In this document: in pieces, positions 1 to 64,000 of the stretch
Layout: every line of letters starts with the position of its first letter
How positions within the stretch are numbered: position 1 is the first letter of the stretch
Assembly (NCBI GenBank): GCA_011525805.1
Contig: WYBR01000047.1
Span: 1 to 64,000, forward strand
Length of the DNA stretch: 64,000 nt
Direction of reading: 5' to 3'
From: Vicinamibacteraceae bacterium
GTDB lineage: Bacteria > Planctomycetota > Phycisphaerae > Phycisphaerales > UBA5793
Notes under the pieces: generated by a model
Told to the model about the DNA's origin: nothing
Database searches by the model: none
What the model saw: only the letters and a program-made list of their open reading frames with translations
Translations under genes and position numbers: made by a program

Positions 1-2
1 TC

Positions 3-194
3 AACGTGGGGGCGCTCAACGTGCCCGTGAATCTCGCCCGGCCGCAACTGGGCCTCGGCCCGCGCACGGCCGACGCCTTCGGCAACGTGTCGTTCACGGC
101 GACGATCCCGCCGCAGTCGCGCGGCCGGCGCGTCTGGTTCCAGGCGATCCAGCGCGAGAACGCGAGCAACGTCGTTGAGGATGTCGTGCAGTAG
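3..194 (+). CDS. C-terminal fragment of a secreted protein (5' end outside window)
   Basis: The reading frame is open from the window edge and ends with TAG at 192-194, so only the last ~63 residues are present. They closely match the C-terminus of the next gene (321-1979): both end in QRENASNVVE followed by four or five residues, and both have a basic GR(R/T)(V/I)W motif just before. This is the shared C-terminal domain found on several exported proteins in this window. The two genes are therefore adjacent, same-strand paralogues, at least over this domain. The N-terminal function cannot be judged. The domain's role is unknown; being terminal on several secreted proteins it may be a sorting or surface-association module, which is inference only. 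Confidence 0.75.
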   Translation, partial: NVGALNVPVNLARPQLGLGPRTADAFGNVSFTATIPPQSRGRRVWFQAIQRENASNVVEDVVQ

Positions 195-244
195 ATCAGT
201 TGGGGGGGCTTGGACTCCCCCCCCCATGGAGTGAACCGTCAGGG

Positions 245-300
245 TCGGTGGTACAGGCTTGCAGCCTGCAGCATCGTGCAGGCTGGAAGCCCGCACCACC
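245..300. repeat. GGTGGTACAGGCT inverted-repeat element, copy 1
   Basis: The left arm begins GGTGGTACAGGCTTGCAG and the right arm ends GCTGGAAGCCCGCACCACC, so the element is an imperfect inverted repeat of about 55 bp. A second copy lies at 18612-18670. It sits between two genes, just upstream of the ribosome-binding site of the gene starting at 321. It carries no ORF of its own and looks like a small non-coding interspersed repeat. Confidence 0.7.
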
Positions 301-320
301 ATTCAGCGAGGGGGAGGCTC

Positions 321-1979
321 ATGTTCGAGTCAGGTCTGTCCGCGCTCCAGCCGGTTTGCGCACATGTTGCCTTGGCAGCCGCAATGATGCTCGTCCCGCC
401 CGCCGCCTTCGCGCAGCGCGGCGTGCAGATCAACACCGACGCGCAGGGGCGCGACATCGTCGGCGACGCCGCCAACGAACCGACCTTTGCCATCAGCCCC
501 GTCGATCCTGATCGCATCGTCGTCGGCTGGCGCCAGTTCCCCACCATCAACTCCGACTCGCGCTACGCCGGATTCGCGTGGTCCGACGACGGCGGGCTGA
601 CGTGGACCAACGGCGGTACGCTCGCCTCCCCTCCGGGCTATCCGGGTGCGGAGCAGACCGACCCGCTCGTCAAGGTCAACGCCCGCGGCGTTTTCTATTA
701 CTGGAGCGAGGTCTTCCGACCCAACTACGCCCAGTTCATGTACCGCTCGACGGACGGCGGGCAGACGTGGGAGACCCCCGCCGATATCGAAGACCCCGCC
801 AACGGCGACAAGCCCTGGCTCGCGATCGACAACACCGGCGGCTCAGGCGACGGCCACCTCTACGGCGGGTGGAACAACTTCAACCTCGGCGGATACTGCT
901 ACGTCGAGTCCACCGATGGCGGGGCCACCTGGACGCCCAGCAAGCGCATCGCCGACGCCGGCGGCACACAGTGGATGATGCACATGGTCGTCGGACCCGA
1001 GGGCGAGGTCTACGCCGCCTGGAAGAACTACCGCGACAACGCCATCTACATCACCAAGTCCATCAACGCGCGCGACCCCAACACCCCCACCACCTTCGAC
1101 GCTTTCGGCAGCGGCGGACGCGACGGCATCGACCTGCGCATCGACGCCGCCAACGACCCGGGCTTTCTCGACTTCAACCCCACCGGGTTTCACCAGATGT
1201 ACCTCGGCGTCGACTCCTCCGGCGGGCCGCGCCACGGCTGGGTCTACGCCCTCTGGCCCGACAACCGCCGCGACACGGCCGATCTCATCTTCGCGCGCAG
1301 CGCCGACGGCGGCGTTTCCTGGGAGACGGGCATCCGTGTCAACGACGATGGCCCGGGCGCCATCCAGTGGATGCCCGCGATGAGCGTCGCGCCCAACGGC
1401 CGCATCGACGTCTTCTGGTTCGACACCCGCAACGACTCGGGACACCAGGTTCCCTGGTCGGAACTCTTCTACTCCTTCTCGACCGACGGCGGCACGACGT
1501 GGTCGCCCAACCGCCGCCTCTCCGAGGCCTTCGACACGACCATCGGCTGGCCGCGCCAGAACAAGATCGGCGACTACATGGAGAGCGTCTCCGAGGCGAC
1601 CAGCGCGAGCGTGGTCCACCCGGCCACATTCAACGGCGGGCAGGATCTCTGGTTCCAGCGCGTCGCCCCCTTCCAGTTGCACGCGGGCGCCCTGCGCGGC
1701 GGACAGCCGGGAGAGCTCACCATCCTCGGCGCGCTGCCCAACCAACCCGTCTGGCTCGCCGCGAGCCTCACCGGCCGAGGAAGCACCTACATCCCCGCGC
1801 TCAACGTAACGCTGGGCCTCGATCGCCCGGTGCAGGTCGGCCCGATGCTCCGCGCGGATGCGCAGGGCCGGGCGACCTGGATCCTCCCCGTCCCCCGCCA
1901 GGTCTCCGGCCGCACCATCTGGCTCCAGGCGGCGCAGCGCGAGAATGCGAGCAACGTCGTCGAGGCTGTGGTTGAGTAG
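321..1979 (+). CDS. Secreted Asp-box (BNR) repeat protein, sialidase/exo-glycosidase-like fold
   Basis: 552 residues. The ATG at 321 is chosen over an in-frame upstream start because GGGGGAGG (310-317) lies at ideal distance, a signal peptide follows directly (hydrophobic VALAAAMMLVPPAAFAQ), and the upstream extension would run through a repeat element. At least five Asp-box motifs of the form S(T/D)DGGxxW are visible (SDDGGLTW, STDGGQTW, STDGGATW, SADGGVSW, STDGGTTW), the hallmark of sialidase-like beta-propellers. The last ~100 residues form the C-terminal domain shared with the preceding fragment, ending QRENASNVVEAVVE. I do not see a convincing sialidase active-site set, so the substrate is unknown; it may be a non-enzymatic propeller. 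The protein is probably exported to the periplasm or surface. Confidence 0.8.
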   Translation: MFESGLSALQPVCAHVALAAAMMLVPPAAFAQRGVQINTDAQGRDIVGDAANEPTFAISPVDPDRIVVGWRQFPTINSDSRYAGFAWSDDGGLTWTNGGTLASPPGYPGAEQTDPLVKVNARGVFYYWSEVFRPNYAQFMYRSTDGGQTWETPADIEDPANGDKPWLAIDNTGGSGDGHLYGGWNNFNLGGYCYVESTDGGATWTPSKRIADAGGTQWMMHMVVGPEGEVYAAWKNYRDNAIYITKSINARDPNTPTTFDAFGSGGRDGIDLRIDAANDPGFLDFNPTGFHQMYLGVDSSGGPRHGWVYALWPDNRRDTADLIFARSADGGVSWETGIRVNDDGPGAIQWMPAMSVAPNGRIDVFWFDTRNDSGHQVPWSELFYSFSTDGGTTWSPNRRLSEAFDTTIGWPRQNKIGDYMESVSEATSASVVHPATFNGGQDLWFQRVAPFQLHAGALRGGQPGELTILGALPNQPVWLAASLTGRGSTYIPALNVTLGLDRPVQVGPMLRADAQGRATWILPVPRQVSGRTIWLQAAQRENASNVVEAVVE

Positions 1980-2024
1980 GTCAAGACCACAGCCGCGCCC
2001 CGCGACTCAGTCTGGATCGAAACC

Positions 2025-2093
2025 GAGCCCCACGCGTGAGCACGGGTCCGGATCGGGGCGCTGGAGCCGAGCCCCACGCGAAAGCACGGGTCC
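2025..2093. repeat. Direct repeat pair GAGCCCCACGCG...CACGGGTCC
   Basis: Two 25-bp copies (2025-2049 and 2069-2093) differ at only two positions and are separated by 19 bp. They lie in the intergenic space between the convergent genes ending at 1979 and 2209. No gene is seen in 1980-2208. The copies may be remnants of an interspersed repeat. Confidence 0.6.
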
Positions 2094-2208
2094 CACCCTC
2101 GTGCCCGATCCCGATTGGCACTCGTCGCCGCATCACGCGCGCCATCGCGTCCGCAGGTCCAACCGGAGGAAGACGCTCCCGAAGCGGCGCTTCTTCCCTC
2201 CGGCCGTC

Positions 2209-3432
2209 TCACCCCCCGCCGGGATCGTCGCGGAGGAGTCCGAGTCGGCGGGCGACTTTGCGCTGCTGGGCGGCGAGGTCTTCGGGGTGGGCCTCGGGCG
2301 GGAGTTCGCGCTCGACGCGATCGAAGATCGCCTCGGCCCGCTCGAGTTCGGCCAGCGTCGTGCCGTCCACGAGCCGCACGGCTTCGCGGTAGAGTTCGAG
2401 AAGTTCCGCGTGCAGGGGGTCGAGTTGGGGCTCGGCGGCGGCGACGGGGGGCGGCTGGTCGGATGGGGCCGGCGGCTCAGCGCCTTCGCCGGCTGATTCA
2501 GACGGCGGCGTCGTCGAGGCGTCCGGCGACTCATCGCCGGCCGCGGCGCCCGGCGCGAGGTTGCTCGTCGAGTCGGCGGCGCCCTCGCGCGGCCCGGTGC
2601 CGGGGACGTGGAAGGGCAGGGCGAGCGCTCCGGCCTTGATGAGCACCCAGAGCAGGACGAGGGCCGTGAGGAGAATCGTCGCGGCGGCGATGCTGCCCTT
2701 GACGATTAACATGCGGCGCTCGCGGCGGCGCTGCTCGGCGGCGAGTTGGTCGGTCGTCAGTTCCTCGCGCCGGATGCGGCGGCGGCGCACCTGGCGCGGC
2801 GCGACGAGATTGCCGGACTGCTCGACGGCGGCGGCGAGCGAATCAGGGATCGGCGCGGCGACCGGTGCGCCGCCTGGCGCCTCGTGCGGCGGCATGGCCG
2901 GCCCCGCCGCCTGCACCGCCGCTCGGAGCCGATCGTAGCCGACCGATTCAAGTCGCCGGTCGCGCTCCGCGGCCGGGGGGGTGCGCAGCGCGCCAGCCAT
3001 GGCCTCGAGGTCGCGCACCGGCAGGAGGCCGAGTGAGTCGCGCTGCGCTTCGATGCCGAACATGACGCCGCAGAATTCGCAGCACACATCGCCGCGGCCG
3101 ACGCGCTCGCCGCAGGCGTGGCAGCGGTCCATGAGATGCGCCAGCCCCGGCACGTGATCCGCGCGCATCCAGAACTGGTGCGTGGTCGGCCCGCGGAGGA
3201 TCGTCTCCGCCGTCACGCGCCCGCGCTCGATGAGGCGAAGGAGCGTGTCGTAAGAGCAACCGGGCCGGAAGGGCTGAGCCTCATCGCGGATGAACCACGG
3301 GCCCATGGCGTTCTGCGTCGCCTGGCGGCTGAGCGGCTCGAAGAGGCCGCGGCACGATTCGCAGCGCGGCGACTCCGCCTGCGCGTGTCCGCAATAGGGG
3401 CAGATGACCTGCGTTTGCGTTTCGTTCGTCAC
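2209..3432 (-). CDS. Zinc-ribbon, GYF-like domain membrane protein of unknown function
   Basis: About 407 residues from GTG at 3432, which has GGAG about 9 nt upstream. A TTG at 3471 directly after an in-frame stop is the longest alternative. The N-terminus has a CPYCG...CESC zinc ribbon, then a GYF_2-like segment (MGPWFIRDEAQPFRPG...LIERGRV...), then a second CHACG...CEFCG zinc ribbon. A long linker leads to one strong transmembrane helix (SIAAATILLTALVLLWVLI), followed by an acidic, proline-rich stretch and a charged helical C-terminus. The combination of zinc ribbons and a GYF-like module before one membrane span is common in planctomycete hypothetical proteins. A role in regulation or protein interaction is plausible but not shown. 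It is transcribed away from the foldase gene at 3545. Confidence 0.7.
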   Translation of the reverse strand: MTNETQTQVICPYCGHAQAESPRCESCRGLFEPLSRQATQNAMGPWFIRDEAQPFRPGCSYDTLLRLIERGRVTAETILRGPTTHQFWMRADHVPGLAHLMDRCHACGERVGRGDVCCEFCGVMFGIEAQRDSLGLLPVRDLEAMAGALRTPPAAERDRRLESVGYDRLRAAVQAAGPAMPPHEAPGGAPVAAPIPDSLAAAVEQSGNLVAPRQVRRRRIRREELTTDQLAAEQRRRERRMLIVKGSIAAATILLTALVLLWVLIKAGALALPFHVPGTGPREGAADSTSNLAPGAAAGDESPDASTTPPSESAGEGAEPPAPSDQPPPVAAAEPQLDPLHAELLELYREAVRLVDGTTLAELERAEAIFDRVERELPPEAHPEDLAAQQRKVARRLGLLRDDPGGG

Positions 3433-3544
3433 CGATGCCGACTCCGCCGCCGGACGCGACCGGCCGCTCAATCATTCCCGATGCATTGATCCTACTCTCA
3501 TGTCACCGTATTCGGAAATCTCTCCCTGGCCAAGGACGTGAATC

Positions 3545-4462
3545 ATGGCTCTCTTTCGCACCCTCGCGGCGGGCGCCGCCGCCTGGCTCCTGCTCGGCCT
3601 TTCGCCCGCCTCGGACCAGCCCAAGACGGAGAATCCTCCGGCGCTGGTGAACGGCCAGGCGCTGGCGTGGGGTCCGATCCGCGATCTGCTGGCCGAGACG
3701 GCGGGCGGGGCGATCCTCGAAGAGGTCGTGCTCGACCGACTGCTGACGCAGCGACTGGCGCGTGAGGGCGGCGGCATTGACGACCGGGCGGTCGAGCAGG
3801 AGCGGGCGCTCCTGCTCGAGGTGCTCGATGCCGACCCGGCGCGTGCGGCGCTGGCCCTTGAGGCGCTGCGGACGCGGCGCTCGTTGGGGGACCGGCGCTT
3901 CGACCTGCTGCTGCGCCGCAACGCGATGCTCCGCGCGCTGATTCGAGATGACGTCGAGATCAACGAAACGATGATCCAGAGCCAGTATGCGCAGCAGTTC
4001 GGGCCGAAGTATCAGGTGCGCCTCATCACCGCGGCGACGATGAACGAGGCGGCGACGGCGCTCAACCGCATCCGCGGGGGCGAGCCTTTCACCGAAGTCG
4101 CGGCCCTCATGAGCACCGACCTCGCCAGCGCCGAGCGCGGCGGACTGCTCGAGCCGATCTCGCCCTACGACGCCTCCTGGCCGGCGGCGCTGCGGCAGGT
4201 GCTCGCCGACCTCGAAGAGGGCGACCTCTCGCCGATCATCCCCGTCGAGACGAGTTTCGCGATCGTGCAGATGGTGCGGCGGATTCCGCGGCAGGATGTG
4301 CCCTTCGAGATGGTCAAGGAAGACATGCGCCGCGCCGCCCGCCTGGCGCAGGAGCGGCTGCTCATGGACAACCTCGCGCGGCAGATGCTTGCGGGCGCCG
4401 AGATCATCGTCCTCGACCCGGCCCTGAGCGACGGCTGGAAGCGCTCCCGGCCGGAGGAGTAG
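3545..4462 (+). CDS. Parvulin-type peptidyl-prolyl isomerase (SurA/PpiC-like)
   Basis: 305 residues with an N-terminal hydrophobic export signal (AAGAAAWLLLGLSPAS). A helical SurA-N-like region occupies roughly residues 35-150, and a PpiC-type rotamase domain roughly 155-250 (YQVRLITAATMNEAATAL, EPFTEVAALMSTDLAS, GGLLEPI, PIIPVETSFAIVQM). Family members catalyse proline isomerisation or act as chaperones for envelope proteins, so a periplasmic role is expected. The ATG is preceded by AGGA about 8 nt upstream. It is a single gene, followed by 440 bp of palindromic repeats. Some rotamase active-site residues are weakly conserved, so chaperone function alone is possible. Confidence 0.8.
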   Translation: MALFRTLAAGAAAWLLLGLSPASDQPKTENPPALVNGQALAWGPIRDLLAETAGGAILEEVVLDRLLTQRLAREGGGIDDRAVEQERALLLEVLDADPARAALALEALRTRRSLGDRRFDLLLRRNAMLRALIRDDVEINETMIQSQYAQQFGPKYQVRLITAATMNEAATALNRIRGGEPFTEVAALMSTDLASAERGGLLEPISPYDASWPAALRQVLADLEEGDLSPIIPVETSFAIVQMVRRIPRQDVPFEMVKEDMRRAARLAQERLLMDNLARQMLAGAEIIVLDPALSDGWKRSRPEE

Positions 4463-4902
4463 GGCAGGTTCAATTCAGGTGTGGCGGGTGGGCGAAGGTC
4501 GGGGGCCACACATCGACCCGCTTGGGACGATGTGGTGTCCCGGGATGGTGCCATGCATCGACCCGCTCTTGGGTCAATGCATGCCGGGCGGGCAAGGGCG
4601 ATCGTCCTCGCTGGCCCGTCGGCCTGGTAACGACACGCGATGCGGCGTCTGCACTCTCGCATCGATCTCCGCCCAGAGCGGCGGCGATCGATGCCACCCC
4701 CGTTCGCGTGCGGGGTGCCACTGCACGCTCGCTGCTCTGAGCGAGAGTGCAGTGCGCTGGGCAGAGGCGGACGCTTGCTCTTGCGCGTTCGCACACAGCA
4801 CGCTGGCGCGATGCTGTGTGGCACCCTTTGTGGGACTCGCACGCCTGCATGCTCGCCATGATTCGCCCAGAGCGGCGAAGCATGGCGCCGAATCCGGCGG
4901 CG
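4463..4902. repeat. Array of nested palindromic repeats (intergenic)
   Basis: This gene-free 440 bp contains at least five imperfect inverted repeats. CCACACATCG/CGATGTGGTG spans 4506-4537. ATGCATCGACCC/GGGTCAATGCAT spans 4553-4582. GCATCGATC/GATCGATGC spans 4659-4694. CTGCACGCTCGC/GCGAGAGTGCAG spans 4721-4752. CGCCATGATTCGCC/GGCGAAGCATGGCG spans 4854-4887. Related pieces occur at 13405-13620, 14724-14757, 28670-28735 and 60258-60370. Loops repeatedly contain AGAGCGG. Unit spacing is irregular, so this is not a CRISPR. It lies between two convergent genes and could act in termination or as a mobile repeat target. Confidence 0.8.
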
Positions 4903-5904
4903 CTACTCCATCCGCGGAACGAGGATGATGACCAGACGCGTGTCGCCTTCGGGGCTGATGAGCGTCTCTTCGCCGACGCTGCGGACGCGCGGGCCTTCGG
5001 GTCCGAGGGCGGGAGGCGCTTCGGGGGGCTGGGCCGCGCCCACCTCGAGCGCGGGTGCTGCGGCCTCGCCTGGCGGTGACTCGGGTCCGGGGGCGCGCGT
5101 CGTCTCGGCGTTCCGGGTTCTGGCGCCTCGGGTCGGCTTTGTCTCGGCGGCCTCGGCCCCAGGCGGCGCTGCTTTCCAATGCGCCTCGGGTCGCTCAGCG
5201 GTGATGACGACCGCCCACCGGCCGTCGAGGTCGATGGAAAGTCCCGTGGTGGGAACGAAGACGCCCATGCGCTCTTCGCGCGGCGGGTCGGGGCGCAGCG
5301 GATCGCGGCGCGGCTGGTGAAACTGCACGATCAACTCGACGCGCAGCCGCTCGCGCTGTTCCGCGCCGAGGAGGACGGGATAGGCGCGCATGACGAGGCG
5401 GAACTGCCCGTCGGCGAAGGGGGCCACTTCGCCATCAACTCGCACGAACTTCGAGCCTTCGATGCGCGCGGCCGTGGCGAGGGGGCGCCACTCGGGGACG
5501 ACGCCCATGTGGATGCGCTCGATGCGCGGCTCGTGGGCGAGATCGCGGATCAGGTCGGCGAGGGCTTTGTCGTCGAGGGGGACGGCGACGAGGCGCAGCC
5601 CCTCGCTCCGCCACCACTCCAACTCCTCGGCCGAGAGGCCCAGCGGCTCGGCGGAGTAGCGCGCCAGGCGCGGACCAAGCGTCTGGCGGAACGGGCGGTC
5701 GAGGAGGCGGTGGACCTCGACGCCGCGGGTGAGATTCTCAATGAGATCGCGCCCCGACGGGGGGGGCGATGGTTCGATGCGGGCCGTCTCGTCCGCGCCG
5801 CGCGGGGCGTTCTGGGCGCGGCGGTTTGCCGCGCAGCCGCTCGCCAATCCGACGGCCGCGGCCGCGAGCCATGCGATCCAACACCGCCCGCCTGTTCCCC
5901 GCAT
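4903..5904 (-). CDS. Predicted lipoprotein of unknown function
   Basis: 333 residues. The ATG at 5904 has GGGAG about 7 nt upstream and begins a lipoprotein signal (WIAWLAAAAVGLASGC, lipobox Cys near residue 25). A longer upstream frame would run antisense through hpt and is rejected. The body (about residues 60-230) has mixed alpha/beta character with a possible ligand-binding fold, followed by a proline/alanine/glutamate-rich tail and a short conserved end (TRLVIILVPRME). I do not recognise the family. It is divergent from hpt (5974), with 69 bp between starts, so the two may share a promoter region. Confidence 0.65.
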   Translation of the reverse strand: MRGTGGRCWIAWLAAAAVGLASGCAANRRAQNAPRGADETARIEPSPPPSGRDLIENLTRGVEVHRLLDRPFRQTLGPRLARYSAEPLGLSAEELEWWRSEGLRLVAVPLDDKALADLIRDLAHEPRIERIHMGVVPEWRPLATAARIEGSKFVRVDGEVAPFADGQFRLVMRAYPVLLGAEQRERLRVELIVQFHQPRRDPLRPDPPREERMGVFVPTTGLSIDLDGRWAVVITAERPEAHWKAAPPGAEAAETKPTRGARTRNAETTRAPGPESPPGEAAAPALEVGAAQPPEAPPALGPEGPRVRSVGEETLISPEGDTRLVIILVPRME

Positions 5905-5973
5905 GGGTGCTCCCGCCTGCTTTCCGGACCGCCGGGCCGCTCGACTCGCCCGACCGACCTCCAATGATAACGG

Positions 5974-6546
5974 ATGCCCCGGCCGGCGCTCGCCATGCTC
6001 AATGACGTCGATCGCATCCTCATTTCGCACGATCGCATCGCGGCGCGCGTCGCCGAGATCGGCCGCGCCCTCGCCCGCGACCTCGACGCCCTCTCGGAGC
6101 ACCCGGACGAGATCGTGCTCGTGCCGATCCTGACGGGGGCGATCGTCTTCGTCGCCGACCTCATCCGCTACCTGCCGCACAAACTGCGCATCGGCCTGGT
6201 CTCGGTTTCGAGTTATCCCGGCCGCTCGATCGCGAGCAAGGGCGCGCTGATCCGCGGCTCGCTTCCCGACCGCCTCGCGGGCAAGCACGTGCTCATCATC
6301 GACGACATCCTCGACACCGGCCAAACGCTGGCGCTGGTCCGGTCGATCGTCATCGAGCACGGGCCGGCGGACGTGCGCACCTGCGTCCTGCTGCGCAAGC
6401 AGCGGTCGGGAGCCGCGGCGATCGAGCCGGATTACGTCGGCTTTGACATTCCCGACCGGTTCGTGGTGGGATACGGCCTGGATTACAACGACTACTACCG
6501 CAACCTGCCCGACCTCGTCACCCTTCGGGCGGAGGCGATGCGATGA
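5974..6546 (+). CDS. hpt: Hypoxanthine phosphoribosyltransferase
   Basis: About 190 residues, the usual length for the family. The PRPP-binding signature VLIIDDILDTGQTL (about residues 108-121) is intact, as are the ILTGAIVF loop near residue 53 and the C-terminal GYGLDYNDYYRNLP motif typical of Hpt. It converts hypoxanthine or guanine plus PRPP into IMP or GMP in cytosolic purine salvage. The start is either ATG 5974 or ATG 5995; neither has a clear Shine-Dalgarno. The stop codon overlaps the start of the next gene (ATGA, 6543-6546), so the two are translationally coupled. Confidence 0.92.
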   Translation: MPRPALAMLNDVDRILISHDRIAARVAEIGRALARDLDALSEHPDEIVLVPILTGAIVFVADLIRYLPHKLRIGLVSVSSYPGRSIASKGALIRGSLPDRLAGKHVLIIDDILDTGQTLALVRSIVIEHGPADVRTCVLLRKQRSGAAAIEPDYVGFDIPDRFVVGYGLDYNDYYRNLPDLVTLRAEAMR

Positions 6547-7190
6547 CGCGGCGGCCGATGACCTCGACTTGCGCCGGCTGGTGCGCCGGCGACGCACGCG
6601 GCCGCCCTCCCGCCGCGCCGCGCGCCGAATTCGCCACGGGCGAGGCGGTGGAGCCGATCGGCCGGCCGATCGATCGGCTGCGCGCGGCGCTTCCGGCGGA
6701 CCTCCTCGGCGACGAGGAGATCATCATCATGTGGCTCAAGCCTCATCCGCTCTACGTCGTCCTCGCGTCCCTCGGGAGCCTGCTGCTCATCGCGGCTCTG
6801 ACGTTCGGCCTGGCGTACCTCTCGGCGCTCTCGCTGCCCAAGGCCGCGTGGTCCGACCGCGATGCGTTTCTCTTCGGCGGGTCCGTGGCCGTCGTCCGGC
6901 TGGCGTGGCAGGCGCTGGAGTGGTGGAACCAGACCTACGTGCTGACGGATCGGCGGATCATCGCGGCCTACGGCATCCTGCGGCGCCACTTCTTCCACGC
7001 TCCGCTCGCGCAGATTCAGCACATCGCGGTGATCCAGACGATCCGCGAGCGACTCTTCGGCTTGGGGAGTCTCGCCTTCGCCACGGCGGGCAGCGACCGC
7101 TACGACGCCGCGTGGCTGAGCCTTGCCCACCCCTTCAAGGTCTACCGCCAGGTGAACCAGACCATCGACCGCTACGCGCGGCGGCACTGA
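6543..7190 (+). CDS. PH-domain (bPH2/YdbS-like) membrane protein
   Basis: 215 residues. A proline/arginine-rich cytoplasmic N-terminus is followed by a hydrophobic stretch (VVLASLGSLLLIAALTFGLAYL, about residues 70-92) and a second weaker one near 115. The bacterial PH domain follows (TYVLTDRRIIAAYGILRRHF, then LAQIQHIAVIQTIRERLFG, FATAGS), with the YxLTxxRI and LxxIQ signature of bPH2 proteins. The function of such proteins is not established; envelope or stress roles are usual guesses. It overlaps hpt by 4 bp, which implies co-translation. Confidence 0.8.
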   Translation: MTRRPMTSTCAGWCAGDARGRPPAAPRAEFATGEAVEPIGRPIDRLRAALPADLLGDEEIIIMWLKPHPLYVVLASLGSLLLIAALTFGLAYLSALSLPKAAWSDRDAFLFGGSVAVVRLAWQALEWWNQTYVLTDRRIIAAYGILRRHFFHAPLAQIQHIAVIQTIRERLFGLGSLAFATAGSDRYDAAWLSLAHPFKVYRQVNQTIDRYARRH

Positions 7191-7214
7191 GCCTCGCGGG
7201 CTCGGCTGCGCGTG

Positions 7215-8735
7215 TCAGTGGTCTTCAACAGGTTCGCGGAGAGCGTTGTAGATGTAGTCATAGCCCTGGCCGTCGCGCTCATCGCGCAGGGCGTCGATCC
7301 GCCGTCGACCGGTCTTCGCGGTCTCAACTCCGCCGTTGTCCTCGCCGTCGAGGCCGATGGAGTAAAGCCAGAAGGGTCTCGGGTCTTGCGCATCGCCTCG
7401 GCGAGGGTGATAGACGAATGGCCGCTCCGAAACGGGATCGAGCGGCAATCCCTGAGTGAACCCAGGCGCCAGCGCATCCAGCGATGGAGGAAGTCGGCCG
7501 TGCCGGTCTTCGTATGCCTCGATGGCGAGGAGGATGCGCGTGGCGGCCAACTTTGATTCCGTTACATCGCGCATTCCGTTCACCGAAGCGGTCGCCGTGA
7601 GCATGAGGCGGGAAAAGGCGTGCCGCGAAGGCAGATTTTCCGAGAATGCACCGAGATTGAGCGAGTGGTGACGTCGCGCACTACGGGACAATTCTGACTG
7701 CTCGATCGCCGCATCGAAGTACCTGTCGATCAGTTGAGTCGTCTCCGAACGGCTGGCGTAGCGCAACCCGAGCAGGTTGTAGAGGGGCGGCTGGGCGCCG
7801 CCGACGGGAAGCGTCCCGTTCGGCGCGGCGGTGAATCCGAGACACTGCGCGAACGTCTCGACGAGCAGGATCCCGTTGCCTCGGCCGTCATCCGTGTGTG
7901 TCCGCTGAATCGTGTCGTAGCAGAAGAGACGCTCCGACTCCCATGTCATGGCGAGCGGAGCAAGTACCGGTTGCCCGGTCAGGGAGTCGAGGATGCTCCG
8001 GCACACCGACTCATCGAGGCGATGCTCGGTCAGGGCCAGCGCGAGTTCGTCAAGGCCCATCTCAAGGTCGCGCATCGCGGCAAGCCCGCTCACGAGCAGT
8101 GCATCAAACGACTGTGCGCGCGAGAGAAGCAGCAGGTGCTCCCAGGCGCGCGCGAACTGCTCTGCCTCGCCCGAATCCAGCGATACGCGCATCGACGCTC
8201 GCCTGGATCGGGCCAGCCAGTAGATGTGGCGCCCCTCCGAAAAGTCGGCTGCAATGAGGCCCGCTTCCGCTCCCGGGAAGTCCGTGCGGACGAAGCGCGG
8301 CGCGGTGAGCATGCGATCCAGTTCCTCCAGAACGCCCGATTGTTGGATGTGCTGCAAGTAGGCCAACTCGAACCTCAGTCGGTCGCGGTCGAATGTGCCG
8401 CGCCAGACGCCCTCAAGACCTCTGGCCTGCCACGCGGCGTCAGGGTCCGTCGGCCAGTTTTCGCCCTCCGGCACGCCGATCGCGTCGAAGTGTTCAAGCG
8501 CCGCTGCCAGCGCGGGCCAGCCGTTCTCGCCCTCAGGCTGGTGAGCCGCGCTGAGGTCGGCGAGGCGCGACGTGTAGTCCACCAGTGGTCCGGGACGGGC
8601 TGAGACGATCGCCAGGGCTCTCCACACCAGCCATCCGACGAGAGGCAGGATGATGAGCAGCGCGATGTAGCGCTTGCGGATTCGGCCGGTGAGCCTCGGG
8701 CGCCGATCGGGACGGCATCGAGCGAGCACTCTCAT
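7215..8735 (-). CDS. Membrane-anchored planctomycete-type hypothetical protein
   Basis: 506 residues. A basic N-terminus (RIRKRY) precedes one transmembrane helix (IALLIILPLVGWLVWRALAI), so the bulk should lie outside the cytoplasm. The middle is alpha-helical (AQSFDALLVSGLAAMRDLEMGLDELALAL). The C-terminal 100 residues contain a pilin-like segment (ATRILLAIEAYEDRHGRLPPSLDAL) and the phrase FWLYSIGLDGEDNGG. That combination is typical of planctomycete proteins with a DUF1559/type II pseudopilin-related end. No enzyme motif is visible. Base composition looks somewhat less GC-rich than its neighbours. No clear ribosome-binding site precedes the ATG. Confidence 0.7.
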   Translation of the reverse strand: MRVLARCRPDRRPRLTGRIRKRYIALLIILPLVGWLVWRALAIVSARPGPLVDYTSRLADLSAAHQPEGENGWPALAAALEHFDAIGVPEGENWPTDPDAAWQARGLEGVWRGTFDRDRLRFELAYLQHIQQSGVLEELDRMLTAPRFVRTDFPGAEAGLIAADFSEGRHIYWLARSRRASMRVSLDSGEAEQFARAWEHLLLLSRAQSFDALLVSGLAAMRDLEMGLDELALALTEHRLDESVCRSILDSLTGQPVLAPLAMTWESERLFCYDTIQRTHTDDGRGNGILLVETFAQCLGFTAAPNGTLPVGGAQPPLYNLLGLRYASRSETTQLIDRYFDAAIEQSELSRSARRHHSLNLGAFSENLPSRHAFSRLMLTATASVNGMRDVTESKLAATRILLAIEAYEDRHGRLPPSLDALAPGFTQGLPLDPVSERPFVYHPRRGDAQDPRPFWLYSIGLDGEDNGGVETAKTGRRRIDALRDERDGQGYDYIYNALREPVEDH

Positions 8736-8899
8736 GATACATCAGAGGCGTGGAGTCCGGATCCGACCAGTCCCATGGGGGACGATCGGGGACATCCAGC
8801 CCAGCGCGATCGGGTCGTGACGGCGCAGGCGGCCGCGATTGGCGATGCCGCGGCAGGCGAGCGCTGCGGATCCGGTCGAGCGAGCGCGGCGGGGCGCCG

Positions 8900-9385
8900 T
8901 CAGGCGGCGTCTACGGTGGTTGGGGCGCAGGCGAAGGACTCGAGGCGGTCGCAGTTCGGATAGGCGGCGAGGAGGGCGTCTTCGAGCGAGTGAGCGCTGT
9001 CCGTGAGCCAGATCACCGTCGGCACCTCGATCCGCGCATCAACGAACTGCAGCGCCCGCGCCAGGCGCGGCGGGCAGGTGACCATGATGAGATCACCGTC
9101 GTGCCAGCGCAGCGGCAGCAGGCGATGGTTCCAGGCGCGGTCGGGCGTGAGATTGACGAGCGCTTCGCTGCAGCGCGGCTCGGAGGCGAGTTCGACGCGC
9201 GGACAGAAGCGGGCGTACTGCTGTGCCCACGCGCTCCAGATCGCCGACTCGCGCACGCCGAAGAGGTGGGACGCGATGCGGCCGAAAGGCTGGTAGGCGT
9301 GCTGCTGGGCGGCGAGGATGCGCGCGAGGTCGCCGGGCTTGAGTTCGCCGCATTCCACCAGGAGTTCGCCGATGCGCTTGAACAC
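8900..9385 (-). CDS. MshEN-like (type II secretion ATPase N-terminal) domain protein
   Basis: 161 residues from GTG 9385, with AAAGG about 8 nt upstream. The N-terminal 60 residues (IGELLVECGELKPGDLARIL, then AAQQ...FGRIASHLFGV) match the MshEN/T2SSE_N fold that precedes GspE/PilB-type ATPases and in several cases binds c-di-GMP. No Walker motifs follow, so it is a stand-alone domain; the second half has weaker alpha/beta character. It could be an adaptor or c-di-GMP-responsive regulator. A repeat cluster (9421-9500) lies just upstream of its start. Confidence 0.6.
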   Translation of the reverse strand: MFKRIGELLVECGELKPGDLARILAAQQHAYQPFGRIASHLFGVRESAIWSAWAQQYARFCPRVELASEPRCSEALVNLTPDRAWNHRLLPLRWHDGDLIMVTCPPRLARALQFVDARIEVPTVIWLTDSAHSLEDALLAAYPNCDRLESFACAPTTVDAA

Positions 9386-9420
9386 GGAGGGGCCTTTCTG
9401 TCAACCGCGGATTTGACGCA

Positions 9421-9500
9421 CCCCACGATTCGCAGAGCCTCATCGTGGGGGTGGACGCACCCCACGATTCGCTCGAAGACTCGCTCATCGTGGGCGTGGG
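9421..9500. repeat. CCCACGAT...ATCGTGGG hairpin repeat, two copies
   Basis: Copy A (9421-9450) has perfect 9-bp arms CCCCACGAT and ATCGTGGGG around a 12-nt loop containing CGCAGAGCCT. Copy B (about 9460-9495) has the same arms but a longer loop, CGCTCGAAGACTCGCT. Further single copies of type A lie at 43107-43134 and 45271-45299. All are intergenic and within ~200 bp upstream of gene starts. The rest of the 9386-9548 gap holds no gene. Confidence 0.8.
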
Positions 9501-9548
9501 GCGCCTGGCGCAGCATCGGGTTTTGAAGGGGCGGAGATAACCGCGCCG

Positions 9549-10868
9549 TCACGCGCCGGCCGCGGGGCGGACGGCTTGTGCGGGCTGGGTTTGGGGCTCG
9601 GCGAGCGGCTGCGGCATAACCTGGTTCCGGTAAACCCGGGCGATGCGCGGCGAGAGGCCGCACAGAAGCATGTACGGTTGCACGTTTGCCAGCCGCGCCA
9701 GCGTCGGAAGGTGATTGCACGCCGCCGGGTCGTGGCCGATCAGTTCGACCGCCGCCCCCACCGGGGCATCGAGCGGCGCCACGTCGGTGAGGTCGATGGT
9801 GAGTTGGTCCATGCTGACGCGGCCGATGACCGGGGCCGCCTGCCAGCCCGCGCTTGTCTGCACGCGGACCGACGCCTTATTGGAGAGGGCGACGGGATAG
9901 CCGTCCGCGTACCCCACGGGCACGAGCCCGACGCGGGTGCGGCGGCGGGCGCGCCAGGTGCGGCCGTAGCCGACCGTCGTGCCCGGCTCGATCCACTTGG
10001 TGTGGACAAGCCGGCTGGTCCACGTGAGGATGGGCTTGAGGTCGTCGCCGGCGGCGAGATGGACCTGGTCGGCCAGGGCCTCGGGGCCGTAACCCGTCCA
10101 CGCGAGGCCGATGCGGACCATGTCGAGGTGGTGCCGTGGATCGCGCAGGGCGGCATGCGTGCCGGCCGCGTGAAGGCGACAGGTCTCGGGGATGAGGCGA
10201 CCCATCTCGTTGATTAGCGCTGTGTACGCGGCGAGTTGCTCGTCGGTGGCGTGATCGTCGCTTTCGGCGCTGGCGTAATGCGTGAAGAAGCCGAAGAGTT
10301 CGACCGCCCGCGTCGAGGCGATGCGTTCGAGAATCTCGCGCACGTCGGCGACGTTCGCGCCGCCCCGGCTCATGCCCGTGTCCACCTCGACGTGGACGGG
10401 CAGGCGGCAGCCGAAGCCGTCGGCGAGTTGAATGAGGTGGTTGAGGTGGGCCAGGTCGTGGACGACGCAGTGCATCTTGCCCGAGACGAGGGCGCGGTAG
10501 ATCGGCCCCGAGCGCGGCGCGTCGTGAACAGGCATGAGCACGAGTACGGGAACCGCGATGTTGGCGCGCCAGAGTTGCTCGGCCTGCTCGAGGGTATAGA
10601 CGGCCAGAAGATCGACGGGCAGGTGATCCATCCACCGCGCTATGCGGGCGGCGCCCAGGCCGTAGGCGTCGGCCTTGATGACGCAGCACAGTTCGCCTCC
10701 GCGGCCGATGAGGCGGCGGAGGACGTCGATGTTGTGGGCGAGGTGCTGGAGGTCGACCTGGATTTCGCTGGTGGCGGACAAGGGGGCTTTCGTGGCGGAG
10801 GCGTCTGAGCGGGCGCGAGGAGTGACGCTGACTTGTATCGTACAGCGCGGCGTTCTATCATCAAGCAT
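9549..10868 (-). CDS. alr: Alanine racemase
   Basis: 439 residues from ATG 10868. An in-frame extension to 11003 would overlap the divergent helicase gene and lacks homology, so it is rejected. The PLP lysine motif CVIKADAYGLGA lies near residue 55. The substrate-binding HVEVDTGMSRGG, the MVRIGLAWTGYGP segment and the C-terminal MDQLTIDLTDV motif are all present. The enzyme interconverts L- and D-alanine for peptidoglycan, relevant because planctomycete cell walls were long disputed. The C-terminal tail (QPLAEPQTQPAQAVRPAAGA) is a disordered extension. The N-terminal ~25 residues are also poorly conserved. Confidence 0.92.
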   Translation of the reverse strand: MLDDRTPRCTIQVSVTPRARSDASATKAPLSATSEIQVDLQHLAHNIDVLRRLIGRGGELCCVIKADAYGLGAARIARWMDHLPVDLLAVYTLEQAEQLWRANIAVPVLVLMPVHDAPRSGPIYRALVSGKMHCVVHDLAHLNHLIQLADGFGCRLPVHVEVDTGMSRGGANVADVREILERIASTRAVELFGFFTHYASAESDDHATDEQLAAYTALINEMGRLIPETCRLHAAGTHAALRDPRHHLDMVRIGLAWTGYGPEALADQVHLAAGDDLKPILTWTSRLVHTKWIEPGTTVGYGRTWRARRRTRVGLVPVGYADGYPVALSNKASVRVQTSAGWQAAPVIGRVSMDQLTIDLTDVAPLDAPVGAAVELIGHDPAACNHLPTLARLANVQPYMLLCGLSPRIARVYRNQVMPQPLAEPQTQPAQAVRPAAGA

Positions 10869-10969
10869 TCTCAGGGCCGCCGGCGCTCGCCCGGCCCTGC
10901 CGCCTCGACCAGGCCTGCCCCGCCGCCGAGCGTGGGATCCCGAGCCTCGTCGAGAGTAAAGACGCACAG

Positions 10970-12319
10970 ATGACCGAACCGACTCAGACCGTCCAATCCC
11001 CATTCTCGGACCTCGGACTTCGCTCCAGTGTCTGCCGCGGCGTGGCCGAGGCCGGCTTCGAGCAGCCCACCGACATCCAGGCCCGGCTCATCCCCCTCAT
11101 CCTCAGCGGCCGAGACGTCCTCGGCCAGGCGCGGACGGGCACGGGCAAGACGGCCGCGTTCGGTCTGCCGCTGCTGCACCTGGGTGACCCCGACGTACCC
11201 ACCGAGGCCCTCATTCTCGTCCCGACGCGCGAACTCGCCATGCAGGTGGACACCGAGATCGGCAAACTCGGCCGCTACACCCCCATCCGCTCCCAGCCGA
11301 TCTACGGCGGGCAGCGCCTGCGCAGCCAGATCGCCGAGTTCGAGAAGCGCAAGCCCAATCTCATCGTCGGCACGCCCGGCCGCGTCATGGACCTCCACGA
11401 CCGCCGCGTCCTTTCCTACGCCAACATCAGGCGAGTCGTCCTCGACGAGGTCGATCGCATGCTCGACATCGGCTTCCGCGAGGACATCCGCCGGATTCTC
11501 GGGGGGATCAAGCGGCCGGCGCAGTTCATCTTCGTCAGCGCGACCATTACCGACGAGATCGAGACGCTGGCGCGCAAGTTCATGTCCGACCCGGAGAAGA
11601 TCACGACGAGCGAAGGCGCCCTGACGGTCCGGCAGGTCGAGCAGAAGTACATCACCGTCCAACCGTGGGACAAGCGCTCGCTGCTCATGCACCTGCTCAA
11701 GCACGAGGAGCCGGACCTCACGCTGGTCTTCTGCCGCACAAAGGAGACGGTCGACCGCCTGGCGCGGCATCTCGGCAAGCACGGCGTCGAGGTCCATTCG
11801 CTGCACGGCGACATGCCGCAGAGCAAGCGCAACGCGATCGTGCGCAAGTTGCGCAGCGGGCACCTGAGCGTCGTCGTGGCGTCGGACCTCGCGGCCCGCG
11901 GGCTGGATGTCTCGGGCATCTCGCACGTCATCAACTTCGACCTGCCTGAAGACCCCGAGGTGTACATCCACCGCATCGGCCGCACCGCCCGCGCGGGCAA
12001 GAGCGGCATCGCGTGGAGTTTCGTCGCGCCCGACCAGGGCAAACTGCTCACCGCCATCGAGATGCTCGCCAACGTGGAGATCGGCGAACTGGAGTATCCC
12101 GACTTCGTGCCCGGCCCGGTGCCGGAGGACAAGCGCGCGGAGATGCCCAAGGCGCCGAAGGCGGAGGGCGCGCCGGCCGGCCGCGCCGCCGGCCCCGAGC
12201 CGGTGTGGCAGAAGGAAGAGACCGAAATCGACGCCGAGAAATTCCCCGGCGGCGTCGTCCCCAGCGGCCCGCCGCGCCGCCGACTCGGCGGCCGCATGAA
12301 GTCGCGCCGCGGACGTTGA
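10970..12319 (+). CDS. DEAD-box ATP-dependent RNA helicase
   Basis: 449 residues with a complete motif set: Q-motif (GFEQPTDIQARLIP), motif I (ARTGTGKT), Ia (PTREL), Ib (TPGR), motif II as LDEVD (Val in place of the usual Ala of DEAD), motif III (SAT), and motif VI (HRIGRTARAG). The C-terminus is a short Pro/Ala/Lys linker ending in a basic RRRLGGRMKSRRGR tail that should bind RNA. Such RhlE/CsdA-type helicases remodel structured RNA in ribosome assembly or cold response. It is divergent from alr (102 bp between starts). Confidence 0.93.
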   Translation: MTEPTQTVQSPFSDLGLRSSVCRGVAEAGFEQPTDIQARLIPLILSGRDVLGQARTGTGKTAAFGLPLLHLGDPDVPTEALILVPTRELAMQVDTEIGKLGRYTPIRSQPIYGGQRLRSQIAEFEKRKPNLIVGTPGRVMDLHDRRVLSYANIRRVVLDEVDRMLDIGFREDIRRILGGIKRPAQFIFVSATITDEIETLARKFMSDPEKITTSEGALTVRQVEQKYITVQPWDKRSLLMHLLKHEEPDLTLVFCRTKETVDRLARHLGKHGVEVHSLHGDMPQSKRNAIVRKLRSGHLSVVVASDLAARGLDVSGISHVINFDLPEDPEVYIHRIGRTARAGKSGIAWSFVAPDQGKLLTAIEMLANVEIGELEYPDFVPGPVPEDKRAEMPKAPKAEGAPAGRAAGPEPVWQKEETEIDAEKFPGGVVPSGPPRRRLGGRMKSRRGR

Positions 12320-12468
12320 ATGCGCCGCTCGCGGCTTCGCGATGCTCTGCCTCGCGTGGGATGGCCTGGCGCTTCGCCTGGCGATGTCGAACGAGCAGGG
12401 AGGGATCGTTCACACTCACCCCCCGAGCATAGCGACGCGAAGCGCGACGCCATGCCACCCCGCAACCA

Positions 12469-12474
12469 TACCAT
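12469..12474 (+). promoter_or_regulatory. -10-like hexamer TACCAT, 6 nt before psuG start
   Basis: TACCAT fits the TANNNT form of a sigma-70 -10 element and lies 6 nt before the ATG. There is no Shine-Dalgarno sequence. Transcription would start at or next to the start codon. The same TACCAT hexamer followed by a C-rich spacer precedes the QueD-like gene (59875-59880). No -35 is obvious here. Confidence 0.35.
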
Positions 12475-12480
12475 CCCCCC

Positions 12481-13398
12481 ATGCACACCTTCGGCCGCGA
12501 GGAAGTCCGCGAGGCGCTGCGCTGCGCGCGGCCGGTCGTCGCGCTCGAAACCGCCGTCCTTACGCACGGCCTGCCGCGGCCGGCCAATCTCGAAGCGGTC
12601 TGCGGCATGGAGCAGGCGGTGCGCAGCGCCGGCGCCGTTCCCGCGGCAATCGGAATCCTCGCCGGGCAACTCACTGTCGGCCTGAGTGAAACTCAACTTG
12701 AACAACTCGCCGGCGCGGAGGATGCCCGCAAAGCCTCGGCGCGCGACCTTGCGACCGTGATCACGCGCGGCGCCTCGGCCGGCCTGACGGTCGCAGGAAC
12801 CCTTGCCGTCTGCCGCACCCTCGGCCTGCGCGTCCTGGCGACCGGGGGAGTCGGCGGCGTGCACCGCGGCTGGCAGACAACGCTCGACATTTCCGCCGAC
12901 CTCGGCGCCCTCGCCGACACACCCTGCTGCGTCGTGTGCAGCGGAGCGAAGGCGATCCTTGACCTGCCCGCCACGCTCGAACGCCTCGACACGCTCGGCG
13001 TGCCGATGCTCGGCTACCGCACGGATCGGTTCCCGCAGTTCTGGTCTCGCGGCTCGGAGGTGCTGCGGGTGCCGCACCGCGTCGAAAGTGCGGCTGAAGC
13101 GGCGCGCGTGTGCCGCGCGCACTGGATCGAGCTTCGCCTCGCGTCGGCGGTGGTGCTCGCCAACCCCGCGCCCGAGGGCGAGGCGCTCGAGCAGGAAGAG
13201 ATGGAGCGGGCGGTGGCGGAGGCGGTGCGAGAAGCCGAGTCGGCGGGCGTGCGGGGCGCGGCGCTGACGCCTTTCCTCCTCGACGCCGTCGCGCGGATCA
13301 CGCACGGCCGGTCGCGGCGCGCCAACCTCGCCCTGCTCCGCGCCAACGCCGCCCTCGCCGCGGAGGTGGCGGTGGAGATGAGTGCAATCGCCTCCTAG
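12481..13398 (+). CDS. psuG: Pseudouridine-5'-phosphate glycosidase
   Basis: 305 residues, matching the family length. Conserved signatures include the VVALETAVLTHGLPRPAN active-site loop (family form VVALES/ETxxxHGxPxP), GILAGQLTVGL, the Lys-bearing KASARDLATVIT, GASAGLTVAGTLAV, and LATGGVGGVHRG. PsuG reversibly cleaves pseudouridine 5'-phosphate to uracil and ribose 5-phosphate in pseudouridine salvage. No pseudouridine kinase (psuK) is adjacent. There is no Shine-Dalgarno; TACCAT lies 6 nt before the ATG. Confidence 0.9.
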   Translation: MHTFGREEVREALRCARPVVALETAVLTHGLPRPANLEAVCGMEQAVRSAGAVPAAIGILAGQLTVGLSETQLEQLAGAEDARKASARDLATVITRGASAGLTVAGTLAVCRTLGLRVLATGGVGGVHRGWQTTLDISADLGALADTPCCVVCSGAKAILDLPATLERLDTLGVPMLGYRTDRFPQFWSRGSEVLRVPHRVESAAEAARVCRAHWIELRLASAVVLANPAPEGEALEQEEMERAVAEAVREAESAGVRGAALTPFLLDAVARITHGRSRRANLALLRANAALAAEVAVEMSAIAS

Positions 13399-13404
13399 CG
13401 CCGT

Positions 13405-13620
13405 CTCAATTCAGGCGTGGCGGGTGCCACTGCACGCTCGCGGCTCTGAGCGAGAGTGCGGTGCAGCGGGCAGGGGGCTTTCGCTCGCGCGTGCATGCTC
13501 GCAAGCGCACACCAGCACGATGCTGCGTGGCACCGGTTCCAGCACTGGCTCACCTGCACGCTCGCATCGATCTCCGCGCAGAGCGGCGGCGATCGATGCC
13601 ACCCCGCAGCGGTACGCTTG
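13405..13620. repeat. Palindromic repeat patch (related to 4463-4902)
   Basis: Begins with CAATTCAGGCGTGGCGGGTG, nearly identical to a segment at 4469-4488. It then has the CTGCACGCTCG...CGAGAGTGC stem (13430-13460) and the GCATCGATC...GATCGATGC stem (about 13564-13600), in the same order relative to each other as a permuted version of the first patch. It fills the convergent gap between psuG and the zinc-ribbon gene. No gene is seen in 13399-13666. Confidence 0.75.
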
Positions 13621-13666
13621 AAGTGGAAGCGCTCTGAATCGTCCCTCGGGCGACGCATGGACAGGC

Positions 13667-14581
13667 TCAGCCGATCCCCCACATCACCAACCCCATCAGC
13701 AGGCCGAAGCGGACGAGGAAGAGCACAAATCCGAGGATAATCGCGTCCTGCAGGTCGAGTTCGAGCAGCGACATGAGCATCTGGATGTAGATGAGCAGCA
13801 GGAGGACGTGCAGGAAACACGATCCGCCGAGGAGTTCATCGATCACCAGGCCGGCGACGTTGACGACGGAGTAGATTCCGGCGAGGCGCAGGGTTGTGAG
13901 GTGCCAGGGCGCGTCGAAGCCGAAGATCAGCGCGCTGCACAGGAAGAACGCGAGCAGGCCCGTGATGACCTGGGCGGTGAGGATGATCGCGGCGAGTGGC
14001 GCGCCCGCCGGGCCGTGCGCGATCGCGCTGCCGACCACGTAGAGGCCTCCGCCGATGCCGAGCATGAGCAGGGGCATGAGATACGCCTGGCGCGTCGTCT
14101 CATCGGCGAACGCCCCGGACCGGGCCTTCTGGTCGGCCCGATGCACGACGGGCTGGCGGCACTCGGGGCAGCGCATCGCCCTCAGGCCGCGCAGGCTGTA
14201 GCCGCAGTTGACGCACACCAGCCCCTCCTTGCCCAGCGGCTTGCGGGCCACGAGCGTCTCTTCCGTCAGCCCCGTCGCGGGGTCGTAGTTGCAACTTACG
14301 CACAGGCGCTCGCCGGGAAGGATTTCGCGGAGGCACACGGGGCAGTCAATGCGAACGCGCTCCTTCTTCAGTTCCGGCTCGGGCGCGAGGAGGATCTCGG
14401 CGTCGATGTCTTCGGCAAGAGGCCCTTGCTGCTCAAAAGTCTTCGAGGCGGACTCCGCGCAGGCGCGGCAGGCGTAGCGGCCCTGCTTGTCGCGCACTCG
14501 CGGCCGGTCCGAGCAGTCCGTCTTGCAGTAAATGCAGATCTTCGCTGGCGCGAAAGAAGGTTCGAAGACGTGGTCGGGCAT
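13667..14581 (-). CDS. Zinc-ribbon multi-pass membrane protein of unknown function
   Basis: 304 residues. The ATG at 14581 is preceded by GGAA about 8 nt upstream and, further up, a TATATT hexamer (14613-14618) as a possible -10. Three or four CxxC pairs make successive zinc ribbons in the first 160 residues (CIYCKTDC, CRAC, CPVC...CVSC, CVNCGYSLRGL...CPEC). The rest is hydrophobic, with about five transmembrane segments (LMLGIGGGLYVVGSAIA, ITGLLAFFLCSALIFG, FLHVLLLLIYIQMLMSLL, IILGFVLFLVRFGLLMG). The CxNCGYSLRGL phrase is common in planctomycete membrane proteins. Function unknown. Confidence 0.72.
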   Translation of the reverse strand: MPDHVFEPSFAPAKICIYCKTDCSDRPRVRDKQGRYACRACAESASKTFEQQGPLAEDIDAEILLAPEPELKKERVRIDCPVCLREILPGERLCVSCNYDPATGLTEETLVARKPLGKEGLVCVNCGYSLRGLRAMRCPECRQPVVHRADQKARSGAFADETTRQAYLMPLLMLGIGGGLYVVGSAIAHGPAGAPLAAIILTAQVITGLLAFFLCSALIFGFDAPWHLTTLRLAGIYSVVNVAGLVIDELLGGSCFLHVLLLLIYIQMLMSLLELDLQDAIILGFVLFLVRFGLLMGLVMWGIG

Positions 14582-14723
14582 GGGCAATTTCCGCGCGATC
14601 CGGGACAATCGAAATATAACATGCGACCGCGGCCGGTGCATGTCTCATCCCGGGATTTTTCGGACAGCATGACGGCGGGCGGAGATTCGGAGTTCAACGA
14701 GAGGTCGCCTGCACGTACCCGTT

Positions 14724-14757
14724 CGCCATGCGTCGCCCAGGGCCGCGAAGCATGGCG
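14724..14757. repeat. Single palindromic repeat CGCCATGCGTCGCC...CGCGAAGCATGGCG
   Basis: Imperfect 14-bp arms with a short AGG-centred loop, closely related to the 4854-4887 palindrome. It lies between the end of rsmD (14774) and the start of the zinc-ribbon gene (14581), probably in the leader or promoter region of the latter. Confidence 0.65.
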
Positions 14758-14773
14758 TCGATGCGCGAGAGTT

Positions 14774-15361
14774 CTAGCCCTGCGACGAAGCGGAGCGCGG
14801 CTGGTAGAAGTGCACCGCCATGCTGCTGTACTCGTGCGTCTCGGGGCCGAGCAGGCCGGGATGGTCGAGGCGGACGCCGCGCAGCGGCCAGGCGGTGCGG
14901 AGGACGAGATAGCCCGCCGGGTCCATCAGTTCCGCGAGCAGCGCCATCCGGTCGAGAAGGCGCGCCCGCGGCGCGTCGTCCTCCATCATGGCGTAGGGCG
15001 GATCGAGGAAGATGACGTGCGGCGGCCGGCGAAAGCGCGCGCCCAGCGTGGGGCTGAGCGCATCGCCGATCACGACGTCGCACCGCTCCTCCACCCCGAG
15101 CAACCCGACGTTGCCTTTGAGCGTCGCGGCGCACGGCCGGCTCTGCTCGACGAAGAGGCACTGCGCGGCGCCGCGGCTGATCGCCTCGAGACCTATTCCG
15201 CCGCTGCCGGCGAAGAGATCGACGACAAACTGATCCTCGAAGTGGCCGCGAAGCAGATTGAAGACCGCCTCCTTGACGCGATCGGTGATCGGCCGCGTTG
15301 GCAGGTCTTCCGGCGGCGAAGCGAGGCGGCGGCTGCGAAACTCTCCAGCGATGATGCGCAT
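14774..15361 (-). CDS. rsmD: 16S rRNA (guanine-966-N2)-methyltransferase RsmD
   Basis: 195 residues, typical length. It starts MRIIAGEFRSRRL (family MRIIxGxxxGRxL), followed by TRPITDRVKEAVFNLL, the SAM-binding motif VVDLFAGSGGIGLEAISRGA, and the catalytic motif FLDPPYA (family DPPY). The enzyme methylates N2 of G966 in 16S rRNA during 30S assembly. GGAGG lies 4 nt before the ATG. It is 37 bp downstream of the methyltransferase gene ending at 15399, on the same strand, so the three genes 17269-14774 may form one transcript. Confidence 0.92.
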   Translation of the reverse strand: MRIIAGEFRSRRLASPPEDLPTRPITDRVKEAVFNLLRGHFEDQFVVDLFAGSGGIGLEAISRGAAQCLFVEQSRPCAATLKGNVGLLGVEERCDVVIGDALSPTLGARFRRPPHVIFLDPPYAMMEDDAPRARLLDRMALLAELMDPAGYLVLRTAWPLRGVRLDHPGLLGPETHEYSSMAVHFYQPRSASSQG

Positions 15362-15398
15362 GATCCTCCACCCGCCTTGACGGGCCGCTCAACTCCTC

Positions 15399-16229
15399 TC
15401 ACTCGCCCCGCCGCACCGCGAGGATGCTCAGCATCGGCGGGGTGATGAAGGCGCTGGCCGGGTCGGCGGTGCGCTGCTGCCAGTGGTCGTTCCACTCTTC
15501 GGCGTCGGCGGGCGTGATGAGGTTCATCTCGATCAGCACGGGCAGGTAGTTGGCGAAAAAGGTCGCGGGCCAGTTCCACAGCGCCGTGTCCGGCCGGGCG
15601 ACGCGCACGAGCGGATCGATGCGCTGTACGTCAAAGGCCGCCTCGGCGAGCAAGGTGGGCAGGCGTTGGCCGACGTCGGGGTCGCCGCCGCGCCGCCGCC
15701 AACTCTGGTCGACCGCCTCAAAGACCTTGCGCACGACGGGCCGCGTCGGGCAGATCGCCGCGCCGCGGTAGTCGTAGTAATCCTGGATGACGAAGACGCC
15801 GCCGGGCTTGAGCGCCGCGGCCACGCCTCGCACGACCCGCGCCGGATCGCTCACGAAGCAGAGCACCCAGCGCGCGTACGCGCCGTCGAAGGCGGCCGGG
15901 GGCAGGTCGAGGTTCAGCACGTCGCCGACGCGCGCGTCGACCTGCGGCAGGCTGATCGCCGCGGCGCGGGCGCGGAGGTAGTTGATGAACCGCTCGGAGG
16001 CGTCCACGCCGACGACCGCTCCGCCGGGCCCGACGAGTTGGGCGAGTTCCGTCGTGGCGAAGCCGGGGCCGCAGCCGATGTCAAGCAGCCGCTGGCCGGG
16101 TCGGAACTGCGCCGCCTCCCACGCCTGAGCCGCCTGCCGCGACCACAGGCGGTGCTGGAAGCCCAGGCGGCGCAACTCGGCATCCTGCGTGCCCAGCACG
16201 TACTCGTTGCTTTCGCGCGCAGCGCTCAT
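15399..16229 (-). CDS. Class I SAM-dependent methyltransferase
   Basis: 276 residues. Motif I LLDIGCGPGFATTELAQL (about residues 47-64) and the acidic end of beta-2 (VVGVDAS) define a Rossmann-type SAM site. VARWVLCFVSDP-like and LKPGGVFVIQDYYDY segments follow the UbiE/Methyltransf_11 pattern. The substrate is unknown. The start ATG (16229) overlaps the stop of the upstream dehydrogenase homologue by 4 bp (ATGA), so the two are translationally coupled and may act on one pathway. An extended upstream frame lacks homology and is rejected. Confidence 0.85.
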   Translation of the reverse strand: MSAARESNEYVLGTQDAELRRLGFQHRLWSRQAAQAWEAAQFRPGQRLLDIGCGPGFATTELAQLVGPGGAVVGVDASERFINYLRARAAAISLPQVDARVGDVLNLDLPPAAFDGAYARWVLCFVSDPARVVRGVAAALKPGGVFVIQDYYDYRGAAICPTRPVVRKVFEAVDQSWRRRGGDPDVGQRLPTLLAEAAFDVQRIDPLVRVARPDTALWNWPATFFANYLPVLIEMNLITPADAEEWNDHWQQRTADPASAFITPPMLSILAVRRGE

Positions 16230-17269
16230 GTCGCGGCGACCTCGGGCGCCGGCGAAGGCGCGGGGCGCTGCATCTGCTCGCGCCCGCCTTCCATCGTCCA
16301 CTCGTCGATGAGCGGCCGGCCGTCGAGCAGGCGCTTGAGATTGTCGCAGGCGATGCTGACGGCCCGCTCCCAGTAGCGCGGGCTGACGCTGGCGACCCGC
16401 GGCGTGATAAGCACGTTGCTCATCCGCCACAAGGGGGAACTCTCGGGCAGCGGAGCGGTGTCGAACGAATCCAGCCCCGCCCCGGCGAGCCGCTGGCGCG
16501 AGAGCATCTCCGCCAGCGCCGCGTCGTCGCACACGCGGTTGTGGCTCACGTTGACGAGGATCGCCGTCTTCTGGCAGTTTTCGAGCATCGAACGATTGAT
16601 GAGCACGCTGCGCACCGCGGTCGGAGGCACGGCGAGGACGATCACGTCGCTGCGGCTGAGCAGTTCGTCGAGGCGGTCGAGCGGGAGCATCTCCTTGACG
16701 CCCGCGAAGGGGTTGTCGGCGTCGCCGAGGGTCGCGATCATCTCGACGTCGAAGGGCTGGAGGCGCCGCGCGATGGCCCGCCCGAGCGGGCCGAGGCCGA
16801 CGATCCCGACCGTCAGCCCCTCGAGGTCGCGCATCGAGCCGGCGAGTTCGTGGCTCGCCCAGACGTGCTCGAGTTGGGCCGTCAGCGCTTCGCTCAGGCG
16901 GCGGACGAGCGCGAGGATGAGCATGACGGCGTGCTCGGCGCGCTGGGGGGCCTGGATCGTCGAGGCCGTGCACAGCCGCACCGCCGACGCGGTCAGGCGC
17001 GGCAGTTCGAGGCGCAGGTCGGGCGTCGTCGAGGTCAGTTGAATCCAGCGAAGCGATCGCCCGTGACGGTGAAAGTCCTCGTCGCTGAGGGGAAAGCCGA
17101 CGAGGTAGTGCGTCTCCGGGAGGAGTTTGAGCAGATCGGCGCGGTTGTGGGCTGCGCGGACGCGCACCGCGTCGCTCACCGCCTCAACCTGCTCGACGAG
17201 GCGGCGCGGCAGGCTCCACTTCGAGGATTCGCTGAAGACGGCGAGAGTGAGGTTGGCGGCGTGGCTCAT
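16226..17269 (-). CDS. D-2-hydroxyacid dehydrogenase homologue with replaced catalytic triad
   Basis: 347 residues with the D-isomer 2-hydroxyacid dehydrogenase architecture: an N-terminal substrate lobe, then the NAD-binding lobe with GIVGLGPLGRAIARRL near residue 155. The three catalytic positions are all changed. The Arg of the usual N(T/A)xRG is His here (VNVSHNRVCDD). The Glu before Pro in DVFxxEP is Ala (DSFDTAP). The His of TPHxxG is Arg (ITPRVAS). The acidic residue that normally binds the NAD ribose after beta-2 is also missing. The surrounding fold motifs are intact, so this looks like an evolved pseudo-enzyme or a new activity rather than a decayed gene. It is coupled to the downstream methyltransferase. 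Confidence 0.85.
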   Translation of the reverse strand: MSHAANLTLAVFSESSKWSLPRRLVEQVEAVSDAVRVRAAHNRADLLKLLPETHYLVGFPLSDEDFHRHGRSLRWIQLTSTTPDLRLELPRLTASAVRLCTASTIQAPQRAEHAVMLILALVRRLSEALTAQLEHVWASHELAGSMRDLEGLTVGIVGLGPLGRAIARRLQPFDVEMIATLGDADNPFAGVKEMLPLDRLDELLSRSDVIVLAVPPTAVRSVLINRSMLENCQKTAILVNVSHNRVCDDAALAEMLSRQRLAGAGLDSFDTAPLPESSPLWRMSNVLITPRVASVSPRYWERAVSIACDNLKRLLDGRPLIDEWTMEGGREQMQRPAPSPAPEVAAT

Positions 17270-17531
17270 GGCGGCGAGGCGATCGACGTGGCGCAGGGCG
17301 CAATCTTAGGCCGCCGCGCCGCCCGCCCCCGCTGCCCCCGCCGCCTCGCTCCGCGCCGCCCGCGACGCCGCGCGTTCGCACCGCAGCCCAAGCCCCGAGG
17401 CATTGTCCACGACGCCCCCGCTTCACGAGTTCCTGAGCGAGGCGGATGCCGTCCATCCGCTTCCTGACGGGTCTCTCCGGGCGGCGGTCGTGCGGAGAAG
17501 GTCCAGGCTGGATTCATGAAGGAGAACTCCG

Positions 17532-18425
17532 ATGTACCGTCCCCATTTCGCACGGCGCGCGCTGTTCGCCGCCGTTGCCGCGGTTGCGGCCGCAGTCACG
17601 GCGCCGGCCCAGGCGCAGAATCTCTTCAGCAACGGCGACTTCTCGTCGGGATTCACCGGCTGGACCCAGCGCAACACGAGCAATGGCGTCGGCGCGCCGG
17701 GCTCGATCGTCAACTTCCAGACCAATCCCAACCTGCCCGCTTCGCCGGCCGCGCGCTTCATCGTCGGTCAGCAGGTTTACCGCATCGGCCAGCGCGAGGG
17801 CGTCGAACTCGTGCAGTACGTCAATCTCCAGTCGGGGTCCTCGTACCAGATCGCCTTCGACTGGGCCGCCCAGGCCGATCCTCTCTACATCAACGGCGAG
17901 GGCGGCATCTTCGAGATTCTCGTTGACGGGCAGTCGATCGCTTACGACGCCGTCGGCATCATCGGCGCCGGCTCGCTCGTGCGCCGTTCGCTCTCCGCCC
18001 AGTTCACGGCGCTGCGCAACGGCGTGCACGAGGTCGGAGCGCGCATCTCGCGGCCGCACACCGTCGATCCGGTCTCGCCGCGGCAGTACGTGGACAACTT
18101 CTCGATGTCATCCACGGGGCAGCGGGCGCTGCGCCTGGTCATCTCCGGCCCATGCCCGGGCCCGATGACGTTTGACATCAGCGGCGCGACGCCGTCGGGT
18201 CTCGTGGGTCTGCTCTGGGCGCGCTCCGCCGGGTCGTTCGTGATCCCGCAGGGCCGCACGTGCGCCGGCACGCCGCTGCGCCTCTCGGGCCAGGGCATCC
18301 AGATTGTCGCCACTCCGCGGGCCGATCCATCCGGCAACGTGCGCCTGGTCGCGAACATCTCCTCGGGGATGTGTCTCGGCGCCTGGCAAGCGATCGACGC
18401 GACCACCTGCCGCACGAGCAACTGA
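17532..18425 (+). CDS. Secreted protein, CBM/galactose-binding-like domain plus shared C-terminal domain
   Basis: 297 residues. AAGGAG lies 8 nt before the ATG. A signal peptide (LFAAVAAVAAAVTAPAQA) is followed by NLFSNGDFSSGFTGW, a classic start of a carbohydrate-binding/galactose-binding-like jelly roll. That domain runs to about residue 190 (QYVNLQSGSSYQIAFDWAA, QYVDNFSM). The last ~100 residues carry the exported C-terminal domain (LRLVISGPCPGPMTFDISG; CLGAWQAIDATTCRTSN), most like the Kelch protein at 38792-40087. Likely a surface or extracellular protein; ligand unknown. It is followed by a strong hairpin (18451-18486). Confidence 0.75.
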   Translation: MYRPHFARRALFAAVAAVAAAVTAPAQAQNLFSNGDFSSGFTGWTQRNTSNGVGAPGSIVNFQTNPNLPASPAARFIVGQQVYRIGQREGVELVQYVNLQSGSSYQIAFDWAAQADPLYINGEGGIFEILVDGQSIAYDAVGIIGAGSLVRRSLSAQFTALRNGVHEVGARISRPHTVDPVSPRQYVDNFSMSSTGQRALRLVISGPCPGPMTFDISGATPSGLVGLLWARSAGSFVIPQGRTCAGTPLRLSGQGIQIVATPRADPSGNVRLVANISSGMCLGAWQAIDATTCRTSN

Positions 18426-18450
18426 TCCCGCAACCTTCCGTCGCCACACG

Positions 18451-18486
18451 ACGGGCGCGGCCCGGCCACCGCCGGGCTGCGCCCGT
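18451..18486. terminator. Long GC-rich hairpin after the secreted-protein gene
   Basis: Arms ACGGGCGCGGCCCGGC (18451-18466) and GCCGGGCTGCGCCCGT (18471-18486) pair over 16 bp with one G-U, around a CACC loop. It starts 26 bp after the stop codon. There is no real U tract (TTCCTATCGTT follows), so factor-dependent or GC-hairpin termination is the likely mode. Confidence 0.6.
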
Positions 18487-18611
18487 TCCTATCGTTATGC
18501 GAGATTCGTTGCGACAGGTGGAAGCGACAGCCCGCGCCGGACGCCGCAGTTTGATGAACGATCAGTGCGAGCGATCAGTTCCCATCGGGCGCCTCACAGA
18601 ATGACCGACAA

Positions 18612-18670
18612 GGGGTGGTACAGGCTTTCATCCGGTACGACCGTGCAGGCTGAGAGCCTGCACCACCAAT
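18612..18670. repeat. GGTGGTACAGGCT inverted-repeat element, copy 2
   Basis: Starts GGTGGTACAGGCTTTCATCC and ends CTGAGAGCCTGCACCACC. It matches copy 1 (245-300) in both arms and differs in the centre. It lies between a secreted-protein gene and the 3' end of glmS, directly after the glmS stop region. No gene is present in 18426-18683. Confidence 0.7.
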
Positions 18671-18683
18671 CTGTGAGCCATTC

Positions 18684-20534
18684 TCACTCCACCGTCACGC
18701 TCTTGGCGAGGTTGCGCGGCTTGTCGACGTCGTGGCCGCGCAGCACAGCCGCGTGGTAGGCGAGCAGTTGCAGCGGCACGGCCGTCACCAGCGGCTGCAT
18801 CGGCTCGGGCATGTCGGGGACGTAGAACACTTCGTCGGCGTGCTGGCGGATCGACCGGTCCCCCTCCGTCGCCACGGCGATCACCTTGCCCCCGCGCGAC
18901 TTTACCTGCTGGATGTTGCTGACGATCTTGTCGTACTGGCTGTTGCGCGTCGCGAGGAAGACGCAAGGCATGCCGTTGTTGATCAGCGCGATCGGGCCGT
19001 GCTTCATCTCCGCCGCGGGCATGCCCTCGGCGTGAATGTAACTGATCTCTTTGAGTTTCAGCGCGCCTTCGAGGGCGACGGGATAGTTGTGCCCCCGGCC
19101 GAGGAAGAGCCAGTTCTCGCGGTCGATGTACCGGCTCGTCACGTCGCGGATCATCTCCGACTGCGCGAGGATCGACTCGATGCGCTCGGGCACCTGCTCG
19201 AGTTCGGCGAGGTGCTGGCTGACCTGCTCGGCGCTGAGGAAGCGCCGCCGGCCGATGAAGAGCGCCAGCAGCGACAAGGCCGTCACCTGACCGAGAAACG
19301 CTTTGGTCGAGGCGACGCCGATCTCCGGCCCGACGCGCAGGTATACCCCCGCGTCCGTCTCGCGCGCGATCGATGAGCCGACGACGTTGACGATGCCCAG
19401 CGTCAGCGCGCCGCGGTCGCTCGCCTCGCGCAGCGCGGCCAAGGTGTCGGCCGTCTCGCCCGACTGGCTGACGGCGATGACGACCGAGCCGTCTTCGATG
19501 ATCGGGTTGCGGTAGCGGAATTCGCTGGCGTACTCGACCTCCGCGGGAATCTTGGCCAGGTCTTCGAGGAGGTAGTCGCCGATCATCGCCGCGTGAAGGG
19601 CGGTGCCCTGGCCGAGAAGGATAAACCTCCGCGCCTTGACGAGTTCGCGCGCATACTCCGCGATCCCGCCGAGGACGACGCGCCCTTCGCGCGAGTCGGT
19701 GCGTCCCCGCAGCGTGTTGCGCAGTGCGTCGGGCTGCTCGAAGATCTCCTTGAGCATGAAGTGCTCGTGCTCGCCGAGTTCGATCTGCTGGAGTTCGATT
19801 TCGAGATCGTGGATCTTGGGCGTGACGCGCACGTCGTCGAGGGTCGTGGTGCGGAAGCCCTCGCGGGTGATGCGGGCAATCTGGTAGTCTTCGAGGGCGA
19901 AGGCCTGGGTCGTGTGCGCGATGATGGCGTTGCCGTCGGACGCGACGATGTACTCGCCCTGCCCCACGCCGATCATCAGCGGCGAGCCCTTGCGGGCGCA
20001 GACGAGCACGCCCGGCTCATCCTCGCAGATGACGGCGATGGCATAGGCGCCGGTAACCTCGCGGAGAGCCGCTTGCACCGCCCGGTCCAGCGTCATGCCC
20101 GCGTCCTTGTCGTACAACTCGGAGACGAGCATGCAGAGGACTTCGGTGTCCGTCTCGGAGGTGAAGGTGTGCCCCTGGTCTTCGAGCCACGTGCGCAGAC
20201 TGGCGTAGTTCTCGATGATGCCGTTGTGGATGAGGGCGATGCCGTGGCCGCGCGGCCTGGGGTCGTCGCGGTGGGGGTGGGCGTTGGAGTCGGAAGGTTC
20301 GCCGTGCGTTGCCCAGCGGGTGTGGGCGATGCCGATCGTCCCTTCGAGGCCCTTCTCGCGGGCGATCTTCTCCTCAAGTACGCTGACGCGGCCGACGGAG
20401 CGGACGACGCGCAGGCCGCCGTTGATCAACGCGATGCCGGCCGAGTCGTACCCGCGGTATTCGAGGCGCTTGAGCCCTTCCAGGAGGATCGGCAGAGCGG
20501 GCTTCGAGCCGATGTACGCGACGATTCCACACAC
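18684..20534 (-). CDS. glmS: Glutamine--fructose-6-phosphate aminotransferase (isomerizing)
   Basis: 616 residues. The GTG at 20534 is chosen because it puts the nucleophile cysteine at position 2 (V-CGIVAYIG), which must become the N-terminus. Domains: glutaminase (Cys1, RGYDSAG, HTRWATHGEPSDSNAHPH), then two SIS domains (SQSGETADTL; NYPVALEGALKLKEISYIHAE) and the terminal DKPRNLAKSVTVE. It makes glucosamine-6-phosphate from fructose-6-phosphate and glutamine, the first step to UDP-GlcNAc for peptidoglycan and lipid A. I saw no glmS ribozyme-like leader. It is transcribed in the same direction as the genes up to 22883. Confidence 0.95.
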   Translation of the reverse strand: MCGIVAYIGSKPALPILLEGLKRLEYRGYDSAGIALINGGLRVVRSVGRVSVLEEKIAREKGLEGTIGIAHTRWATHGEPSDSNAHPHRDDPRPRGHGIALIHNGIIENYASLRTWLEDQGHTFTSETDTEVLCMLVSELYDKDAGMTLDRAVQAALREVTGAYAIAVICEDEPGVLVCARKGSPLMIGVGQGEYIVASDGNAIIAHTTQAFALEDYQIARITREGFRTTTLDDVRVTPKIHDLEIELQQIELGEHEHFMLKEIFEQPDALRNTLRGRTDSREGRVVLGGIAEYARELVKARRFILLGQGTALHAAMIGDYLLEDLAKIPAEVEYASEFRYRNPIIEDGSVVIAVSQSGETADTLAALREASDRGALTLGIVNVVGSSIARETDAGVYLRVGPEIGVASTKAFLGQVTALSLLALFIGRRRFLSAEQVSQHLAELEQVPERIESILAQSEMIRDVTSRYIDRENWLFLGRGHNYPVALEGALKLKEISYIHAEGMPAAEMKHGPIALINNGMPCVFLATRNSQYDKIVSNIQQVKSRGGKVIAVATEGDRSIRQHADEVFYVPDMPEPMQPLVTAVPLQLLAYHAAVLRGHDVDKPRNLAKSVTVE

Positions 20535-20637
20535 CTCAGGCCGTCCTTTCCGAGACCTGCGCCTCGACGCCGGATGATACGCGAAGCGGTTCAGCCGCAC
20601 CGCCTGCCCCAGGACGGGGGAGGCGGCGGGTGGAGCG

Positions 20638-21678
20638 CTATGGCTCGTCCTCTCCCTCCGGTCGGGCGGCGGCGATCGAACCGGACGGCGCGGAGGCGGC
20701 GAGATTCTCGAGGGAGTAGACCTTGGCGTACTGCACCGTCGTCCCCGAGGAGCGCAAATGCGAGATCTTCACGTTTACGCGCATCTCGCTCGAAAGGACC
20801 GTGCCGGAATCGGCGTGGAGGCGAAGGCGCCCCGAGACCGTGCCCGAGGCGACCGCGTCGGGGCCGATGTGGTGAATCCCTGCCACGGCAACGACGGAGG
20901 TACTCGCAAGCGTCGTGTTCCAGCCGACGACGGCGACGTGCGTCTCCTCGTCAAACTCCTCGAAGCGGAAGTCGAGGCGGATGATCTGCGGCTGGCCGAA
21001 GACCGAGAGTCGGATCGGCATGCCCGCCTTCCACGTCTGGCCCGTCGCGATGGGGCGCGAAGGCAGTGGGGGGAGGATCGCCGAGACACCCGAGTACATC
21101 CAGGCGCAATCGAGCGTGGCGAGCAGCCCCGCGGGCGCCGGCGCCACGAGAAGCGCGCCGTTGGCGAAGCGGATGGTGCTCGGCTTGGCGAGGAGGCTGG
21201 CGACGGTGTGTGAGCCGATGTACTTCTCGTGCGGCCCGAGGCGCGTTTCACCGACCAGGGGGCGGTTCTCGACCAGCCCGTCTTCGCCGGCGAGAATGGA
21301 GTAGGACCCGCGCCCGGCGCGGCACTGCAGGCGCACCTCGGTGAGGCGCGCGTAGAGATCGACCGTCCCCTCCGGCAGGTCGCCGCTGGACGTCAGCGGC
21401 CGCGAAGCCAGCGTGAAGCCGAGCGAGCCGTCGTATTGCATCACCGTTTCGCGCGTGTCGCGGAGGATCGTCTCCGAGCCGCGGATCGTGGTGCGGAAAG
21501 CGGCCGGGGCGATTTCGATGTGCTCCTCGGGGAAGCGATAGCGCAGCTCGTGTCGGGCCTCGAAAACGGGGATGTCCGGCTGCCCGAGCGCCGGCGCGGC
21601 GGCGGCGAGCCAGCCCGCCAGGCCCAGGGCCAGTCCACAACTCCGTACCGCCCGATCGTGGATCGTGTACCCCGCCAT
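20638..21678 (-). CDS. Exported protein of unknown function
   Basis: 346 residues. The ATG at 21678 is preceded by AGGGA about 9 nt upstream and starts a signal peptide (LALGLAGWLAAAAPALG). The body is beta-rich (LRYRFPEEHIEIAPAAFRTTI, TVDLYARLTEVRLQCRAG) with no catalytic motif that I recognise. A repeated theme of strands around GQTWKAGMPIRLSVFGQP recalls planctomycete exported proteins that sit in DUF-type beta-barrel or lipocalin-like folds. It is between glmS and trpS on the same strand. Function unknown. Confidence 0.62.
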   Translation of the reverse strand: MAGYTIHDRAVRSCGLALGLAGWLAAAAPALGQPDIPVFEARHELRYRFPEEHIEIAPAAFRTTIRGSETILRDTRETVMQYDGSLGFTLASRPLTSSGDLPEGTVDLYARLTEVRLQCRAGRGSYSILAGEDGLVENRPLVGETRLGPHEKYIGSHTVASLLAKPSTIRFANGALLVAPAPAGLLATLDCAWMYSGVSAILPPLPSRPIATGQTWKAGMPIRLSVFGQPQIIRLDFRFEEFDEETHVAVVGWNTTLASTSVVAVAGIHHIGPDAVASGTVSGRLRLHADSGTVLSSEMRVNVKISHLRSSGTTVQYAKVYSLENLAASAPSGSIAAARPEGEDEP

Positions 21679-21812
21679 GGTCCGTTCCCTGTGCTTGAGA
21701 CTGCACCCTTCATCGTCGCACCGGCGGCGCGACTCCGTCGGGAAACGGGCGGAGCGGGGCAAGGCGGCGCGCCTGTGCCGACTGTAGGGAACGGCGCGAA
21801 GTCCGCGCGGCG

Positions 21813-22883
21813 CTACCGATAACCCAGCGACCTCTCGCCGAAGTGCATGCGCATCGCCTTGCGGGCGGCGGCGAGGGTCTGCTCGGCGGCGGTGTTGGCC
21901 TTGGCGCAGCCGGCGCGGATGATCTCGAGAATCGCCTGGTCATCGCCTTCGTATCGGGCGCGGCGCTGACGGATGGGATCGAGCAGGGCGTTGATCGCGC
22001 TGCCGAGTTCCTTCTTGACTTCGCCGTCGCCGACCCGCCCGCCGGCGTAGCGCTCGCGAAGGTCCGCCACCATCGCCTTGTCTGCGTGGAAGGCGTCGAG
22101 GTACTGGAACAGGACGTTGTTCGGATCGCCGGGATCCGTCGGATTCTGCCGTCCCGTGAAGATGCGGTTGACCTTCTTCTGCACTTCCTTGGCGGTGTCG
22201 GAGAGATAGATGGCGTTGCCGAGCGACTTGCTCATCTTGTTTACGCCGTCGATTCCGACGAGGCGGCCGACGCGCCCGACCTCGGCGCGCGGTATGGGAA
22301 ACAGGCCGCCGGCCCGAAGGTGGTCGTCGTCGGGCGTCTGGTCCGAGACGCCGCAGTAGAGTTGGTTGAACCGCCGCGCCACTTCGCGCGTCATCTCGAT
22401 GTGCGCCACCTGGTCTTCGCCGACGGGCACCGCCTCGGGCCGGAAGGTGAGAATGTCCGCCGTCTGCCCCACCGCGTAGAGCAGGAACCCGAACGAGTAG
22501 GTGTCGCCGAGGTTCTTGACGATGATCTCGTCCTTGATCGTCGGGTTGCGCATCACCCGCCCGAAGCCCAGCAGCATCGAGAAGAAGAACGTCAGTTCCG
22601 CGATGGCGGGAATCTCGCTCTGCACGAAGAGCGTCGAGCGATCGGGATCGAGGCCGACCGCGAGCCAGTCGCGCATGACTTCAAGCGTGTCGGCGCGGAT
22701 CTCGTCGGGTTTGTCGCTGCGCGTGGTGAGGGCGTGGACGTTGGCGACGATGAAGTAGCAGTCGTGCGTCTCCTGCATGGCGAGGCGGCGTTCGAGACTG
22801 CCGACGTAATGGCCCAGGTGCAGGCGTCCCGTCGGAGTGTCGCCGGTGAGAATGCGCGGCCGTGTTGAATCGCTGGCGGTCAT
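21813..22883 (-). CDS. trpS: Tryptophanyl-tRNA synthetase
   Basis: 356 residues. Class I synthetase signatures are intact: the HIGH-type motif TGDTPTGRLHLGHYVGS near residue 15, the trp-specific GDTYSFGFLLYAVGQTADIL segment, VGEDQVAHIEMTREVARRFN, and the KMSKS motif (NKMSKSLGN) near residue 199. The enzyme charges tRNA-Trp in the cytosol. The ATG at 22883 has no Shine-Dalgarno. TACACT lies 10 nt before it, so the leader is probably only a few nucleotides. An upstream in-frame extension of 46 residues lacks homology and is rejected. Confidence 0.93.
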   Translation of the reverse strand: MTASDSTRPRILTGDTPTGRLHLGHYVGSLERRLAMQETHDCYFIVANVHALTTRSDKPDEIRADTLEVMRDWLAVGLDPDRSTLFVQSEIPAIAELTFFFSMLLGFGRVMRNPTIKDEIIVKNLGDTYSFGFLLYAVGQTADILTFRPEAVPVGEDQVAHIEMTREVARRFNQLYCGVSDQTPDDDHLRAGGLFPIPRAEVGRVGRLVGIDGVNKMSKSLGNAIYLSDTAKEVQKKVNRIFTGRQNPTDPGDPNNVLFQYLDAFHADKAMVADLRERYAGGRVGDGEVKKELGSAINALLDPIRQRRARYEGDDQAILEIIRAGCAKANTAAEQTLAAARKAMRMHFGERSLGYR

Positions 22884-23028
22884 GGTCGCGGCAAGTGTAT
22901 GAGATCGCGCGGCCGGTTTCTGAACGCGCCGAAGACTCGCCTTCAGCGGGCGGAGTCCGCACAGACACCCGAACCGCCAGACCTGCGTTGACCTTGAGCA
23001 AAGTCCGTCGGCGCGACCCACGCCCCGA

Positions 23029-24000
23029 TCACGGCTGAGATGCGGACAATAGCATCAGCACGATGTTGCCCAGGTTGAACAGGGCGTGCATCAGGACCGG
23101 CGCCAGCAGCGTGCCCGTCCGCTCGTAGACGACACCGAGCGCAACGCCGAAGACGATCAGTCCGGGCACGGCGGCGGGCTCGACGACGTTGAGGTGCATG
23201 ACGCCGAAGAGCAGCGACGTCAGGAGGATCCCCGGCCAGGGAGAGGTCGTCAGGCTGCGCAGGCACCCTTGGATCGCGCCTCGAAAGACCACTTCCTCAA
23301 GCAGCGGAACGAGAAGCACGACCACCGCGATCAGCGCGAGCATCCAGGCGCCGATCTCCGGCTCCGCGGCCAGTTCGCGCAGGGTGCGGTGCGCCAGCGG
23401 CGCCGGCGCCTGCGTGGTGAACCACGCCTGCACGCCCGCGGCGATCTCGGCCGTCAATTGGACGATGGGCCAGGCGAGCAGGAGTCCGAGGATGGCCGCG
23501 CCGACCGCCCACCACCACCGAACGGAGCGGCGCGGTCCGGCGTCCGAGCCTCGCGCCTCGTCGAGGCGCCGCGCGGCCCGCTCGGTCCACTCCCGCTCGC
23601 CCGGCAGCCGCCCCAACCCCCACCACAGCACGACGACGACGGCCGCGGCGGCCTGAATCGCGATCATCTGGAGCGCCCGCTGGCGCATCGTCATCGACTC
23701 GCCCGGCGGCCCCGCGGCGATGAGCCACAGCGCCAGCCGCGCCAGCGCCGGCGTCACGAGCAGGTGCCAGCAGAGCAGGACGAACATGAGCGCGGGCGAG
23801 ACGGGCCGGGGACGGCCGCGCCGCGCCAGCCACCGCGGCCGGGCGAGCAGAAAAACACCGAATCCGATCGCCGCCGTCGCGCCGATGACGATAATCAGCC
23901 AGGCGGGGTCGTGGCGCGGCGGGGCGTGGTCGGTCGCGGACGGGGACGCTATAACGTGCCGCGACGTGAGGAAGAAGATGAGCAACGCGCTGAGCCGCAT
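23029..24000 (-). CDS. CPBP-family intramembrane metalloprotease
   Basis: About 323 residues with some eight hydrophobic segments. The CPBP (CAAX/Abi) motifs are all present near the C-terminus: LEEVVFRGAIQG (EExxxR), LLFGVMHLN (FxxxH) and LMHALFN (HxxxN). Such enzymes cleave prenylated or membrane substrates, or act in bacteriocin self-immunity, but the substrate here is unknown. The start is uncertain: ATG 24000 overlaps the divergent trpC start by 23 bp and has no ribosome-binding site, and TTG 23985 is the next option. An N-terminal loss cannot be excluded. Confidence 0.8.
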   Translation of the reverse strand: MRLSALLIFFLTSRHVIASPSATDHAPPRHDPAWLIIVIGATAAIGFGVFLLARPRWLARRGRPRPVSPALMFVLLCWHLLVTPALARLALWLIAAGPPGESMTMRQRALQMIAIQAAAAVVVVLWWGLGRLPGEREWTERAARRLDEARGSDAGPRRSVRWWWAVGAAILGLLLAWPIVQLTAEIAAGVQAWFTTQAPAPLAHRTLRELAAEPEIGAWMLALIAVVVLLVPLLEEVVFRGAIQGCLRSLTTSPWPGILLTSLLFGVMHLNVVEPAAVPGLIVFGVALGVVYERTGTLLAPVLMHALFNLGNIVLMLLSASQP

Positions 24001-24802
24001 CGTCGAACGAAAGCGAGGGGAGGTGGACCTGGCGAAAGCCGCCACGCCCGTGGAAGAGGTGGCGCAGCGGGCCCGCGAGGCCGACGCCCCGCGAAACTTC
24101 TTCCAGGCCGTGACCGCCAACCGACCGCCGCGCACCGTCTCGGTCATCGCGGAGATCAAGCGCAAGAGCCCGTCGGCCGGCTGGCTGCGCGAGGAGTACC
24201 GCGACGAGGATTTTGACCCGGCGCCCATCGCCAAAGCCTACCACCGCGCGGGGGCGGCGGCGATTTCCTGCCTCACCGACCGCGAGGGCTTCGCGGGCGA
24301 TCTCGACTACATTCGCCGCATCCGCAACCGCGTGCCGCTGCCGGTGATGCGCAAGGACTTCATCATCGACGCCTGGCAGGTGTACGAGGCGCGGGCCGCG
24401 TCCGCCGACGCCGTGCTGCTCATCGCCGACATCCTCACCGAGGGGCAGTTCGTCGATCTGCTCATCCTCGCCACCGAACTGAAAATGACCACCGTCGTCG
24501 AGGTGCACGACGTCGAAAGCCTGCTGCGCGTGCGCCACCACATCGGCTTTCCACACCCCGGCTACACCCTGCTGGGCATCAACAACCGCGACCTGCGCAC
24601 CATGCAGACGGATCTCAACCACACCCTGCGCCTCCTCGACATGGTCGAGGACAAGCGCATCCTCATCAGCGAATCGGGGATCCGCACCCACGCCGACGTT
24701 GAGCGCCTGCGCAAGGCAGGAGTCGGGATCGTCCTCGTGGGCGAGCACCTCATGCGCCAGGAAGATCCCGGGGCGGCGCTGGCGGAGTTGCTGGGCGACT
24801 GA
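23978..24802 (+). CDS. trpC: Indole-3-glycerol phosphate synthase
   Basis: 274 residues. GAGGAAGAAG sits directly before the ATG. The TIM-barrel phosphate and substrate motifs are intact: VIAEIKRKSPSAGWLRE, the catalytic Lys in MRKDFIIDAWQVYEARAA, LLGINNRDLRTMQTD, LISESGIRTHADVERL, and GEHLMRQEDPGAAL. It forms indole-3-glycerol phosphate from CdRP in tryptophan synthesis. Together with trpS two genes away it makes a tryptophan-related neighbourhood, though other trp genes are not in the window. Its start overlaps the divergent CPBP gene's predicted start. Confidence 0.94.
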   Translation: MSNALSRIVERKRGEVDLAKAATPVEEVAQRAREADAPRNFFQAVTANRPPRTVSVIAEIKRKSPSAGWLREEYRDEDFDPAPIAKAYHRAGAAAISCLTDREGFAGDLDYIRRIRNRVPLPVMRKDFIIDAWQVYEARAASADAVLLIADILTEGQFVDLLILATELKMTTVVEVHDVESLLRVRHHIGFPHPGYTLLGINNRDLRTMQTDLNHTLRLLDMVEDKRILISESGIRTHADVERLRKAGVGIVLVGEHLMRQEDPGAALAELLGD

Positions 24803-24971
24803 CCGCGGCGATCACCATGCGGCTGATTCAATCACTGCGACGCGACCACCCTGCCGGCTGCCCGTTCCGGACGCTGAGCCGTGCCGCGCGACTCCGCCGC
24901 TCACTTCGGCGTCGCCGGTGATCGATGGACGGCGCCTCCATCCTTCATCGCGCCGCTTCCGGGGATCGCTC

Positions 24972-27251
24972 TTACTTCTTCTCGCGAACCGTGTTCACGA
25001 GTTGGGCCTCGCCGGCGGGCCAGAGGCGTGAGTGGATAAGCACCAGCGCCGTCTGCAACTGGAGGTCGAGGTTCTCGTCGAGGAGACGCTGCGGATCGCG
25101 CTTGGCCGCTTCTTCCTCACTGAGTTGCTCGTGGGCGTCCGGGAGAACGTCGGCGTCGCGGAGAATGGCGAGGGAGTCGCCAACCTGCCGCGGCGTCATG
25201 CGGACGGTGAGATGAGGCTCGACGCCCCACTTCGTGGATTCGGGGTTGCGGTGGATCATGTCGCCGCTGGGCAGGAGGTAGTGCTCGCGGGTGAGGCGAA
25301 GCAGCGCGTTGCCGCGGTCCACCTGGTCGGAAATCTGCTGGACGCTTCCCTTGCCGTAGGAGCGCGTGCCGACGACGATGGCGCGATCGTGGTCGCGGAG
25401 GCAGCCGGCCATGATCTCGCTCGCCGACGCCGAGCCTTCGTTGATGAGGACCACGACGGGAATCTCCGCGAGGCGCTCGCTCGTTCGCAGGGAGGAGGCG
25501 CGGTGGACCTTGTTGGTGCGCCGGCCGGGCCCCTCGGTCGAGACGAGAACGCCGCGCGACACGAAGCGGTTGCACAGGTCGATGACCGCCTGCAACTGCC
25601 CGCCGGGGTTGAAGCGCAGGTCGATCACCAGGCCGTTGAGGTCGTCGCCCATCCCCGCGATGGCCGCGTCAAAGTCGTCCACGGTCTGGCGCATGAAGCC
25701 GCTGAGGCGCAGGTAGCCGATGCCCGCCTGGCGGTCCATGAAGTAGTCCCACTCGTTGCCGTCCTTGAGTCTCCATCCCTTGACCGTTTCGATGGGGATG
25801 TCGTCGCGGAAGAGGCGGAAGTCGATCGGCTCTTCCGCGCCCTCGCGGCGGATGGTGAGGGTGACGGGCGTGCCCTTAGGGCCGGTGATCTGGTCGATCG
25901 CCTGCGCGGAAGTGATGCCGATTGTCGAGCGGCCGTCCACCGCGATGATGTCGTCGCCGGCGCGGAGGCCGGCGCGATGGGCCGGCGAGTTCTTCAGCGG
26001 CGTGACGATCGTCAACTGGTTGCGCTCGTCGATGATGATCTGGATGCCCACGCCGCTGAACGAGCCGTCCAGTTGCCGCTTGAACACCTGCAACTCATCG
26101 GGCCACACGATGTCCGTGAATTCGTCGAGTTTCGCAATCGCGCCGTCGCCGAACTCGTGGTAGAGCACCTCCGCGGGGAGGTTCACCGTCTCGCGGTTGC
26201 GCTCCTCGATCCGTTCGAGCAGGCGCGTGGCGCGCGAGCGGTCGGCGGTCTTCTGCTCGCTCCAGTATTTCGCCTCTTCAGCGAGGAAGGTCGTGAAGCG
26301 GCGCACCGTCGCGGCGTCGTTGAGGCCGGGGAATGTCTCCTTGAGATCCGTGGTCGTCGCCAGCGTCTGGAGCGCCTCGAGGCCGCCGGCGAGAAGCACC
26401 GGGTAGCCCGGCTGCGAGAGGTGCATGTTCGCGGCGATGTTGAGCGCATCAATCACCATCGCGCGGTTCACCCCGCGCAGGTGCACGTCCCACGAGTCGA
26501 TTTCCTGGTGGGCCCAGCGCGGCCGCGGCTCTTCGCCGATCGCCTTGAGATGCGCATCCATCAGATCGTCGAGGCGCGACGGCGCATAGAGCCGCAGCAG
26601 GCCAAGGCGGTACGAGACGCGCATCAGATCGGCCTGGAACTGCCGGTCGAGGAGCGTGTTGAGGCGGTAGAAGAGATCCTGCGCCACGATCCACTCGCCG
26701 CTTGCTTCGGCGTCGTGGGCGGCCTGCCGGGCGCGGGCGACGAGGTCGACCACGCGCGGGTCCGCCAGCACCGCTTCCTTGAAGGGCAAGTCAGTGTCGG
26801 GCTTGAGCGCGAGGAGTTCTCCGGGCTCGAGGCTTGCCTCATGGGCGGCGACGGCGCTGGTCAGCGCCTCGCGGTGGTTGCCCGCGGCGAGACGCTCCTC
26901 AAGTTCCTTCATGCTGTCGGTGTACGTCTTGAGGCGCTCCTCCGCCTGCGTCCGCATGAACGCGAGGTAGGACTTCACCTCCCCCGCCACGGCCACGCCC
27001 GCGGCGCCATCCGCCCCAGTCTCCCCGACGGTCTGGAGCAGGGTGTAGACGCCCTCGATGTCGCCTTGGAGGGAATCGTCCCACAGGCGGCCGGCGAGCG
27101 CGACTTCCGTTTCCGGTCCGGCCGGAGGAGCCTCCTGCACCGCCCACGCAGGCGCTGAAAGCAGCGCGCCGGCCAAGACCAGCGCCGCCATCGCGCGCGT
27201 GCGGAATCGAATCGGAAGAAGCGGTCGGGGGTCGGCGGCTGGGGTCGTCAT
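24972..27251 (-). CDS. C-terminal processing peptidase (S41) with large N-terminal extension
   Basis: 759 residues. GAGGAAC lies ~6 nt before the ATG, and a signal peptide follows (MAALVLAGALLSAPAWA). Residues ~40-375 are a helical region with no recognised domain. A PDZ domain follows at ~395-475 (SGVGIQIIIDE, GLRAGDDIIAVDGRST), then the S41 core with the catalytic Ser in VLINEGSASASEIMAGCL and Lys in GTRSYGKGSVQQI. These are the CtpA/Prc serine-lysine dyad motifs. Proteases of this family trim C-termini of envelope proteins; a periplasmic location is expected. Usual CtpA proteins are 400-550 residues, so the extra 330 residues are a distinctive feature. Confidence 0.88.
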   Translation of the reverse strand: MTTPAADPRPLLPIRFRTRAMAALVLAGALLSAPAWAVQEAPPAGPETEVALAGRLWDDSLQGDIEGVYTLLQTVGETGADGAAGVAVAGEVKSYLAFMRTQAEERLKTYTDSMKELEERLAAGNHREALTSAVAAHEASLEPGELLALKPDTDLPFKEAVLADPRVVDLVARARQAAHDAEASGEWIVAQDLFYRLNTLLDRQFQADLMRVSYRLGLLRLYAPSRLDDLMDAHLKAIGEEPRPRWAHQEIDSWDVHLRGVNRAMVIDALNIAANMHLSQPGYPVLLAGGLEALQTLATTTDLKETFPGLNDAATVRRFTTFLAEEAKYWSEQKTADRSRATRLLERIEERNRETVNLPAEVLYHEFGDGAIAKLDEFTDIVWPDELQVFKRQLDGSFSGVGIQIIIDERNQLTIVTPLKNSPAHRAGLRAGDDIIAVDGRSTIGITSAQAIDQITGPKGTPVTLTIRREGAEEPIDFRLFRDDIPIETVKGWRLKDGNEWDYFMDRQAGIGYLRLSGFMRQTVDDFDAAIAGMGDDLNGLVIDLRFNPGGQLQAVIDLCNRFVSRGVLVSTEGPGRRTNKVHRASSLRTSERLAEIPVVVLINEGSASASEIMAGCLRDHDRAIVVGTRSYGKGSVQQISDQVDRGNALLRLTREHYLLPSGDMIHRNPESTKWGVEPHLTVRMTPRQVGDSLAILRDADVLPDAHEQLSEEEAAKRDPQRLLDENLDLQLQTALVLIHSRLWPAGEAQLVNTVREKK

Positions 27252-27554
27252 GAGTTCCTCGTTCCCTCTGGATGGATGACCGCCGGGTGGCGTGAGGATT
27301 CCCGGCGAAGATGCGAGCGATATCGGATCATACGGGAAGGCTCTGGGCGGACCCAGCGGTCAGGCGTCATCGGCGCGTTTGGCCCCGAGCCTTGGCGCGT
27401 GGCGCCTCAACCGAAGAAACCGCAGGGCGATCCACCCTCCTGGGCCGATTCTGCGGCCCGCCGCGCGATTCGCGGACCCGCGCCGGTCCGCCCACTCGGC
27501 GGACCGCGGCGAGCCACACCGACCCGCGACGCGGCCACGTGTTATACTGCCTTC
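27252..27554. other. 303-bp divergent intergenic region
   Basis: The gap lies between the divergent S41 protease (start 27251) and the small membrane protein (start 27555). It holds no convincing ORF and no member of the recognised repeat families. A TATACT hexamer (27543-27548) is the only clear promoter-like element. Confidence 0.4.
27543..27548 (+). promoter_or_regulatory. -10-like hexamer TATACT, 6 nt before the start at 27555
   Basis: TATACT matches the consensus TATAAT at five of six positions and sits 6 nt before GTG 27555, with no Shine-Dalgarno. A transcript from it would be leaderless. No -35 match is seen. Confidence 0.35.
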
Positions 27555-27869
27555 GTGGGCCATCGGTTCCTCCATCTCGCCTCATTGGGCGGGGACGCCT
27601 CGGCCGCGGCGACTCCCCCGAGCGACTGGACGGCGGCGCTCCTCCTCGCGACGCTGCTGCTGCTCGTGCTCTTCGTGGTCGTCGCGGTGCTGATGCGCGG
27701 CATGAGGAGGCGCATGCTCGACGGCGAGTCGGTCCGTCGGCCGCCGCGCGCCGCGGTCGATCCGTGGGCCGAAGCGGGCCGCCGCATAGGCCGGCGCGAT
27801 GCAGGGCCGTCGGCTGCGCCCGGCGCGGAGCCCGTGGGACCGTCGGACGCGCCCGGAGATGAGCGATGA
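27555..27869 (+). CDS. Small single-pass membrane protein
   Basis: 104 residues from GTG 27555. One strong transmembrane helix (AALLLATLLLLVLFVVVAVLM) is flanked by basic residues (RGMRRRM), with a proline/alanine/arginine-rich cytoplasmic tail. The last codons overlap the start of the SDR gene (ATGA, 27866-27869), implying co-translation. No family is recognised. The length and composition would suit a small accessory or regulatory membrane peptide. A longer in-frame N-terminus is possible but is arginine-rich and lacks a start signal. Confidence 0.55.
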   Translation: MGHRFLHLASLGGDASAAATPPSDWTAALLLATLLLLVLFVVVAVLMRGMRRRMLDGESVRRPPRAAVDPWAEAGRRIGRRDAGPSAAPGAEPVGPSDAPGDER

Positions 27870-28603
27870 CGCGTCCCCCGCGATCGCTGGCGCTCGTCAC
27901 CGGCGGCGCGCGGCGAGTCGGGCGCGCCATCTGCCTCGACCTCGCGCAGAGCGGCTGCGACCTGATCCTCACCTACCGCACCAGCGAGACCGAAGCAATT
28001 CAGACCGCCGCCGACTGCCGCGCGCTGCGCGCCGACGCCCGGGCCGAGCGACTCGATCTCGATGACCTCGACGCGGTCGAGTCCTTCGGCCGTGAACTGG
28101 CCGCGGACCGCCGCCGTTTGGATCTGCTCGTTCACAACGCCTCCGTCTACGAGCGCACTCCATGGGGCGCGATCGGGGCGAAGGAAGCCATGGAGCACTG
28201 GCGCATCAACGCGCTCGCCCCGCTCCTGCTGACGCAGGCGCTCGCGCCCGCCCTGCGCGAGGCGGGGGGCGTGGTCGTGGCGATGTGCGACGCCCACACC
28301 CTCGGCCGCGCCCGGAGGCGCTACGCGGCCTACTCGATGAGCAAGGCCGCCCTCGCCGAGATGGTTCACACGCTGGCGCGCGAGTTGGCGCCGCAGGTGC
28401 GCGTCTGCGGGATCGCGCCGGGCGTCGTCGCCTGGCCCGAGCAGGTCGATCCCGCCGAGATCGAAGCCTACGAGAGCCGCATCCCCCTCAAACGCCCCGG
28501 CACGCCCGAAGACGTTGCGCGGCTCGTGCGCTTCCTGTGGCGCGAGGGAACGTACCTTACCGGCGAGATCATCCGTCTCGACGGCGGCCGCACACTGACT
28601 TGA
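27866..28603 (+). CDS. Short-chain dehydrogenase, pteridine reductase-like (FolM type)
   Basis: 245 residues, one Rossmann domain. TGGARRVGRAICL (residues 13-25) is the TGxxRRxG form typical of pteridine reductases rather than the usual TGxxxGxG, and indicates NADPH use. NASVYERTPW, YSMSKAALAEM (catalytic Tyr and Lys of YxxxK) and GIAPGVVAWPE follow. The equivalent of the catalytic Ser is DAHTL here, which pteridine reductases also vary. The expected reaction is reduction of dihydropterin or dihydrofolate; an SDR of other specificity is possible. It is coupled to the small membrane protein before it. Confidence 0.8.
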   Translation: MTRPPRSLALVTGGARRVGRAICLDLAQSGCDLILTYRTSETEAIQTAADCRALRADARAERLDLDDLDAVESFGRELAADRRRLDLLVHNASVYERTPWGAIGAKEAMEHWRINALAPLLLTQALAPALREAGGVVVAMCDAHTLGRARRRYAAYSMSKAALAEMVHTLARELAPQVRVCGIAPGVVAWPEQVDPAEIEAYESRIPLKRPGTPEDVARLVRFLWREGTYLTGEIIRLDGGRTLT

Positions 28604-28669
28604 CTCCGGATCGCGCGCCACCAGGCCCAAGCGCGAGCGAGGACGCGCGGAGCGCCGCGACGAGCGGCG

Positions 28670-28735
28670 CGCAGGCGTGGTCGTCCTCGCAGGCGCGTCG
28701 GCCTCGTAGCGAGCGGCGAAGCATGACACCGCGCG
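28670..28735. repeat. Partial palindromic repeat (GCGAGCGGCGAAGCATG)
   Basis: Carries the right arm of the GGCGAAGCATG palindrome and a GCGTCGGCCTCGTAGCG stretch that resembles 4612-4630, but not a clear left arm. It lies between the convergent SDR and HEAT-like genes. Confidence 0.45.
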
Positions 28736-28764
28736 TACGAACCTTGCTCACGCTTCGGGAGTGC

Positions 28765-30849
28765 TCAGCCGCCCGGCGGCTCGGAGGTGATGAGCGACGC
28801 GAGGCGGACCATGAGCGAATCGAATCGCAACTGGTCCGACTCGCTGAGTGTGCCGGCCCGGCCCTGCTGGATTGCCTCGGCGATGCGCCTGGCGCGATCG
28901 ACGTCGGTTGTTCGCTGGCGCAGCACGAGATCGAGGGCATCAACCCAGTCGGCGGCGCGCCGTGCATCGGCGGCGTCGAAGCGCTCCAGCGCGACGAGCG
29001 CGATGGTGCGCAGCGCCGCTTCGCGCTCGACGTCGCTCTCGCCCGGCGGAGCGGCCTGGAGGGCGGTGAGCATGGCCTCGGGCTCGGCGCGCTGCCAGTG
29101 GAGTTCGGCCAGGCGCAGGCAGATCCGCCGCCTTGCGTCCGCGCTCAGGGCCGCCGCGCCGTTCGAGCCGTTGTTCGACTGCGGAAGCGTGAGCACGCGG
29201 CTGAGCGAAGTGAAGCGCCGCTGCACGTCAACGGCCTCGTTGGCGGCGAGGAGATTATCCGCCTCGAGCCAGTCGGAGGGCGGAAGGCCGGTGAGAACCT
29301 GGCCGATCTCCTCACCGAATCGGGCGGCATCGAGTACGGGCCAACTCAGCATGAGGCGCAGGGAGTCGAGGCCGCCGGTCCGCGCGGCCGAGCGAAGCGC
29401 GTGGGCGTAGACGAGCGGGTCCCCCGCGTGCGCCAGCAGGACGTCGCGGTGCAGTCCGGAGGCGGCCAGTCCGCGAGCCGCGGCCGCGCGGCGCTCGGCG
29501 CCGCCGTCGGCGGGCTGCAGGATGGCGAGCAGCAAGTCCGCCGCCTCGGGCTGGGGGCACCATGCGAGCACCTCGGCCTCGACGGCGGTGAGGGCGGCGT
29601 GATCCTGGGCGCGCAGTTGTTGCCAGACCTCCTCCCAGAGTTCGGCATCGAGGTGGCGAGCCTGTGCAGCGGCGAGCAGCGCGGAGGCCGTCCCCTTGGG
29701 CCGCTCGGGGCGGATGAATCGGGCCACGATCGCGGGTGCGGCCCTGGCGTCGGCGGTCTGTGCGAGGACGGCGAGCATCGCCGCCTCGAGTTCCGCGTCG
29801 GTCGTGTCGGCGAGCATGGCTCCGACGAGGGCCGACGCCCCGGCCGCATCCACCAGCGCGAGGCGGCGCAGCGCCGGCGCGCGAAGCGGTCCGGCCGCGT
29901 CGGCCACCATGCGCGCCAGCATCGCCGGAACCTCGGGGCTGAGCGGCTCGGCGTTCAGGACGCGCTGCTCGACGAGGTCCAGTCCGAGACGCCGCACCGG
30001 CACACGGGGATGCTGGAGCAGCGTCAGCAGCAGAGCATTGCGCTGATCCGGCTCGGTGAGCGTGTAGTTGCGGTTGATGGCGGTGAGGAGTTCGCTCGTG
30101 AGCGCCGCGACGTCGCGCTGGAGGCTCTGGGCCCGCAGGATCGCTTCGTTTCGCTCGCGTTCGAGGCGGAGGAGTTTGCGGCGGACCAGGCCGTCGCGAC
30201 CCTGAAGGCGGTTGTTGCGCCACCAGGACTGCCAGCGCGTCATCGAGTCGCCGTAGTCCGCGCCGGTGACGCGCGCCAGCGCTTCGACGGCCGCGGCGCG
30301 GACGGCTGGATCATCCTGCGGCTCGAGGCAGTGGATGAGGGAGTCGACGACCTCGACTTCGGTGAAGCGGCTCAAGGCGCCGATGAGCGCGACGCGCTCG
30401 GCCGGCAGCGCCCCCTGGGCGTCAAGTCGGGCGATGAGCCGCGGCAGCATCGTCGGGGGATAGGTGCCGATGGCGTCGGCGAGATGGCCCTGCAACTCGG
30501 GCGGCGCGGCGGCGAGGCGCTCCACCAGCGCATCAAAGAGCGCCTCGGGTGGGTTGTCCATGTCGCGGATGGAGGCGCAGATGACGGAGACGAGTTCGGG
30601 CCTGCGGAATTCACCGAGCATCTCACCGAGCAGCGAGAGCGATTCCTGCCAGCCGCTTTCGAGCAGGCGCCGGGCGGCGCTCCGCTGCACCGCGGGATCG
30701 CCCGGCGCGTCGCTGAGCACGGTCCGCCAGATCGCCAGGTCCGCCTGCTGCGCTTCGGTGAGTTGGGCGGGCGCCTCGGCCGCGAAGACCGCCGCCAGGC
30801 ACATCGCGCCGAGCCACTTGAGGAGACGGAAGAGGCGGAAATGGTGCAT
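28765..30849 (-). CDS. Exported HEAT-like repeat protein
   Basis: 694 residues from ATG 30849, which has AAGAAGG six nt upstream; a TTG 6 codons earlier is less likely. A signal peptide (LLKWLGAMCLAAVFAAEAPAQ) is followed by near-continuous alpha-helical repeats of about 30-40 residues with the HEAT/PBS-lyase-like pattern (DDPAVRAAAVEALARV, HPRVPVRRLGLDLVEQRV, APALRRLALVDAAGASALVGAML). There is no enzyme motif. HEAT solenoids usually mediate protein contacts, so an envelope scaffold is the best guess. It is divergent from the TPR gene at 31019; the space between holds promoter-like elements. Confidence 0.7.
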   Translation of the reverse strand: MHHFRLFRLLKWLGAMCLAAVFAAEAPAQLTEAQQADLAIWRTVLSDAPGDPAVQRSAARRLLESGWQESLSLLGEMLGEFRRPELVSVICASIRDMDNPPEALFDALVERLAAAPPELQGHLADAIGTYPPTMLPRLIARLDAQGALPAERVALIGALSRFTEVEVVDSLIHCLEPQDDPAVRAAAVEALARVTGADYGDSMTRWQSWWRNNRLQGRDGLVRRKLLRLERERNEAILRAQSLQRDVAALTSELLTAINRNYTLTEPDQRNALLLTLLQHPRVPVRRLGLDLVEQRVLNAEPLSPEVPAMLARMVADAAGPLRAPALRRLALVDAAGASALVGAMLADTTDAELEAAMLAVLAQTADARAAPAIVARFIRPERPKGTASALLAAAQARHLDAELWEEVWQQLRAQDHAALTAVEAEVLAWCPQPEAADLLLAILQPADGGAERRAAAARGLAASGLHRDVLLAHAGDPLVYAHALRSAARTGGLDSLRLMLSWPVLDAARFGEEIGQVLTGLPPSDWLEADNLLAANEAVDVQRRFTSLSRVLTLPQSNNGSNGAAALSADARRRICLRLAELHWQRAEPEAMLTALQAAPPGESDVEREAALRTIALVALERFDAADARRAADWVDALDLVLRQRTTDVDRARRIAEAIQQGRAGTLSESDQLRFDSLMVRLASLITSEPPGG

Positions 30850-30921
30850 CAGGACCTTCTTCGGCAAAGATCGACGATTCGACGGGCGTCGGTCGATTTA
30901 ACGGACGATGCTCCTGCGGAG

Positions 30922-30927
30922 TATAAT
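30922..30927 (+). promoter_or_regulatory. Consensus -10 TATAAT upstream of the TPR gene
   Basis: A perfect TATAAT, rare in such GC-rich DNA, is placed to give an mRNA starting near 30934 with an ~85-nt leader. A weak TTTAAC (30897-30902) is 19 bp upstream, so the -35 is imperfect. Confidence 0.5.
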
Positions 30928-30968
30928 CCGTCGCTTTCCCGCCAGCGCGGCGGAATTTCGCCTTGATG

Positions 30969-30990
30969 GCGCCCCGGCCTGCCGGGGCGC
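30969..30990. promoter_or_regulatory. Perfect 10-bp hairpin in the TPR gene leader
   Basis: GCGCCCCGGC (30969-30978), loop CT, GCCGGGGCGC (30981-30990). It lies between the TATAAT and the GTG at 31019, so it should fold in the 5' UTR. A role in attenuation or mRNA stability is possible. Confidence 0.45.
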
Positions 30991-31018
30991 GCGCCTTGCT
31001 CTCCCGAGGACCTGATCC

Positions 31019-32392
31019 GTGAGCGAATGGGACAACAGCGAGGAACACGGCGAGGAGCACGTCGAACGCGCGCACGAACTCTTCGAACTCGGCCGGTGGG
31101 AAGAGGCGGAGGCCGAACTGCGCAAGGCCCTCGCCCTCAATCCCGACCAGTCGGACTGGACGTACAACCTCGGCCTGACGCTCGAGGCCGCCGGCCGGCT
31201 CGCGGAGGCGATTGAGGCCTTCGCCGCAGTTCACCGACTCGACGCGCATCACTTCCCCGCGCTCGTGAGCCTCGGGATCAATCTCAGCCGGATGGACCGC
31301 CCGGCCGAGGCGCTGGCGGCGCTGGAGAAGGCGGCCGCCCTTCAGCCCGACAACGAGGCCGCCTACTGCCCGCAGGTCGGCGCGCTGGCGCAACTGGGCC
31401 GGCACGACGAGGCGGAGCAGGTCTATTACCTCGCGCGGCAGATCCGCGACGAGTGCCCGGTGTGCTGCGCCAATCTCGGTGAGAGCCTGCTGCATCGCGG
31501 CCTGTATGAGAAGGCGATCTGGTGCTTCAAGGAGGCGGTCCGCCTCGACCCGCGCATGCCCCGCGTTCACGCGAGGCTCGCGGCGGCCTATGCGTCGCTC
31601 GGCCAACCCGAGCAGGCGCTGCGCCTGTACCTGCGCGACCTGCGCGAAGACCCGGGCAACATCGACACGCTGCTGGACCTCGGCCTTCACCTGGTGGCGA
31701 TGGACCGGCTTCCGGAGGCGGCCGAGAAGTTCCGCCGCATCCTCGAACTCGAGCCGACCAACGCCGATGCGCACTTCCGCCTCGGCCAGATCGCGGTCGC
31801 GGCGCGCCATTTCGACGCCGCCGCCGTCGAGTTCGAACTGGTGTCCAAACTCAATCCGGAGTATCCGGGCGTCGCGCTCAATACGGCGATCGTGATGCAC
31901 CACACGGGGCGGCACGACGTGGCGCGGCGGCACCTTGCGACGGTCATGGAGTCGCTCACGCCCCAGGAGCCCGACCTCCTCGGCCTGGCGGACCTGCTCA
32001 AGGAAGTCGGGATGAAGGCCCAGGCGGAGCGCGCCCTTACGCTCCTGACGCAGCGCGAACCGCGCAACGCCCAGGCCTGGCACCGCCTCGGCGTGCTGCA
32101 CCTTCGCAAGGGCGACTACGACGAGGGCATCGAGTACACCCGCCGCGCGCTGCGCCTCGATCCCTCCCATGAGCGAGCCAACCACAACCTCCTGCTCGCC
32201 TACATCCGTTCGGGGCAGCACCAGCGGGCGCGAATCATGCTCCGCCGCGCCCTCAAGGCGGCGCCCGACGATCCGATCCTGCGCCGCCTCGCGGTGCGAT
32301 TCCAGACCTTGTCGCTGATCTATCGGGCCGGGCGGGTGCTGCGGCGGCTGATCGAGCGCCGCCTCGGGCTGGGCGCTTCCTCGGCCGCCTGA
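31019..32392 (+). CDS. Tetratricopeptide repeat protein
   Basis: 457 residues from GTG 31019, with GAGGA about 9 nt upstream. It is almost entirely TPR units of 34 residues (LFELGRWEEAEAELRKALAL, NLGESLLHRGLYEKAIWCF, RLAAAYASLGQPEQALRLY, LGLHLVAMDRLPEAAEKF, LGVLHLRKGDYDEGIEYT, and others), roughly ten to twelve of them. There is no signal peptide, so it is likely cytoplasmic. TPR proteins bind peptides or partner proteins. It lies just upstream of the barrel/cytochrome pair on the same strand (57 bp before the barrel start) and may assist it, but a separate promoter-like element precedes the barrel gene. Confidence 0.8.
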   Translation: MSEWDNSEEHGEEHVERAHELFELGRWEEAEAELRKALALNPDQSDWTYNLGLTLEAAGRLAEAIEAFAAVHRLDAHHFPALVSLGINLSRMDRPAEALAALEKAAALQPDNEAAYCPQVGALAQLGRHDEAEQVYYLARQIRDECPVCCANLGESLLHRGLYEKAIWCFKEAVRLDPRMPRVHARLAAAYASLGQPEQALRLYLRDLREDPGNIDTLLDLGLHLVAMDRLPEAAEKFRRILELEPTNADAHFRLGQIAVAARHFDAAAVEFELVSKLNPEYPGVALNTAIVMHHTGRHDVARRHLATVMESLTPQEPDLLGLADLLKEVGMKAQAERALTLLTQREPRNAQAWHRLGVLHLRKGDYDEGIEYTRRALRLDPSHERANHNLLLAYIRSGQHQRARIMLRRALKAAPDDPILRRLAVRFQTLSLIYRAGRVLRRLIERRLGLGASSAA

Positions 32393-32413
32393 GCACGGTC
32401 GGCCTCCGAGCGC

Positions 32414-32442
32414 TTGCTGCGCGCCGGTGCGGCGTCTATCTT
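32414..32442 (+). promoter_or_regulatory. Sigma-70-like promoter TTGCTG-17-TATCTT for the barrel gene
   Basis: TTGCTG (32414-32419) and TATCTT (32437-32442) are separated by the optimal 17 bp. The GTG at 32450 follows 7 nt after the -10, so the mRNA would be leaderless. Confidence 0.45.
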
Positions 32443-32449
32443 GGTGCGC

Positions 32450-34330
32450 GTGGCGCACCAACCCGGGCGGGACAGATCGCGCGTTTGGGCCGCGGCCGCA
32501 GTCATCGGCGCCGGGCTGATGCTGTCGAATGACCCCGCCGCGCTCGGCCAGCCGCCGCGGCGCACGCCGCCTGCGGAGCCGCCCGCTCAAGCGCCTCCCG
32601 AAGACGCGCCCGCCGCCGAGACGCCGCAATCGCCCGAGACGCCGACGCTTCTGCCCGCGATCCCCCTTGAACCGCTCGGCCACTCCGGCCCGGCCGGCGG
32701 CGGCGAGTGGATCCGCCGCGAAGCCGCCGTCCCCATGCCCGACCGCTGGCGCCTCGGGTGGTTTGACTGGGACCGCTACGGCCGGCGCGGGCCGCACGAC
32801 GACCTCCTGATGAACGCCGTCGGAGGCGACTCGCCCTACACCCGCGGCCATGCCTTCAACCCCTACGACCGCAACATCCTCAAGGGCGACTACCCGATCG
32901 CCGGCGATGATCTCTTCTTCAACTTCACCGCCATCTCCGACACGTTCCTCACCGCGCGCAAACTGCCCACGCCCTCGGGCGCCAGCGCCGGCGATCCGGG
33001 GCGATTCGACTTCTTCGGCGACGGCGAGCAGTTCTTCATCAACCAGAACTTCATCTTCTCCTTCGAGTTGTTCCAGGGGTACACGGCTTTCCGGCCCGTG
33101 GACTGGCTCCTTCGCGTCACGCCGGTCATCAACTTCAACCGCCTCGAACTCAACGAGCACAACGCCGCGTTCATCGACACGCGCCAGGGCGAGACGCGCG
33201 GCGACAACCACGTCGCGCTTGCGGAAACGTTCCTCGAACTTCACCTCGGAGACACCAGCCCCAAGTTTGACATCGCCGCTCTGCGACTCGGGCGCCAGCA
33301 GTTCAACTCCGACTTCCGCGGCTTCATCTTCAATGACAATTCCGATGGCGTGCGCCTGCTGGGCAACTTCGACTCGAACCGCATCCAATACAACCTCACC
33401 TTCTTCACCCAGACCGAGAAGGACACCAACAGCCAACTCAACGAACTCGACTGGCGCGACCAGCAGGTCGTCATCGCCAACCTGTACCTCCAGGACTTCC
33501 TCTGGGACGGCTACACGACGCAGTTCAGTTTCCACTGGAATCACGATCAATCGGACCTGCGCTACGACGAGAACGGCTTTCTCGTGCGACCGAGCCTCGC
33601 CGGCAGCGTCTCGCTCCAGAACATTGACGCCTTCTACCTTGGCTGGGCGAGCGACGGGCACATCGGACGGCTCAACGTGAATCACGCGCTGTACTACGTC
33701 CTCGGCGAAGATCGGCGCAACCCGATCGCCGGCCGCGACGTGGACATCAGCGCCTACCTCGCCGCGATCGAACTCTCGTACGACATCGACTGGCTGAGGC
33801 CGAAGGTCTCGCTGCTCTACCAGAGCGGCGACGACGATCCGGAGGACGGGCGCGGCGAGGGGTTTGACGGCATCTTCGACAACCCCTTCTTCGCCGGCGG
33901 CCCCGGCAGTTTCTACCAGGGTCAGGCGGTGCGCCTCTTCGGCGTCGATCTCACCAGCGCCCGCAGTTTCTACAACGACCTCGCGGGGACCAAGGCGGAG
34001 GGGCAGGCGAACTACGTCAATCCGGGGCTGCTGCTGCTCAACACCGGCTTCGATGCGGAGATCACGCCGAAACTCCGCACCAGTTTCAACGCCAGCAGCC
34101 TCTGGTTCGCTCAGACCGAGACGCTCGAACTCTTCCTGAATCAGAACGGCATCGACCCGCACCTCGGGTACGAACTCAACCTGAGCACGCAGTACCGCCC
34201 GGCATTGAACAACAATGTGATTCTCACGCTGGGCGGCTCGCTCTTCTTTCCGGGCGATGGATTCACGGACATCTTCGACACCGACGAGACGCTCTGGCAG
34301 ATCTTCGCCGGCGTCACGCTGTCCTACTGA
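32450..34330 (+). CDS. Predicted outer-membrane beta-barrel protein paired with decahaem cytochrome
   Basis: About 626 residues from GTG 32450. Start alternatives are TTG 32414 and GTG 32444. A signal region (VWAAAAVIGAGLMLS) is followed by a Pro/Ala-rich linker to residue ~75. The rest is rich in alternating aromatic/polar strands ending in aromatic residues (FFNFTAISDTF, RIQYNLTFFTQTEKD, TTQFSFHWNHDQSDLRYDE, HALYYVLGEDRRN, AIELSYDIDWLRPKVSLLY) and finishes IFAGVTLSY, with the terminal aromatic typical of outer-membrane barrels. No haem motif is present. It resembles porins that partner multihaem cytochromes in electron conduits, and the next gene begins 10 bp after its stop. Substrate and exact family are not known. 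Confidence 0.75.
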   Translation: MAHQPGRDRSRVWAAAAVIGAGLMLSNDPAALGQPPRRTPPAEPPAQAPPEDAPAAETPQSPETPTLLPAIPLEPLGHSGPAGGGEWIRREAAVPMPDRWRLGWFDWDRYGRRGPHDDLLMNAVGGDSPYTRGHAFNPYDRNILKGDYPIAGDDLFFNFTAISDTFLTARKLPTPSGASAGDPGRFDFFGDGEQFFINQNFIFSFELFQGYTAFRPVDWLLRVTPVINFNRLELNEHNAAFIDTRQGETRGDNHVALAETFLELHLGDTSPKFDIAALRLGRQQFNSDFRGFIFNDNSDGVRLLGNFDSNRIQYNLTFFTQTEKDTNSQLNELDWRDQQVVIANLYLQDFLWDGYTTQFSFHWNHDQSDLRYDENGFLVRPSLAGSVSLQNIDAFYLGWASDGHIGRLNVNHALYYVLGEDRRNPIAGRDVDISAYLAAIELSYDIDWLRPKVSLLYQSGDDDPEDGRGEGFDGIFDNPFFAGGPGSFYQGQAVRLFGVDLTSARSFYNDLAGTKAEGQANYVNPGLLLLNTGFDAEITPKLRTSFNASSLWFAQTETLELFLNQNGIDPHLGYELNLSTQYRPALNNNVILTLGGSLFFPGDGFTDIFDTDETLWQIFAGVTLSY

Positions 34331-34340
34331 CGGAGGCGGC

Positions 34341-37300
34341 ATGGAGCGCGATCGAATGCAGTGGCCGCAAAGAGGCACAAGGGGCGCAAAGAGCACCGGA
34401 AGAGAGTCGTCACGACGCTCCTCTCTCCCTTCTCATTCTGCGCCTTCTGTGCCTTTTCGTGGCTGGCCCTCTCTGTGCCCTCTGTGCCTCTGTGGTTTGA
34501 TTTCGATCGTGGTGCTCGCGGCGTGCGAGCACGCCAAGCACTGGCGCGGCGGCGAGCCGTATGACCGCGCCTTCATCACGCGGGTGAGCGATCCGCACGA
34601 AGCCAAGCGCGAAATCGACGGCCGCATGACCGCGACGCCTCACCGCAACGACCTGCCCGAGAAGCCCGACGGCAGTGGCCGTTACTCCGTGGATGAGTGG
34701 GTGATGCACCAGTCCACCGGCTGCATGTCCTGCCACGGCGAGTACGACAAGGCCGAGCGGACGATGCACCCGGCGCCGATCACCGCGGCAGTGGGGTGCG
34801 TCGGCTGCCACGGCGGCGATGCCTCCATCACCTCGCCCCTCGAAGCGCCGGGCCGGCCGGGTGAGCCGGGCACGCCGATCGCCGATGCGGCGTATCTCGA
34901 CGCCATGCAGCGCGCGCACGTCCAGCCGCGCAACGCCCAGGCGTGGTACGGCCGCCACGACGACGGCCACTTCGGCTCGCACCACGCCGCGCACGATCCG
35001 GCGCTGCTGCACGGCTCGCGCAATCCTGAGATCACTGCCGCCCTGCTCAATCAGGAGTCGCCCGAGTTCATCCGCTTCATCAACCCCGGCGACCTGCGCA
35101 TTGCTGATTACACGTGCGGTTCGTGCCACTACTCCATCACCCAGCGCGTCAAGCGCTCGATGATGGCCCACGGGGCGCAACTCTGGGGCGCGGCGCTCTA
35201 CAACAACGGCTCCATCCCCAACAAGGTCCCGATCTACGGCGAGAGTTACTCGCCCTTCGGCCTGCCGCAGATGCTCCAGGGCGTCGTCGAAGTCACCAGT
35301 GAGCGTGAGCGGATGAGCATCACCCGGCCCGCGACGGAGGCGGAACTGCAGCGCGGCGTCGTGCCCTACCTCCTCTCCCTGCCGACGTGGAACATCAGCC
35401 AGCCCGGCAACATTCTGCGCATCTTCGAGCGAGGCACGAAATTGCCCGTGCCCGGCGGCGCCACGCCCAACGCCAATCCCGCCGAGGTCGGCAACCCAAA
35501 CGCCCTCGTCGAAGGCGGCCGGCCCGACAAGGGCCTCTCGCCGCGCGGCCTCGGCACGCTCAACCGGACCGATCCCGTCTTCATCGGCCTCCAGAAGACC
35601 CGCCTGCTCGACCCCACGCTCAACTTCCTCGGCACCAACGATCATCCCGGCGACTATCGATCCTCCGGCTGCACCGCGTGCCACGTGCCCTACGCCAACG
35701 ACCGCGATCCCTACCACAGCGGCGAGACGCTGGCGAAGTTTGGCCATCTCGGCCTCGCTGCCGACCAGAACGACCCGAACATTCCCAAGGACGAGTCCGG
35801 CCATCCGGTAGGGCACGTGATGACCAGCGCCGTACCCAACAGCCAGTGCATCACCTGCCACATCCACCCCGGCACGAGTTACGCGAACACCTACCTGGGC
35901 TACATGTGGTGGGACAACGAGTCCGACGGCGAGTTCTTCTATCCCAGCCGCTCGCACAAGCCGACGACCGAGCAGGAGGCGCAGCACCTTCGGCGCAATC
36001 CCGAGAGCGCAGCGCTGCGCGGCCTGTGGGGCAATCTGTATCCCGATGCGATCTCCCACGCCGGCGAGCGCAGCGGGCCGGACTTCCTCGAGCGCAGCGG
36101 CGAGCCGCGCCAGGGCGACGGCTCGACGCTCAACGATCGCCTGCGCCACAACCAGATCGCCGACTTCCACGGTCACGGCTGGGTCTTCCGCGCCGTACAC
36201 AAGAAGGACCGCCGCGGCAACCTGCTCGACGCCGGCGGCGAAGTCATCGATCCCGACGATCCGCACAAGTGGGACAAGGCGGTCCACCTGCGCGACGTTC
36301 ACCTCGAGCGCGGCATGCATTGCATCGACTGCCACTTCACCCAGGACGTCCACGGCGACGGGCGGCTCTACGGCGAAGTGCGCAACGCCATCGAAATCAC
36401 CTGCGTCGATTGCCACGGCTCCTACACGCAGCGCGCCACGCTCAAGACGAGCGGCCCGGCCGCCCCGCCCGGCGGGACCAACCTCGCCACGCGCACCGTG
36501 CTCAACGGGCCGCAGTTTGAACGTCGCGGCGACACCATCATCCAGCGGTCCGCGGTGACGCGCGGCCTCGAATGGGTCATCCCGCAGACGGTGGACACCA
36601 TCAACCCCGACTCCGACTGGGCGAAAGCGAATCCCGAGGCCGCGGCGCTGAGCCGGCGCGCCAAGACCATGCGCCGCGACGGCGTGACGTGGGGCGATCT
36701 GAAGGTCGAGGAGGGGCGCGACCTCGAGTTCGCCCACTCCATGGACAACATGGAGTGCTACACCTGCCACACCTCGTGGATGACTTCCTGCTTCGGCTGC
36801 CACCTGCCCATGGAAGCCAACCAGCGGGCTCCCATGCTCCATAACGAGAGCCTCTTCACGCGCAATTACACGCGCTACAACTTCCAGGTCCTCCGCGACG
36901 ACGTCTTCATGCTCGGCAAGGACTCGACCGTCAAGGGCGGCCGCGTCGTGCCCGTGCGCTCCAGCAGCGCTGTGCTCGTGTCAAGCCAGAACGCCAACCG
37001 CGAGTGGGTCTACCACCAGCAGCAGACCATCAGCGGCGAGGGCTACAGCGGGCAGGCGTTCAACCCCCACTTCCCCCACGCTACCGGCGGCCGCGGCACG
37101 ACGAAGATGTGCACCGACTGCCATCTCTCCAAGAGCAACGACAACAATGCGTGGATGGCGCAGTTGTTTCTTCAAGGAACGAACTTCGTCAACTTCGTCG
37201 GCCGCTACGCGTACGTCGCCACCGGGCGCGAGGGGCTGGAGGCCGTCGTCGTCACCGAGCACGATGAGCCGCAGGCGGTGATCGGCTCGCACCTGCACCA

Positions 37301-38684
37301 TCTCGCGTATCCCGATGAGCATACGCGATTCGTCGAGCGCGACCGCCGGCTGCTGCGCGAGGCGCATCACCACGACGCCGGCTGGGGCGGCGAGATTCTC
37401 GACGTGCAGTTGCGCGGCGAGTACCTCTACGCGGCCCGGGGCGCCGGCGGCTTCTACGCCTACGACGTCGCCAGCATCGACAACAAGGGCTTCAGCGAAC
37501 GCATCGTCACCGCGCCCGTCTCGCCCCTGGGGCAGAATCTCGGCTTCAGGACCAGTTACGCCGTCGCCGTCGCCAGCCCGAGCACGCTCGCCGTCGATCC
37601 CGCCCGCTCGCGCTTCTCGACCGATCCCGACACGCCCCGCCAGACGATGCTCGACGAGCGATCCGTCGAGGACGCGCATCTCGTCAACGAAGAGCAACCC
37701 ATCCACCCCCTCTACGCCTACCTCTACATCGCCGACCGCGATGAGGGGCTGATTCTCACCTTCGCCGGCACGCTGCTCGACGGCGATCCGACGAACAACT
37801 TCATGGAGCGGGCGGTGTTCGCCGACGGCTCGACAGCCTTCAACCCCGGCGGCGCGCTCACCGGCATGACGCACCTCACGCTGGCGGGGCACTATCTCTA
37901 CGCGACCGCCGCGGCGGGCCTGGTCGTCATCAACATCGACAAGCCTCTCGAACCGCGCGTCGAGATGGTCGCCGGCAGCGATGTGCTGAGCAATCCGCGC
38001 AGCGTGGCCGTGCAGTTCCGCTACGCCTTCATCACCGACGAGCGCGGCCTGCACGTGGCGGACATCACCGATCCCGCGTCGCCGCGCTTCGTTGACGGCG
38101 CGAGCGTCGAACTCGAAGACGCCCGGCGCGTCTACATTGCGCGGACGAACGCCTTCGTCGCCGCCGGCTCGCAGGGGCTGGCGATCATCGACATCACGAA
38201 CCCCGAGCGGCCGCGTCTGGACCAATTGTTCACCGCCGACGGTTCGATCGACGATGCGCGCGATGTGAAGGTCGGCATGACCAACGCCTCGCTCTACGCC
38301 TACGTCGCCGATGGCCGCAACGGCCTGCGCGTGATCGAACTCATGGGCCCGCACACGACGCCGCAGTTCCGCGGCTTCTCGCCGCCGCTGTCGCCGCGAC
38401 TCATCGCGACGTACCGCACGCACGGCCCGGCGCTGGCGGTGAGCAAGGGACTCGACCGCGACCGCGCCGTCGATGAATCCGGCCACCAGGTCGCCGTCTT
38501 CGGCCGCCTCGGCTCGCGCCCCCTGCAACTCGAAGAGATGCGCCGCATGTTCGTGCGCGGCGGGGCGGTGTGGAAAGTGAGCGACAAGGCGGAGACCGAG
38601 CCCCGCCCCTTCGCCGCGGAAGAGGAAAAGAAAGAAGAGTCCTCGCCCCCCGTCCGCCCACCCCGCCGGCCGGGGCAGCGGTGA
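34341..38684 (+). CDS. Decahaem c-type cytochrome lipoprotein with C-terminal LVIVD beta-propeller
   Basis: 1447 residues; GGAGG lies 4 nt before the ATG. Ten CXXCH haem sites occur at residues ~128, 153, 259, 444, 503, 661, 688, 806, 817 and 924 (CMSCH, CVGCH, CGSCH, CTACH, CITCH, CIDCH, CVDCH, CYTCH, CFGCH, CTDCH). The N-terminus is a lipoprotein signal (ISIVVLAAC, Cys62). After the last haem the protein continues with beta-propeller repeats of the LVIVD type (GLHVADITDPASPRFVDG, GLAIIDITNPERPRLDQ). Covalent haem attachment and export imply a role in electron transfer at the periplasm or outer membrane. The 10-bp gap from the barrel gene implies one transcript. The electron donor or acceptor is unknown. 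A GGCACAAAG-type repeat underlies residues ~9-53. Confidence 0.9.
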   Translation: MERDRMQWPQRGTRGAKSTGRESSRRSSLPSHSAPSVPFRGWPSLCPLCLCGLISIVVLAACEHAKHWRGGEPYDRAFITRVSDPHEAKREIDGRMTATPHRNDLPEKPDGSGRYSVDEWVMHQSTGCMSCHGEYDKAERTMHPAPITAAVGCVGCHGGDASITSPLEAPGRPGEPGTPIADAAYLDAMQRAHVQPRNAQAWYGRHDDGHFGSHHAAHDPALLHGSRNPEITAALLNQESPEFIRFINPGDLRIADYTCGSCHYSITQRVKRSMMAHGAQLWGAALYNNGSIPNKVPIYGESYSPFGLPQMLQGVVEVTSERERMSITRPATEAELQRGVVPYLLSLPTWNISQPGNILRIFERGTKLPVPGGATPNANPAEVGNPNALVEGGRPDKGLSPRGLGTLNRTDPVFIGLQKTRLLDPTLNFLGTNDHPGDYRSSGCTACHVPYANDRDPYHSGETLAKFGHLGLAADQNDPNIPKDESGHPVGHVMTSAVPNSQCITCHIHPGTSYANTYLGYMWWDNESDGEFFYPSRSHKPTTEQEAQHLRRNPESAALRGLWGNLYPDAISHAGERSGPDFLERSGEPRQGDGSTLNDRLRHNQIADFHGHGWVFRAVHKKDRRGNLLDAGGEVIDPDDPHKWDKAVHLRDVHLERGMHCIDCHFTQDVHGDGRLYGEVRNAIEITCVDCHGSYTQRATLKTSGPAAPPGGTNLATRTVLNGPQFERRGDTIIQRSAVTRGLEWVIPQTVDTINPDSDWAKANPEAAALSRRAKTMRRDGVTWGDLKVEEGRDLEFAHSMDNMECYTCHTSWMTSCFGCHLPMEANQRAPMLHNESLFTRNYTRYNFQVLRDDVFMLGKDSTVKGGRVVPVRSSSAVLVSSQNANREWVYHQQQTISGEGYSGQAFNPHFPHATGGRGTTKMCTDCHLSKSNDNNAWMAQLFLQGTNFVNFVGRYAYVATGREGLEAVVVTEHDEPQAVIGSHLHHLAYPDEHTRFVERDRRLLREAHHHDAGWGGEILDVQLRGEYLYAARGAGGFYAYDVASIDNKGFSERIVTAPVSPLGQNLGFRTSYAVAVASPSTLAVDPARSRFSTDPDTPRQTMLDERSVEDAHLVNEEQPIHPLYAYLYIADRDEGLILTFAGTLLDGDPTNNFMERAVFADGSTAFNPGGALTGMTHLTLAGHYLYATAAAGLVVINIDKPLEPRVEMVAGSDVLSNPRSVAVQFRYAFITDERGLHVADITDPASPRFVDGASVELEDARRVYIARTNAFVAAGSQGLAIIDITNPERPRLDQLFTADGSIDDARDVKVGMTNASLYAYVADGRNGLRVIELMGPHTTPQFRGFSPPLSPRLIATYRTHGPALAVSKGLDRDRAVDESGHQVAVFGRLGSRPLQLEEMRRMFVRGGAVWKVSDKAETEPRPFAAEEEKKEESSPPVRPPRRPGQR
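34366..34500. repeat. GCACAAAG/CTTTGTGC-type interspersed repeat inside a coding start
   Basis: The left part (34366-34396) has AAAGAGGCACAAGG and GGCGCAAAGAGCAC. The right part (34437-34500) has the inverted complement as TCTGTGCC repeated several times and ends CTCTGTGGTTTGA. This form is a familiar planctomycete intergenic repeat. Here it lies in frame within the signal-peptide region of the decahaem gene. Confidence 0.65.
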
Positions 38685-38791
38685 ATGCGGGGCGCCTCAG
38701 ACGCGAATCGCAGCGTCATGTTGCCGGCACGATCCGGCGCGAGTATCCGCGGTGCTCGACTTCCCCGGCAACCATGAGTGCGCGTCCGGTG

Positions 38792-40087
38792 CTACTCCAC
38801 CAACACTGTGTTACTGGTGGAGCATGCAGTTAGATCCAGGAGCTGGATATAGCCTCCGCAGGCATGGGGGCCGTGTTCGACCTCAATGCGGCCTCGTCCG
38901 CGATGGTCGGAGAATCCGGATTCCACGAGTTGAAGGTGCGGTACGCCCAGTCCAAGGCGGGTTCCGACGCAAGGGCCGGAGGGCACTCGGAAACTCCCGG
39001 TGGTCATGGCGAAGAGCAAGGCCACTTCACCATTGGGCGACCCGCACGCCCACGACACGGCTCCCGAGCCGCTGCCCGGGCAGGCAGAGTAAAGCGGCGT
39101 CATGTGGATCGATCCGCCCGAGCCGCCGAAAGCCCACGTGCTCTCGTCGCTTCCTCCGCCGGCGAGCACGACGCTCCGGCGCGCCACGTCGTAAGCCATG
39201 GCATGAGCGGATCGGGCCGGCGGGCCAATGTCGGTAAGCCGAGTCCAGACCGTTCCATCCCACTCCCAGGTGTCTCCAAGCCGAGTGGGGTAGTAATCGC
39301 TGTATCCGCCGAACAGGATTGAGACCCCGCGCTCAATGTCATACGCCATTGCAGTGCTGAGCCGCTTGCCCGGTCCGACTTCTGCCGCAATCGACCAACT
39401 CACTCCGTCCCACTGCCACGTGCGCTCGCGGTCTGACCCCTGAAGCATGCCTCCGAAGAGCACGACCACGCCGCGCGCCTCATCAAAGCACATGGCATGT
39501 TGTCGGCGAGAAGCGGGTCCCGGCGCGTCGACTCGCTTCCATCGCACACCGTCCCACTCCCATGTATCGCGTTGATCAAGGTAACCGTCCCAGCCGCCAA
39601 AGAGCACCGTTTGACCTCTTGCGCTGTCGAACGCCATCTGATGAAGGAAGCGAGGAGAGGGCCCGGTCGTGCTCACGCGCGTCCAGGTTGCTCCATCCCA
39701 TTCCCACGTGTCGCCGAAGATCGTTGAGTAGGGATAGGTTCCACCGAAGAGCACGGTCACTCCCCGAACACTGTCGTACACCATGGCGTGTTTGGCGCGC
39801 GGTGAGGGTCCACCGGTGGCGACTAGGCGCCAGGTCACACCGTCCCACTCCCATGTGTCTCCGAGAGCGTTGAAGCCGCTTGTGGTTCCACCAAACAGAA
39901 CTGTCACCCCTCGGGCGCTGTCATAGGCCATTGCAGGGTACGATCGTCGGTTTGGAGCACCCTGCGCGACGACCCCCCACGTCCCACAGTCCTGACCGAC
40001 GGCCAGCTGCGGCACCGACGCCATGATAGATGCAACCACGGCACTCCAAACGGACCTTGCCCCGCGGAATGCGACTGAGGAGCGCAT
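38792..40087 (-). CDS. Secreted Kelch-repeat protein with shared C-terminal domain
   Basis: 431 residues. AAGGAGG lies six nt before the ATG at 40087 and a signal peptide follows (VVASIMASVPQLAVG). Six Kelch-type repeats of ~50 residues are plain: each has (A)(M/V)xYDSARGVTVLFGG then DTWEWDGxxW (for example DTWEWDGATWTRV, RTWQWDGVSWSIA), forming a six-bladed propeller. The C-terminal ~95 residues have the export-associated domain (GSFRVPSGPCVGTRLGLGV; GGYIQLLDLTACSTSN). The DNA is visibly less GC-biased than its neighbours, so it may have been acquired recently. Likely extracellular; ligand unknown. Confidence 0.82.
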   Translation of the reverse strand: MRSSVAFRGARSVWSAVVASIMASVPQLAVGQDCGTWGVVAQGAPNRRSYPAMAYDSARGVTVLFGGTTSGFNALGDTWEWDGVTWRLVATGGPSPRAKHAMVYDSVRGVTVLFGGTYPYSTIFGDTWEWDGATWTRVSTTGPSPRFLHQMAFDSARGQTVLFGGWDGYLDQRDTWEWDGVRWKRVDAPGPASRRQHAMCFDEARGVVVLFGGMLQGSDRERTWQWDGVSWSIAAEVGPGKRLSTAMAYDIERGVSILFGGYSDYYPTRLGDTWEWDGTVWTRLTDIGPPARSAHAMAYDVARRSVVLAGGGSDESTWAFGGSGGSIHMTPLYSACPGSGSGAVSWACGSPNGEVALLFAMTTGSFRVPSGPCVGTRLGLGVPHLQLVESGFSDHRGRGRIEVEHGPHACGGYIQLLDLTACSTSNTVLVE

Positions 40088-40168
40088 ATCATCCCTCCTT
40101 CATTTATTGAATGTTGCGCGACTTCGCGATTCGATCCGAATCAAGCGGCGAAGGTGGTCAACTGGGAC

Positions 40169-40197
40169 AGTCTAACTGGTCGTGAGTGAATCCGCAA
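40169..40197 (-). promoter_or_regulatory. Promoter-like TTGCGG-17-TAGACT upstream of Kelch gene
   Basis: On the minus strand TTGCGG (40197-40192) and TAGACT (40174-40169) are 17 bp apart, ~80 bp upstream of the Kelch start, in an otherwise gene-free 222-bp divergent gap. Confidence 0.35.
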
Positions 40198-40298
40198 CGG
40201 GGAATCGCCCCCGTTTTGATCCCCCCGCTGCTCGTTGACCAAAGACGCAGCGCTCCCGTCCGCCGTCCGCCGCCGGCCGGGGCAGCGGTAGGGCGCGA

Positions 40299-40304
40299 TA
40301 CAGT
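40299..40304 (+). promoter_or_regulatory. -10-like hexamer TACAGT, 5 nt before mnmE GTG
   Basis: TACAGT (TANNNT form) lies 5 nt before GTG 40310, and no Shine-Dalgarno is present. No -35 match is seen. Confidence 0.3.
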
Positions 40305-40309
40305 TGTGC

Positions 40310-41686
40310 GTGAACCTCGCCGACACCATCATTGCCTGCTCCTCGCCGCCGGGGGCTTCGGGTCGCGGGCTGATCCGGCTCTCGGGCGAGCAGGCGTGGG
40401 CGATCGTTGACGCGATGAGCGGCGCGGCGCATCGGCCGCTGCCGCGCACGCGCGGCGCGCGGTCGCATCGCCTCGTCAACGGCTGGCCGTGCATGCTGCT
40501 GCTCTTTCCCGCGCCGCGAAGTTACACGGGCCAGGATGTGATCGAGATCGCCCTGCCCGGGAACCCGACGATGATCGAGCGGGTGACTCTGCTGGCGCTG
40601 GATCGCGGCGCGCGGCGGGCGGAGGCGGGTGAATTCACCGCGCGCGCGTGGTTCAACGGCCGCATGACGCTCACCCAGGCCGAGGGCGTGGCGGCGACGA
40701 TCGCGGCGGCGTCGGATGCGCAGTTGCGCGCCGCACAAGCGTTGCGCGGCAACCGCCTCGGCCTCGTCGCGGCCGATCTGTGCGAGCGACTCGCCCAAAC
40801 CCTCGCCCTCGTCGAGGCGGGAATCGACTTCACCGACGAGGAGGATGTCGTCGCGATCGCGCCGGCCGACCTTGCGCAGCGCCTCGAAGAACTGGCGCGG
40901 ACGATGAACGAGACGCTGAGCCGGTCTATCGGGTCGGAGTCGCTCAGCGCCCTTCCGCGCGTCGTGCTCGTCGGCGGGCCGAACGCGGGCAAGAGCACGC
41001 TCTACAACGCGCTTCTCGGTCGGAAGCGGGCCGTGGTGAGCGAGCAGGCGGGGACGACGCGGGACGCGATCGCCGAGCCGATGCATCTCGATGCGGGCGA
41101 TCCGCTCTCGCCGGAGGTGCTGCTCGTGGACATCGCGGGTCTGGACGATTCGCCGCTGGGGCTCAATCCGCTCATGCAGCGCGCGGCGCGCGAGGCGATC
41201 GAGGGGGCGGACCTGCTGCTGCTGCTCACGCCGGCGGATGAACCGGCGCACGGCGGCGGGGCGGCCGAGCAGACGCGATTCGCACCGGCGCGAGCGCCCG
41301 TGATTTGGATCCGATCGAAGTCCGACCTCGCCCGTGGCGGCGACGGCGAAGAGGGGATGCTGCGCGTCAGCGCGCAAAGCGGCGAGGGGCTGGCGCTCCT
41401 GCGCGCCCGCATTGCCGAGTCCCTCGCGGACCGGGTGTGCCCGGCGGGGGCGGACGCGCTGGCGCTGCTCCCCCGGCACGAGGAGATGCTGCGCCGGGCG
41501 CGGGCGCACCTCGGCGCGGCGCTGGACCTTGTCCGGCCGCGGTGCGGCGAGCGGAGCCTGCGCGACTCGGAGTTGATCGCCGCGTCGATGCGCAGCGCGC
41601 TCGATGCGCTCGGCTCGCTCGCGGGCGCGGTGACGCCCGACGACGTGCTCGGGCGCATCTTCGCGGGCTTCTGCATCGGCAAGTGA
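40310..41686 (+). CDS. mnmE: tRNA uridine-5-carboxymethylaminomethyl modification GTPase MnmE
   Basis: About 458 residues from GTG 40310 (TTG 40304 also possible). The N-terminal folate-binding domain has [18 protein letters not shown] and [23 protein letters not shown]. The G domain near residues 225-370 has GGPNAGKST (G1), GTTRD (G2), DIAGLDD (G3, where DTAG is usual) and RSKSD (G4, where NKxD is usual). The C-terminal CIGK motif needed for the modification chemistry is exact (FCIGK). With MnmG, MnmE makes cmnm5U in tRNA wobble uridines. The altered G3 and G4 may lower GTP affinity or specificity. Confidence 0.93.
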
Positions 41687-41703
41687 GGCGGCGCGCCAAA
41701 TGA

Positions 41704-41739
41704 CGCAAAGCCCAGGGATGGCTATCCCTGGGCTTTGCG
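41704..41739. terminator. Perfect 16-bp hairpin between convergent mnmE and TlpA-like genes
   Basis: CGCAAAGCCCAGGGAT (41704-41719), loop GGCT, ATCCCTGGGCTTTGCG (41724-41739), with no mismatch. It lies 18 bp after mnmE and 27 bp after the other gene's stop, so it can serve both transcripts. No U tract follows on either strand. Confidence 0.7.
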
Positions 41740-41765
41740 AGCGATTCGGTGCTGAGGACCCAGTC

Positions 41766-42956
41766 TTACATTTCACCCTGCGCCAGCAGATCCTCGATCA
41801 ACTTCTGAATCTTCTGTTCCCCTTCGGGGTCGAAGCCGACGGCGACGTGGGCGATCTTGCCCTTCTTGTCGATGAGGTAGAAGGTGGGGATGCCGCGGAC
41901 CTTGTAGGCGGTGGCGACTTCATCGCCCTCGACGAGCAGGCCATACGTGAACTTCTGGTCCTTCATGTACTTGATGGGCCCCTCGACCTTGTTGCTGCGC
42001 TCCCATGTGCTGATGCCGAGGATCTTCACCTTCTGGTCCTTGAAGTGCTCGTGGAGTTCCTGGATGCCGGGCATGGCCATCTTGCACGGCCCGCACCACG
42101 TCGCCCAGAAGTCGAGCAGAACGACGTTGCCGCGCAGGTCGGAGAGTTTGACGGTCTTGCCCTCGCCCGACTGGAGTTCGAAGTCCGGCGCTTGCGTTCC
42201 GACGGCGAGCAGTTGCGGCGGCGGGGGCGCGGCGGGGCGCTCGTACTTCTTGGACTCGTAGCCCTCGGGGGCCTTGAGGGCGAAGTCCGCGGCTTTGATC
42301 TCCGCCTTCGGATTGAGTTTGTGCAGTTCCAGCGTGTACCCCTGGTTGATGCGCTCGACGCGGCGGGGCAGGTGGTCCTTCTTGCCGAAGTACCAGCGAG
42401 CCTCGGCCATCGCGTCCTCGTAGACGACGTGAATCACGTGGCACTCGACGTCATCGATCTTCTCGACGCCCTCGAGTTTGAGCGAATCGGCGTTGATCTC
42501 GTCGGTGAAGGGGGTGGGATGGATGAACTCGAACATGAGGCCCAACTGGACGCGCTCCAGGAGGTCTTCCCCGTCGCCGCCCATCGGCGCCCAGAGATGG
42601 GTTTTCTTCTCGTGGTCGATCTGGTAGACGTTCGTGCCGTCGAAGGCGACCGCGAGGATGGGGTTGGAGCCGATCGGGCCGTCGGTGGCGGGGTCGTCGA
42701 GGGTGAGCCAGGTCGGGCTGTCGCCGAGGTCGGTGCCGCGGATCGCCTTGCCCTGCCCGGTCATGACCTTGTAGCGGTTCTCGTAGCCTTCGAGCGGCGT
42801 GACGCGGTAGTCGTAGGTAACCGCCTTGACCTTGAGCGTCGCTTCATCCACCTTCTTCACGATGGCGAGCACATCCTCACCCTTCAGGGGTTCCTGCGCG
42901 AGGCACATGGAAGAGGTCAGCACAAGCACGCCCGTCGTCGCCAATGCACGTCTCAT
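41766..42956 (-). CDS. Exported TlpA-like thioredoxin with LolA-like N-terminal domain
   Basis: 396 residues. AAGGAG lies 7 nt before the ATG at 42956. An N-terminal signal (ALATTGVLVLTSSMCLA) precedes a ~200-residue domain reminiscent of outer-membrane lipoprotein-sorting (LolA/DUF2092-like) proteins (KVKAVTYDYRVTP, VYQIDHEKKTHLW, CHVIHVVYEDAMAEARWYFG). A thioredoxin fold follows from ~245 with the active site WATWCGPCK and the cis-Pro region GIPTFYLID. Probably periplasmic disulfide reductase activity, possibly for cytochrome maturation; the lipoprotein-like domain may select partners. The upstream frame extension is rejected. Confidence 0.87.
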   Translation of the reverse strand: MRRALATTGVLVLTSSMCLAQEPLKGEDVLAIVKKVDEATLKVKAVTYDYRVTPLEGYENRYKVMTGQGKAIRGTDLGDSPTWLTLDDPATDGPIGSNPILAVAFDGTNVYQIDHEKKTHLWAPMGGDGEDLLERVQLGLMFEFIHPTPFTDEINADSLKLEGVEKIDDVECHVIHVVYEDAMAEARWYFGKKDHLPRRVERINQGYTLELHKLNPKAEIKAADFALKAPEGYESKKYERPAAPPPPQLLAVGTQAPDFELQSGEGKTVKLSDLRGNVVLLDFWATWCGPCKMAMPGIQELHEHFKDQKVKILGISTWERSNKVEGPIKYMKDQKFTYGLLVEGDEVATAYKVRGIPTFYLIDKKGKIAHVAVGFDPEGEQKIQKLIEDLLAQGEM

Positions 42957-43106
42957 CTGATTCTCCTTGTCTGGGGTTCGTTTCATCCGTTCAGGCAGCG
43001 CCGTGGAGGCGGGAGCGAGTGAACGCAGCGCTGCGCAGGCGGCCGCTGGGGGGGTGGTCCGCCGGGATGATTCTACCGCGATCATCCCTTTCGAGTTCGT
43101 TCCACG

Positions 43107-43134
43107 CCCACGATGAGGCTCTGCGAATCGTGGG
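43107..43134. repeat. CCCACGAT...ATCGTGGG hairpin repeat (reverse orientation)
   Basis: Reverse-complement copy of the 9421-9450 element with the same arms and loop (GAGGCTCTGCGA). It lies between the TlpA-like gene and the 3' end of the GNAT gene. The rest of the 42957-43160 gap shows no gene. Confidence 0.75.
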
Positions 43135-43160
43135 ATGCGTTCACGCAAATCGCGGGCGCC

Positions 43161-43763
43161 TCAACCCCGCGCGCCATGCCCCTCGACCTCCGCCCCGACC
43201 ACTTCGCGCACAAGTGCAATGTTTCCAGGCGCTTCCGATGCGATCCCCCCGTCGAACTCCAGTTCCCAGAACCCCACATCGTGCCACTGGCCGAACTTCC
43301 AGCCGACGCGGAACATCGTGCCGATGTGGCGGAAGCCGAAGTGCTCGTGGAGGCGCACGCTGGCGGGGTTGGGAAGGGTGATTCCGCCGAGCACCTTGCG
43401 GTACCCCTGTCGTCGGACGATTGAGAGGACGCGTTCGTAAAGGGAGCGGCCGAGGCCGCGACCGTGCCAGCCGGCGCGGACGTAGACGGAGGTCTCGACG
43501 GTCCAGCGATAGGCGCAGCGGGTGCGGAAGGGCGAGGCCTTGGCGAAGCCGACGATCGCGCCGTCCTGCGCCGCGGCGTCGCCGGGCAGCGCCTCCGCCA
43601 CGAGCCAAGGGTACCACTGGCGCTGCTCGCGCCACGCGCCGAGCCACATTTCAAGCGGCTCGGGCTCGATGGCGAAGTTCGCGGGGGTGTTGGCCGCGTA
43701 CCAGTTGGCGATGTCCACGATCGCCGCCACGTCGGGCTCATTCGCGAAACGAATGTTCACCAT
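43161..43763 (-). CDS. GNAT-family N-acetyltransferase (phosphinothricin acetyltransferase-like)
   Basis: 200 residues. It starts IRFANEPDVAAIVDIANWYAANTPANF as in the Pat/Bar group. The acetyl-CoA motif A is GRGLGRSLYERVLSIVRRQG (near residue 105), followed by GGITLPNPASVRLHEHFGFRHIGT. The family acetylates amino groups of glutamate-like compounds or detoxifies phosphinothricin; the real substrate cannot be told. A perfect 8-bp hairpin sits just before its start codon. Confidence 0.87.
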   Translation of the reverse strand: MVNIRFANEPDVAAIVDIANWYAANTPANFAIEPEPLEMWLGAWREQRQWYPWLVAEALPGDAAAQDGAIVGFAKASPFRTRCAYRWTVETSVYVRAGWHGRGLGRSLYERVLSIVRRQGYRKVLGGITLPNPASVRLHEHFGFRHIGTMFRVGWKFGQWHDVGFWELEFDGGIASEAPGNIALVREVVGAEVEGHGARG

Positions 43764-43772
43764 GACACGATC

Positions 43773-43793
43773 GCTCCCCGTTGACCGGGGAGC
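43773..43793. promoter_or_regulatory. Perfect hairpin 9 nt before the GNAT start codon
   Basis: GCTCCCCG (43773-43780), loop TTGAC, CGGGGAGC (43786-43793). On the minus-strand transcript it lies 9 nt upstream of the ATG (43763), where it could sequester the ribosome-binding region or mark a regulator site. Confidence 0.4.
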
Positions 43794-43963
43794 ATGGTAT
43801 CCGGGCGACCGGGGGGTCTCTCCCGTGGTTTTCTGCTCCTGCGGCCGGGCGGGTTTCCGACGGCGAGTCTCAAGCCCAATAACCCTTCAGCCGATGACAC
43901 ACGCAGCGCGGCCGCACGGTGGGACGGCGTTGTCCGCGGCGCGCCCCGTCAGGAGGATCAGAC

Positions 43964-44365
43964 ATGTCCGCTTCGCCCCTTGCGTTCGCCGGCCCCGACC
44001 GCCGCCGCCACGCCCGGTTCCGCACGCCCCCGATGTACCACGCGGTGGCGGTGCGGCCGCTCGACTCGTCCGAGGCCTCGCACGACGGGCATGCGTACGA
44101 CCTCTCCGAAGGCGGCGCGCAGATCGAACTCGACGAGGCGCTGGCCGTCGGCGCCGAGGTCGCCCTGTGCCTGCACCTGCCCGCGGGCTACGAGACTGGC
44201 CCGGGCCGCTCGATTGTCGTGCTCGGCCGGGTCATCTGGGTCGACGAGGATGAGACGCCCGGCCCGGCGCGGATCGCAATCGCGTTCCGCGAGTTCGCGC
44301 GCGAGGTCGATGCCGCCCGTCTGCGCCGCTACCTCAACCAGGGCCAGTTGCGCCTCGCCGCCTGA
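43964..44365 (+). CDS. PilZ-domain protein (predicted c-di-GMP binding)
   Basis: 133 residues. GGAGGA lies 7 nt before the ATG at 43964. RRRHARFR (RxxxR) near residue 13 and DLSEGGAQIEL (D/NxSxxG) near residue 46 make the standard PilZ c-di-GMP site. The remainder fits a single PilZ beta-barrel (VVLGRVIWVDEDE, ARIAIAFREF). It likely reports c-di-GMP to an unknown target. An earlier in-frame start would lie outside the conserved domain. Confidence 0.87.
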   Translation: MSASPLAFAGPDRRRHARFRTPPMYHAVAVRPLDSSEASHDGHAYDLSEGGAQIELDEALAVGAEVALCLHLPAGYETGPGRSIVVLGRVIWVDEDETPGPARIAIAFREFAREVDAARLRRYLNQGQLRLAA

Positions 44366-44399
44366 CGACTCGCGCGCCGGCACTTGCTCGCTTGCACGA

Positions 44400-44418
44400 T
44401 TCGCGGCGTCGCCGCGAA
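44400..44418. terminator. Hairpin between convergent PilZ and sdhB genes
   Basis: TTCGCGGC (44400-44407), loop GTC, GCCGCGAA (44411-44418). It lies in the 64-bp convergent gap, with no U tract. Possible bidirectional terminator. Confidence 0.4.
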
Positions 44419-44429
44419 CGCGCGGGGCG

Positions 44430-45245
44430 TCAGCGGCCGGTGAAGAAGCGCTTGATGGAGTGAATGGTTACGGCTCGTCCGATGGCGGCAATGGCCTCGG
44501 TGAGCGGGATGTGCTTGGGGCAGACCTTGACGCAGTTTTGTGCGTTGCCGCAGTCGTTGATCCCGCCCCGGCCCATGAGCGCATCGAGGCGGTCGCCCTT
44601 GAGCGCGGCGCCGGTCTCGTGTTCGTTGAAGAGTCGCACCTGCGCGATGGCGTTGGCGCCGACGAACTCGTTGTCTTCCAGGTATTGCGGGCACGCTTCG
44701 AGGCAGCAGCCGCAGGTCATGCACTCCGAGATGCGGTAGCGCATGTTCTGGTTTTCGGGCGTGGCGCGCGGGCCGGGGCCGAGATCCCACGTGCCGTCGA
44801 TGGGCACCCACGCCTGGATGCGCTTGAGTTGGTTGAACATGCGCGAGCGATCGACCCACAGGTCGCGGACGACGGGAAACTTGGATATGGGTTCGAGGGT
44901 GATGACGTCGCCGTCGTGGGGCGCGTACTCGTCGATGAGGCAGGAGCAGGACTGGCGCACCTTGCCGTTGATGACCATCGTGCAGGCGCCGCAGACTTCC
45001 TCGAGGCAGCCGGCATCCCAGACGGGCGGCTGGGTGGACTTGCCTTCGACGGTGCGGGGGTTGGCGCAGATCCACTGGAGGCAACTGATGACGTTGGCGC
45101 CGGGCGCGACGGGGACGTCAAACTCCTCCCAGCGAGCAGGCTTGCCGGGGCCGTCCTGGCGGCGGATGCGCATGCGGACCTTGCGCGTGGGGCGCGAGGA
45201 GTCGTGGCGTGCGGGGGCGTCGGCGTGCGCGTGCGGCGTGGACAT
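44430..45245 (-). CDS. sdhB: Succinate dehydrogenase/fumarate reductase iron-sulfur subunit
   Basis: 271 residues. AAAGGA lies 7 nt before the ATG at 45245. Cluster ligands are intact: [2Fe-2S] CLEEVCGACTMVINGK...SC near residue 80-100, [4Fe-4S] CMTCGCCLEACP near residue 175, [3Fe-4S] CGNAQNCVKVCPKHIP near residue 235. It passes electrons from the flavoprotein subunit to quinone. An N-terminal extension (SSRPTRKVRMRIRR) precedes the domain. No sdhA or sdhC is adjacent: PilZ lies downstream and the UbiA gene diverges upstream. A frame opening further upstream is rejected in favour of the ribosome-binding site. Confidence 0.9.
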   Translation of the reverse strand: MSTPHAHADAPARHDSSRPTRKVRMRIRRQDGPGKPARWEEFDVPVAPGANVISCLQWICANPRTVEGKSTQPPVWDAGCLEEVCGACTMVINGKVRQSCSCLIDEYAPHDGDVITLEPISKFPVVRDLWVDRSRMFNQLKRIQAWVPIDGTWDLGPGPRATPENQNMRYRISECMTCGCCLEACPQYLEDNEFVGANAIAQVRLFNEHETGAALKGDRLDALMGRGGINDCGNAQNCVKVCPKHIPLTEAIAAIGRAVTIHSIKRFFTGR

Positions 45246-45270
45246 GGCGGTCCTTTGCGGTTGGAGAGCA

Positions 45271-45299
45271 CCCCACGATTCGCAGAGCCTCATCGTGGG
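45271..45299. repeat. CCCACGAT...ATCGTGGG hairpin repeat
   Basis: Copy of the 9421-9450 element in the sdhB/UbiA divergent gap (45246-45451), 26 bp upstream of the sdhB start. The arms are the same; the flanking base is T instead of G on the right. Confidence 0.75.
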
Positions 45300-45451
45300 T
45301 GTCGGCGCATGATATGTGCGGAGCAGGGCGGCGGCGAAGGGGGCAAGTGCATCCAGGCGGCGATTCAGGTCGATAGGGGGGATGCCCGGATCGGCGGCGG
45401 CGGCGGGGCTAATCTCTGCCGGGTTCCACGGGCCTGGGCGAGGATCGGGCG

Positions 45452-46378
45452 TTGAAGGCGGCGGCATACCTGAGGCTGGCGCGGATCGGCGAATGGGCGA
45501 AGAACCTCTTCGTCTTTCCCGCCCTCCTCGCATCGGGCAAGACGGCGGAGATCGAGTCGATCGCCGCGTCACTCGTCGCCTTCTTCGCGTTCTCCTTCAC
45601 CGCCAGCGGGGTCTACTGCATCAACGACGCGATCGACTGGCGAAGCGACCGGCGGCACCCTGTGAAGCGGCGGCGCCCGATCGCCAGCGGCGCCCTGCGG
45701 CCGTCCGAGGGTCTGGCCGCGGGCGGACTGTGGATCGGCGCGGGGCTGGCGCTCAGTTTCGCGACCGGCTCGTGGCGCCTGGCGCTGGTGCTCGCCGCGT
45801 ACATCGCGCTTCAGGCGGCGTATAACGCGGCCCTCAAGCGCATCGCCACCGTCGATGTCATCACCCTCTCGATCGGCTTTGTGCTCCGCGCCTGGGCCGG
45901 GGCCGTGGCCATTGGAGTGACGGCGAGCCTCTGGCTGCTGGCGACCGTCTTCTGCATCTGCCTGTTTCTCGCGATGATCAAGCGGCTGTGCGACCTGAGC
46001 AGCGTGCGTGGCGAAGCGGGAGGCGACGAAGCCTGGCACGCCGCCGCCGGATACCACAGCGCCGAGGAACTTAACTGGATGCTCGCGGTCAGCGCGGCGT
46101 GCTCGGTGATTACTTACCTCATGTACAGCCTCTCGGGGCACGCGACCGAAGCGGCGGGGCCGGGCGTACACGGCCTGGCGCTGCTCACGCCACTGGTCGT
46201 CATCGCGATGTTCCGCTTCTATCGCGCCGCTCTGCGCGGGCTGAGCGACAGCCCCTTCGAGATCATGACGCAGGACGGCGTGGTTATCGCGTGCAGCGGA
46301 CTCTTCGCGATCGCTTCGGCGGCGCTGCTCACCATCGAGCCGCTCGGCCGGGCGGTCGATACCTTCTTCGGCTTCTGA
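45452..46378 (+). CDS. UbiA-type prenyltransferase, decaprenyl-phosphate phosphoribosyltransferase-like
   Basis: 308 residues from TTG 45452, with GAGGA about 8 nt upstream. About eight transmembrane segments. The first aspartate-rich motif, NDAIDWRSDRRHPVKRRRP, fits the NDxxDxxxDxxHPxKxxRPIASG form of DPPR synthases (Rv3806c type), not the NDxxDxxxD of menaquinone enzymes. The second motif is at MIKRLCDLSS. This suggests transfer of phosphoribose to a polyprenyl phosphate, a route to arabinose-type sugar donors. Substrate is inferred only. 17 bp before the GT39-like gene, so probably one operon. Confidence 0.8.
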   Translation: MKAAAYLRLARIGEWAKNLFVFPALLASGKTAEIESIAASLVAFFAFSFTASGVYCINDAIDWRSDRRHPVKRRRPIASGALRPSEGLAAGGLWIGAGLALSFATGSWRLALVLAAYIALQAAYNAALKRIATVDVITLSIGFVLRAWAGAVAIGVTASLWLLATVFCICLFLAMIKRLCDLSSVRGEAGGDEAWHAAAGYHSAEELNWMLAVSAACSVITYLMYSLSGHATEAAGPGVHGLALLTPLVVIAMFRFYRAALRGLSDSPFEIMTQDGVVIACSGLFAIASAALLTIEPLGRAVDTFFGF

Positions 46379-46395
46379 TCGGGGCGTCGAGCACG

Positions 46396-47739
46396 ATGGG
46401 GACGGTTGGACGAACGGAGCCGGTGCGGCTGTGGGGCGCGTGGGCGGGCGGCGCGATCGCCGCCTTCGCGTTTCTCGCCGCCCTGCGCCTGGCGGTCGGC
46501 GCCGGAAACCTCCCGCTCATGTGGGACGAGGACTACGCGCTGCCCATCATCGAGCGCCTCTGGCGCACCGAGTGGTGGATTCGCGCGATGCTCGACTACG
46601 ACGACACCAAGGGGCCGGTCTTCTTCTGGCTCTACGCCGCCTTCGGCGAGTTTTTCGGCCGCAGCGCGGGAACGCTGCGATGGCTGTCGATCGTTGCGAC
46701 GGCGGCGTGGGCGGCGACGCTCTGTGGACTGCTCGAACCGCGCGAGCGGACCATCGGGCGGCTGGCGCTCGTCCTGCTCCTCGCGCTGACGCTGCCCTAC
46801 GCGATGGTGATGAGCCAACTGGTGATGAGCGAGCCGACGTTTCTGCTCGGCTGCGCGCTCATGGCGGCGGTGGTGGTGCAGGCGCTGGGCCAGGATGATG
46901 CGCGCCGGCGCCTCGTCGAGGGGCCGATTCTCTTCGGCCTTCTGCTCGTCGTCCTGCTGCATCACCGTATTCACGTCGTCGCGCTCGCCGGGGCGATCGT
47001 CCTGCTGGCGCTGTGGCGCGACCGCGGGCGGAGTTGGCCGTGGATCGCCGCGCTGCTGCTGGCGGGGCTGAGCCGCGTGCCGCTGTGGCTGCGCTGGGGC
47101 GGGCTGGTCGGCGAATCGTTTCAGCAGCGCTACAGCGTGGGGCTGCGCCTCGACAGCCTCGCCTACCTCCTCGCGGCGCTGGCGCCGACGATCGGCCTGG
47201 CGCTGGTCGTGCTGGCGTGGCGTGGCCGCAGCGCCGGCGCGTGGGCGTGGCGCATCGCGGCGGCGGCGGGCGCCGTCGGCGCAGCGCTGGCGCTGCTCGG
47301 CCCGCCGGCCATCTCCGGCGACGTGCAGGACCTCCGCTTCGCCGGGCCGGTCGCGACGGTGCTCCGTCCGCTTGCCGACTCGCCGCTTCTCTTTCGCAGC
47401 GCGATGACGGCGCTGGCGGCGCTGGGCGCGATGAGCCTCGCGGCGGTGATGTGGCTGGCGTGGCGCGGCGAGGCCGACGCCGCAGAATCGACGCCCGAGC
47501 CGCACCACCCGTCGCGGCGACTCCTCGGAACGCGACTGGCGGCGCTGACGATCCTGCTCGGCTGGCTGCTCTCGGCGCTGGCTGGCGGCGACGTCTACGA
47601 CCGCTACCTCCTCGCGTTCACCTTCCTCTGGCCGCTGTGGTGCGTGCGCCTGATGCCGCCCCCGCTGCTGGCGGCGCAGTTGATCTGGCAGGCTTCGTTC
47701 ACGGCGCTGCAGGTGTGGAGCGACTTGGCGCCGCATTGA
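46396..47739 (+). CDS. GT39/GT-C-like integral membrane glycosyltransferase
   Basis: 447 residues with about ten transmembrane segments. The first extra-membrane loop has the acidic motif MWDEDYALPIIERL expected of GT-C enzymes (D/E at the end of TM1), followed by HHRIHVVALAGAIVLL and other hydrophobic segments. GT-C enzymes use polyprenyl-phosphate sugars as donors; the adjacent UbiA gene may make such a donor. There is no clear ribosome-binding site, and the family cannot be narrowed from sequence alone. Confidence 0.7.
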   Translation: MGTVGRTEPVRLWGAWAGGAIAAFAFLAALRLAVGAGNLPLMWDEDYALPIIERLWRTEWWIRAMLDYDDTKGPVFFWLYAAFGEFFGRSAGTLRWLSIVATAAWAATLCGLLEPRERTIGRLALVLLLALTLPYAMVMSQLVMSEPTFLLGCALMAAVVVQALGQDDARRRLVEGPILFGLLLVVLLHHRIHVVALAGAIVLLALWRDRGRSWPWIAALLLAGLSRVPLWLRWGGLVGESFQQRYSVGLRLDSLAYLLAALAPTIGLALVVLAWRGRSAGAWAWRIAAAAGAVGAALALLGPPAISGDVQDLRFAGPVATVLRPLADSPLLFRSAMTALAALGAMSLAAVMWLAWRGEADAAESTPEPHHPSRRLLGTRLAALTILLGWLLSALAGGDVYDRYLLAFTFLWPLWCVRLMPPPLLAAQLIWQASFTALQVWSDLAPH

Positions 47740-47784
47740 GTCGGTCGGCGCGCCGGTCAGCGAACCCGGCGAGGAGGAGGCTGG

Positions 47785-47790
47785 TAGAAT
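47785..47790 (+). promoter_or_regulatory. -10-like hexamer TAGAAT upstream of the YggS-family gene
   Basis: TAGAAT lies 53 nt before the ATG at 47844. A short leader with AGGA before the ATG follows. No -35 match is seen. Confidence 0.35.
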
Positions 47791-47843
47791 GTGATCGAGC
47801 CGCCCGGCCGGAGGCCGCAGCCGCGGGAAGGCAGGATGCCCCC

Positions 47844-48659
47844 ATGCCCGATCTCAGCACCAGGCCGATGGAAACGCTTCGCGAGCGCTACGAGGACGTG
47901 CGCCGCCGGGTGGAGGAGGCGGCGCGGCGGTCCGGACGGCGGAGGAGCGACGTTCTCATCGTCGCCGTCACGAAGTACGCTTCGCCCGAGCAGATCCGCG
48001 AACTCATCGAGATGGGCCACGCCGACTTCGGCGAGAACCGCGTCCAGCAACTCATCCGCCGCGTCGCGGTCATCGACGAGTACCTCCAGCGGCACAAGAC
48101 GATGACGCCCTCCAAGACGGTCCACCTCCCGCCGCGCGTCCGCTGGCACATGATCGGCCACCTCCAGCGCAACAAGGCGAAGAAGGCGATTGAACTGGCC
48201 ACGCTCATCCACTCGGTGGATACGCTGCGCCTTGCCGAGGAGATTCAGGAGTGCGCCCTGAGGCGCGAGGCGCCGGTGGACGTGCTCATGCAGGTGAACG
48301 CCTCGTTCGAGCGGCAGAAGTCCGGGGTGGCGATGCCCGCGGCGCTCCACCTCGCCGAGCAGATCGACTCGATGGTTCACCTGAGATTGCGCGGCCTCAT
48401 GACGATGGCCCCCCTGACGGACGACCTCGGGGCCGTCCGTGGCGCCTTCGAGCGCAGCGCCGAGTGCTTCAACGACATCCGCGAGCGGGGCATCGGCGGC
48501 AAGTCCTTCAACGTCCTTTCGATGGGGATGACGAGCGACTTCGAGATCGCCATCGAGTGCGGGGCGAACATGGTCCGGATCGGGACGGCGATTTTCGGGG
48601 ACAAGCGGCACGAGGAGCCCGATCCCGACCGGCCCGACGGCGAGCCCGACGAAGATTAA
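47844..48659 (+). CDS. YggS/PROSC-family pyridoxal phosphate homeostasis protein
   Basis: 271 residues from ATG 47844, with AGGA about 8 nt upstream. The PLP lysine lies in VAVTKYASPEQI near residue 43; FGENRVQQL, WHMIGHLQRNKAK, MQVNASFERQKSGV and LRGLMTMAPL are the usual signature motifs, and FNVLSMGMTSDFEIAIE with VRIGTAIFG closes the barrel. It binds PLP and maintains cofactor and amino-acid balance. The acidic tail (EEPDPDRPDGEPDED) is unusual. A long upstream frame antisense to nothing but overlapping the GT39-like gene is rejected. Confidence 0.9.
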   Translation: MPDLSTRPMETLRERYEDVRRRVEEAARRSGRRRSDVLIVAVTKYASPEQIRELIEMGHADFGENRVQQLIRRVAVIDEYLQRHKTMTPSKTVHLPPRVRWHMIGHLQRNKAKKAIELATLIHSVDTLRLAEEIQECALRREAPVDVLMQVNASFERQKSGVAMPAALHLAEQIDSMVHLRLRGLMTMAPLTDDLGAVRGAFERSAECFNDIRERGIGGKSFNVLSMGMTSDFEIAIECGANMVRIGTAIFGDKRHEEPDPDRPDGEPDED

Positions 48660-48685
48660 TCCGTCCCGCCGCCCGGCCTCGCCCC

Positions 48686-48691
48686 TACCAT
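48686..48691 (+). promoter_or_regulatory. TACCAT -10-like hexamer upstream of the MFS gene
   Basis: TACCATCCCTC here is identical in its first eleven bases to the element before the QueD-like gene (59875-59885). It lies 97 nt before the MFS start and could be its promoter. Confidence 0.3.
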
Positions 48692-48782
48692 CCCTCTTTC
48701 ACGTGTGGAACCTCGACGGCCCGGGCGCCCGAATCCCGGCGCTTCGGTGTGCCGATGATGCGGTGATGGATCGAGCGCGGGC

Positions 48783-50234
48783 GTGAGTTTCATGTCGCAG
48801 GGAACCGGACAATCGATCGCGGCGGGCCGCCCGCCGCGCGGCGAGTTGAGGCGCAACCTCTGCTCGAGCGTCACCGATGCGCTGGCCTACAGCGTGATGG
48901 TCGGGGTGGGCGAGACCTACCTCGCGGCCTTCGCGCTGGCGTTGAGCGTGAGCCAGACGGCGGCGGGGTTGATCGCGACGGTCCCGATTCTCGGCGGGGC
49001 GGTGCTGCAACTCGCCGTGCCGCGCCTCGTGCAGGTGCTCGGCTCGTACCGCCGCGCGGTCGTCCTCTGCGCTTCGGTGCAGGCGGCCTCGTTCGTCCCC
49101 CTCGCGGTCGGGGCGCTGCTCGGTCGTCTGCCGGTGTGGGCGCTGTTTGCGACGGCGACGGTGTACTGGGGCGCCGGCCTCGCCTGCGGGCCGCCCTGGA
49201 ACACCTGGATGGAGTCCATCGTGCCCGGCCGCATCCGCGCCCGCTACTTCGCGCGGCGCAGCCGCCTCTCGCAGATGGCCGTCTTCCTCGGCCTCGTCGC
49301 CGCGGGGCTGGCGCTGCAGTACGGCCGCGAGACCGAACAACTGCTCAACACCTTCGCCATTCTCTTCGCGCTCGCGGCGGTGATGCGCCTCGTCTCGACG
49401 ATCTACCTCGCGCGGCAGAGCGAAGGGGAGATTCACCACTCGACGGCGCGCGTGGTCTCGCTGCTCGAGCTCGTCCGGCGGATGTCCCGCCGCGCCGACG
49501 GGCAACTCATCGCCTATCTCCTCGCCGTGCAGGTGGCGATCCAGATCTCCGGCCCCTACTTCACTCCCTTCATGCTCGGGCGCCTGCACTTTTCCTACCG
49601 TGAGTACCTGCTGCTGCTCGCGGCGTCGTTCGTGGCGAAGTTCGCGGCGTTTCCGCTCTGGGGGCAGGTGGCGCAGAAACTCGGCGCCCGCCGACTCCTG
49701 TGGATCGGCGGCATCGGCATCATCCCCATGTCGGCGCTGTGGATGCCCTCCCAGACCGTCCCCTACCTCCTCGTCGTCCAGTTGATCAGCGGCGTCGTCT
49801 GGGCCGCCTACGACCTGGGCGTCTTCCTGCTCATCTTCGAGAACATCCCCAAGGAGGAGCGCACCAGCGTGCTCACCTCCTACAACTTCGCCAACGCCGT
49901 AGCGATGGTGGGCGGCTCGGTGCTCGGTGGGGCGATGCTCAAGGCCATGGCGGAATCCATGCAGGCGTACATGCTTCTCTTCGGCCTCTCGGGCGGACTG
50001 CGCATCTTCACGCTCCTCTTCCTGTGGCGCGTGACCGCGGACCGTACCCGGCCGGTGGCGATGGAGATGCGCCCGCTGGCGGTCCGGCCGCAACTCGGCG
50101 GCATCGAACGGCCGCTGCTGGCCGCGCTCGACGGCGAGGAGAACGGCGGCGATGGATCAGCGCACGCCAACGGCGCGCCGGGCATCGCCGGCGCCTCACC
50201 CGCGGCTAAGCCGCTCGAGCGTGTCGGTGGTTGA
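48783..50234 (+). CDS. Major facilitator superfamily transporter
   Basis: About 483 residues from GTG 48783 (ATG 48792 is an equal choice; neither has a good ribosome-binding site). About twelve transmembrane segments (VGVGETYLAAFALALSVSQT, AGLIATVPILGGAVLQLAV, LPVWALFATATVYWGAGLAC, MAVFLGLVAAGLALQY and others). The loop-2/3 R-x-R basic motif PGRIRARYFARRSRLS is typical. The substrate is unknown. The last 39 bp overlap the end of the convergent rfaE2, so one gene's tail is antisense to the other's. Confidence 0.83.
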   Translation: MSFMSQGTGQSIAAGRPPRGELRRNLCSSVTDALAYSVMVGVGETYLAAFALALSVSQTAAGLIATVPILGGAVLQLAVPRLVQVLGSYRRAVVLCASVQAASFVPLAVGALLGRLPVWALFATATVYWGAGLACGPPWNTWMESIVPGRIRARYFARRSRLSQMAVFLGLVAAGLALQYGRETEQLLNTFAILFALAAVMRLVSTIYLARQSEGEIHHSTARVVSLLELVRRMSRRADGQLIAYLLAVQVAIQISGPYFTPFMLGRLHFSYREYLLLLAASFVAKFAAFPLWGQVAQKLGARRLLWIGGIGIIPMSALWMPSQTVPYLLVVQLISGVVWAAYDLGVFLLIFENIPKEERTSVLTSYNFANAVAMVGGSVLGGAMLKAMAESMQAYMLLFGLSGGLRIFTLLFLWRVTADRTRPVAMEMRPLAVRPQLGGIERPLLAALDGEENGGDGSAHANGAPGIAGASPAAKPLERVGG

Positions 50235-50678
50235 GCGGCCGGGCACGTGATCAAGCACCACCACCTGGCCCCCGCACCGCCGCACGAACTTCTGCCCGAC
50301 CACCTGCGAGACGCGGTAGTCGCCGCCCTTGACGAGAACATCAGGCCGCACTTCGCGGATGAGCGGCTCGACGCTGTCGGTGTCGAAGGCGACGACGTAG
50401 GTGACAAAGGGGAAGGCGGCGAGGATTTCGGCCCGGTCTTCGAGACTGTTGACCGGGCGGCCCGCGCCCTTGAGTCGCCGCACCGATGCGTCCGAGTTCA
50501 GCCCCACCACGAGCGCATCCCCCAGCGCCCGGGCGCTGCGCAGGTAGCGCACGTGTCCGACGTGGAGGACGTCGAAGCAGCCGTTCGTGAAGACGATGCG
50601 CCGGCCCTTTTCCCGCAGGCGATCGAGCCGGCGCAGCAGGGCCTCGCGCGTGAAGATCTTGCTCGATTCAGCAGCCAT
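50196..50678 (-). CDS. rfaE2: D-glycero-beta-D-manno-heptose 1-phosphate adenylyltransferase
   Basis: 160 residues; the ATG at 50678 is chosen because AAGGAG lies 4 nt upstream, with a GTG one codon earlier being too close. Nucleotidyltransferase motifs are present: VFTNGCFDVLHVGHVRYL (HxGH), NSDASVRRLKGAGRP, and VKGGDYRVSQVVG. It forms ADP-heptose precursor for LPS inner core. The kinase half (RfaE1/HldE N-terminus) is not fused here. It is the last gene of the minus-strand LPS operon; its start overlaps the lpxK end by 11 bp. Confidence 0.9.
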   Translation of the reverse strand: MAAESSKIFTREALLRRLDRLREKGRRIVFTNGCFDVLHVGHVRYLRSARALGDALVVGLNSDASVRRLKGAGRPVNSLEDRAEILAAFPFVTYVVAFDTDSVEPLIREVRPDVLVKGGDYRVSQVVGQKFVRRCGGQVVVLDHVPGRSTTDTLERLSRG

Positions 50679-51762
50679 CACGCTCCTTCGGGGCCGCGAG
50701 GAGGCCCAGCACCCGGCCGAGCAGCGCCTCGCCGCCGCGGACCGGGCGCATTTCGAGGCGCGGGCGATGCATGGCGACCTGGAGGCGGTGTTGCTGCATG
50801 AGCGGTTCGATCTTGACCCAGTCCTTGGCGGTCGTGAGCAGGCCCTCGGTTCCCTCGGCGCGCCGCGCCGCCTCGCGGAGAAGTCGGGCGTCGTAGCGAG
50901 CGTGGTCCGGCAGGAGAATCGTATCGGCGAGGTGCGCCCCGGCCCGGCCGATCATCGCCAGGAACGCCTCGGGCCGCCCGATGCCGCACAGAGCGACGAA
51001 CCGCCGCCCGCGCAGCCACGAGGCGTCGCGCGGCTCGGCCGCATCCGTCGAGTCCACGCGCGACCACAACGCGGCGAACTCCGCCAGCGGCTCCGCCCCC
51101 GTCAGGCGCCGCAGATGCGAACGCAGGTCCGCCAGGTCTTCCTCGCCGGCCAGGTCGGTGCGCGTCAGCGCGATCGCGTTCGCCCGGCGGAGGTTCTCGA
51201 CCGGCTCGCGCAGGTAGCCGCGGGGCAGGAGGGCGTCCTCGAAGGGCGATCGCAGCGCATCGACGAGCACGAGGTCAAAGTCGCGGTGCAATTGGCGGTG
51301 CTGGAATCCGTCGTCGAGGAGGACGACGTCGATCTCGGGGCGCTTCGGCAGATAGCGGCTCAGGGCGCCAAAGCGATCAGGCTGGGCGACGACGGGCACA
51401 CGGGGCAGTCGCGATTCGTGTTCGAGTTGCTCATCGCTCTTTCCGCCCCGGCTTGCCTTGTAGCCCCGCATGGCGATGGCGGGGCGATGGCCGGCCCGGA
51501 GCAGTTCTCCCGCGAGCCACGCGACGACTGGCGTCTTGCCCGTGCCTCCCGCGCTGAGGTTGCCGACGCTGACGACGGGCCGGCCGACGCGCCGACCCGG
51601 CCGGCGGTCGCGCCACGCGTTGCGGACCCCCACCGCGCAACCGTAGCCCAGCGACAGCGGCCCGCCGAGGAACCGCAGCGCCGCGGGCAGCGGCGTGCGC
51701 GACGACGCCGCGCCGCGCGCGTCGAACTGCCGGGGCGATGCGTTCACGCGGCGCCCTTTCAT
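50668..51762 (-). CDS. lpxK: Tetraacyldisaccharide 4'-kinase
   Basis: 364 residues. VVSVGNLSAGGTGKTPVV (Walker A, near residue 65-80), AMRGYKASRG, DVVLLDDGFQHRQLHRDFDLVLVD, and the C-terminal LLTTAKDWVKIEP are the family signatures. LpxK phosphorylates the 4' position of lipid A disaccharide. It shows that this organism makes lipid A. The start at 51762 overlaps the previous gene's stop (ATGA, 51759-51762). The N-terminal ~30 residues are less conserved. A frame that extends further upstream lacks homology. Confidence 0.92.
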   Translation of the reverse strand: MKGRRVNASPRQFDARGAASSRTPLPAALRFLGGPLSLGYGCAVGVRNAWRDRRPGRRVGRPVVSVGNLSAGGTGKTPVVAWLAGELLRAGHRPAIAMRGYKASRGGKSDEQLEHESRLPRVPVVAQPDRFGALSRYLPKRPEIDVVLLDDGFQHRQLHRDFDLVLVDALRSPFEDALLPRGYLREPVENLRRANAIALTRTDLAGEEDLADLRSHLRRLTGAEPLAEFAALWSRVDSTDAAEPRDASWLRGRRFVALCGIGRPEAFLAMIGRAGAHLADTILLPDHARYDARLLREAARRAEGTEGLLTTAKDWVKIEPLMQQHRLQVAMHRPRLEMRPVRGGEALLGRVLGLLAAPKERDGC

Positions 51763-52187
51763 CGGGGCGCATCCCGCGTCGGCCCGCGGTGCGACTGGAG
51801 CGCCTCGCCCATCTCCTCCATCGCCTCGCGGCGCAGGCGCGACTGGACGCGGCGGTGCAGGCGCATCGTATTGACCGAATCGAGAATGGCCAGGGAGATG
51901 GTGAGGATGAGCAGCAGCAGGACGCCAATCCACGCCACGGCGAAGCGGGCGAGGTCGCGGTCGCCGTCCGCGACGCTCAGGGCGTAGACGAGGGCCAGCG
52001 TGAGGGTGAAGTGAACGATGGTGTTGGCGCGGCGGATGCGGCGTCGGCTTCGCGGCACGTCGCGCGGCCGCAGGCGCCGCCAGTAGAGCAGCAGAACGCC
52101 GAAGATGAGCACCGCCGCCGGCGCCGTCCACGAGAGGGGCACGAGCGGGCCGACGTCGGCGGGAACCTGGGCGAGCGGTTGCATCAT
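51759..52187 (-). CDS. Small two-helix membrane protein in the LPS operon
   Basis: 142 residues. Three hydrophobic segments (SWTAPAAVLIFGVLLLYW, IVHFTLTLALVYALSV, FAVAWIGVLLLLILTISLAIL) are separated by a basic cytoplasmic loop (RRLRPRDVPRSRRRIRR). The C-terminus is charged and helical. It overlaps lpxK by 4 bp and lies 36 bp after maf, so it belongs to the operon. No family is recognised. A role in lipid A or core assembly is suggested only by position. Confidence 0.68.
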   Translation of the reverse strand: MMQPLAQVPADVGPLVPLSWTAPAAVLIFGVLLLYWRRLRPRDVPRSRRRIRRANTIVHFTLTLALVYALSVADGDRDLARFAVAWIGVLLLLILTISLAILDSVNTMRLHRRVQSRLRREAMEEMGEALQSHRGPTRDAPR

Positions 52188-52223
52188 GCAATTGAAGGCG
52201 CGCCGCGAGCCCCTCCGCCGGCC

Positions 52224-52925
52224 TCAGTCCGCCCCGCCTGGCGCGGCTCGAGGGTGAATGCCCCAGTTCCGCGCAAGACACCGGGTGAGGCGGCGCATCG
52301 GCAGGCCCATGATCGTCGCGGGATCGCCTTCGTATTCAATCGGCCAGCCGGCCTCGAGGCGCTCGGCGAGGTTGTACGCCCCCGCCTTGCCGCGCCATTG
52401 CCCCGAGGCGACATACGACTCAATCTCGCGATTCGGAATGCGGCCGACACTCACCCTCGCGGCATCGACGAACAGCACCTCGCGCATTGAAGGTTGGTGA
52501 ATGAGCGACACGCCGGTGAGAACCTCGTGCTTCCGCTCCGAGAGTTCGAGGATGATGCGCCGGGCGTCGGCGGCGTCGAGGGGCTGGCTGATGATGCGTC
52601 CATCCACCTCGACGAGCGTGTCAGCGCCGATGATTATCGCTTCCCCCGGCGCGTTGCTGATCTCCCGCGCGCCCGAATCCGCTTGCGCCCTCGCTTTGAT
52701 TCCTTCGCGCACGGAGAGGCAGCGCCGCGCCGCCCGCGCCTTGAGATGCGCCAGCGCCACCGTCCACTGGGCGACGGTCACGCGGCCGGGAGCGAGCGTG
52801 AGGTCGTCGATGCCGCTGGGGATCGTCCGGACCTCGAACCCCGCCTCGCGCAAGAGCGACAGTCGCCGCGGCGAGCGGCTGGCGAGCAGGAGCACAATCG
52901 CGGGCGCGGCGCCGGCCATGGTCAT
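52224..52925 (-). CDS. maf: Maf-family nucleoside triphosphate pyrophosphatase
   Basis: 233 residues. The signature ASRSPRR (residues ~15-21) is followed by GADTLVEVDGRIISQP, KHEVLTGVSLI, and GKAGAYNLAERLE. Maf proteins hydrolyse non-canonical or dTTP/UTP-type NTPs and influence septum formation. There is an insertion of about 15 residues after RCLSVREGIKARAQADSG relative to typical Maf. The start ATG at 52925 overlaps the GT9 gene's stop by 4 bp. Confidence 0.88.
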   Translation of the reverse strand: MTMAGAAPAIVLLLASRSPRRLSLLREAGFEVRTIPSGIDDLTLAPGRVTVAQWTVALAHLKARAARRCLSVREGIKARAQADSGAREISNAPGEAIIIGADTLVEVDGRIISQPLDAADARRIILELSERKHEVLTGVSLIHQPSMREVLFVDAARVSVGRIPNREIESYVASGQWRGKAGAYNLAERLEAGWPIEYEGDPATIMGLPMRRLTRCLARNWGIHPRAAPGGAD

Positions 52926-54022
52926 CGGATCACCGCCGGCCCCGGCGCGGCCGCGTCCGGGGCCGCCGCCCGTCGGCGCTCGATCATCGCGGCGACCTGC
53001 TCGACGCTGATCTGCTCCATGATGCTCGATCCCAGCGAGGTGTCCTTGTGGTTCAGGCGAGTCGGATCGACCGGGGGCTGGATCACCCACTCGCGCCCGC
53101 CGTAGGGGCCGACGAGCGAAGCATCCGTCGGGCCGAAGAGCGCGACGTAGGGCCGGCCCAGGCCGACGGCCATGTGCAGCGCGGCCGAGTCATTGGCGAC
53201 GAGCAGCGTGGCGCGCTCGATCACCGCCATCAGCCCGCCCACGCTCGTGGCGCCGATGAGATCCACCACGTGGCGGTCGCGGGCGGCCAGGTCGAGCAGG
53301 GAGCCGACTTGCCCGCGCTCCTCCCCGCCTCCCACGAGAATAATCGTCTCCGCCCGCCCCGCAAGCAGCCGCTGCGCGAGGGACGCAAAGCGCTCGGCCG
53401 GCCAGCGCTTCGACTCCCACCGGCTCGTGGGCGCGAAGACGACGTACGCCCCGGGCCGGAGCGAGAGTTCCGCGCATCGCTCGGCCCACCACGCCTGAGC
53501 GTCGGCAGGGGTGTAGAGGCGCATGTCGTGCACGGCGGGGACGCCCTCCGCCTCGACCAGCGCGAGCATGCGATCGACGGTGTGCCTTTCGGCGGCGACG
53601 GCGTGGCGCACGGTGTACCCCAGCGCGCCCCCCTCTCGCGCATCGGCAAAGCCGACGCGGCGCGGCGAGCGCGTCAGAAAGGCGATCAACCCGCTGCGGG
53701 CGAGGCCCTGAAAGTCGAAAACCACGTCGTAGCGGCGGCGGCGGAGGTCGTTCACCCACGAGAGCCACTCGCGCGTCACCGGCCAACTCCGGCACACACG
53801 TGAAAACCTCCGCCTCGCAAACGGAATAACCCTCGTGAGGTCGGGATGCGCCCGTACCGCGTCGGCGAAGGTGTCCTGAACGATCCAGTCGATCTCCGCA
53901 TCGGGAAAGGCGCGGCGGAGGCTGGCGAGAACCGGCACCGTGCGGCAGACATCCCCCAGCGCGCTGGGGCGGATCAGGGCGATACGATTCACCGGTCTGG
54001 GGGGGGCGGCATCCACGCTCAT
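52922..54022 (-). CDS. GT9-family heptosyltransferase-like glycosyltransferase
   Basis: 366 residues from ATG 54022. Signature parts: IALIRPSALGDVCRTVPVL (N-lobe), DVVFDFQGLARSGLIAFLTRSPRRVGF, VVFAPTSRWESKRWP (donor-site), and LVANDSAALHMAVGLGRPYVALFGPTD. It should transfer heptose from ADP-heptose to the LPS core, in line with downstream rfaE2 and lpxK. The first gene of the operon with maf, a small membrane protein, lpxK and rfaE2; each junction overlaps or is close. No ribosome-binding site is evident before the ATG. Which core position it modifies is unknown. Confidence 0.85.
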   Translation of the reverse strand: MSVDAAPPRPVNRIALIRPSALGDVCRTVPVLASLRRAFPDAEIDWIVQDTFADAVRAHPDLTRVIPFARRRFSRVCRSWPVTREWLSWVNDLRRRRYDVVFDFQGLARSGLIAFLTRSPRRVGFADAREGGALGYTVRHAVAAERHTVDRMLALVEAEGVPAVHDMRLYTPADAQAWWAERCAELSLRPGAYVVFAPTSRWESKRWPAERFASLAQRLLAGRAETIILVGGGEERGQVGSLLDLAARDRHVVDLIGATSVGGLMAVIERATLLVANDSAALHMAVGLGRPYVALFGPTDASLVGPYGGREWVIQPPVDPTRLNHKDTSLGSSIMEQISVEQVAAMIERRRAAAPDAAAPGPAVIR

Positions 54023-54097
54023 GAAATGTAGTGGTTTGCGTCGCAGCGGGCGAATCGCAGGCCTGGTCGAACGACGGTCAGCGCAAGGAGAGAAGCA

Positions 54098-55900
54098 ATG
54101 CAAAGAGGGATCACAAAGGGCCGCCTCGTCGGCCTGATGGTGTTGGCGGCGGCCGCCGCGCCGGTCATGGCGCAGAGCGAACCGCTGCTGGTCGTTCGCG
54201 GGCCGGGCATGAAGAAGGTCCTTACTTCACCGGCCGACGCCGGCATGGCCCGCGCCATGGGCATGCTCTCCCAGCGCCTCAAGGAGATCCCGCACGAGAT
54301 CCAGGCCTTCGCCGGCCATCCCGGCGCCGAGGAAGGCATGGCCGTGCTCACGACCGTCATGCCGCTCATCGGAGGGATGATCGAGCATCCCTGCGAGATC
54401 GCGATCATCGACCACGGCGGCATGGCCGGCGTGCTGCCCAACATCGACGCGCGCATCACGGTGCAGACCGGCGGTGCGGACGTGACGGGCCAGATGCACG
54501 CCGCCCTCCAGTTCATCGCCCAGATGGCGGCGAACGAAGAGGGACTTACCCTCGCCCCCGAAGAAGGCACCAAGCGCATGAAACTCACCTTGCCGATGGG
54601 CCAGGTGCTCTTCGGCCCGGCGAACGAGGCGGGGACGGCCTTCGTCCTCGGATTCGACGCCGCGGGCGACGGTCTGCACCTCGGCGGAGTCGACATCCCC
54701 GCTCCTCCCGAGTTCACCGGACTGAGCCTCGACGGCCAACTTTACGTCAACGTCAAGTCAGCCGCGAACCTCCTCGTGCGCGTCATGGAGTCACACGGTC
54801 AGCCGCAGGCCGAGCAGGTCCGCCAACTCATCGAGCAGTTCTCGCCCGAGGGCGATCTCGACATCGTCGGCGCTTCGGCCATCAAGGGCGATCGGCGATG
54901 GTCGGTCATCCGCGGCCGCGGAATGGTGACGCTGCTCAACAACGTCGCGGCGACCTACGGGGCCATCATCGGCATGACGGAGATCAACACGGAACCGATC
55001 AACGTCGAGGCGTTCCGCCTCATCCCCCAGGATGTCACCATGGCCGGCGTGCAGGTCCAGGACCTCGGCGGCCTGGTCGGCGTGGTCCAGATGGCCGCGT
55101 TCCAACTCGGTCTGCCCGAACTCGCCGGCGTCGTCGAGGCGCTCGGCAAGACGTGGGTGAGTTACATGTCCGACGAGACCGGCGGAGGCGGGCTGACATC
55201 CTTCGTCCTCGTCCAGCCCGACGTGGACGCCGCGGCGATGCGCGACTCCCTCGCCGGACTGATGAACAGCCTCAACCTCCACGCCGCGCCGCTGCACGGC
55301 TACGTGCGGATGCGCTCATGGGAGGCGGCGGATGCGGCCGGCGGGGCGGTGAAACTCCACAGCCTCGCCTTCCCCGGTCTGCCCGTGCCGCTGGAAATCT
55401 CGCTCGGCGTCGTGGATGAACGGCTCGTGATGGGCGTTACGCCGCAAGGCGTGCTCGCGGCCGTCGATCACTGGCGCAGCCGCCGCCCCACGCTCGCCGA
55501 CAACCCGCGCTTCAAGGAAGCCAGCGCCGGTCTGCTCGAGAAGGCGCAGAAGGTCTCCTTCATCGACATGCCGCGCACCATCCAGCGCGGATACCCGGTG
55601 GCGCAGATGCTCGGCTCGGCGATCGCCAACTTCGTCCGCTCGCCGGTCGACCAGTCGCGCGATCCGGGCGTCATCACGCCCTCGATGCGCACCCTTTCGG
55701 CCAACGCCAAGGCGTGGATCGGCGTGACGAGCGTGCAGGGAGGCGACTTCGTCTACGTCTCCAGCGGCGACCCGTCGCTCATGGTCAACGTCGCGGGCGC
55801 GGCCGGGTCGATGGGGCTGACGCCCGCGCTCATCGGCGCCGGTGTCGCCGCGGCCGCGATCGCGGAGGAGCACGGCCACGTCCTGGAGGAAATCCGCTGA
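54098..55900 (+). CDS. Exported protein of unknown function
   Basis: 600 residues. AGGAGA lies 7 nt before the ATG and a signal peptide follows (GLMVLAAAAAPVMA). The body is long and mostly globular with repeated alpha/beta segments (MARAMGMLSQRLKEIPHEIQA, MHAALQFIAQMAANEEGL, MRDSLAGLMNSLNLHAAPL) and ends in a hydrophobic-aliphatic stretch (LIGAGVAAAAIAEEHGH). No motif I recognise. It is divergent from the LPS operon (75 bp between starts). An envelope role is likely from the signal. Confidence 0.65.
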   Translation: MQRGITKGRLVGLMVLAAAAAPVMAQSEPLLVVRGPGMKKVLTSPADAGMARAMGMLSQRLKEIPHEIQAFAGHPGAEEGMAVLTTVMPLIGGMIEHPCEIAIIDHGGMAGVLPNIDARITVQTGGADVTGQMHAALQFIAQMAANEEGLTLAPEEGTKRMKLTLPMGQVLFGPANEAGTAFVLGFDAAGDGLHLGGVDIPAPPEFTGLSLDGQLYVNVKSAANLLVRVMESHGQPQAEQVRQLIEQFSPEGDLDIVGASAIKGDRRWSVIRGRGMVTLLNNVAATYGAIIGMTEINTEPINVEAFRLIPQDVTMAGVQVQDLGGLVGVVQMAAFQLGLPELAGVVEALGKTWVSYMSDETGGGGLTSFVLVQPDVDAAAMRDSLAGLMNSLNLHAAPLHGYVRMRSWEAADAAGGAVKLHSLAFPGLPVPLEISLGVVDERLVMGVTPQGVLAAVDHWRSRRPTLADNPRFKEASAGLLEKAQKVSFIDMPRTIQRGYPVAQMLGSAIANFVRSPVDQSRDPGVITPSMRTLSANAKAWIGVTSVQGGDFVYVSSGDPSLMVNVAGAAGSMGLTPALIGAGVAAAAIAEEHGHVLEEIR

Positions 55901-56209
55901 CCGGCGCCGACCGGGTCCGCGCGGCAGCGAAGATGAGTGGTCACCGGGCCGAAGCGCCGGCGAGGACGGGCGGATCGCGCGCATCGCGCTCCACTCGTCC
56001 GGAATCAAGGCCTTCCCGCACGAGGAGGCGATCGCAACCTCCGACGCCGCATCGCGCCGCGGAAGTGATCACCGCCCGGGGCTGGCGATCCGCAGGCGCC
56101 GACGTCTTGACCCTTCCAGGGGCACAAACGCGATTGAGCGAAACCGCCACGGTCCGCGCTGGTCCCGCGCTATCCTTTGGCCGCTGCGCCGACCTTGGAG
56201 TTGTTGGTC
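55901..56209. other. 309-bp intergenic region
   Basis: Between the exported-protein gene and the AAA ATPase gene. No ORF or repeat family member is visible. A TATCCT hexamer at 56171-56176 could be a -10 for the ATPase gene (start GTG 56210). No insertion-sequence ends are seen. Confidence 0.4.
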
Positions 56210-57400
56210 GTGAAACGAAACGAAGAAGAGTCAATCGAGAAGGTCGCCGAATCCGGGCAGTTCGCTCGCGTCGAGATCGACAACTGGCGCAACTTTCTGC
56301 ACGCAAGCGTTGACTTGCGCCCGCGGACGTTTGTCGTCGGTCCGAATGCAAGTGGCAAGTCCAACTTCCTCGACGTGTTTCGATTCCTCCAGGAAGTGGC
56401 TTCACCGGGAGCCGGTGGCTTGCGGGCCGCCGTGGACCGCCGTGGAGGCCTGACGAGTCTCCGGTGCCTGGCGGCAAGGAAGAACCCCGATGTCGTTCTT
56501 CAAGTTGGGGTCCGTCTTGCGGATCGCGACTGGACCTACAAGTTGCAGATTCGCCAGGAAGCGGTCACGCGGCCACGGGAACAGCGCCCAGTCGTCGGCA
56601 TCGAGGAGGTCACGCTCCAGGGCGAATTTGTATTGCGGCGGCCGGACGGGGAAGATGAAAACGATCGCGAACGACTGACCCAGACGGCGCTGGAGCAGGT
56701 CAATCTCAACCAACGCTTTCGACCGCTCGCCGAGTTCCTTCGCTCGGTCGAGTACCTCCACCTCGTGCCGCAGATCGTTCGTCAACCGGACAAGTGGGCG
56801 AGCGCTTCGCTGGATCCTTACGGTGGGGACTTTCTCGAGCGGATCGCCCGCATGCCGGCCAAGAGTCGCGGCGCCATGCTCAAGCGCATTCTGAGGGCGC
56901 TCAAGAGCACCGTTCCGCAGATCAAGACGCTGACGTTCGAGCGTGACAAGGAGGGCAAGCCCCACCTTCTCGGGAAGTACGCGCACTGGCGACCGCAGGG
57001 AGCGTGGCAGAGAGAGGCGCAGTTTTCCGACGGTACGCTTCGTCTCATCGGGCTGCTGTGGAGCGTCGCCTCCGGCGCGGGGCCGCTTCTCATGGAAGAG
57101 CCGGAACTCTCACTCCATCCAGGCCTCGTTCGATACCTCCCCGGCATGTTCGCGCGGATGCAGTCTCAATCGGGGCGACAGGTCATCGTGAGCACCCACT
57201 CCGAGGCGTTGCTCGCCGATCAGGGCGTCGGTGCCGATGAGGTGCTGATTGTGCGTCCTGCGGCTGAAGGTTCCCAGATCGCCTCGGCGCATCAGATGAA
57301 GGCCATGAAGATTCTGCTTGAAAGCGGCTGGAGCATGGCCGATGTCGTCTTTCCGGAGTCGGCTCCCGAAGGCGCGCAGCAATTGGCGCTCTTTGAGTAG
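56210..57400 (+). CDS. AAA ATPase, OLD/SMC-like, of a two-gene module
   Basis: 396 residues from GTG 56210 (GGAG about 10 nt upstream; a TTG at 56177 is an option). Walker A VGPNASGKSN is at residues 43-52. The ABC-type signature region is FSDGTLRLIGLLWSV, Walker B is LLMEEPELSLHPGL and the switch region is VIVSTHSEAL. This order and spacing is that of OLD-type and RecF/SMC-like ATPases of defence systems (AAA_15/AAA_21). The DNA looks less GC-biased than its flanks. A TOPRIM-like gene begins 8 bp after it, which suggests a functional pair. A housekeeping function is not excluded. Confidence 0.85.
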   Translation: MKRNEEESIEKVAESGQFARVEIDNWRNFLHASVDLRPRTFVVGPNASGKSNFLDVFRFLQEVASPGAGGLRAAVDRRGGLTSLRCLAARKNPDVVLQVGVRLADRDWTYKLQIRQEAVTRPREQRPVVGIEEVTLQGEFVLRRPDGEDENDRERLTQTALEQVNLNQRFRPLAEFLRSVEYLHLVPQIVRQPDKWASASLDPYGGDFLERIARMPAKSRGAMLKRILRALKSTVPQIKTLTFERDKEGKPHLLGKYAHWRPQGAWQREAQFSDGTLRLIGLLWSVASGAGPLLMEEPELSLHPGLVRYLPGMFARMQSQSGRQVIVSTHSEALLADQGVGADEVLIVRPAAEGSQIASAHQMKAMKILLESGWSMADVVFPESAPEGAQQLALFE

Positions 57401-57408
57401 GATGGACC

Positions 57409-58020
57409 ATGCCGCGATCGTCCGACCTACCCATCGATGTTGTCGTGGAGGGGCCGCTCGATCAAGCGGTGTTGCGCGCGCTGGTGACGCGCGCGGGCGG
57501 ACGCATCGGTCGGGTCTTTGGCCTGAAGGGAAAGGCGGACGTTGAGAGGCGAGTCAGCGGTGCATTCGCCGCGGCACAACTTTCGCGCTGGATTGTCCTG
57601 CTCGATCTGGATCACAGCGCGGACTGCGCGCCCGTCTACATTCGATCGCTGGTGAGCCATGAGCCGCCGCATCGCTTGTGCCTTCGCGTCGCCGTTCGCG
57701 CCGTCGAAGCATGGCTGCTGGCGGACGCGGAGCGACTCGCCGGATTCCTCGGCGTTTCCAAGTCGTTGCTCCCGGAAGTCCCGGATGGCCTGTCCGACCC
57801 CAAACGGGAAATCGTCACCCTGGCGCGCCGATCCCGCGATCGCAGCAAGCGCGAAGCGATGGTTCCCGGTCCGCAGAGTGATCGGGCACAGGGACCAGGA
57901 TACAACAACGAGATGATCGCCTTCGTCGGCGCTTCGCGCAACGGCTGGCGTCCGCACGTCGCGCGCCGCCGCTCCCCATCGCTTGACTCTTGCATGAAGT
58001 GCATTGCGCGGCTGACTCGC

Positions 58021-58035
<15 letters not shown>
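57409..58035 (+). CDS. TOPRIM-like protein (DUF4276-like), partner of the AAA ATPase
   Basis: 208 residues; AGGA lies about 7 nt before the ATG. It begins IDVVVEGPLDQAVLRALVTR (the acidic Glu of the TOPRIM E motif) and continues WIVLLDLDHSADC (DxD motif). The segment LRVAVRAVEAWLLADAERLAGFL is typical of DUF4276-family proteins. TOPRIM folds cleave or join nucleic acids with metal ions; paired with an AAA ATPase this is a common defence layout. The C-terminus (RRRSPSLDSCMKCIARL) is short and basic. It overlaps the end of gpmI by 15 bp. Confidence 0.75.
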
Positions 58036-59697
<1,662 letters not shown>

Positions 59698-59850
59698 GAT
59701 CGGGAAGGATATGGACCGCCGGAGCGCGGAGCGCCGCGACGAAGGCCGCGAGGGCGGCGTGGGCGGCGCTGCGCTCTCCCATTGTCTGCGCTGGCGCGTG
59801 GGGCTGGTGGGGTCTTCCAATGCACGGCGATGCTCACCCAGGCGGCGCGC

Positions 59851-59880
59851 TTGATGCGATCGCCTCCGCTTCACTACCAT
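59851..59880 (+). promoter_or_regulatory. Sigma-70-like promoter TTGATG-18-TACCAT for the QueD-like gene
   Basis: TTGATG (59851-59856) and TACCAT (59875-59880) are 18 bp apart. The ATG at 59886 follows 5 nt after the -10, so the mRNA would be leaderless. Confidence 0.5.
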
Positions 59881-59885
59881 CCCTC

Positions 59886-60248
59886 ATGCGCGTCCGGCTC
59901 GGCAAGACCTTCACTTTTGAAGCGGCTCACTTCCTGCCGTCGTTCCCGAAAGGGCACAAGTGCCGGCGCCTGCACGGCCATTCGTTCAGCGTGGAGGTGA
60001 TCGTCGAGGGAGAGATTCCGGCGGGGCAGCACCACCTGGTTGATTACGCCGATCTGGGCGCGGCCGTTGAGCCGCTGCGCCTCCGGCTCGACCACTACTG
60101 CCTCAACGAGATCGAGGGCCTCGAGAACCCGACGAGCGAGCGCCTCGCCGCCTGGCTCTGGGACCGGCTCAAGCCCGCGCTGCCGCTGCTTTCCGAGATC
60201 GTCGTGCGCGAGACGTGCACGAGCCGCTGCGAGTACCGCGGGCGATAG
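59886..60248 (+). CDS. queD: 6-carboxytetrahydropterin synthase (QueD-like)
   Basis: 120 residues. TFEAAHFLPSFPKGHKCRRLHGHSF carries the zinc His ligands and the catalytic Cys four residues before HGH; VDYADLGAAVEPLRLRLDHYCLNEI and the final ETCTSRCEYRG complete the 6-pyruvoyl-tetrahydropterin synthase fold. In bacteria such proteins form 6-carboxytetrahydropterin from dihydroneopterin triphosphate on the way to queuosine and other deazapurines. A pterin-specific PTPS role is possible. An in-frame 22-residue extension (start 59820) is rejected: no homology, and the leaderless promoter fits 59886. Confidence 0.86.
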   Translation: MRVRLGKTFTFEAAHFLPSFPKGHKCRRLHGHSFSVEVIVEGEIPAGQHHLVDYADLGAAVEPLRLRLDHYCLNEIEGLENPTSERLAAWLWDRLKPALPLLSEIVVRETCTSRCEYRGR

Positions 60249-60257
60249 AGCATTTGA

Positions 60258-60370
60258 ACCGGTGCCATGCTTCGCCGCTTTGGGCGAAGCATGTCGAGAG
60301 TGCAAACGCGCCCGTACCTCCCTTCCTCGCACTCGTCATGCATCGATCTCAGAGCGGGTCGATGCATGAA
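60258..60370. repeat. Palindromic repeat patch (related to 4463-4902)
   Basis: Two palindromes: ATGCTTCGCC/GGCGAAGCAT, perfect, at 60267-60292, and ATGCATCGA/TCGATGCAT at 60338-60367 with AGAGCGG in the loop. It is the inverted counterpart of the 4553-4582 and 4854-4887 units. It lies between the QueD-like gene and the convergent secreted-protein gene; 60371-60478 has no other feature. Confidence 0.75.
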
Positions 60371-60478
60371 GCCGCGGGTCGGACGACTCGCGCCGATCAA
60401 CAAGGCGGCCGCGACCCGTGCGGGTCGCGGCCGTGTGATGTCAGCGCCAAGCAAGGCGCGAGCGGATCGGGCCCGTGC

Positions 60479-62167
60479 TCAGTTGGCGATCGAGCGCAGT
60501 TCGACGTTGGACTTGACGGACGCTCCGCCGGAGCGCGGCGCGACGGCCTGGAAGGCGGTCCGCCCGATCGGCGCATCCACCGGCACCATGGCCGTAAGCG
60601 TCGCCACGCCGTTCTGGTTGGCGCGGAGCGTGGCGAAGATGACGCCCGGCGTGAGAAGCTCAACATCAAGGCCGAGCGCCGGCAGGCTCGTCGGTCCGAG
60701 TCCGATGACGCGGTCCGACAGGATTCCGGCCTGGCTGTAGGCGAGGTAGACCGCTTCGCGCGGGCGCAGGCCGGTGATCGTCCACGTCGCCTGCTGGCCG
60801 CGGCGGAGATTGGGCATGGTCATCACGAGACCGGCGGCTTCCGAGTTGGCGGGCCGGCCGGGCGTCACACAGCCCATCGTGATCGTGTCGATGTCGCCGG
60901 GCTTGTGCAGGCCGAGCGTCGCGCTGCCCGCGGTCGGGGCGGCGTTGGCCTCGAACCAGAACGTGTAAACCGTGCCGTAGCGCAGCGTGTTGGAGAATTC
61001 GTTGGTGTTGAAGTCTTCGACGTTCCAGGTGACGGAGTCGCCGTTGACCGTCATGCTCCACGCCTCGTTCGAGTAGGGCTCCTCATCCTCGGTCGGGGCG
61101 TGGAAGCCGGCGTTGCTGACGTTCACTCCGGACCCGAGCGAGACGGAGAACGAATTGACCTGCTGCCAGAGGGTGTGGTTGTAGACGGCGTACTCGAAGC
61201 GGAAGTTGCCGCCGCCGAGATCGACGGTGCGCGTGGCGATGATGCCGTCGCCGTGCGTGCGGTCGTTGACGAAGTGGTGGGTGTCGCCCCAGTCCATCAC
61301 GTACAGGCCGCGGACCATGTTCTCGGGATGGCTGAAACTCCAGGTGTCGCCGGAGCGCGAGGCGGTTGTGCGGCGGTAACTGGCGTTGTTGAGATTGTTG
61401 TCGTCGTCGATGACGACGTAGTAGGACTCGTAGTAGAACTGGGCGCCGGAGACGTTGAGGTCGGCGTCGTAGACGCGGAGCATGTGGTCGATGGGTCCGT
61501 GGCTGTGGCTGCTCTCGCGGCAGTCGGGCTGCGAGCCGTTGCCGATGTCGAAGTGCGAGCCGCAGGGATCCCACACGCCGCTGAGGGGGTTGACCTCGAA
61601 GCGCGGGCCGAGCCAGTTGCGATCCGAGTTGTTCCCGCTGCCGTAGGTGTCCTGGCATCCGATGTTGAGGTGGTTGTCGCCGAAGTCCGGATCGCAGGTG
61701 CCGCAGCCGCTGGCGTCGGCCGCGAAGAAGCCGTGCTTGAGCCAGCCGATCCCGATCTGCTCGAGCCGGCCGCCCGAGGTCACTCGATAGAGGTTTTGCG
61801 CGATGAAGGGATGGCGCGGGTCCATCTGCCGGAACCACGGCACGTCGACGTTGCCGATGTTGCACGAGGTCGTCGAGGCCGCCGAGCCGATCCGCCCGTT
61901 CGGGAACGACCCGACGCGGGCGCGCTGCACCAGGCCGGAGAGCGCCGACACCTCGACGTCGAGCAGTTCACCCTCCGGGCCGGCGAGCGAGCCGTCCAGA
62001 AGCGGACGCGCCCAGTCCGGCGCGAGATCATCCGGCTCCTCGAAGGAAGCGGGAAGGATGCGATTGAGCGAGCCCGTAGCCGGCGCCACGGGCGAGATGC
62101 GCAGTTGCGTGGCGGCCATGGCCACGACGCCGCCGGTCAGACCCAGCGCGATCAGACGATAGTTCAT
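60479..62167 (-). CDS. Large secreted protein with shared C-terminal domain
   Basis: 562 residues. AGGGGAT lies ~7 nt before the ATG at 62167 and a signal peptide follows (LIALGLTGGVVAMA). The central part (CGTCDPDFGDNHLNIGCQDTYG... ) is rich in Asp/Asn/Gly and Cys, with calcium-binding-like turns and beta strands (FYYESYYVVIDDDNNLNNASY, NFRFEYAVYNHTLWQQVNSF). The last ~100 residues (MTMPNLRRGQQATWTITGLRP, AYSQAGILSD, ATLRANQNGVATLTAMVPVD, GRTAFQAVAPR, SNVELRSIAN) are the C-terminal domain shared with four other secreted proteins in the window. Function unknown; probably surface or extracellular. Confidence 0.75.
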   Translation of the reverse strand: MNYRLIALGLTGGVVAMAATQLRISPVAPATGSLNRILPASFEEPDDLAPDWARPLLDGSLAGPEGELLDVEVSALSGLVQRARVGSFPNGRIGSAASTTSCNIGNVDVPWFRQMDPRHPFIAQNLYRVTSGGRLEQIGIGWLKHGFFAADASGCGTCDPDFGDNHLNIGCQDTYGSGNNSDRNWLGPRFEVNPLSGVWDPCGSHFDIGNGSQPDCRESSHSHGPIDHMLRVYDADLNVSGAQFYYESYYVVIDDDNNLNNASYRRTTASRSGDTWSFSHPENMVRGLYVMDWGDTHHFVNDRTHGDGIIATRTVDLGGGNFRFEYAVYNHTLWQQVNSFSVSLGSGVNVSNAGFHAPTEDEEPYSNEAWSMTVNGDSVTWNVEDFNTNEFSNTLRYGTVYTFWFEANAAPTAGSATLGLHKPGDIDTITMGCVTPGRPANSEAAGLVMTMPNLRRGQQATWTITGLRPREAVYLAYSQAGILSDRVIGLGPTSLPALGLDVELLTPGVIFATLRANQNGVATLTAMVPVDAPIGRTAFQAVAPRSGGASVKSNVELRSIAN

Positions 62168-62272
62168 GGATGGATCCCCTGTCTGCGAGCGAGCATGAAG
62201 AAAACCGCGGCCCCGCCCCACCACGGGACGCACCGCCACCCCCAGCCTCAGCCGGGACGTACTCAGAATACC

Positions 62273-62282
62273 GCATTAATGC
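62273..62282. promoter_or_regulatory. Palindrome GCATTAATGC downstream of a promoter-like element
   Basis: A perfect 10-bp palindrome in the gap upstream of the secreted-protein gene. It lies just downstream of the -10 at 62297-62302 on the minus strand, where an operator could sit. Confidence 0.35.
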
Positions 62283-62296
62283 ACTTCGGGGTACGA

Positions 62297-62325
62297 ATAA
62301 TCCCCGGTTTTTCAGATGATCGCAA
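62297..62325 (-). promoter_or_regulatory. Promoter-like TTGCGA-17-GATTAT for the secreted-protein gene
   Basis: On the minus strand, TTGCGA (62325-62320) and GATTAT (62302-62297) are 17 bp apart. The gene start is at 62167, giving a leader of ~120 nt. Confidence 0.4.
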
Positions 62326-62484
62326 ACTTTGCGGCGTCCCGGCCCCAGCCGATAACCGCGCAAGGCGATTCGACGCGACGCTCCCGCCCCAGGGCAGCGA
62401 GATTCCTGCGATCGAGTCGCAGTCGCGTCAGGCCGGTGGTTCGGCACGACCGGACTCCGCTCGTGCGGCCGGGCCTGGTTGGTC

Positions 62485-62841
62485 CTACTTCTTCGCGGCG
62501 CCCTTGCCGGCCGGCGCAGCGCCCTTGCCGGCGGGAGCGGCGCCCTTGGCCGCCGCGGGAGCGCTCTTTCCGCCGGCGGCAGGTGCCGGCGCGGTCGCGC
62601 CCGGGGCCGCGGCGCCTGGAACACCGACGCCGGCTTCGCCCTCAGCCCCCTCTTCGACCTTTTTCTTGACCTTCTTGCGCACCGTCAGGCGGGGCGCGAG
62701 CGTTTTGGGCAGGCCCAGCGGGCTGGCGTCTTCCGCGAACGTGCCGTCGCCCCTCATCTTCGCGATGCGTTCGGCCCGGGTGAGGACGCTGCGGTGCTGC
62801 GAGAGGCCGCTGCCCGACTTGAGACTGCGATCGAGACTCAT
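62485..62841 (-). CDS. PVC-superphylum small basic protein with Ala/Lys-rich tail
   Basis: 118 residues. The N-terminal 60 (SLDRSLKSGSGLSQHRSVLT, RAERIAKMRGDGTF, SPLGLPKT, TVRKKVKKK) match the small basic protein conserved among Planctomycetes, Verrucomicrobia and Chlamydiae (a TIGR04137-type family). The C-terminal ~55 residues are a repeat-like AAPAGKG/AAPGATAPAPAAGGKSA tail resembling histone H1 or nucleoid-protein tails, not seen in the basic family core as I know it. It may bind nucleic acid or the ribosome; function not established. AAGGCGG lies ~6 nt before the ATG. Confidence 0.8.
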   Translation of the reverse strand: MSLDRSLKSGSGLSQHRSVLTRAERIAKMRGDGTFAEDASPLGLPKTLAPRLTVRKKVKKKVEEGAEGEAGVGVPGAAAPGATAPAPAAGGKSAPAAAKGAAPAGKGAAPAGKGAAKK

Positions 62842-62901
62842 GATGATCCGCCTTACTGGTCGCTTGGCCGACCGGCGGGTCGTTTCCCCGCCGCAACGGC
62901 C

Positions 62902-63675
62902 CTATTCGTGCTTTTTGGCCAGGCGCTGGGAGAAGTCCTTCGACCCCCCTTCGCGGCTCTTCCACTGCCGGCCGAGATCCTCCAGACGCCGGTTGAGCGC
63001 CTGGGCTGCGGCGTTGCTGTTCCAGCCCTGGAACCCCTCCGCCGTCACCACCTGCAAAAGAGCGGGATTGTTGTCCTTCAGAACCAGAACGTCAATCCCG
63101 TGGCGCTTGAGAAACTCTTTGACCGCCCAGGCCTCGGCCGGCTCGAACCGCTCGACGATGATGTAGTTCAGACCCGGCCGGCGCGTGTCCCGGTCGAGCG
63201 ATCGCGGCCCGGCGGGGCTCTGGCGCGGGGGTGATTGCGACTCGGCCGTGGCCTCGCCGCCTCGCGTGCCGTCCGTCCCCGTGAAGGTCGGAGCGGGGCT
63301 CGCCTCCCGCGGCGCAGCGCCCCCGAGACCGCTGCCGCCGAGGGTCGGATCGTTGATCGACGAGGGGTCGATGCCGACGCCGTCCGACGGCGGGTGCAGC
63401 GCCCGCGCCCGTCCGCGATTCACGCCCACGAAATAGGACCCGACGATGAGCAGGACCACGACGGCGAGCGCGACGTAGAGATACCCGACCGGCAGGCGGA
63501 TGAGCCGCGGCGAAGCGGGGCCTGGCGCTGCGGCCGCCTCCGGCGCGATCGACTCGACGTGGACGCGCGGCGGCGAAAACGTCGGCGCCACTTCCACGGG
63601 CCGCGACCGGCCCGGCGCCGGGCCGGTCCGCCCGAAGACTTCGTACAGCGCCGGTGTGTTGCGGTTCCTGGGCAT
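62902..63675 (-). CDS. Single-pass membrane protein with SPOR-like C-terminal domain
   Basis: 257 residues. A Pro/Arg-rich cytoplasmic N-terminus, one transmembrane helix (YLYVALAVVVLLIVGSYFVGV, near residue 65-85), a long Gly/Ser/Pro linker, and a C-terminal ~90 residues (YIIVERFEPAEAWAVKEFLKRHG, VLVLKDNN, VVTAEGFQGWNSNAAAQALN) with alpha/beta order like a SPOR peptidoglycan-binding domain. A cell-wall or division role is plausible but the similarity is weak. It is transcribed with the small basic protein, 60 bp apart. Confidence 0.6.
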   Translation of the reverse strand: MPRNRNTPALYEVFGRTGPAPGRSRPVEVAPTFSPPRVHVESIAPEAAAAPGPASPRLIRLPVGYLYVALAVVVLLIVGSYFVGVNRGRARALHPPSDGVGIDPSSINDPTLGGSGLGGAAPREASPAPTFTGTDGTRGGEATAESQSPPRQSPAGPRSLDRDTRRPGLNYIIVERFEPAEAWAVKEFLKRHGIDVLVLKDNNPALLQVVTAEGFQGWNSNAAAQALNRRLEDLGRQWKSREGGSKDFSQRLAKKHE

Positions 63676-63732
63676 GGCGGGCGGTCGCGAAAGGGCCGGC
63701 GCCGGAAGGGCGCGCCGGGCCGGTATGAATCG

Positions 63733-64000
63733 TCAGACAACCTTATCACCCTGCACCGAAAGAGCAATCGCGCTCGCCATGGCGAGCGCGTCGGTGTGGG
63801 TGATGCTCAGGCTCCATGCGCCGATGCCGCGGCTCGCGGCGATCGCCGCCGCCTCGCCGCGCAGCGCGAGCACCGGCCGCCCCTGTGCATCGGGCAGAAT
63901 CTCCATGTCCGTCCACGCGATGCCGTCGCGCCAGCCCGTGCCGAGGGCCTTGAGCACCGCTTCCTTGGCGGCGAAGCGGCCGGCGAGGCGCTCGAAGCGC
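63733..64000 (-). CDS. acpS: Holo-[acyl-carrier-protein] synthase, C-terminal part (5' end outside window)
   Basis: The frame stays open to the window edge. RFAAKEAVLKALGTG (the Mg2+/CoA-binding Glu in the AcpS KEA motif) and SLSITHTDALAMASAIA match the enzyme's conserved C-terminal regions. AcpS transfers 4'-phosphopantetheine to apo-ACP. About 89 residues are visible of ~125. The gene is likely to begin just beyond 64000. Confidence 0.85.
   Translation of the reverse strand, partial: RFERLAGRFAAKEAVLKALGTGWRDGIAWTDMEILPDAQGRPVLALRGEAAAIAASRGIGAWSLSITHTDALAMASAIALSVQGDKVV

Follow-up and report, generated by a model that had tools for sequence, protein, structure and literature searches.

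A barrel gene and a decahaem-propeller cytochrome gene as the probable outer end of a widespread electron-transfer system

Two adjacent genes on the forward strand of the window (the whole 64 kb stretch of DNA analysed here) are the subject of this report. The upstream gene (32450..34330) codes for an outer-membrane beta-barrel protein of 626 aa with a GTG start, an alternative in-frame TTG start being present at 32414, and the downstream gene (34341..38684) codes for a decahaem c-type cytochrome lipoprotein of 1447 aa with an ATG start and a C-terminal LVIVD propeller. The ORF coordinates confirmed the 10-bp gap between them (34330 to 34341) that had been described in an earlier note on this DNA. 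A TPR gene at 31019-32392 was considered as an operon partner and rejected, since it is not found beside the pair in relatives.

The same note had predicted that the first protein is a beta-barrel, and this was upheld by an AlphaFold2 model and by its fold matches. The N-terminal ~100 residues are rich in proline and predicted to be disordered, and the barrel itself (32912..34327, + strand; residues 74-545 of the model) was modelled with 18 long strands (pLDDT 87, pTM 0.85). AlgE was the closest fold (Z 28.6, rmsd 2.8, 360 aligned), followed among the matches listed by the OprD/Occ substrate channels (Z 22-26). The likeness to AlgE is that of an 18-strand barrel fold along the entire length, but identity between the two proteins is ~15%, the window barrel is paired with a cytochrome, and no alginate genes were found linked to the barrel-cytochrome pair. 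The Alginate_exp family PF13372 is matched by 7 of 54 members of the barrel family (best E 7.5e-9), the window protein giving no match to it. A 68-residue loop between strands 13 and 14 (33824..34027, + strand), on the outer side by strand count, holds 10 of the 51 invariant residues of the barrel family and is a candidate docking site for the cytochrome.

The haem region of the cytochrome (34722..37124, + strand; residues 128-928) contains ten CXXCH motifs, at residues 128, 153, 259, 444, 503, 661, 688, 806, 817 and 924, and the resulting spacing of ~90 residues per haem agrees with the earlier description of sites spread over ~800 residues in a non-compact arrangement. No other window ORF of more than 80 codons has a CXXCH, which excludes a chance origin of the motifs. 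All ten haem motifs are invariant across the sequences of 56 relatives, haem 3 being CX4CH instead of CXXCH in some of them; the idea that one haem is missing in Acidobacteriota was rejected, because haem 3 there has the CX4CH form. Nine further His residues are also invariant in the 56 sequences and are candidate axial haem ligands. The genome also encodes cytochrome c assembly proteins (PF01578 three times). With candidate ligands and maturation genes present, the barrel prediction upheld and the two genes kept together in relatives, nothing that the earlier note had named as a refutation of its reading was observed. Searches of the PDB with the single protein sequences gave no match and the fold search with the haem region no usable one (haem-domain model pLDDT 69), and the best solved relatives of the haem profile were enzymes, octahaem nitrite reductase (E 3e-6) and NrfA (E 0.06), with a likeness confined to a short stretch and one haem pair.

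The propeller region (37158..38585, + strand; residues ~940-1415) consists of LVIVD repeats, recognised by PF08309 in three stretches (E 1.1e-17) with 63.6 bits against a curated cut-off of 20.2. The lipobox LAAC, with Cys62, lies at residues 59-62 (34515..34526, + strand) and is kept in Planctomycetota relatives (ACEH...); Sphingobium and Sphingopyxis relatives have no lipobox, yet the barrel is retained. Sequence and PF08309 thus bear out the account of a 1447-residue lipoprotein with ten CXXCH sites, a lipobox and a propeller, but the fusion to the propeller, which had been regarded as unusual, is not an oddity, because it is present throughout the cytochrome family.

Relatives are encoded at 571 or more loci, of which 80, covering many phyla, were retained. 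The barrel gene is directly upstream of the cytochrome gene in 70 of the 76 testable loci, and in 4 more it also lies upstream and on that strand, though not adjacent; the earlier suggestion to look for the same pair in relatives was therefore answered by finding both genes together. The pair occurs in Planctomycetota, Acidobacteriota, Verrucomicrobiota and Nitrospirota, as well as in Rokubacteria, Binatia, Ignavibacteriae/Chlorobi and Alphaproteobacteria.

In many loci, further genes code for a tetrahaem cytochrome, a decahaem cytochrome anchored in the membrane, a membrane protein of the di-haem b type, an Fe-S protein with cyclic-nucleotide domains and an HbpS-like protein. Of 65 loci over 15 kb, 49 have the HbpS-like gene and 35-36 have each of the Fe-S, b-type and FHA-cytochrome proteins; the Fe-S protein of many relatives also bears an NAD(P)/FAD oxidoreductase domain. 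The window's genome has its partner set on other contigs (G000:C95:113960-119785 and C50). Of 151 genomes of the order, 9 have the tetrahaem partner (E <= 1e-57), and all 9 are among the 10 that bear the cytochrome; the probability of this co-occurrence by chance is 1e-13 by genome and 1e-7 by genus. The b-type membrane protein carries two WX3HX13H motifs and SGXXG, the signature of PCC3/PCC4, all of which are present in the copy of the window's genome; the motif residues are conserved in the aligned membrane-protein family (A5), with W253 at >=90%. Since electron-chain genes accompany the pair in many phyla, it probably forms the outer terminus of a wiring system that is widespread but little studied, and is not a local oddity.

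We consider the pair to be the outer-membrane station of a PCC4-like electron-transfer system connecting the cytosol with the cell exterior, with a probability of roughly 0.55. In such a system, the cytosolic protein that combines 4Fe-4S clusters with cyclic-nucleotide-binding domains would exchange electrons with the two-b-haem membrane protein, from which they would pass to the membrane-anchored multihaem cytochrome, then to the periplasmic tetrahaem cytochrome and on to the decahaem-propeller lipoprotein. The 18-strand barrel would hold this lipoprotein at the outer membrane, and substrates that are extracellular or admitted by the porin would be reduced or oxidised there. The two proteins would form a complex exposed at the surface and pass electrons across the outer membrane, export being the direction that we favour. 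The earlier note had proposed such a conduit by analogy with MtrAB; the barrel, the gene linkage, the haem ligands and the redox partners from cytosol to periplasm lend this role partial support, in which electron passage across the membrane is putative, and the MtrAB-type architecture was not sustained.

The likeness to MtrCAB, MtoAB and PioAB lies in the combination of a barrel and a decahaem cytochrome at the outer membrane, with no family-level sequence match to these systems and a score of 16.2 bits against a cut-off of 209.3 for the OmcA/MtrC decahaem family TIGR03507. The MtrB sheath has ~26-28 strands and MtrA is wire-like, with ~33 residues per haem (PMC5566968). The predicted 18-strand AlgE/OprD-type pore is narrower than this sheath and the haems of the window cytochrome are sparse, unlike those of MtrA, both of which argue against a conduit. 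An MtrB-type conduit fold was rejected, the Foldseek and VIA matches listed being porins such as AlgE and OprD/Occ; the absence of MtrB from this list by itself excludes nothing. Many of the hosts have no known capacity for extracellular electron transfer, and this also counts against a conduit.

In Geobacter, the extHIJKLMNOPQS cluster likewise groups a porin, several multihaem cytochromes, a b-type cytochrome and an Fe-S protein, but it has no propeller, its porin ExtI resembles phosphate-selective porins, and rhodanese and Rieske proteins are found there (PMC5877670). ExtI is required for the reduction of selenite and tellurite, and not of Fe(III) (PMC5877670), and because it is dispensable for the latter, the position of a porin next to cytochromes does not by itself imply a conduit. 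It is possible, if doubtful, that the window barrel passes a small molecule and that the decahaem-propeller protein, on the inner or outer face, is an oxidoreductase that acts on this molecule with electrons from that inner-membrane chain, with no need for them to cross the outer membrane. The AlgE and OprD/Occ folds, the PF13372 matches in the barrel family and the enzymes nearest to the haem profile agree with this, as does ExtM (NF040943), from the selenite/tellurite operon, as the best NCBIfam match to the haem region (E 9e-24; 83.8 bits, far under the equivalog cut-off of 800), the porin of that operon having been proposed as a selenite channel (PMC5877670). However, all ten sites are CXXCH and there is no CXXCK catalytic site among them, planctomycetes keep the lipobox, and the enzyme similarity is limited to the single haem pair.

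We regard it as unlikely that the barrel docks the cytochrome or carries it to the surface while another protein passes electrons. The one-to-one linkage, the conserved loop on the presumed outer side and the altered outer-membrane haem proteins that follow loss of ExtI in Geobacter (PMC5877670) suggest a role of this kind, but no secretion signature was seen, and the Sphingobium and Sphingopyxis barrels, kept although the cytochromes there have no lipobox, fit an anchor but also any complex. That an ordinary porin stands by chance beside an unrelated cytochrome would be in line with the weak match of the barrel to the porin family DESULF_POR1 (E 7e-5) and nothing else; linkage across many phyla, in 70-74 of 76 loci, makes it highly improbable.

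The PCC4-like reading that we prefer draws on a putative porin-cytochrome system reported also in Planctomycetes and Alphaproteobacteria, with cytochromes of 4, 5 and 10 haems, none described as extracellular (He et al. 2017, PMC5566968). Compared with PCC4 through its published description, the loci share a porin adjoining multihaem cytochromes, including tetrahaem and decahaem members, and an Fe-S protein whose neighbour is an inner-membrane protein carrying the two WX3HX13H motifs and SGXXG. The pfam13247 domain of the subgroup II Fe-S protein was found in relatives (E 2.9e-11 and 8e-10) and scored 23.9 bits in the window's genome, slightly below the 26.2 cut-off. The haem sets differ, being 4 (one CX4CH), 10 and 10 in relatives, the third split 4+6 in the window's genome, with no pentahaem cytochrome seen, and the lipoprotein anchor, the LVIVD propeller and the HbpS-like partner are additions. 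Porin-cytochrome 'group 1' of the Sterkfontein karst MAGs, a 4-5 kb decahaem gene beside a ~20-strand porin and often near a ferredoxin-NADP reductase (PMC13264449, 2026), is very probably the same family; the passages of that account on the group give gene counts and sizes, without propeller, fold, partners or a cross-phylum census. In the literature we found no description of the propeller fusion, the AlgE fold, the HbpS partner or the cyclic-nucleotide/FHA parts. The porin-multihaem cytochrome clusters reported in Verrucomicrobia (PMC5615132) may or may not belong to this family: strain IMCC26134, named in that study, carries the barrel once, but the cytochromes described are octahaem.

If the pair is a true electron terminus, extracellular electron transfer would occur much more often than has been supposed in aerobic soil and freshwater lineages (Acidobacteriota, Verrucomicrobiota, Planctomycetota and Nitrospirota), and the predicted barrel would raise the question of how electrons or substrates pass the outer membrane without an MtrB-type sheath. 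More tentatively, the pair may define a distinct multi-phylum class, in which an 18-strand AlgE-type barrel replaces the MtrB sheath beside a decahaem-propeller protein and cyclic nucleotides (in relatives also an FHA domain) control the entry of electrons in the cytosol, so that electron export would be switched by intracellular signalling. The linked cyclic-nucleotide domains would make regulation of the chain testable, and the Sphingobium copies offer cultivated hosts for experiments.

Most of the cytochrome leader ahead of the lipobox is an interspersed genomic repeat (34364..34504, + strand), which the earlier note did not mention. It has inverted-repeat arms at 34368-34393 and 34469-34494, occurs at 27 places in the genome, and is missing or shorter in relatives of the same genus. 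The idea that this repeat gave rise to the lipobox as a side effect was rejected, because relatives with different leaders retain ACEHAK.

Open reading frame, motif and Pfam checks bore out the features from which the earlier note had proposed an electron conduit. The barrel gene (32450-34330, forward strand; GTG start, with a TTG at 32414 also possible) is followed after 10 bp by a cytochrome gene (34341-38684, forward strand) coding for 1447 residues, with a LAAC lipobox ending in Cys62, ten CXXCH motifs (residues 128, 153, 259, 444, 503, 661, 688, 806, 817 and 924) and a C-terminal LVIVD propeller region (PF08309, 63.6 bits against a cut-off of 20.2). No CXXCH was found in the window's other open frames of more than 80 codons. 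The wide haem spacing and the propeller fusion, which the note had singled out as atypical, are real and family-wide: all ten motifs are kept in 56 aligned sequences (haem 3 as CX4CH in some), so the spacing is a family trait, and relatives show the same for the fusion. Nine histidines outside the motifs (143, 193, 492, 509, 612, 654, 671, 799 and 913) as well as Met275 and Met659 are invariant in this alignment, and His 488, 610 and 649 nearly so; together they would be about as many as the sixth ligands that ten haems require.

The cytochrome was found in 10 of 151 genomes of the order. Within the genus, each of the four remaining genomes has it (80-88% identity), and it also occurs in members of other families (67-72%). 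Across Bacteria and Archaea, a genome scan gave at least 571 loci, and the 80 that were kept, from Planctomycetota, Acidobacteriota, Verrucomicrobiota, Nitrospirota, Rokubacteria, Binatia, Ignavibacteriae/Chlorobi and others, show about 47-56% identity outside the order. Sphingobium and Sphingopyxis plasmid copies reach 41-44% over 94% of the length; they have no lipobox, and their cluster lies on megaplasmids, some typed as conjugative. Upstream sequence sufficed for a check in 76 loci: in 70 of them, across many phyla, the barrel gene directly precedes the cytochrome, and in 4 more it precedes it on the same strand at a somewhat greater distance; the exceptions are L064 (barrel on the other strand) and L088 (barrel far away). 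The pair is real and conserved.

An AlphaFold2 model built from 54 sequences (pLDDT 87, pTM 0.85) agrees with the note's beta-barrel prediction and has 18 long strands. The first 16 Foldseek matches were all AlgE (best E 5e-18), and VIA also ranked AlgE highest (Z 28.6, rmsd 2.8 over 360 residues), followed by OprD/Occ channels (Z 22-26). Because of these fold matches and of PF13372 (Alginate_exp) matches in 7/54 family members, the barrel is predicted to be of AlgE/OprD type. Of the 51 residues invariant in the family, 10 fall in the 68-residue loop that joins strands 13 and 14 and that, counting strands, lies on the outer side; outer loops are not usually so conserved, which hints at a fixed partner.

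Clustering of neighbouring ORFs revealed a wider set, comprising an HbpS-like protein (49 of 65 loci over 15 kb), a C554-type tetrahaem cytochrome, a membrane protein, an FHA-TM-decahaem cytochrome and a protein in which cyclic-nucleotide-binding domains are joined to 4Fe-4S domains and, in many cases, also to an NAD(P)/FAD domain. Counts for the Fe-S protein, the membrane protein and the FHA cytochrome are 35-36 of the 65 in each case. The clearest single operon-like runs are at L087, L099, L075 and L090. In six loci (L042, L051, L053, L063, L072 and L093), all MAGs labelled Acidobacteria or Chloracidobacterium, other cytochromes of 8-13 haems replace or accompany the FHA decahaem protein, perhaps as an alternative form of the periplasmic part.

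Our window carries only the outer-membrane pair of this set, the remaining members being elsewhere in the genome. Contig C95 encodes a tetrahaem-type cytochrome (113960-115546, complement), a cyclic-nucleotide/Fe-S protein with no FAD domain (open frame 115201-117048), the membrane protein (117157-118026), a 4-haem membrane-anchored cytochrome (118071-118724) and a 6-haem cytochrome (118382-119785). The HbpS-like protein (1302 aa, two well-separated HbpS-like regions) is encoded on contig C50 (142746-146651), apart from the pair, and its gene is a divergent neighbour of the pair in other genera and in same-genus genomes. The tetrahaem partner (E <= 1e-57) occurs in 9 of the 151 genomes, and each of these is one of the 10 that have the decahaem cytochrome. 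The one left over, G132, is a fragmented genome in which the Fe-S protein is present; G005, of the same family, has no cytochrome and only weak partner matches. By counting, the probability of this co-occurrence by chance is about 1e-13 over genomes and 1e-7 over genera, related genomes not being independent. Three CytC_asm matches show that cytochrome c maturation, for which the note advised a search, is present.

The membrane protein, in the family and in our genome's copy, has two WX3HX13H motifs and SGXXG, an exact match to the signature of the PCC3/PCC4 inner-membrane proteins, which are proposed to carry two b haems (PMC5566968). Since PCC4 likewise combines multihaem cytochromes with a porin and an Fe-S protein of pfam13247 (PMC5566968), the system appears to work like PCC4 and is a candidate member, although the haem counts differ (4, 10, 10 here versus 4, 5, 10 in PCC4). 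A chain could plausibly run from the cytosol to the outer membrane through these parts, and we favour, at roughly 55%, the pair as the outer-membrane redox station of a PCC4-like system. Our confidence is not higher mainly because an 18-strand barrel is unlike the sheath known from MtrB. The conduit proposed in the earlier note is partly right: it is supported as regards a conserved pair in a plausible chain, but not as an MtrB-type sheath.

That barrel type leaves room for a substrate channel serving a multihaem enzyme, a less likely second choice. By sequence, octahaem nitrite reductase (E 3e-6) and NrfA are similar to one of the haem pairs, and among NCBIfam families the best match, far under its cut-off, is ExtM, which belongs to the selenite/tellurite operon of Geobacter. 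Residues 62-960 gave a model of middling quality (pLDDT 69, pTM 0.77), for which a PDB fold search yielded no usable match. An anchor or export role seems improbable. With the redox station as the preferred reading, the AlgE-type barrel is a structural twist that makes electron passage across the outer membrane a testable question.

In 11 clusters reported from karst metagenomes in 2026, a decahaem gene of 4-5 kb lies next to a porin of about 20 strands, and 7 of these clusters are close to a gene for a ferredoxin-NADP reductase (PMC13264449); they very probably belong to the same family, which is left unnamed there. Novel porin-MHC clusters described from Verrucomicrobia (PMC5615132) may or may not be the same; IMCC26134, one of the strains covered there, has a single copy of this barrel (L100). 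In the open-licence literature we found no LVIVD joined with haem cytochromes in this sense, no alginate-export barrels with multihaem cytochromes and no FHA plus cyclic-nucleotide domains in such clusters, each being weak evidence of absence.

Two ORFs of the window are long, at about 600 codons (54098-55897, forward; 60482-62239, reverse); both have a GC bias like that of coding sequence, and neither matches Pfam. The coding leader of the cytochrome signal sequence has taken in an interspersed repeat (34364-34504) that has inverted arms and is found at 27 places in the genome; here it encodes ...CPLCLCG..., and its traces are shorter or missing in same-genus relatives. Between the cytochrome and mnmE lies a kelch-repeat gene (38792-40087, reverse) with atypical codon-position GC, of which two similar copies occur further along the same contig (L026); in the closest relative (L018) mnmE directly follows the cytochrome.
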